Origin: a virus
IMG/VR virus record: IMGVR_UViG_3300047300_000712
Location: 1-21,225 of that record
Length of the DNA stretch: 21,225 bases
Direction: 5' to 3' (one strand)
Shown here: positions 1 through 21,225 of the stretch, piece after piece
Layout of the letters: every line of letters starts with the position of its first letter
Numbering within the stretch: the first letter of the stretch is position 1
Notes under the pieces: generated by a model
What the model was told of the DNA's origin: nothing
Seen by the model: the letters and a program-made list of their open reading frames with translations, nothing else
Databases searched by the model: none
Position numbers and translations under genes: made by a program

Positions 1-2
1 CA

Positions 3-314
3 GCCGTTGCTGATTTACGCAGTCGTGGACACAGCGTGGTAGTTTATCAGCAAGCAGATGACAGTTACGACATGTATTTGTCCAGTCCTAGGCTACAATG
101 GTTTAATTCCTGCCCAAATATCGTGCAGGGATTCAGCTGGCGTGCTATAATGTATCAACATGAACAGGGTGTGCCGCCAGCTGAGCCCGGTGGCCGGGCA
201 AACTTCATTGGCCCACAAACAGTTCCTGAAAATATCAAGCATAGAGCACACGGTGCTCATGCACCACTTAATGAGTTTCTTGTTAATTACATAAATGACA
301 ACAGCATCTTATAA
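3..314 (+). CDS. Conserved phage protein of unknown function, 5' end outside window
   Basis: The frame is open from the first bases and closes with TAA, giving 103 visible C-terminal residues. A GTG at base 36 could start a shorter product, but the residues before it (AVADLRSRGHSV) read as normal protein, so I treat the gene as entering from the left. The visible part starts with a strand-like stretch (VVVYQQ), then an aromatic-rich segment (LQWFNSCPNIVQGFSWRA) and a Gly/Pro-rich stretch before a TVPEN turn. I recognise no catalytic motif and no membrane segment. It overlaps the next gene by 20 bases in another frame, so the two are probably one transcription unit. Function unknown; I am fairly sure it is coding because of its composition and the tight overlap. 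Confidence 0.65.
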   Translation, partial: AVADLRSRGHSVVVYQQADDSYDMYLSSPRLQWFNSCPNIVQGFSWRAIMYQHEQGVPPAEPGGRANFIGPQTVPENIKHRAHGAHAPLNEFLVNYINDNSIL

Positions 315-987
315 ATGCAAATACTGTGGAAAAGCGTTTGTTAAGGAATCTACTTTAACAAATCATCTCTGTGAGCAAAAGCGCCGCTGGCAACAGGAAA
401 AGGAAACTGGTGTACAGTTAGGCCTACGTGCTTATTTGCGTTTTTATGAATATGCACAAGGCTCTGCTAAACTAAAGAGCTATGCAGACTTTGTGACTAG
501 TCCTTATTACATAGCATTTGTTAAATTTGGCAGATATCTAGTAGACATACGTGCAGTTAATCCACAAAACTTCATTGACTGGTTACTAAAGAACAACAAG
601 AAACTAGACTACTGGACAAAAGACAGCTTCTACGAAGAATGGTTACGTGAATATGTTAAGCGTGAAGCAGTACAAGACGCACTAGAACGTGCATTAAAGG
701 AAATGACAGCGTATGCAGAGGATAATGGAGATCTTAAAAACGGTTATAGAGACTATTTTAGGTACGGTAACACTAATAGGATATGTCACCATATTTGTAG
801 TGGGCGGATCAGTCCTTGGGTTGTATTTAATTGCAGTAGTGGTGTCGAATTTCTTGATGGACTATCTGAAGAGCAAGTGGCGATCGTACTTCCGTACATA
901 GACCCAGACTATTGGCAACGTAAGTTTCGCGACTACACCGCTGACACTGAGTGGACTAAAGACGTATTAGAGAAAGCAGGACTATGA
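295..987 (+). CDS. C2HC zinc-finger phage protein, 230 residues
   Basis: The N-terminus holds a clear zinc-finger signature: C8-x2-C11-x12-H24-x-C26, with finger-like residues between (YCGKAF...TLTNHLC). The rest is soluble, rich in Tyr, Trp and charged residues, with alternating helical segments and no signal peptide. The end (SPWVVFNCSSGVEFLDGL, then PDYWQRKF) looks like a conserved phage domain that I recall from marine T4-like phages as an uncharacterised family; I cannot verify that here. A nucleic-acid-binding or regulatory role is inferred only from the finger. The ATG lies inside the previous gene, and the stop overlaps the next start as ATGA, suggesting translational coupling. An alternative frame in the 3' half encodes a hydrophobic 62-residue peptide, treated as a finding rather than a gene. 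Confidence 0.75.
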   Translation: MTTASYKCKYCGKAFVKESTLTNHLCEQKRRWQQEKETGVQLGLRAYLRFYEYAQGSAKLKSYADFVTSPYYIAFVKFGRYLVDIRAVNPQNFIDWLLKNNKKLDYWTKDSFYEEWLREYVKREAVQDALERALKEMTAYAEDNGDLKNGYRDYFRYGNTNRICHHICSGRISPWVVFNCSSGVEFLDGLSEEQVAIVLPYIDPDYWQRKFRDYTADTEWTKDVLEKAGL

Positions 988-1559
988 AATTTAAGTCAGA
1001 CATTGACATTGACTTTGGTAACAGGGAAGCGGCAATACAACTGCTGAATGTTACCCCTGCAGGCATCATTCGTGATGGCAAGTTAATAAAGCACAACACG
1101 GGTGTATACCCAACTGATGTTCCTGTTGATCCTTTTACTGGTATAGCCAGCATCGACTACAAGGCAGCAGAGGACCGGGGTTATGCTAAACTAGACTTTC
1201 TAAACGTTTCTTTATATACACAGATAAAGGATGAGGCGCATTTAGATGAGTTAATTGCACAAGAGCCAGACTGGGCACAATTATATGACCCGGAGTTCTG
1301 TGCAAAGCTGATTCACATTGGCAATCACTACGAAACACTGGTTAAAATGCCCGAAGCTGTAACTAGTATTCCACGTATGGCTATGTTTCTAGCCATTATT
1401 CGTCCTGGTAAGCGCCACTTAATTGGGCAGAAGTGGGCAGATGTTGCTAAAACTATCTGGGACGCAAATGAAGAAGGCTATGTGTTTAAGAAAGCACACG
1501 CTGTAGCATACGCACACCTAGTATGCGTACACATGAACTTATTGAGTTCGTCTAACTAG
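984..1559 (+). CDS. Miniature DnaE-like (DNA polymerase III alpha-related) protein, 191 residues
   Basis: Several short blocks occur in the order found in family C polymerases. SDIDIDF (5-11) corresponds to PDFDVDF with the first two catalytic Asp (here D6 and D8). KHNTGVY (36-42) corresponds to the H-x-x-GVV region. AKLDFLNV (68-75) corresponds to KFDFLGL with the third catalytic Asp (D71). IIRPGKR (138-144) corresponds to the RPG motif, and FKKAHAVAYA (168-177) to the FNKSHAAAYA motif. E. coli DnaE has about 150 residues between the Asp motifs; here there are about 60, and the PHP, OB and tau-binding domains are absent. It is probably not the replicative polymerase, since T4-like phages normally carry a family B enzyme. 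The ATG overlaps the previous stop. The 3' end overlaps the convergent gene by 21 bases. Homology is strongly suggested; activity is unknown. Confidence 0.7.
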   Translation: MKFKSDIDIDFGNREAAIQLLNVTPAGIIRDGKLIKHNTGVYPTDVPVDPFTGIASIDYKAAEDRGYAKLDFLNVSLYTQIKDEAHLDELIAQEPDWAQLYDPEFCAKLIHIGNHYETLVKMPEAVTSIPRMAMFLAIIRPGKRHLIGQKWADVAKTIWDANEEGYVFKKAHAVAYAHLVCVHMNLLSSSN

Positions 1560-1913
1560 TGTAATTGAACGGCGCTTACTGCGCTTCATTGAAATTTCTT
1601 TAAGGCTTGTCTGCGGGCCGTAACGGATATCTACATCCTTGCTATTCATGGTTTTAACGCAGAACTTGAATAGTGCCCAGTCCTGTTTCAAAAACACATT
1701 GATCGGGACGATCCTATTGCTTTCCCACCACCAAACTTCCCCTAGTTCCAGGAACCGGGACTTCTGTTCTGCGGTTTTTAAGCTTCCAAAGTCGTAGATT
1801 GTTGTAATCTGCTCGTCGGCGTTTTGTACGATGCCTACATAGTCATTGCCACCATAGACTATGTACGTTAGGTACGGGTATTTTGCTAATAATGCCTTAA
1901 TATCTATTTCCAC
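1539..1913 (-). CDS. Conserved hypothetical protein on the minus strand, 124 residues
   Basis: This is the only minus-strand reading frame that looks like a real gene: balanced composition, hydrophobic/aromatic segments (PYLTYIVYGGNDYVGIVQN, GEVWWWESNRIVPINVF) and a basic tail (MKRSKRRSITLVRR). I recognise no family. The start is GTG, read from cac at 1911-1913. There is only a weak A-rich ribosome site. A TATAAATA box on the same strand at 1973-1966 is about 50 bases upstream, which would make it a late gene. It is convergent with the mini-DnaE gene and overlaps its last codons. A small soluble protein is likely; the basic end could bind nucleic acid, but that is a guess. Confidence 0.6.
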   Translation of the reverse strand: MEIDIKALLAKYPYLTYIVYGGNDYVGIVQNADEQITTIYDFGSLKTAEQKSRFLELGEVWWWESNRIVPINVFLKQDWALFKFCVKTMNSKDVDIRYGPQTSLKEISMKRSKRRSITLVRRTQ

Positions 1914-1919
1914 TTTTAC

Positions 1920-1927
1920 GATAAATA
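1920..1927 (+). promoter_or_regulatory. T4-type late promoter box GATAAATA
   Basis: GATAAATA followed by T differs from the T4 late consensus TATAAATA at the first base. It ends about 20 bases before the ATG of the first fibre-locus gene, so a start site about 6 bases downstream would give a leader of roughly 15 bases. It shares the core ATAAATAT with the boxes near 7975, 13989 and 20963, each also just upstream of a gene. Confidence 0.6.
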
Positions 1928-1947
1928 TCTAAAAGATTGCCTAACAA

Positions 1948-2454
1948 ATGCAGACTATCAAAGCATATTTATATGACCAACAAGTGGAGGTCCAAATTTT
2001 GGACACCACTATATTCACTGTGAGGAACAGACAAGTGTATAGCCGCCCAATTAAAGTTTATCAGGGTATAGATAACCCTATCCAAGTCGTTGTAAAAAAC
2101 CAAGACCAGAAAAAAGTCAATTTAACTGGGTATGCAATGCAAGCTGACATTCAAGATCCTAATAGTGAAACCACTGTGGCTAGTTATGCAGTAACCTGGA
2201 CAAATGGCGGCAATATTGCACTAGGACAAGGACAGTTTACAATCGATAACACAACACTAAACAGCCTAGAGCAACGCTTTTACAAGCTAACTTTTAGAAC
2301 AATTAAAAATTCAGACAACAGCGAAAAGCCCGTATATGTTGATGACAATTACGGTGTTCCGTTGGATTTAGAAGTACTCCCAGCATACTACGCTACAACA
2401 GAACCGCCACCCTCTGGAACCACGGATATTGTTGTGGACGGGGGTGTACTATAA
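1948..2454 (+). CDS. Virion structural protein with probable Ig-like fold, 168 residues
   Basis: The protein is strand-rich, polar, and has no signal or membrane segment. Residues about 40-72 (YQGIDNPIQVVVKN, then VNLTGYAMQADIQDP) match the pattern seen in N-terminal domains of phage baseplate and fibre proteins: a polar strand, then K/V-D/N-LTG, then a strand. This suggests an immunoglobulin-like or BppU-like sandwich. The C-terminus is a flexible Pro/Thr/Gly tail. Its stop overlaps the start of the giant fibre gene as TAATG, so the two are translated together, and it has its own late promoter. A connector or chaperone-like partner of the fibre is the most economical role; the exact family is not recognised. 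Confidence 0.55.
   Translation: MQTIKAYLYDQQVEVQILDTTIFTVRNRQVYSRPIKVYQGIDNPIQVVVKNQDQKKVNLTGYAMQADIQDPNSETTVASYAVTWTNGGNIALGQGQFTIDNTTLNSLEQRFYKLTFRTIKNSDNSEKPVYVDDNYGVPLDLEVLPAYYATTEPPPSGTTDIVVDGGVL
1966..1973 (-). promoter_or_regulatory. Perfect TATAAATA late box on the minus strand
   Basis: Read on the minus strand, bases 1973 to 1966 are TATAAATA and the next base is T, so the shared core ATAAATAT is complete. It points toward the only minus-strand gene, with a predicted leader of about 47 bases. It lies inside the first codons of the divergent plus-strand gene. One chance occurrence of an A/T-only 8-mer in a window this size is not surprising, so the call rests on position and orientation. 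Confidence 0.4.
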
Positions 2455-5400
2455 TGACAGCAAATATTCGCTTAACACAAATTCTTTTAAAGCGCGGTAA
2501 CACTACTGCGGCAAGCAATTACACAGGCCCAATTGGTGAAGTAGTAATCGACACAGGCTTGCAAACTCTGCGTATCCAAGACGGTGTAACTCCCGGTGGT
2601 CAAATTATACAAACCAGCGCAGGCGATGGCACTATTACTAACGCTAATGTTACAACTGGTAATTTAGTTATTACACTAGGCAATGGCTCTACAATTGATG
2701 CTGGTTACGTAATTGGCGATCAAGGCCCTCAAGGCGATCAGGGACCGCAAGGTATCCAGGGTATCCAGGGTATACAAGGAAACACTGGACCACGTGGCCC
2801 GCAAGGCGATCAAGGCATTCAGGGCAATGTTGGTCCACAAGGAATTCAGGGTATTCAGGGTATACAGGGTAATGTTGGGCCACAGGGTATACAGGGTATA
2901 CAGGGTAACGTTGGCCCACAAGGCATTCAGGGAAATGTTGGGGCAACCGGCCCACAAGGCATACAGGGCAATGTTGGCGCAACTGGCGCACAAGGCATAC
3001 AAGGTATTAAGGGCGACCGCGGTGATCAAGGTATTAGTGTAACACTAGTCGGTAATGTAACACTACCTGAAGATTTGAACTTTAGCGGTAATGCCGGAGA
3101 AGCATATATTGTTACTAGCACTGGCAACTTATACTTCTGGAACACAACAATTAGTAATTGGGCAGACATTGGCCCTATTGTTGGCCCACGCGGTGATAAA
3201 GGTGATACCGGGGAACAAGGTATCCAAGGCGCTCAAGGTATTCAGGGAGAGACTGGACCGCAAGGCCCTCAAGGCGACCCTGGCGTACCGGGCCCACAGG
3301 GCGAGCAAGGCCCTCAAGGCATTCAAGGTGAACCTGGGGCACAAGGACCTCAAGGTGAACAGGGCATACAAGGAGACGCTGGCCCTCAAGGTGAACCGGG
3401 TATACAAGGTGAGCAAGGGCCGCAAGGCGATCCTGGTCCGCAGGGCGAACAAGGCATTCAAGGCGAAGCAGGCGCAGGTGTCCCTACAGGTGGCACTGCT
3501 GGACAAGTACTAGCAAAAGTAGATGGCGATGACTATCATACTGAATGGGCAGATGTTGCAAGCCTTGCTTCAAGTGATAGATTGGTAAATGGCAATCATA
3601 CTGTATTGCTTAGAGATAATGGCACACTAGATCTTCCAGATGGCGGCGAGATTTGGTTTAGTTATGGCTACATTGATCAGGACGAAGATGTAGATGGCAA
3701 TGCACTTAGAATCAGTGGCGGCAACTGTGTTGTTATCAACACTTCCGAAGACGGCACCAAGTGGTTGTTTACCGCAGATGGCAATTTGGTGTTGCCAGGT
3801 GTACTGGATTTTTCATCGAGCCCAGCCGGATACCTGAGTGGCAATATTGTATTTGGTGACGGTACTGTTCAGAACACAGCGTTTACTGGAATACCAGATG
3901 TTGTGACTGTAAGTAATACAGCACCAACTAACAACAATGCCTGGTACAATACAGAAGATGGCCGTTTGTATGTGGATGCCAATGGTTCATGGGTTGACGC
4001 AAACCCTAACCAAGTTCCTGGCAACATGGTTGCGTGGACAAACGATGGAATTGAATTTCCTGATGAAACTGTACAAACAACAGCATTTGATACACATGCA
4101 GGCAACACAGCACCTGCAAATGGTTTAGTTTGGTACAACACCGAGGACGGCCGTACATACAACAAGATTAACGGTGTATGGGTAGATGCTAATCCAGCGG
4201 TTCTACCCGGAGATGTTGTTACCTTTAACGAAGATGGTAATATTACACTAGGCGTAGGCGGCCAAGTTACTTGGGCCAATGGCGTAAGTATTTTAAGCGG
4301 TATCTCTGCCGGGTCTACAAGTTCGGATAGAATTGTTAGCGGATCTCAAACGCTAAGAGTTAATTCACTTGGTGGTGTAGTGTTCCCGGATGGATCTGAA
4401 CAAACTACAGCATACACTGGGTTACCAACAGAACTAACGGCATACATCATTGCTGGTAGTGGCACTTACCATACTCCCGGGGCACTTCGTGCAGTTCAGA
4501 ACGATGCAAACTGGGCATTTGGTTTTGCAAACCCAGGCGGAGATTATTATTACACTAGAGCAACTTTCTGGGGTTCATCTAGTGACACTCGTGCTTTCCA
4601 AGTATTTGATAACGCTATAAACGATGTGCGTTTCTCTGTAACAGGTACAGGTAATGTTGTTATTGGTTCAGGCGGACGACTAGTATTCCCTGATGGCACA
4701 TCAATGGCTACCGCAGCTACTGGCAGTGGTTCGACATACAGTGATAGCAATGTAGCCGCATACTTGTCTGCAAATCCACAGGCAGGCACATACAGCAATA
4801 GTAATGTAGCGGCATATTTAACAGCTAACCCACAACCAGGAACATATAGCAATAGTAATGTAGCCGCATATTTAACAGCTAACCCACAGGCAGGCACATA
4901 CAGCAATAGTAATGTAGCAAGCTATATGGCCAGTGGTAGTTTAGAAACTGCATGGGTACACGGTAACCTAACTGTTGGAAACTTATTTGTTAATGGCACA
5001 ACTACAACACTAAACACATCTAGTTATGCTGTCAGTGATAACATTGTACAGTTTGCTGATGGTAACCCTGCTGATACATTAGATGTAGGCTTTGTTGCAC
5101 ATCGCACAGTGGGCGGAACATTACAGCATACTGGTTTTGTGCGTGATGCAAGTGCAAACAACTGGAAGTTGTTTAGCAATGTAACCGCACAACCCGGTAA
5201 CACAGTAGACTTTACAAATGCAATTCTAGACAATATAGAGTTAGGAACTATTACTGGATCCGACTTTAAGTTTGCCAACGGCGTATCAATCTTATCCACA
5301 GTAGCAGGCACATATAGCAATACCAATGTATCTGCTTACTTGTCCAGCCAAAATATTACTAGTGCAAACATTGGCGGTAGTCAGGCTTATGCTAACACAA

Positions 5401-6200
5401 GAGTTGCCGCACTAGAAGCCAACGTTGGTAGTTACTATACCTGGGCAAATGCCAATGCTTATAGCAACACCAATGTAGCGGCGTACTTAACAACAGCAAC
5501 AATTAACACAACTGGCAACATCACTGCTGGCAATGTAACTGGTACACATTATGGCAACGCCGTGGGTACTACTGCTACATACACCGGCAATGTAACAGCC
5601 GCTAACTTTGTTGGTACAGTAGTTGGCAACTTAACAGGCAACGTAACTGGCAACTTAACAGGCAACGTAACTGGAACAACACCTAACGTTTCGCTAGTTG
5701 CAGGCAGTTACACAACAACAATCGATAACACTGGGCGAGCAACATTCCCGGGCAACGTAACAATTAACGGTACACAAGGCATTACAATGCCAAACCGTCC
5801 GGCGTTCCGTATATATGGCGGATCGCCTGCGTGGTATACTACTGCTAACTCTAACTTAAAAGGCTCGTCAATTACTGTTGACTACAACCAAGGAAGTTAT
5901 TTTAACAGTACCTCAGGTGTGTTTACAGTACCTGTTGCTGGATTGTATAGCGTAACACTAAATGCTAGAGTTGGTAGTGTAAATGCCCAGGGTCAAATCA
6001 TGGTAATTAGGAATGGCTTAACTACTCCAGGTAACGTGGCAGTTATGTGGGAAGCAGACACTAACACAGGTACAGCAGTTCACTTTGGTGTTTGTAGCAC
6101 AGTAAAACTAGCAGCCGGGGATTGGCTAAGTGCTAATATCACAGCAGGTAACATCCAGTTCGATCAAAACGATTCTTGGACAGTAACATATTTAGGATAA
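2454..6200 (+). CDS. Giant collagen-like tail fibre with C1q-like tip, 1248 residues
   Basis: The order of parts is visible. Residues 1-55 resemble the Mtd-type N-terminal fibre domain (KRGN, GPIGEVVIDTG, then DGVTPGG). Residues about 88-193 and 244-341 are uninterrupted Gly-X-Y collagen repeats, separated by a short globular linker (about 196-243). From about 370 to 770 come repeated shaft units, each ending in a motif such as FPDGTVQNTAF or FPDGSEQTTAY and including two WYNTEDGR modules. Next are repeats of TYSNSNVAAYLTANPQAG and N/T/G-rich beta repeats. The last roughly 130 residues (PAFRIYGG, FNSTSGVFTVPVAGLYSVTL, SWTVTYLG) look like a C1q/TNF-like jelly roll, a common receptor-binding head. 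A trimeric fibre for host attachment is inferred. It starts by TAATG overlap with the upstream gene. Confidence 0.9.
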   Translation: MTANIRLTQILLKRGNTTAASNYTGPIGEVVIDTGLQTLRIQDGVTPGGQIIQTSAGDGTITNANVTTGNLVITLGNGSTIDAGYVIGDQGPQGDQGPQGIQGIQGIQGNTGPRGPQGDQGIQGNVGPQGIQGIQGIQGNVGPQGIQGIQGNVGPQGIQGNVGATGPQGIQGNVGATGAQGIQGIKGDRGDQGISVTLVGNVTLPEDLNFSGNAGEAYIVTSTGNLYFWNTTISNWADIGPIVGPRGDKGDTGEQGIQGAQGIQGETGPQGPQGDPGVPGPQGEQGPQGIQGEPGAQGPQGEQGIQGDAGPQGEPGIQGEQGPQGDPGPQGEQGIQGEAGAGVPTGGTAGQVLAKVDGDDYHTEWADVASLASSDRLVNGNHTVLLRDNGTLDLPDGGEIWFSYGYIDQDEDVDGNALRISGGNCVVINTSEDGTKWLFTADGNLVLPGVLDFSSSPAGYLSGNIVFGDGTVQNTAFTGIPDVVTVSNTAPTNNNAWYNTEDGRLYVDANGSWVDANPNQVPGNMVAWTNDGIEFPDETVQTTAFDTHAGNTAPANGLVWYNTEDGRTYNKINGVWVDANPAVLPGDVVTFNEDGNITLGVGGQVTWANGVSILSGISAGSTSSDRIVSGSQTLRVNSLGGVVFPDGSEQTTAYTGLPTELTAYIIAGSGTYHTPGALRAVQNDANWAFGFANPGGDYYYTRATFWGSSSDTRAFQVFDNAINDVRFSVTGTGNVVIGSGGRLVFPDGTSMATAATGSGSTYSDSNVAAYLSANPQAGTYSNSNVAAYLTANPQPGTYSNSNVAAYLTANPQAGTYSNSNVASYMASGSLETAWVHGNLTVGNLFVNGTTTTLNTSSYAVSDNIVQFADGNPADTLDVGFVAHRTVGGTLQHTGFVRDASANNWKLFSNVTAQPGNTVDFTNAILDNIELGTITGSDFKFANGVSILSTVAGTYSNTNVSAYLSSQNITSANIGGSQAYANTRVAALEANVGSYYTWANANAYSNTNVAAYLTTATINTTGNITAGNVTGTHYGNAVGTTATYTGNVTAANFVGTVVGNLTGNVTGNLTGNVTGTTPNVSLVAGSYTTTIDNTGRATFPGNVTINGTQGITMPNRPAFRIYGGSPAWYTTANSNLKGSSITVDYNQGSYFNSTSGVFTVPVAGLYSVTLNARVGSVNAQGQIMVIRNGLTTPGNVAVMWEADTNTGTAVHFGVCSTVKLAAGDWLSANITAGNIQFDQNDSWTVTYLG
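2715..3032 (+). repeat. Collagen block 1: about 35 Gly-X-Y triplets, neutral type
   Basis: Tandem 9-base codon triplets encode Gly-X-Y with GIQ, GPQ and GNV dominating (for example GPQGIQGIQGNVGPQ). The block is almost uncharged except at its two ends. At DNA level it is built of near-identical 9 to 27 base pieces, so slippage or recombination could easily change its length. Many open frames in the other registers here are shadows of this periodicity. Confidence 0.95.
3183..3476 (+). repeat. Collagen block 2: about 33 Gly-X-Y triplets, acidic type
   Basis: A second uninterrupted Gly-X-Y run in the same protein, but rich in Glu and Asp (GEQ, GDP, GEP, GPQ), unlike block 1. The two blocks are separated by about 50 residues ending in WADIGPIVGPRG. 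The different chemistry suggests separate origin or function rather than simple expansion. Confidence 0.95.
3915..4211 (+). repeat. Duplicated WYNTEDGR shaft module in the fibre gene
   Basis: Two copies, starting at 3915 and 4104 (period 189 bases, 63 codons), each encode N-T-A-P, then WYNTEDGR, then a Y, then a WVDANP and a PG turn. The DNA copies have diverged, mostly at silent positions, so the duplication is old or under purifying selection. Each copy is followed by an FPD-type or strand motif. Confidence 0.75.
4734..4919 (+). repeat. 54-base tandem repeat in the fibre gene (3.4 copies)
   Basis: Units begin at 4734, 4788, 4842 and 4896 and encode TYSNSNVAAYLTANPQAG with small changes; the last is partial. 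Related single units recur near 5304 and 5457 (YSNTNVSAYLSS, YSNTNVAAYLTT). Units 2 to 4 are nearly identical in DNA, pointing to recent expansion. Confidence 0.9.
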
Positions 6201-6203
6201 TCA

Positions 6204-6911
6204 ATGACAATCAGACTAATACACTCTAACGATGTAACAACCACTAGAGCAGATATTGCTACTCGTTACACAGACATTTTCTTCGATGATGAAACTAACA
6301 GTATTTTGTTACCGGACCCAAGTGGTATGTTGGAGACCAAAATTGGCGCACAACCTGTGGGTATTAAGACTGCGGCAATTACCAATGGTAACTTGATTAT
6401 TACTAAAACTGATGGCACAACAATCGATGCTGGTCGAGTAGTGGCTAACGCAACACCTACTACAACTACAACCACAGCAGGTGGTCCGCCAGTAGTAGGC
6501 AGCGCTCCTAACCCAATGGCGCCTATTGTGGTTACAGCACCTCCAGGTTACAAGGCCGCTAGCATCGATGACGGTATTGAACTATCACTAGATACATTGG
6601 CAGTACAGTTACCAACAACAGGTAGTCGCAGTCTACAGTTTAGAGTAACAAGCGGTACGATGAGTGTAAACATTTCAGGGCAAATCTACTGGAGCAACGG
6701 TAACTATGCTGGCAACTATGGTGCCAACTATTGGAACGGTAACACGCTGAATACTACATGGCAACAACCATTCGGATGGAACTTCCCGTGGGCGAACGAT
6801 AAGGCAGTTTACAGCGTCAGGGATGAAACTAACCGCCGCTACTACAGAGTTACGCTGATTATTGGCCCAGGCTACAAGAAGAACTTCATTATTATGGAAC
6901 GTTTAGTCTGA
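6204..6911 (+). CDS. Fibre-associated structural protein with Thr-rich linker, 235 residues
   Basis: The N-terminal third contains ITNGNLIITKTDGTTIDAG, closely matching a segment of the preceding giant fibre (VTTGNLVITLGNGSTIDAG), so the two share a module. A six-Thr run and AGGPP form a flexible hinge near residue 90. The C-terminal domain is strand-rich and aromatic (WSNGNYAGNYGANYWNG, then WQQPFGWNFPWANDK) and ends in a strand (YYRVTLIIGPG). No enzyme motif is visible. It begins 3 bases after the fibre stop and its own stop overlaps the next ATG as TGATG. A fibre tip, adaptor or fibre chaperone is plausible; exact role unknown. Confidence 0.65.
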   Translation: MTIRLIHSNDVTTTRADIATRYTDIFFDDETNSILLPDPSGMLETKIGAQPVGIKTAAITNGNLIITKTDGTTIDAGRVVANATPTTTTTTAGGPPVVGSAPNPMAPIVVTAPPGYKAASIDDGIELSLDTLAVQLPTTGSRSLQFRVTSGTMSVNISGQIYWSNGNYAGNYGANYWNGNTLNTTWQQPFGWNFPWANDKAVYSVRDETNRRYYRVTLIIGPGYKKNFIIMERLV

Positions 6912-7975
6912 TGATTATTCAAGGTGCAAGAATCGTAGGCGGATATATTACTGACGTACCACAGTTGTACGAATTTAGTACGTTTACATTTACTACTAGT
7001 GTTACAGGCAGAACAGGCCCTACATTAGTGCAATGCCAAACGGCTTATGCTGGGCAATCTTGGTTAACAAATTACTTTACTATGACTACACAAGGATTCC
7101 AGCGTTGGACTGTTCCTATTACAGGTAGCTACCAAGTAACAGTTGCTGGATCACGCGGTGGCCGTGTTACTGGACAAACATACACGTCGGGCCTGGGTGC
7201 AATAGTTAAAGGTACTGTACAATTAACAGCAGGCGATGTTCTAGAGATCATTTGTGGGCAATTTTTAGACACAACCAACACTAGTGCTATATCAAACTAT
7301 TACGGGCTTGGTGGTGGCGGCGGGTCGTTCCTTAATAATACAACTACTTCATCATTGTTATTTGCCGCCGGCGGCGGCGGCGGGGCAAGTTTCTATCAAC
7401 CGTCAAATCCTCAAGGATACAATGGCGGAAATGGTCAAACTACAACAGCAGGTGGTACAGGGGGAGTCGCTGGATCAAATGTAGGTGGAACATCTGGATC
7501 AGGCGGCTTAATATACACACAAACAAACCAATACAAAGGTGGATCAGGTGGTGGCTGGCTAGGGGATGGTAAAAATGGTGACAATAACGCAGCGACTTCT
7601 GCCCCGGGTGCAAGTTATGGTGGTGGCGGATTAGGGTATAGTGCGGGATTAATTGGTGGTACATATGGCACTACTTGGGGTAATCCCAGCACATACGCTT
7701 CTACATACGGCGGCTTTGGCGGAGGTGGCGGTGGCAATGGTATTATTTGCGGCGGCGCAGGTGGCGGATATTCAGGTGGCGGCATTAGCGGTGCAGGCAC
7801 AACTATATACCTAGCAGGCACGGGCGGCGGTGGCAGTTATATTATTTCTAGTGCTAGCGGAATATCAACGAGTGACGGGAACTATGAAAGTAGTAGCACT
7901 TTTAACGGAGCCGCAATTACCAATCTAGGCGCATATAATTCCGGTTCGGGATACGTAACAATTACAAAAGTATAA
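6911..7975 (+). CDS. Glycine-rich adhesin-like fibre tip protein, 354 residues
   Basis: Residues about 65-120 form a strand-rich domain (WTVPITGSYQVTVAGSRGG, then GAIVKGTVQLTAGDVLEIICGQ) typical of glycine-rich beta-sandwich proteins related to the ALK/LTK glycine-rich domain. This is followed by about 200 residues with many poly-Gly runs (LGGGGGSF, AAGGGGGAS, FGGGGGGNG, GTGGGGSY) and a final strand (GSGYVTITKV). In T-even phages, poly-Gly-sandwich tip proteins such as gp38 of T2/T6 determine host receptor choice, so a receptor-binding tip is a reasonable inference by analogy. It is coupled to the previous gene by TGATG and is the last gene of the first fibre transcript. GC is locally high because of GGC/GGT runs. 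No signal peptide is visible. Confidence 0.7.
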   Translation: MIIQGARIVGGYITDVPQLYEFSTFTFTTSVTGRTGPTLVQCQTAYAGQSWLTNYFTMTTQGFQRWTVPITGSYQVTVAGSRGGRVTGQTYTSGLGAIVKGTVQLTAGDVLEIICGQFLDTTNTSAISNYYGLGGGGGSFLNNTTTSSLLFAAGGGGGASFYQPSNPQGYNGGNGQTTTAGGTGGVAGSNVGGTSGSGGLIYTQTNQYKGGSGGGWLGDGKNGDNNAATSAPGASYGGGGLGYSAGLIGGTYGTTWGNPSTYASTYGGFGGGGGGNGIICGGAGGGYSGGGISGAGTTIYLAGTGGGGSYIISSASGISTSDGNYESSSTFNGAAITNLGAYNSGSGYVTITKV

Positions 7976-7981
7976 TAAATA
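7974..7981 (+). promoter_or_regulatory. T4-type late promoter box AATAAATA
   Basis: AATAAATA followed by T begins on the last two bases of the adhesin stop codon and lies about 18 bases before the next ATG. A ribosome site TAAGGA at 7987-7992 sits between box and start. It has the same ATAAATAT core as the other late boxes and would give the second fibre unit its own late transcript. Confidence 0.6.
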
Positions 7982-7999
7982 TCAAATAAGGACACAAAA

Positions 8000-8191
8000 A
8001 TGGTAGAATTCCCAGAAACCCCTACACTAGGGCAAAAATACGTAGCAGATAACGCTGTTACCTATACTTGGCTCGGTAATCGCTGGTCAAGTGCTACAGC
8101 AATTAACGCTGGTACAGCAGAATACTATCGTGACGGTGGCCGAGCAAACACAGAGTATTTTGCAGATACATTAGATGGCGGAACAGCCTAA
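8000..8191 (+). CDS. Small virion-associated protein, 63 residues
   Basis: A short soluble protein with a TAAGGA ribosome site 7 bases before its ATG and a late promoter directly upstream, so translation is well supported. The N-terminal half (FPETPTLGQKY, then TYTWLGNRWSSA) resembles short beta motifs that recur in phage fibre and needle proteins, where a G-x-x-Y strand is followed by a W-G-x-x-W strand. The C-terminal half is polar. It is followed 12 bases later by the second fibre gene, with AAGGA between them. It may be a small fibre or baseplate accessory piece; function unknown. Confidence 0.6.
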   Translation: MVEFPETPTLGQKYVADNAVTYTWLGNRWSSATAINAGTAEYYRDGGRANTEYFADTLDGGTA

Positions 8192-8203
8192 GGAAACTAA
8201 GAA

Positions 8204-9817
8204 ATGACAACAAGAATCAAACTACGTAGAGATACAGCCGCAAACTGGACAACAACAAATCCAGTATTAGCCTTAGGTGAGCCCGGCTTAGAAACAGACA
8301 CACGCAAAGTCAAGTATGGTGACGGCGTCACAGCATGGAACTTACTAGACTACTCAGTTAGTGCTGAAAGCGACTCTAATTTTAGCCACAGTTTTAACGA
8401 TGGCGTAAACGATAACGTTTGGCGCATGGTTACTGTACAAGGTGCTAAAGAGTTTACTTTTGAAACTCAAGGTTACAAAGATTTTGCTCTTACATTAACT
8501 GCCGGTCAAGTGGCAAATATTGGTGACGGTTACATAACAATCACAGCCGCCGATGTTCCAGAAATGGATGCCGTATGGTTAAACTATCAAAGAGAAAACA
8601 ACGTTTATTTTTACTTACAAAGTGAGTGGGACCAAAACAACCTAAATAGTTATTTCAACTACATGGAAAACCCATCAGAAGGCGTATATCAACTATTCCC
8701 AAGTCAGCCTTTTGCTGAAGGCGACAAAGTTGTTATCAAGTATTATACTGAAGGCACAACATACCAGCACAGTAACTACGACACTTGGAGCACGTTCTTA
8801 CCTGATGTTAGCGAAACAACTGCAACTAATACTGTAACTATCAGTTTAAATGAGTATACATGGTTAGGGTCGGGCGCAGGATCTGCTCGTGAGGCACTAT
8901 TAAACAGCGCCTACTTTGGCAAACACGCTATCTATTTTCAAACGGACAGCAACAACAATGGCGACCAACGCAACATCACAAACGTAGTTGACAACGAAGA
9001 TGGTACAGTCACTCTTACATTCGACGGTGCCGCACAACAGTCTAAAACTACAGAAGAAGTTTCTTTCTCTTTCCAAGCTGTTGACACAAAAGCAGACGAT
9101 GGCTATTTGACAATTCCAAAATCGGCCGCTCCAACATTCGCAAGTGATTGTATCTACGGTTATATGACAGGAACTGAAACTAACAAGTACACAGGTGGAG
9201 CTCAACGTAGTGGTTATTTAACTATCAACGGGGGAGAACCTATTAGCTTTTACTGGTACCAAAACGGTGATGGCATAACTCAGTATACATTGAATATGCA
9301 AAGTAACGTATGGTATAACCAAGGTGATGTTATTGCTGTAACTTACTACAAGAGCACTACTGAATTTGAATTAAGTATTTGGCATCCAAATACTGCTAGT
9401 TCTAACTGGAACAACGGATACCGTTGGTTTGACTGGAAAGACGACCTAGGTCAAGAATATGCACCAGGAGTTGGTAACGGTGTGGTCGGCGGCAATGGCC
9501 AATACTACATGCGAACTTATCGTGAAGCAATTGGCAACTGGAGTGCTCAATCAAGAACACTGGCTAGCCAATTTGGTTGGAGTGGTTTAGGTAACTATCA
9601 ACGCACACCATATGATCCGTATACAAACGATAGTGTAAGCGATTGGGGCAAGGACACTGACAACTGCTACCCAATGTATTCTTTTGACGAGTACGGTATT
9701 GTGTTTAACGGCACCAGCACCTACTATGATAAAAGCGTAACATACAAAGTTCGCATCATGTACAAGATGGAACTAATGATTGGCGAAGAAGACGGTTACG
9801 GCTGGTTCGACTGCTAA
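8204..9817 (+). CDS. Second tail fibre/adhesin with Mtd-type N-terminal domain, 537 residues
   Basis: Residues 1-50 (IKLRRDTAANWTTTNPVLAL, then GEPGLETDTRKVKYGDGVTAWN) are a textbook match to the N-terminal domain first described in the Bordetella phage major tropism determinant, used to attach fibres to the virion. The remainder is beta-rich and aromatic and seems to hold two related domains: one around GDGYITI...WLNYQ...GDKVVIKYYTEGTTY and another around DDGYLTI...FYWYQN...GDVIAVTYYKSTTEF. The final part is Tyr/Trp/Asn-rich (WNNGYRWFDWKDD, NGQYYMRTYREA). I see no template/variable repeat pair or reverse transcriptase, so no diversity-generating retroelement is supported here. It probably binds host surface glycans or proteins, as inferred from architecture and neighbours. 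Confidence 0.75.
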   Translation: MTTRIKLRRDTAANWTTTNPVLALGEPGLETDTRKVKYGDGVTAWNLLDYSVSAESDSNFSHSFNDGVNDNVWRMVTVQGAKEFTFETQGYKDFALTLTAGQVANIGDGYITITAADVPEMDAVWLNYQRENNVYFYLQSEWDQNNLNSYFNYMENPSEGVYQLFPSQPFAEGDKVVIKYYTEGTTYQHSNYDTWSTFLPDVSETTATNTVTISLNEYTWLGSGAGSAREALLNSAYFGKHAIYFQTDSNNNGDQRNITNVVDNEDGTVTLTFDGAAQQSKTTEEVSFSFQAVDTKADDGYLTIPKSAAPTFASDCIYGYMTGTETNKYTGGAQRSGYLTINGGEPISFYWYQNGDGITQYTLNMQSNVWYNQGDVIAVTYYKSTTEFELSIWHPNTASSNWNNGYRWFDWKDDLGQEYAPGVGNGVVGGNGQYYMRTYREAIGNWSAQSRTLASQFGWSGLGNYQRTPYDPYTNDSVSDWGKDTDNCYPMYSFDEYGIVFNGTSTYYDKSVTYKVRIMYKMELMIGEEDGYGWFDC

Positions 9818-9818
9818 T

Positions 9819-10493
9819 ATGATAACAAAACGCCCTGCCAACACACGGGGCGTCATTGATAAGAAAGGTTCTATATTAAGTTATAGGACCTTTACTTTTC
9901 AAGCCTACATGAATTTCAAATACATGAACTTCGGCGACCTTGAAACAATCAATGACGATCGTGTTTATCCCGGATACCATGTTGGACGACATTTACACAC
10001 AGACCGAGAAATCTTTGGTTATGTAGTAGATGGTCCTTGCTATCACACTGATGATACAAATGGGCACATAGATATACCTAGTGGTGCAGTTCAGCGTATG
10101 TGTGCCGGTTCAGGTATGTTTCACAGTGAAGGCAACGGATCGGATAAACCAATACGCTACTTACAGTTATGGATACGCAGTAAAGTAAAAGGTGCAACAC
10201 CGGTTTATGGGTGGCATCAGTTTACTCGAGCCGATAAGCTGAACCGTTTTTGCGACATTACCGCCACGTTACCGATTCGGGCAGATGCTCGTTTCTTGGC
10301 CGGTATTTTTACACAAGCCTTTAACTACGCACTTAATCCTGTACGCAAATACTATGTGTATGTTGTCCGTGGCGCAGGCACCGTAAATGGTCAGGAGTTT
10401 ATCGAAGGTGATGGCTTCGCATACACAAATGAGTCAGAGATCAACTTAACCGTAACAGAAGAATCTGAAGTCATATTATTTGATTTACCTTAG
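9819..10493 (+). CDS. Pirin-like bicupin protein, 224 residues
   Basis: The pirin signature is clear. HLH (58-60) precedes REIFGYVVDGPCYHTD, followed by PSGAVQRMCAGSGMFHSEGN. The metal ligands known for E. coli YhhW (two His, a later His and a Glu) correspond to H58, H60, H102 and E104, all present. A second, weaker cupin half follows (RGAGTVNGQEFIEGDGFAYT). Family members bind iron or another metal and some have quercetin dioxygenase activity in vitro; cellular substrates are mostly unknown. I chose the ATG at 9819, just after the fibre stop, rather than an upstream in-frame TTG at 9780 inside the fibre gene, because the family N-terminus fits; there is no strong ribosome site. Its place between fibre and replication genes is odd. 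Confidence 0.85.
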   Translation: MITKRPANTRGVIDKKGSILSYRTFTFQAYMNFKYMNFGDLETINDDRVYPGYHVGRHLHTDREIFGYVVDGPCYHTDDTNGHIDIPSGAVQRMCAGSGMFHSEGNGSDKPIRYLQLWIRSKVKGATPVYGWHQFTRADKLNRFCDITATLPIRADARFLAGIFTQAFNYALNPVRKYYVYVVRGAGTVNGQEFIEGDGFAYTNESEINLTVTEESEVILFDLP

Positions 10494-10508
10494 CACATAC
10501 TGTATAAT
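10480..10508 (+). promoter_or_regulatory. Sigma70-like promoter TTGATT-17-TATAAT before primase
   Basis: A -35 element TTGATT (4 of 6 to TTGACA) at 10480-10485 and a perfect -10 TATAAT at 10503-10508 are separated by the ideal 17 bases. This is the only full sigma70-type promoter I found in an intergenic position. It should be read by unmodified host polymerase early in infection. The expected transcript start falls at or next to the primase ATG. Confidence 0.6.
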
Positions 10509-10514
10509 AGTCAT

Positions 10515-11582
10515 ATGCTAACGACTATTCAAGACGCTGTACAACAACTCCTGCCTGCTAAAAGAAAAACAAGCGCAAGTGGCTGGACAAGTTTTAATGC
10601 GGTCTGTTGTGAGCATAACGGTGAAAGCCGTGATACTCGGGGGCGTGGCGGAGTAATTGCCAATTCAAATGGTAGCGTCAGTTATGCTTGTTTCAACTGT
10701 AACTTCAAAGCCAACTACACACCAGGTAGGCACTTAAACTATAAGTTCCGTAAACTCCTGAGTTGGTTTGGGGCAGACGAAAACTCCATCAAGCGATTAG
10801 TAATTGATGCTATCCGTGTAAAAGAGCTGGTTAATCCAGAAGAACTAAAAACAGAACCAGCTGAAGAAGTTACTTTTACGCCACGCCCATTGCCCGAAGG
10901 TGCAAAGAGTTTTGAGCAGTGGAAAGCTTTTCTGATGCTATCTAATGTTACAGGGGACGAACCGGTTCCTGAGCACGTATACAAAACTGTAAATTATGTT
11001 GCTGAACGTGGCGGGGACTTGTTAAATAGCTACGAGTTCTATACTACAGAAGATACAGAACATAATATGCATAAGCGGGTTATTGTCCCGTGCTATTGGC
11101 AAGGAAAAATAATTGGCTCAACTTCCAGAACATTCGACGACACTATCAAGCCTAAGTATTATGCAGACTATGAGGCAAACTACGTCTTTAACATGGACCG
11201 CCAAACTGCTGACCGTAAGTTTGTTATTGTCACAGAAGGTCCCTTCGATGCGATGGCAATTGATGGTGTTGCTGTCCTTAGTAACGAATGTAGCGAAGTC
11301 CAAGCAGATATTATTGACAGCCTTGGACGGGAAGTCATTGTCGTTCCCGACTTCGATGTCAAACTTGTCAAAGGCAAAACATCTTGGGCTGGTTCCAAAC
11401 TCGTGGAACAGGCTATTGATTTTGGTTGGAGCGTATCTTTTCCAGTATGGCATGAGCAGGTCAAAGATACCTCTGACGCTGTAAAAGAATACGGCAAACT
11501 GTTTACACTCAAAGCCATACTAGCAGGCAAGCAATCGAGCCGCTTAAAGATTGAGCTACATAAGAAACGCATACATAATTGA
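10515..11582 (+). CDS. 61: DNA primase, T4 gp61-like, 355 residues
   Basis: The N-terminal zinc-binding module has C31/C32, H34 and a C59-x2-C62 pair (YACFNCNFKA). The Toprim core follows at about 236-283: VIVTEGPFDAMAI with the catalytic Glu (E241), then EVIVVPDFDVK with the metal-binding D279 and D281. KDTSDAV (317-323) matches the K-D-x-x-D-A element of Toprim primases. It would make RNA primers for lagging-strand synthesis with the helicase encoded immediately downstream, as gp61 does with gp41 in T4. Length is near T4 gp61. There is no Shine-Dalgarno sequence before the ATG, and the sigma70-like promoter would start the message at about the ATG. The stop is 2 bases before the helicase ATG. 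Confidence 0.9.
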   Translation: MLTTIQDAVQQLLPAKRKTSASGWTSFNAVCCEHNGESRDTRGRGGVIANSNGSVSYACFNCNFKANYTPGRHLNYKFRKLLSWFGADENSIKRLVIDAIRVKELVNPEELKTEPAEEVTFTPRPLPEGAKSFEQWKAFLMLSNVTGDEPVPEHVYKTVNYVAERGGDLLNSYEFYTTEDTEHNMHKRVIVPCYWQGKIIGSTSRTFDDTIKPKYYADYEANYVFNMDRQTADRKFVIVTEGPFDAMAIDGVAVLSNECSEVQADIIDSLGREVIVVPDFDVKLVKGKTSWAGSKLVEQAIDFGWSVSFPVWHEQVKDTSDAVKEYGKLFTLKAILAGKQSSRLKIELHKKRIHN

Positions 11583-11584
11583 CT

Positions 11585-13033
11585 ATGGCAACAAAAGAAT
11601 ATTCGACAGATTTACAAAAACTATTCCTAGAAATGATGTTGCATGATGCACAAAGCTTCGTGCGAGTTTCTAACATTTATAATCCTGAAAACTTTGATCG
11701 CAGTATCCGTGCGGCTGCTGAGTTCATTAAGACGCACAGTAACGACTACAAAACACTACCTACGTTTGATCAAATCAAAGCAGTTACAGGTGTAGAACTA
11801 AAGCCATTGCCGGACTTGGGCGAAGGGCATAACGACTGGTTCTTAGCAGAGTTTGAATCTTTTACCAAGCGCCAGGAACTGGAACGTGCTATTCTTAAGG
11901 CGGCAGACATGTTGGAAGCTGGAGAATTTGATCCAGTAGAAAAACTAATCAAAGACGCAGTACAGATCAGTTTGCAAAAAGACATGGGTACTGACTACTG
12001 GGCCGACCCTGCTGATCGTATTAACAGGTACTATAATTCCGGCGGACAAGTTAGCACAGGTTGGCCACAGCTAGACAGATTGTTGTACGGTGGATTTAGC
12101 CGTGGTGAACTAAACATCTTTGCAGGTGGATCGGGTTCAGGTAAGTCGCTGGTTATGATGAACATTGCACTGAGCTGGCTGCAAATGGGTCTAAGCGGTG
12201 TTTACATTACCCTAGAACTTAGTGAAGAACTAACCAGTTTGCGTACTGATGCAATGCTTACAGGCATGGGCACTAAAGACATCCGCAAGGATATTGACAC
12301 CACTACTCTAAAGGTTAAGCTGGTCAGTAAGAAGGCAGGACAGTATCGTATTAAAGCGTTGCCTGCACAAAGCAACGTAAACGATATTCGTGCTTACTTA
12401 AAAGAAGTACAAATTCAAACAGGCATTAAAGTTGACTTTGTTATGGTTGACTATTTGGACTTGGTTATGCCTGTTTCTGTTAAAGTTAACCCCAACGACC
12501 AGTTTATTAAGGACAAGTACGTAGCAGAAGAATTGCGTAACTTAGCAAAAGAACTGGGCATCTTGTTAGTAACAGCTTCGCAGTTGAACCGTAGTGCAGT
12601 TGAAGAAGTTGAATTTGACCATTCGCATATTGCAGGTGGTATTTCTAAGATTAACACAGCAGATAACGTATTTGGTATCTTTACAAGTCGTGCAATGAAA
12701 GAGCGTGGCAAGTATCAAATTCAATGTATGAAATCGCGCTCTAGTACAGGTGTTGGACAAAAAATTGATCTGGAATACAACATTGAAACCATGCGTATTA
12801 GTGACCCGGGTATTGACGAAAACAGTTCGGGTGGGCCACCTAAGGTTTCTAGCATTATGAGTCAAATTAAGAACAAAGCAGTAGCCGAAGCCGCAGATGC
12901 AGTAGAAGGCGGCCCTGCTAAGTTTGAACGTGCAACAGGCACTCCAGTCTGGGAACAAGGGCCCAAAGTAACTGGCGAAGTACAAAGCACTAAGCTTAAG
13001 AGTATGTTAGCGGGACTTAAGAAGTCAGAATGA
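11585..13033 (+). CDS. 41: Replicative DNA helicase, T4 gp41/DnaB-like, 482 residues
   Basis: The N-terminal helical domain (1-130) is followed by a RecA-type ATPase domain with Walker A GGSGSGKS (181-188), a VYITLELSEE strand carrying the DnaB-type Glu, and Walker B FVMVDYLDL (285-292). ASQLNRSA and FTSRAMKERGKYQIQCMKSRSS complete the superfamily 4 helicase pattern. It forms a hexamer on the lagging strand and unwinds DNA 5' to 3'. I chose the ATG at 11585; an in-frame TTG two codons earlier overlaps the primase stop and is less likely. The C-terminal 60 residues are Ala/Lys/Ser-rich and may be a flexible partner-binding tail. The stop overlaps the next gene as ATGA. Confidence 0.92.
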   Translation: MATKEYSTDLQKLFLEMMLHDAQSFVRVSNIYNPENFDRSIRAAAEFIKTHSNDYKTLPTFDQIKAVTGVELKPLPDLGEGHNDWFLAEFESFTKRQELERAILKAADMLEAGEFDPVEKLIKDAVQISLQKDMGTDYWADPADRINRYYNSGGQVSTGWPQLDRLLYGGFSRGELNIFAGGSGSGKSLVMMNIALSWLQMGLSGVYITLELSEELTSLRTDAMLTGMGTKDIRKDIDTTTLKVKLVSKKAGQYRIKALPAQSNVNDIRAYLKEVQIQTGIKVDFVMVDYLDLVMPVSVKVNPNDQFIKDKYVAEELRNLAKELGILLVTASQLNRSAVEEVEFDHSHIAGGISKINTADNVFGIFTSRAMKERGKYQIQCMKSRSSTGVGQKIDLEYNIETMRISDPGIDENSSGGPPKVSSIMSQIKNKAVAEAADAVEGGPAKFERATGTPVWEQGPKVTGEVQSTKLKSMLAGLKKSE

Positions 13034-13992
13034 CCTGCTTTGATGCGTTTAAGAATCTAAACATTATTAATCAGGGCAACACACTATCTATAGGCCCATG
13101 TTGTGTGTCTCCTGCTAATCGTGTTGAGGTAATTGATTTTGTACAAGATGCTTATCTAAAAGCCGTTAGGCGTTCTTGGGAAAATAACACATTCCCCCCT
13201 GCTTGTTTAAATTGTAAAAATGCTGAAAAAAATAAGCAAGATAGTAGGCGAATCGGAGTCAACCGATGGTACGAGCAAAATGGCTATAACAACACCGACG
13301 TTGAGCTAATTAGAATTGACTATTGGACCGGTAATACTTGCAATTTGAGATGCATAATCTGCGGCCCTGAAAACAGTAGTAGTTGGCAACAAGAGCTAAA
13401 CATTCCCACTAAACAGCAAGTAGTTAACAGATACTGGAATAACATAGATATCAGCAAACTCAAGTATGTACACTTCAACGGTGGCGAGCCGTTACTAAGC
13501 AAAGAGCACGTGGAATTTTTACACGCAATTCCTAACAAATCTCAAGTTCACTTAAATTATAATACTAACGCTACGGTGCGTCCAACAGCAGAACTTCAGT
13601 TATTGTGGGAAGAATTTAAGATAGTTCAATTAGACTTTAGTATAGATGATGTTGGGTCTCGTTTTGAGTACCAGAGATTTCCTGCAAAATGGCACGAAGT
13701 TGTTGACAATTTACAGTGGTTTGTTAAAACTGCACCAGTAAATTGCATATTCTCAGTTAACACCACAGTAAGTATTCTAAATCAACATAACCTAGTGAAT
13801 TTATCAGCGTGGCTACAGGATAACTTTGCTGTAAATCGTTTAGGGGATAGGATAGAACACAGGCAACAACCTGTACTAGGTCCTGTTGCTACTATGGGCA
13901 ACAACAAACTGCTAGAATACCTAGATGAGTGTGATAAAAGGCGCGGAACTAGCTGGCGTACAGTATTTCCAGAACTAACCAAATACATATAA
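13030..13992 (+). CDS. Radical SAM enzyme with N-terminal twitch-type cysteine cluster, 320 residues
   Basis: The radical SAM motif C104-x3-C108-x2-C111 (TCNLRCIIC) and the downstream SAM-binding FNGGEPLL (149-156) are present, with LDFSIDD and FSVNTT further along the barrel. Four extra Cys precede the barrel: C24-C25 (IGPCCVSP) and C59-x2-C62 (PACLNCKNAE). They are positioned to hold an auxiliary Fe-S cluster at the N-terminus, whereas SPASM/twitch clusters usually lie at the C-terminus. I recall that N-terminal-twitch radical SAM proteins form a recognised family in marine phages. The substrate is unknown; peptide, tRNA or nucleotide modification are all possible. It is coupled to the helicase by ATGA and so likely sits on the early transcript. 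There is no precursor peptide gene nearby. Confidence 0.85.
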   Translation: MTCFDAFKNLNIINQGNTLSIGPCCVSPANRVEVIDFVQDAYLKAVRRSWENNTFPPACLNCKNAEKNKQDSRRIGVNRWYEQNGYNNTDVELIRIDYWTGNTCNLRCIICGPENSSSWQQELNIPTKQQVVNRYWNNIDISKLKYVHFNGGEPLLSKEHVEFLHAIPNKSQVHLNYNTNATVRPTAELQLLWEEFKIVQLDFSIDDVGSRFEYQRFPAKWHEVVDNLQWFVKTAPVNCIFSVNTTVSILNQHNLVNLSAWLQDNFAVNRLGDRIEHRQQPVLGPVATMGNNKLLEYLDECDKRRGTSWRTVFPELTKYI

Positions 13993-13995
13993 ATA
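13988..13995 (+). promoter_or_regulatory. Perfect T4 late promoter TATAAATA
   Basis: TATAAATA followed by T overlaps the stop codon of the radical SAM gene and lies 21 bases before the TTG start of the next gene. It is the closest match on the plus strand to the T4 late consensus recognised by gp55-type sigma factors. It probably drives the whole run of overlapping genes from 14017 to 20941. Confidence 0.7.
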
Positions 13996-14004
13996 TAAAC
14001 AAAT

Positions 14005-14009
14005 CGGAG
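14005..14009 (+). promoter_or_regulatory. Ribosome binding site CGGAG that fixes a TTG start
   Basis: CGGAG ends 7 bases before TTG at 14017. The first in-frame ATG is about 14 codons downstream (SSMSV) and has no comparable site, so TTG is the best start. Confidence 0.6.
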
Positions 14010-14016
14010 CGAAATT

Positions 14017-14286
14017 TTGCGTAAAAATACCCGCAGTATCTTAGAAGAGCTGTCTAGCATGAGTGTTCACAAAGACCGTGAAAGTCTTATTGAATCCCGT
14101 GCCAGCAATGTCATTGCCGGTGCTATTAATCTGATCAACTATATTAAAGAGCATTACGATGCCGAAACAGCAGACGAGCTAGAGCGCCGCTTGCTAAACA
14201 GTATCCGTGGTCAAGATCCAGCAAAATTCACACGCAAAGTGCGTAGTCTCCGTGAGAACGCAAATAATAAAAGAGACCTAGAATGA
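14017..14286 (+). CDS. Small helical late protein, 89 residues, TTG start
   Basis: The protein is almost wholly alpha-helical and highly charged: RSILEELSSM, then KDRESLIESRASNVIAGAIN, then AETADELERRLLNSI, and a basic end (TRKVRSLRENANNKRDLE). There is no membrane segment and no enzyme motif. I recall similar small helical proteins in marine T4-like phages without a known role. Being first in a late operon and overlapping the start of the giant Ala-rich gene (ATGA) suggests a head or core assembly role, but that is inference. The TTG start is supported by the upstream CGGAG and the late promoter. Confidence 0.7.
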   Translation: MRKNTRSILEELSSMSVHKDRESLIESRASNVIAGAINLINYIKEHYDAETADELERRLLNSIRGQDPAKFTRKVRSLRENANNKRDLE

Positions 14287-17200
14287 AATTTGATCACATC
14301 ATTACCCCAGAACTACGCTTACTTGAAAGCCTACAAAGAGGCGCAGATCCGCTAACACGTAAAAATCTGCAGATCATGCACGAGAACTTTGTTGTTCCGT
14401 ACAGCAAGTATCTAAAGAGTCAGTTTACACTAATGGAAGCAGAAATGACCGCTGACCAAATTCAACAGGTATTCGGACATGCAGAACGTATTGCTAGTGC
14501 AGGCGGTGACAATAAAACTATGCTAGGCAAAGGCGCAGATGCCGCAGGAGCAGCCGCTGGTGCAATTGGCCAAGGTGCAGTTGCCGCAGGCAAAGGAGCC
14601 GCGGACTTAGCAGTTAAGGGCGCCAAGGGTGCAAAAGATCTAGCCGCTAAACTGGTTCCAGACGCAGTTAAGAAAAAGTTTGAAGCAAGCTTGCCAGCAC
14701 CCGATGCAGGTCCAGTTGAAGGCTTCGAACAAAAAGCCACACAAGCTATTGCAAACATTGAAGATCCAAAGGCTAAACAAAGCCTAATGGATAAGATTAA
14801 GATTGGTTTAAAAAATCCAGTTACACAGCAACTTATTATGGCTGGCGTGTCTGGTATTGCTGGTATTATTGCTAGTACAGCCACAGCAGGATTAGGCGGT
14901 TATGCAGGTGCAGCCGCAGCCGGTGCTATTACCGGTTCGTTACTAGGCGGTATTAATGCTAAGTTGCAAGGTGGTTCTTGGAAAGATGCAGGCAAAGCTG
15001 CTCTTAAAGGTGCCGCAGTTGGTGCTACTGCTGGTTTAATTGGTAAAGGTGTTACAGACGTTGCAAGCGCAGGGATGGATGCATATAACTCACACCAACA
15101 GCAACAGGCTACAGCAGGCGAAGACCCAATGAAAGCCGACAACGATTTATATGGTCCAGGTGGCGCCGCTGATGAAAAAATATTGCCAGTGACTGGTAAA
15201 GCACCGGGTGCAAGTCTGTCAGTGGGACAACAACTTCCGGATGGGGAAGTTATCAGTGGATTAGATTCAAGCAATCCAAACGCCGCTGTTACTATTACAA
15301 AACCAGACGGTGGAACATATACAGTTAGTCGTGATACCGCACACAACATGACCGGACAGCAAGGTATTAGCAATCAAGCTACTGCTGGGGGTCCTGTAAC
15401 AGGTGGAGCATCAAGTGATCCGATGGCAGGGGTTAGCAACACACCACCAGCAGCACCGGCACCGGCACCAAGTCAAAACGTTGGCGACTCAGATTTTAGC
15501 CAAGCTGAAATTAATGCTCCAATTCCGGTAGATCCTAAGGTTCAACAATTAGCAAGTCAAGAAGCTGCCAAATACGGTCGTTCGACTCCTAACCAAGATG
15601 ATATCCGAGCCGCACAAACAATGGCGCAAGGCAAGCCCGCAGGTAATTATACACCAACAGGCAATGCCTATGTTGATCATTTAAACCAGGCAGCAGCAAA
15701 TGGAATTCGTCTACGTGGCATCCAAAAACAAAGTCGTGTTAACACCGGTACTCCAGTTATTGAATACATTGATCGCGAGCTAACAGCACGTATGTGGATC
15801 TTACACGAATCTGTAGGCAAGCCACGTGGTAATGTACACTTAACAGAAGCTGGTATTGGCGACATGTTTAAGAAAGCTGGCAACTGGTTAAAGACCAAAG
15901 CTGGTAACCTAACAAACAAAGTAACAGCAGACAAGCTACAGCAAGCCTGGACTAAAGCAGGTAGCCCAACTGACTCAGGTCAAGTTGCAGCCATTATGGT
16001 GCAAGCAGGTGTTCCACAGGACAGCATTGATCAGATCTTTAAGAACATGGGATTGCCTGATGGTTCTAGTAAACCAACAGCGGCGCCAGCTCCAGCTGCC
16101 GCACCCGCTAAGGCAGCAGGACCTAAACAAGGTCTAATTGGTAAAGCCGCAGGCGCAGTAGGTGGTGCAATTGGTAGTGTTAAAGGCGCTATTGCAGGTG
16201 CCAAAGATGCGTTTGCACAAGGTAAAGAAACAGGCTTTGATACATCACGTGCTAACCAAGCAGGTGATGCAGTTGGCGCAACAGGCGAAGCTAATCCTTA
16301 TGCTAAAGGCGCACAGCAACCAGCACCGGGACAAGCTGAGCCAGCAGGCACTCCACAACAAACAGGTGGACAAACTCCTGCACAAGGACAAGCCGCACCA
16401 GCAGGTGGAGCACAACAACCAGCACAAGCCGCCGCAGGTGGTGCACCAGCAGGCACTCCACAACAAACAGGTGGACAAGCTCCTGCACAAGGACAAGCCG
16501 CACCAGCAGGTGGAGAAACACCTGATGATGATGATAAAGAAAAACCGAACAAATATTTTGATCCAAAAGGACTAGGGGACTACGCCACAGGTCTTGTTAA
16601 AGATGCAGAAGGTGCAATGAAAGCCGGTGTTGGTATGGGCACAGCTGGACAGAGTTTAATGCAGACAGGGTCTAATCCAGCTGATCCTAAGAATAAGGAT
16701 CAGAAAAAGACTCCCGACTCGGTAACTATTAAAGATGCTCAAGGCATTGAACATTCGTACAAGAAAGTTGGTCAGCAATGGTTTGACAAAGACAACAAGC
16801 CAGTTAATACTGCACAGGCAGCAATGCTTGATCAACATGCGAAACAACAAGCGGCATTAGGCGCAGAAGCACCAGCACCAGAACCAGAAAAGAAACTAGA
16901 TAACCCTAAAGATCCAAAGACAGGCAAGCCAATTGATCCTAAGGCGCAAGCAGCCGCAGGTGGGGCAGCAGGTGGAGCACAACAACCAGATAAAATGTTA
17001 GCTAATCCTAAAGATCCAAAGACAGGCAAGCCAATTGATCCTAAGGCGCAAGCAGCCGCAGGTGGAGCACAACAACCAGCACAAGCAGCCGCAGGTGGAG
17101 CACAACAACCAGCACAACCAGCACAACCAGCACAAGCAGCCGCAGGCCAAAAGCCAGCATATGATACACAAACTGGTGTAGCAAACGATGCGATGAAGGC

Positions 17201-18104
17201 TGTTAATAAAGCAGCAGGCAAGGCAGCGGCACCAAACGGATTTAACACACAAACTGGGGAACCTAATCCTGCACCGGGACAATCAGAGACAGGCGAAGTT
17301 TCTCCAGAATACCGAGCACGCCAAAAAGCAGTAATGACACCTGGTACTCCGGAGCATTCTGCTATACAAGATCAAATTATTGCCAATGCTGACGAAAATA
17401 AATTACGAGTATTTGCAGCCAGTGCCCAGACTCCTGGTACAAAAGAAAAAGCCGCAGCCGAATTAAAGAGACGAGGCTTATCGGTTGAGGAACCAGCAGC
17501 CGCAGGTGGAGCACAACAGCCTGCACAAGCACAAAGCCCAGAAGAAATTCGTAAAGCTAAACAAGCTGGTGCCGCTAAGACAGCGCAAGATCAAATGGCA
17601 GCAAATGCAGCCGCACCAGCAGGACAGGCAGCACCAGCAGCCGCAGCCGCTAAAGCACACACTGGTGGTAAGGTTGCTGGCCAAGTAAGCCAAACTCCTA
17701 ATGCTATCCGTAAGCGTGAACAACGTGCAGCCGCAGCCGCACAAAAGGCAGCGCCAAACGATGTTATGGCACGTATGGCTAAACAACTTGCGCCTGCACA
17801 ACCAGCGGCCACACCAAACTTTGGTCAACAGCAAACTGGATATGCTAGCGTTAAGATGAATGCCCCAACTGGTATTCCGCAACAACCAGCAGTACAACCT
17901 ACTACTGGTGCTAAGGCAGTTCCTGCACAACAACCAGCGGCAGCACCAGCGGCAGCACCAACAGCTTCTGCACAAGCAGATGCAGGCAAGCCAGGCTTCT
18001 TGCAAAGCAAGATTAAAGGCTCGCAAGTCCCTGCTAAACAACCAGAAATGGCCGGCATGGACTTTAGCGCAATGCTAGCACGTAAGGCTAAGATTAGACT
18101 ATGA
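14283..18104 (+). CDS. Giant Ala/Gln/Pro-rich late protein, probable virion or head-core protein, 1273 residues
   Basis: The N-terminal 75 residues are helical. Next come Ala/Gly-rich amphipathic or hydrophobic helices (GVSGIAGIIASTATAGLGGY near 180-225) and long disordered stretches of Ala, Gln, Pro and Gly with DNA-level repeats. Two related modules are visible: residues 50-75 (LMEA, then TADQIQQVF) and 520-590 (LTEA, then a helix and TADKLQQAWTKAGSPTDSG, ending VPQDSIDQIFKNMG). Both begin with an LxE-A sequence, the form cleaved by the T4 prohead protease. The C-terminus is basic (IRKREQRAAAAAQKAA, LARKAKIRL). No enzyme motif is visible. It overlaps both neighbours by 4 bases (ATGA). An internal head, scaffold or ejected protein fits best; a tape measure is less likely because of the disorder and location. 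Confidence 0.7.
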   Translation: MKFDHIITPELRLLESLQRGADPLTRKNLQIMHENFVVPYSKYLKSQFTLMEAEMTADQIQQVFGHAERIASAGGDNKTMLGKGADAAGAAAGAIGQGAVAAGKGAADLAVKGAKGAKDLAAKLVPDAVKKKFEASLPAPDAGPVEGFEQKATQAIANIEDPKAKQSLMDKIKIGLKNPVTQQLIMAGVSGIAGIIASTATAGLGGYAGAAAAGAITGSLLGGINAKLQGGSWKDAGKAALKGAAVGATAGLIGKGVTDVASAGMDAYNSHQQQQATAGEDPMKADNDLYGPGGAADEKILPVTGKAPGASLSVGQQLPDGEVISGLDSSNPNAAVTITKPDGGTYTVSRDTAHNMTGQQGISNQATAGGPVTGGASSDPMAGVSNTPPAAPAPAPSQNVGDSDFSQAEINAPIPVDPKVQQLASQEAAKYGRSTPNQDDIRAAQTMAQGKPAGNYTPTGNAYVDHLNQAAANGIRLRGIQKQSRVNTGTPVIEYIDRELTARMWILHESVGKPRGNVHLTEAGIGDMFKKAGNWLKTKAGNLTNKVTADKLQQAWTKAGSPTDSGQVAAIMVQAGVPQDSIDQIFKNMGLPDGSSKPTAAPAPAAAPAKAAGPKQGLIGKAAGAVGGAIGSVKGAIAGAKDAFAQGKETGFDTSRANQAGDAVGATGEANPYAKGAQQPAPGQAEPAGTPQQTGGQTPAQGQAAPAGGAQQPAQAAAGGAPAGTPQQTGGQAPAQGQAAPAGGETPDDDDKEKPNKYFDPKGLGDYATGLVKDAEGAMKAGVGMGTAGQSLMQTGSNPADPKNKDQKKTPDSVTIKDAQGIEHSYKKVGQQWFDKDNKPVNTAQAAMLDQHAKQQAALGAEAPAPEPEKKLDNPKDPKTGKPIDPKAQAAAGGAAGGAQQPDKMLANPKDPKTGKPIDPKAQAAAGGAQQPAQAAAGGAQQPAQPAQPAQAAAGQKPAYDTQTGVANDAMKAVNKAAGKAAAPNGFNTQTGEPNPAPGQSETGEVSPEYRARQKAVMTPGTPEHSAIQDQIIANADENKLRVFAASAQTPGTKEKAAAELKRRGLSVEEPAAAGGAQQPAQAQSPEEIRKAKQAGAAKTAQDQMAANAAAPAGQAAPAAAAAKAHTGGKVAGQVSQTPNAIRKREQRAAAAAQKAAPNDVMARMAKQLAPAQPAATPNFGQQQTGYASVKMNAPTGIPQQPAVQPTTGAKAVPAQQPAAAPAAAPTASAQADAGKPGFLQSKIKGSQVPAKQPEMAGMDFSAMLARKAKIRL
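16341..16515 (+). repeat. 70-base direct repeat, period 105, in the Ala/Gln-rich gene
   Basis: Copies at 16341-16410 and 16446-16515 differ at one base by eye and encode PAGTPQQTGGQ, then PAQGQAAPAGG. The 105-base period is in frame, so unequal exchange would add or remove 35 residues without a frameshift. Confidence 0.9.
16905..17065 (+). repeat. 59-base direct repeat, period 102, in the Ala/Gln-rich gene
   Basis: Copies at 16905-16963 and 17007-17065 are identical by eye and encode PKDPKTGKPIDPKAQAAAGG. A shorter word coding GGAQQPAQA recurs near 16403, 17061, 17094 and 17505. The period is in frame (34 codons). Confidence 0.9.
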
Positions 18105-18859
18105 TGCACATTTATGAAGGCGGCAATATCTTTGGAGACGGGGATATTGCAAAGGAATATGTTGCAGGCGTTGTAAAAACAGTACAACGCGATATGCCTG
18201 CGGGCATCAAAGCAATTCCTGATATTGGCTCCGCTGGTTACAAGGCAGCAAGCGGCGATATGGACTTGTTTATTGACGCTGGCGCACTAATGCAAAAGTT
18301 TCAAGTAGCAGACGACAAAGCGGCTAAGCAAGCATTAGAAACATTTATGCAAGCCAAAGGCTACAAGACTAAAATCTCTGGACGCAATGTACACATTGAA
18401 GTTCCGTATGCTACTCCTGAGGGACAGCGTACAGTACAAGTAGACTTGATGGTTATCCCTGATGCAGAAATAGTAGCACCTTATCACCAACATGGACCAC
18501 GTGGCATGTACGACCAACCAGGTTTCAAAGGAGCCCACAACTTTATTCTAATGAACAGCATTGCTAAACATCTAGGATTAAAGTTTGATGCATTTGGCGG
18601 CAAGCTAATGCGCCGCGATGACAATACTGTTGTTGGCCGTACACGTGATGAAGTTGCTAAGATACTATTAGGGCAAGCAGCCACAGCTGATGATTTAAAT
18701 AGTGTTGCCTCTATGGTAGCGGCACTAAAGAACGATCCAGATCGAGACAGTAAACTAGCACAAGCAAGACAAGATGCGGCCAAGGGCATTATTACCATGC
18801 CCGAAGCAGTAGCAGAAGGTTCTGCTAACTGGTTTAGAAAGTATACTAGCCTTCTATGA
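18101..18859 (+). CDS. Pol-beta-fold nucleotidyltransferase-like protein 1, 252 residues
   Basis: The catalytic core pattern is visible: G43-S44 in IGSAGYKAASGDMDLFID with D53-x-D55, and a third Asp D115 in a strand (RTVQVDLMVIP). This is the GS...DxD...D layout of the nucleotidyltransferase superfamily that includes tRNA CCA-adding enzymes and antitoxin/toxin transferases. Later segments (HGPRGMYDQPGFKGAHNFIL, then VGRTRDEVAKILLG) resemble conserved stretches of a marine phage family that I recall but cannot name. The first residues, MMHIYEGGN, contain IxE followed by G. Two adjacent ATGs are possible starts. It overlaps both the preceding and the following gene as ATGA. The target (RNA end, protein or small molecule) is unknown. 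Confidence 0.75.
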   Translation: MMHIYEGGNIFGDGDIAKEYVAGVVKTVQRDMPAGIKAIPDIGSAGYKAASGDMDLFIDAGALMQKFQVADDKAAKQALETFMQAKGYKTKISGRNVHIEVPYATPEGQRTVQVDLMVIPDAEIVAPYHQHGPRGMYDQPGFKGAHNFILMNSIAKHLGLKFDAFGGKLMRRDDNTVVGRTRDEVAKILLGQAATADDLNSVASMVAALKNDPDRDSKLAQARQDAAKGIITMPEAVAEGSANWFRKYTSLL

Positions 18860-19884
18860 AAATATTTGAAATACTACGTGAAGGTGGTTGGGACACAACA
18901 GCTACACAAGGCACAGTTATTACACCGCAGGTTGCAAAAGCCGCTATGGCGCAGATGCAACGTTTTGTTGCGGACTTTAACCGTTACCGTGCTGACCGTC
19001 AGCGTGACCCAGTTGAGTTAGGTAAACCACTAGGCTCTACAGCTTATCACGAAATAGACCCGGAAGATAAAATCTATGGGGACATTGATATTCAAATGAT
19101 TGCTCCGGCAATTGAAGGACTGTCGTTTACACAGTTCACAGCCGCTTACAATAAAGCCGCTGATGAATTTGTTAGAGAAGCTAAACCTTCCTATGTACAC
19201 CCAACAGAAAGCAAGCTAGGACATCCTATTTTGCAAGTTGGCCGTGATGCATACGTGCAAGTAGACTTTATGTGGCACCCAGAAGATTTACGTGACTGGG
19301 GTGCTGGCCGTGCAACACCCGAACACAACCTAAAGGGCATGTTAACAGGCAATATGTACAGCGTACTAGGTGAACTGTTGGATATGAGTATTCAACATGC
19401 TGGCGTACAACTAAAGACACAAAACGGACAGCAAGTTCCGTTTAGTAAACAAAAGGGTGTGGAAGTACAGACTATCACACGTGACCCGGGAACATTTGTA
19501 CTAGAGATTTTCAAGTACGAATACGAAACCATAGTAAATCGTCCTGTAAACAGTCAAACATATATTGACCCATTACTGCAAAAGTTTCCAGGCAATGACT
19601 TAAATGACGTTAAGATCAGCAAACTAGTTAACAGCGTTAAAGGCCTAGCACGTAGTTTTGAAAAGAACGAAATGTTCGGCCAAGGCAACTTGTCTAACTA
19701 CGAAAACGCACGTGACTTTATACAAACGTTCTGGAAACGCTACGAAGAAAAAGCTATGGCGGACGTAGCAAATAAAAAGCGCGACAAGGCACAAACACCT
19801 GATGCTATTGCTCGTGCCCAACAGGACCGTGAGAAGATCCTAAGTGGATTAGCAACAGTTAAAGGATACTTCAGTGGAACTTAA
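18856..19884 (+). CDS. Pol-beta-fold nucleotidyltransferase-like protein 2, 342 residues
   Basis: LGSTAYHEIDPEDKIYGDID gives G60-S61 and D76-x-D78 after a long loop; VQVDFMW supplies D137. These are the expected catalytic residues of the nucleotidyltransferase fold. The N-terminus MKIFEILREGGW has LxE followed by G and resembles the T4 internal-protein leader MKTYQEFIAEA in length and pattern. The C-terminal 150 residues are helical and charged (KRYEEKAMADVANKKRDK), perhaps a nucleic-acid or partner binding part. It differs strongly in sequence from the preceding transferase-like gene, so the pair is not a recent duplication. The start overlaps the previous stop as ATGA, and the end overlaps the next gene by 11 bases. 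Substrate unknown. Confidence 0.75.
   Translation: MKIFEILREGGWDTTATQGTVITPQVAKAAMAQMQRFVADFNRYRADRQRDPVELGKPLGSTAYHEIDPEDKIYGDIDIQMIAPAIEGLSFTQFTAAYNKAADEFVREAKPSYVHPTESKLGHPILQVGRDAYVQVDFMWHPEDLRDWGAGRATPEHNLKGMLTGNMYSVLGELLDMSIQHAGVQLKTQNGQQVPFSKQKGVEVQTITRDPGTFVLEIFKYEYETIVNRPVNSQTYIDPLLQKFPGNDLNDVKISKLVNSVKGLARSFEKNEMFGQGNLSNYENARDFIQTFWKRYEEKAMADVANKKRDKAQTPDAIARAQQDREKILSGLATVKGYFSGT
19861..19866 (+). promoter_or_regulatory. Ribosome binding site AAAGGA supporting a GTG start
   Basis: AAAGGA lies 7 bases before GTG at 19874, inside the end of the preceding gene. It is the reason for choosing this non-ATG start. Confidence 0.65.
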
Positions 19885-20941
19885 TTTTATTCAAACACTA
19901 TTTGAAGCCGGAGAAGGCCCACGTATTCCTCATCCAGAGGACAGTATCTTTGCTGGCACAGATGCGGCACAAAAAATGATTGCGGCACTACAGGAAGTTA
20001 TTGCTAACCCTGGCACAGGTAGTATTAAATGGGACGGTGGTATTGCGCTATTCTTTGGATACGATCCAACAGGACAGTTCTTTATCAATGACAAGTACAT
20101 GCCTGAAGGTTTCTATGCACACAGTCCTGCTGACTGGCAAAAGTACGACACAGAAATGAAAAAGTCTAAAGTTGCACGTACAGACTTGTATCCACAGCTA
20201 GCAGCAATTTGGGAAGGCATGAAAGCGTCTGTAACAGAGAAATCTGTGTTTAAAGGCGACTTAATGTGGACAGGTGAACTACAGCCAGTAGAAGGCAAGT
20301 TTGTGTTTAAGCCTACTACAGTAGAATACCGTGTGCCAGTGAACAGCTCACTGGGCAAACTAATTGCAGGCAAAGCTGGCGGCATTGTTGTGCATCAGAA
20401 AGACGGAGCTCCATGGGACGGTAAGTCAGGTCTGCAAAACGCAGGCAACGTTGCTATTATTAGCCCTAAAGCAGGTGTTACATTTACACTAAAGAATCCC
20501 GTTAAGCTAGTTAACGATGCTAAAAAAGCAGCCAGTAATAAAGTCATAGATGAGTTTCTTGCAGGACTTGCAGGTGTAGTTAAGAGCTCTATACAGACTT
20601 ACATGAACAAGAAGATTACTAAGCAGACAAACGAGCCTATTGAAAAGTGGCTGGAAAAAGCTCTTAGTAAGAAACAGTACGAATTAGTAGTTACAGGTGT
20701 CAACGGCAATGACGGCTATATTATGCAAAATTCTGCAGGATTAACTGCACTTTTTGCCGCCTGGAATGCAATTTATGTGCTAAAAGATAACCTATGTCAA
20801 CAGCTAGAGCCGCAAGTGCAGGGCTTTGAACAGTGGACAGGTGGACAGCAAGCAGGCGAAGGGTTTGTATTCCCTACTAGCCAGGGCTTGATTAAGTTAG
20901 TAAACAGGGCGGGATTTGGGGCCGCACATTTCAACAAATAA
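19874..20941 (+). CDS. Polynucleotide ligase/RNA ligase-superfamily-like protein, 355 residues
   Basis: Motifs of the covalent nucleotidyltransferase superfamily appear in order. IKWDGGIALFFG (51-62) matches motif I K-x-D-G with K52 as the likely AMP-accepting Lys. FKGDLMWTGEL (126-136) sits where motif III is expected. AGEGFVF (327-333) resembles motif IV (E-G-x-V), and LIKLVNR (339-345) motif V. A helical insert (about 215-320) separates the middle and C-terminal motifs, unlike compact ligases. The leader ends in TLFEAGEG, an LxE followed by A. It starts at GTG with a good AAAGGA. It ends the late operon. A role in nucleic-acid end joining or adenylylation is inferred from motifs only; I recall the family as an uncharacterised one in marine T4-like phages. 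Confidence 0.7.
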   Translation: MELNFIQTLFEAGEGPRIPHPEDSIFAGTDAAQKMIAALQEVIANPGTGSIKWDGGIALFFGYDPTGQFFINDKYMPEGFYAHSPADWQKYDTEMKKSKVARTDLYPQLAAIWEGMKASVTEKSVFKGDLMWTGELQPVEGKFVFKPTTVEYRVPVNSSLGKLIAGKAGGIVVHQKDGAPWDGKSGLQNAGNVAIISPKAGVTFTLKNPVKLVNDAKKAASNKVIDEFLAGLAGVVKSSIQTYMNKKITKQTNEPIEKWLEKALSKKQYELVVTGVNGNDGYIMQNSAGLTALFAAWNAIYVLKDNLCQQLEPQVQGFEQWTGGQQAGEGFVFPTSQGLIKLVNRAGFGAAHFNK

Positions 20942-20950
20942 CCCTATTAT

Positions 20951-20967
20951 TTTATCGAGATGATAAA
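20951..20967 (+). other. Short inverted repeat overlapping a late promoter
   Basis: TTTATC and GATAAA, separated by GAGAT, form a 6-base inverted repeat directly after the ligase-like gene. The right arm is the start of the GATAAATA late box. It is too AT-rich and lacks a U-run, so I do not call it a terminator. Confidence 0.4.
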
Positions 20968-20969
20968 TA
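20962..20969 (+). promoter_or_regulatory. T4-type late promoter box GATAAATA
   Basis: GATAAATA followed by T, sharing the ATAAATAT core. It stands 39 bases before the next ATG, leaving a longer leader than the other late boxes. The leader contains a small hairpin and AAAGGA (20996-21001) 7 bases before the start. Confidence 0.65.
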
Positions 20970-20975
20970 TTTACA

Positions 20976-20989
20976 TACACGAAAGTGTA
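20976..20989 (+). other. GNRA-type hairpin in the 5' leader
   Basis: TACAC-GAAA-GTGTA is a perfect 5-base stem closed by a GAAA tetraloop, lying at or just after the expected late transcript start. Such 5' hairpins can stabilise abundant phage messages; that role here is inference. Confidence 0.5.
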
Positions 20990-21008
20990 AACATTAAAGG
21001 AAATTAAA

Positions 21009-21225
21009 ATGGCAACATTTACAAGAGTTAACGGTGGTACAATCGCCGGTGAGTTTTTCGGTCGTGATCTAAAGTTTGTTAAGGCAACTATGTCTGGTAT
21101 CGAAACAGGCTATGCTAGCCCAGACAGCAACTTCGAGAAGATCGCTCGCGTTCTATCTCGTTTCGGTACTATCTCTGTAGTTGGTACTCCAGCTTCTAAC
21201 AACGCAGTTTTCGTTGTTGAAGGTC
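21009..21225 (+). CDS. Start of a probable abundant virion protein, 3' end outside window
   Basis: The ATG follows AAAGGA by 7 bases, and 72 codons are open to the window end. The visible part (MATFTRVNGGTIAGEFFGRD, then SNFEKIARVLSRFGTISVVG) is a compact alternating strand/helix protein without a signal or membrane segment. Codon choice is unlike its neighbours: mostly GGT, ATC, TTC, CGT, TCT, GTT and GCT, a pattern typical of very highly expressed genes. With a dedicated late promoter and a leader hairpin, an abundant structural protein is likely. I do not recognise the family. Confidence 0.7.
   Translation, partial: MATFTRVNGGTIAGEFFGRDLKFVKATMSGIETGYASPDSNFEKIARVLSRFGTISVVGTPASNNAVFVVEG

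Follow-up and report, generated by a model that had tools for sequence, protein, structure and literature searches.

Capsid-targeting-like leaders on three neighbouring proteins, two predicted nucleotidyltransferases and one ligase-like, in a giant T4-like phage

The internal head proteins IPI–IPIII of phage T4 carry a capsid targeting sequence (CTS) that is cut by the prohead protease gp21. A second T4 example is the ADP-ribosyltransferase Alt, an injected enzyme with a six-residue propeptide that is cleaved at ITE-6 (PMC5694885). Processing of the T4 CTS needs residues 8 and 10, corresponding to P3 and P1 (PMC9026906). Two further systems are relevant here: the polyvalent proteins, many-domain chains in which Pol-beta nucleotidyltransferase (NTase), GNAT and ParB enzymes are predicted to be injected (PMC5512222), and the repair sets of jumbo phages that comprise an RNA ligase and an RlaP-type NTase (PMC7824862). 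The set of proteins that a large phage delivers together with its DNA is for the most part unknown and has so far had to be determined by virion proteomics. Apart from a T4 review, we found no paper on capsid targeting in cyanophages.

The DNA studied here (the window, being positions 1–21,225 of IMG/VR record IMGVR_UViG_3300047300_000712) comes from a giant T4-like phage. It encodes three consecutive proteins, here NT1, NT2 and LIG (Table 1), whose genes form a single run with stop/start overlaps in the ORF list. That these lie on a transcript behind a perfect late promoter, as originally stated, is supported at the sequence level by the exact TATAAATA site and the overlaps. ORF 14283, just upstream, is also LxE-led, so that the run is one of four such genes rather than three. 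A TAAATA-type core occupies the same position in 31 relatives, nine of which have TATAAATA exactly, and the 89-aa protein that opens the run has homologues in PA5oct, Phosso, Atu_ph07 and other phages. Late expression can be regarded as met on promoter sequence only, there being no expression data. The gene order NT1-(NT2)-LIG and the late promoter are conserved across relatives. NT2 is missing from 23 of the 57 loci that have both NT1 and LIG, and two of three genes inserted inside the cassette in relatives have no LxE leader. Neither a protease gene nor head genes are present in this 21-kb fragment.

Table 1. Features of the cassette and its surroundings
Feature	Position	Strand	Basis or remark
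Late promoter, T4-type, TATAAATA	13988..13995	+	Exact match; 21 nt upstream of ORF 14017
89-aa ORF (14017), TTG start	14017..14286	+	phrog_11854 virion structural protein family, E 1.4e-18; first gene of the run
1273-aa Ala/Pro/Gln-rich protein (ORF 14283)	14283..18104	+	LxE-type sites; directly precedes NT1
Predicted propeptide of ORF 14283, residues 1-52	14283..14438	+	LLE15/S, MHE34/N, LME52/A
Internal LxE pair of ORF 14283, LHE509/S and LTE522/A	15807..15848	+	Motif scan
NT1, 252-aa Pol-beta-type nucleotidyltransferase	18101..18859	+	Homologue alignment; PA5oct/Phosso/Atu_ph07 NTase match
NT1 leader MMHIYE	18101..18118	+	Predicted cut E6/G7; E6 invariant in homologue alignment
NT2, 342-aa Pol-beta-fold nucleotidyltransferase	18856..19884	+	Homologue alignment, structure model
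NT2 leader MKIFEILRE	18856..18882	+	Predicted cut E9/G10; E9 invariant; residues 1-12 pLDDT <50
LIG, 355-aa DUF6267 protein	19874..20941	+	PF19782 E 1.9e-28
LIG leader MELNFIQTLFE	19874..19906	+	Predicted cut E11/A12; residues 1-15 pLDDT <50
GATAAATA, late-promoter-like, one mismatch	20962..20969	+	Ahead of next gene, 21010

The proteins begin MMHIYE/GGN, MKIFEILRE/GGW and, from a GTG start, MELNFIQTLFE/AGEG, with the Glu at residues 6, 9 and 11, respectively; the (I/L)-x-E followed by G or A that had been pointed out on all three (IYE/G, LRE/G and LFE/A) reads as described. In-frame stops lie no more than 2, 3 and 8 codons upstream of the NT1, NT2 and LIG starts, which excludes longer starts. 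All three meet the T4-type criterion of an N-terminal propeptide of ~6–20 residues ending in [LI]xE and, in AlphaFold models of NT2 and LIG, a disordered leader precedes a confident fold.

Conservation of the leaders was assessed in dereplicated IMG/VR relatives using the motif [ILV]-x-E. It is kept in 31 of 33 NT1 homologues and 18 of 19 NT2 homologues (the remaining one is truncated), and LxE is kept in 28 of 29 LIG homologues, one of these judged by eye. The [ILV] at P3 and Glu at P1 are fixed, the latter being encoded by both GAA and GAG, and P2 is free, with 7 (NT1), 12 (NT2) and 6 (LIG) different residues found there. Leader length ranges from 4 to ~20 aa. The proposed alignment of leaders in related phages thus came out as anticipated: [ILV]xE-(G/S/A) is kept, while leader length and the remaining leader positions are variable. 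Homologues lacking the leader had been named as grounds for refutation, and here some caution remains. The motif is kept in most homologues but the distantly related NTases of the jumbo phages PA5oct, Phosso and Atu_ph07 and the DUF6267 protein of S-WAM1 are leaderless; a leader or site is also wanting in one NT1 (L077) and two LIG variants (L052 and L058). The three NTases are homologous to NT1 (hhalign 96.6%, E 6e-10). Leaderless NT1 homologues start at the residue just after the leader position, and a search for longer starts that would add a leader to the PA5oct, Phosso and Atu_ph07 proteins found none. Virion entry of these proteins must therefore work otherwise.

Evidence for a suitable protease comes from a 288-kb relative, which encodes an S77 prohead protease and a gp23 with MLAE/N at the propeptide boundary. 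Protease and gp23 are found also in a 64-kb relative, PA5oct, Phosso, Atu_ph07 and Melnitz. In PA5oct, the leaderless and distant NT1 homologue gp253 is a virion protein by ESI-MS/MS; the ligase-like gp256 is not listed among the detected virion proteins. Virion location is thus supported for one leaderless, distant homologue only, with no proteomics for the present lineage.

Both NT1 and NT2 meet the GS ... DxD ... D catalytic signature of Pol-beta enzymes, the invariant residues in the homologue alignments being GS43-44, D53, D55 and D115 in NT1 and GS60-61, D76, D78 and D137 in NT2. The NT2 model (pLDDT 89.3, pTM 0.85) has the Pol-beta palm fold, with a Foldseek E of 4.9e-4 to 7rbm_A and a VIA Z of 10.3 over 187 aligned residues against 1huo_A. 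At the sequence level neither family matched PDB or Pfam, Pfam scans of their members returned no NTase family, tblastn of NT1 and NT2 against 50,697 phage records gave no match and profile comparison detected no homology between the two.

LIG is a clear member of DUF6267 (100.3 bits to PF19782 against a cut-off of 27), a family without assigned function on which we found no paper. Its invariant residues (K52-W-D-G, E329-G330 and K341) include what we assign by eye as ligase motifs I (KxDG), IV (EGxx) and V (K), present in that order. The best structural neighbours are all ATP-dependent ligases, with a VIA Z of only 5.9–7.3, and the best Foldseek E is 0.15, a weak match on its own. No match to Pfam RNA_ligase (PF09414) was seen at E up to 1, nor did profile comparison detect homology to the PA5oct-type KxDG protein. 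LIG is a predicted covalent nucleotidyltransferase/ligase, for which there are no substrate data; both this ligase-like activity and the packaging leader are newly proposed for DUF6267.

The ORF 14283 product starts MKFDHIITPELRLLE/S and has matches to [ILVM]xE[AGSN] at residues 15, 34, 52, 509 and 522 only, three of them within the first 52 residues, where 0.10 would be expected. Genes at this position in relatives carry MKIN(E/D)(I/V)(I/V)xE leaders. The protein is probably a prohead core protein or internal polyprotein, and the pair at 509 and 522 might possibly mark a cut between its two halves.

In relatives, leaders of this type also head unrelated proteins. One is a homologue, identified by eye, of PA5oct gp246, and PA5oct gp333, whose gene lies between portal and protease, carries the leader type itself; gp246 and gp333 are both virion proteins by ESI-MS/MS. 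The leader is carried as well by an array of proteins in Atu_ph07 (gp053–gp062) and by DUF6267 proteins in Melnitz and C48C1. Some homologues have an insert of ~30 to 120 aa separating the leader from the body, with a second [LV]xE at its end, as in the GNAT-like inserts of L032 and L066 (RLWE/GGWD and PVQE/GGWD), and L034 has an NT1-LIG fusion with an internal NLLE/AD. Such fusions were seen only in relatives (L032, L034, L066 and L084), the window having one enzyme per ORF. The T4-type criterion of a separable leader on a variable folded body is therefore met.

Taken together, the conservation and modularity of the leaders (shared between families and found on LxE-bounded inserts and fusions), the S77 protease and LxE capsid site of the relative, the disorder of the modelled leaders and the invariant catalytic residues give good support to the original prediction of prohead import and trimming. 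As the tag in relatives keeps the residues that the phage's own head protease would need, the enzymes are probably packed in the head. We consider T4-type packaging and leader trimming of NT1, NT2 and LIG likely, physical cleavage being inferred from sequence. A single late promoter would drive synthesis of the structural protein, the polyprotein-like core protein, NT1, NT2 and LIG late in infection. Through their leaders the three enzymes would dock into the prohead core, the S77 (gp21-type) protease would cut after [I/L/V]-x-E and the mature enzymes would stay inside the head. T4 Alt and the internal proteins provide the analogy for the step that would follow, entry into a new host together with the DNA. 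There the two nucleotidyltransferases and the ligase-like enzyme might become active immediately; their likeliest targets are nucleic-acid ends, such as tRNA or DNA ends that the host has damaged and that they would repair. The substrate, like import, cutting and ejection, is an inference, with cutting and injection leaning on T4 precedent; end repair, taken alone, is a tentative assignment resting on an inferred substrate.

Might the leaders be trimmed by the prohead protease and the proteins nevertheless be core or structural parts that work in assembly, for instance on packaged DNA ends or nicks, without being ejected? A Pol-beta enzyme and a ligase could also work together to fill gaps and seal nicks, the cassette has structural genes around it and LxE sites occur in the upstream polyprotein too. 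We nonetheless think this unlikely, since T4 leader proteins that remain whole after trimming (the IPs and Alt) are ejected (PMC5694885), and since variable presence, exemplified by the frequent absence of NT2, is more typical of host-interaction cargo than of factors essential for assembly.

An N-terminal motif that has nothing to do with prohead cleavage and is kept for structure, belonging to the enzyme fold or binding a partner, would fit the conserved flanks of the leader and the virion association of leaderless gp253. It is made improbable by the disorder of both modelled leaders, the occurrence of the motif on three families and on unrelated proteins, the inserts between leader and body and the retention of the body in leaderless homologues. 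What speaks for chance alone is the shortness of the motif, together with the fact that this finding was picked from many. With internal windows or internal Met of the 288-kb relative as the baseline, [IL]xE[GA] with Glu at residues 6–15 arises at 1.1% per protein and three leaders in a row at ~1e-6 (selected after the fact); with the motif kept in dozens of divergent homologues around a free middle residue, coincidence is scarcely credible.

The cassette is novel cargo for an already known targeting system. The likeness to IPI–IPIII lies in the short [LI]xE-ending leader, late expression, variable cargo and an S77 protease in the lineage; here, however, the cargo is nucleotidyltransferases and a ligase-like protein, with GNAT-like and polyprotein forms in relatives, and processing has not been seen experimentally. 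The NT1 leader MMHIYE equals the Alt propeptide in length, whilst the enzyme classes differ. Where polyvalent proteins are single chains, these are separate polypeptides with their own leaders, and no MPTase or MuF domains were seen in Pfam scans. As in the jumbo-phage repair sets, a Pol-beta NTase adjoins a KxDG ligase-like enzyme, but LIG lacks the RNA_ligase match and packaging leaders are present.

If the leader code holds beyond T4 and its close relatives, genome sequence would be enough to list packaged enzymes; judging by the cargo, entry-time nucleic-acid end processing may be a delivered function, and DUF6267 gains a testable activity and location. More speculatively, T4-like jumbo and marine phages could share the leader as a general, portable code for packaging, here marking an ejected end-repair kit (two nucleotidyltransferases and a ligase) that fixes host-inflicted tRNA or DNA damage at entry, so that the ejected proteome, including polyproteins cut into several enzymes in the head, becomes readable from sequence. 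We regard this as a doubtful extension at present.

Some candidate patterns were rejected. LxE N-termini as a genome-wide habit of the 288-kb relative were not upheld (5.4% at the first ATG versus 3.2% at internal ATG), and enrichment of strict leaders among MS-detected PA5oct proteins is weak (6/93 versus an internal-Met baseline of 2.9%). T4 Alt is also cut C-terminally, and NT1 has VAE/G at residue 239 in its closest relatives; the site occurs only in these and a few others, so it is not a general NT1 trait.

The 21-kb IMG/VR fragment encodes a DnaB-type helicase whose top match is that of the jumbo phage PA5oct (46% identity), followed by those of Phosso and Atu_ph07. As originally predicted, the genes for two nucleotidyltransferase (NTase)-like proteins (NT1 and NT2) and a ligase-like protein (LIG) lie behind a perfect late promoter, which heads a run of genes whose neighbours overlap stop to start. 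A TAAATA-type core occupies the same position in 31 relatives, being exactly TATAAATA in nine, and gene order is NT1-NT2-LIG at 34 loci and NT1-LIG at 23. Amid the replication genes, the fragment also encodes a pirin-like protein (9780-10493) and a radical-SAM protein (13030-13992), unusual metabolic genes for a phage to carry.

Late promoter and downstream gene run
Feature	Position or start	Remark
Late promoter TATAAATA	13988-13995	Perfect match
Small virion structural protein	14017	phrog_11854 match
Ala/Pro/Gln-rich protein, 1273 aa	14283	
NT1	18101	Protein of the finding, last three in run
NT2	18856	Protein of the finding, last three in run
LIG	19874	Protein of the finding, last three in run

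The predicted N-termini (predicted cuts shown by arrows) were likewise confirmed: MMHIYE↓GGN (NT1), MKIFEILRE↓GGW (NT2) and MELNFIQTLFE↓AGEG (LIG), longer starts being ruled out by upstream stops. In a 288-kb relative encoding NT1 and LIG, [IL]xE[GA] with its Glu between residues 6 and 15 is seen in 1.1% of internal windows or after internal Met, a per-protein rate that puts three consecutive cases at ~1e-6, with selection not yet allowed for. That LxE N-termini might be a general habit of this genome was rejected (5.4% genome-wide versus a baseline of 3.2%).

Homologues of the three proteins were gathered from IMG/VR and counted after dereplication. The expectation that the site would be kept in leaders of varying length was met: [ILV]xE is found in 31/33 NT1 homologues (of the other two, one is truncated and one lacks the leader), 18/19 NT2 homologues (the other truncated) and 28/29 LIG homologues (including ILNE↓AA, which the script missed), in leaders of five (MKLTE↓SGN) to about 20 residues. 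P3 is L, I or V and P1 is Glu throughout, with both codons used, whilst P2 is filled by seven (NT1), 12 (NT2) or six (LIG) different residues. Judged from sequence, this is the pattern expected of cleavage sites. Processing of the T4 capsid targeting sequence needs residues 8 and 10, equivalent to P3 and P1 (PMC9026906), and T4 Alt is shortened by six residues, the cut falling at ITE-6 (PMC5694885). The search patterns contained the NT1 and LIG leader strings and were thus biased towards leader-bearing matches, although many of the leaders retrieved are unlike the query strings. Counting against the packaging reading, the leader is missing from PA5oct-type NTases, from the L077 NT1 protein, from the L052/L058 LIG proteins and from the S-WAM1 DUF6267 protein, and relatives have three extra genes within the cassette of which only one bears it. 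A VAE↓G site thirteen residues from the NT1 C-terminus (residues 239-240; 18815-18820), shared by few sequences besides the nearest relatives, brings to mind the LTE-619 site of Alt, where gp21 makes its C-terminal cut.

The leader is modular. In the AlphaFold models, pLDDT falls below 50 over NT2 residues 1-12 (model mean 89) and LIG residues 1-15 (model mean 91). PA5oct, Phosso and Atu_ph07 have NT1 homologues without a leader; these start M-(S/G)-G-x-A-F, and the alignment of their profile to NT1 opens at G7, the first residue past the predicted cut. One leader form, M(K/R)Ix(D/E)(I/V/F)(I/V)xE, heads unrelated proteins: NT2, some NT1 and LIG proteins, a 140-aa protein that by eye looks like PA5oct gp246, and several polyprotein-position genes. 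Some NT2 homologues carry inserts of ~30 to 120 aa between leader and body, closed by a second site (LLGE↓, WLGE↓, PVKE↓, GLYE↓, RLWE↓ or PVQE↓GGWD); two inserts match GNAT acetyltransferase models, one with E 1e-4 and the other weakly. At L034:1129-2964, a single ORF joins NT1 to LIG and keeps the LIG leader LDFLQNLLE↓AD at the junction; this may be a true polyprotein, or the result of a frameshift in assembly, which is not excluded.

Variants of this arrangement include the NT2 of L025/L040/L041, where leader MKINEVITE and PVKE↓GGWD are separated by a small Lys-rich segment with a Cys pair, CWKNYKQYGMKKKGNKMVPDC, which by analogy with the T4 internal peptides would come off as a short basic peptide. 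At L084:2876-5191, NT1 continues into another domain, of unknown family, and DLQE↓AKG lies close to where the two meet; at L027:2756-3469 a third Pol-beta-like protein, leaderless (GSMANYNWTKFSDFDIHVV), lies between NT1 and NT2.

A candidate protease comes from the 288-kb relative, whose genes include one for an S77 prohead protease (PF03420, E 2.2e-25) and one for a gp23-type capsid protein. Capsid propeptide boundaries, positioned by eye from knowledge of T4, read MLAE↓NATAG in this relative, FLVE↓NASAG in PA5oct, PLME↓TATAG in Phosso and FLSE↓AAPT in Melnitz, and the specificity deduced from the leaders matches these putative sites.

In PA5oct, gp333, a 73-aa protein encoded between portal (gp334) and head protease (gp331), begins MKINDIITE↓GYY and, like gp246 (MKIKDILVE↓S), is marked ESI-MS/MS. 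At the corresponding place downstream of the helicase, PA5oct, Phosso and Atu_ph07 encode a Pol-beta NTase and a KxDG protein; the PA5oct virion list includes the NTase (gp253) and not the KxDG protein. Strict leaders are found on 6/93 MS-detected PA5oct proteins, no clear enrichment, which counts against packaging by leader.

The 1273-aa protein upstream has five LxE-type sites (15, 34, 52, 509 and 522), three of them within the first 52 residues, where whole-protein shuffles would give 0.10; with shuffling confined to the first 60 residues, P was 0.0004 (strict pattern) and 0.017 (broad pattern). In polyprotein position at L045:4876-8001 is a 1042-aa gene with leader MKINNIITE↓S and a LysM domain (E 2e-11), possibly a packaged cell-wall-binding module.

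As to function, the Pol-beta signature GS...DxD...D is invariant in 28 NT1 and 19 NT2 sequences, and structure comparison pairs NT2 with DNA polymerase beta (Foldseek E 4.9e-4; VIA Z 10.3, 187 residues aligned). LIG is a DUF6267 member (E 1.9e-28) in whose homologue alignment (A4) K52-W-D-G, E329-G and K341 are invariant, reminiscent of ligase motifs I, IV and V. Its top structural matches are RNA and DNA ligases, though no Z exceeds 7.3; the ligase reading thus depends on fold and motifs jointly. For sets of phage RNA ligases and NTases, end repair has been put forward (PMC7824862); by analogy, nucleotide addition plus joining by NT1, NT2 and LIG might serve end repair, an inference that we hold only tentatively and would not favour.

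In the mechanism that we think probable, the cassette would be transcribed late, the leader-bearing proteins would dock in the prohead core, the S77 protease would cut after [ILV]xE, and the trimmed enzymes would stay in the head and be delivered along with the DNA. Late transcription and cutting have sequence support, whilst docking, retention and delivery are inferred from the T4 model. Polyvalent proteins with Pol-beta NTase, GNAT, ART and ParB domains were earlier predicted to be injected cargo (PMC5512222), so packaged enzymes are not in themselves new; a search of open-licence papers gave no account of the leader code other than in T4, T4 relatives and phages of the phiKZ type, and none of the NT1/NT2/LIG cassette.

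Leader-like N-termini are also seen elsewhere. Ten consecutive Atu_ph07 proteins (gp062-gp053; L009:20467-29218), mostly about 250-270 aa, each start M(R/K)W-x-(Q/D)-L-(T/N/I)-E, then A, S, K, N or G, and share a PLYRGM/YRGM motif reminiscent of ADP-ribosyltransferases; Pfam gave no match for the two tried. They make up an expanded family whose members are probably effectors packaged in the head, and their position agrees with a virion-protein cluster at CDS 31-76 (PMC6102473). Kyanoviridae neighbours (Melnitz, C48C1 and S-WAM1; L002:7920-17418, L003:3470-14585 and L004:7176-8231) have T4-like leaders (among them MQGFKTFLSE↓A, MKKFSEIIE↓A on a cytidyltransferase-like protein, MLSFKQFVSE↓V, MKKFKQYIDE↓G and MRFRQFIIE↓A), and the leader code may therefore extend to cyanophage-type phages. 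Further leader-bearing proteins of the 288-kb relative (L106:12427-13877 and L109:16926-17981) include a DUF6934-like protein (MFIADLFE↓S; below cut-off), a ParB/sulfiredoxin-like protein (MRAQEFVTE↓S; by eye) and a DUF6321 protein with a weak DUF5872 match (MRADEFITE↓N).
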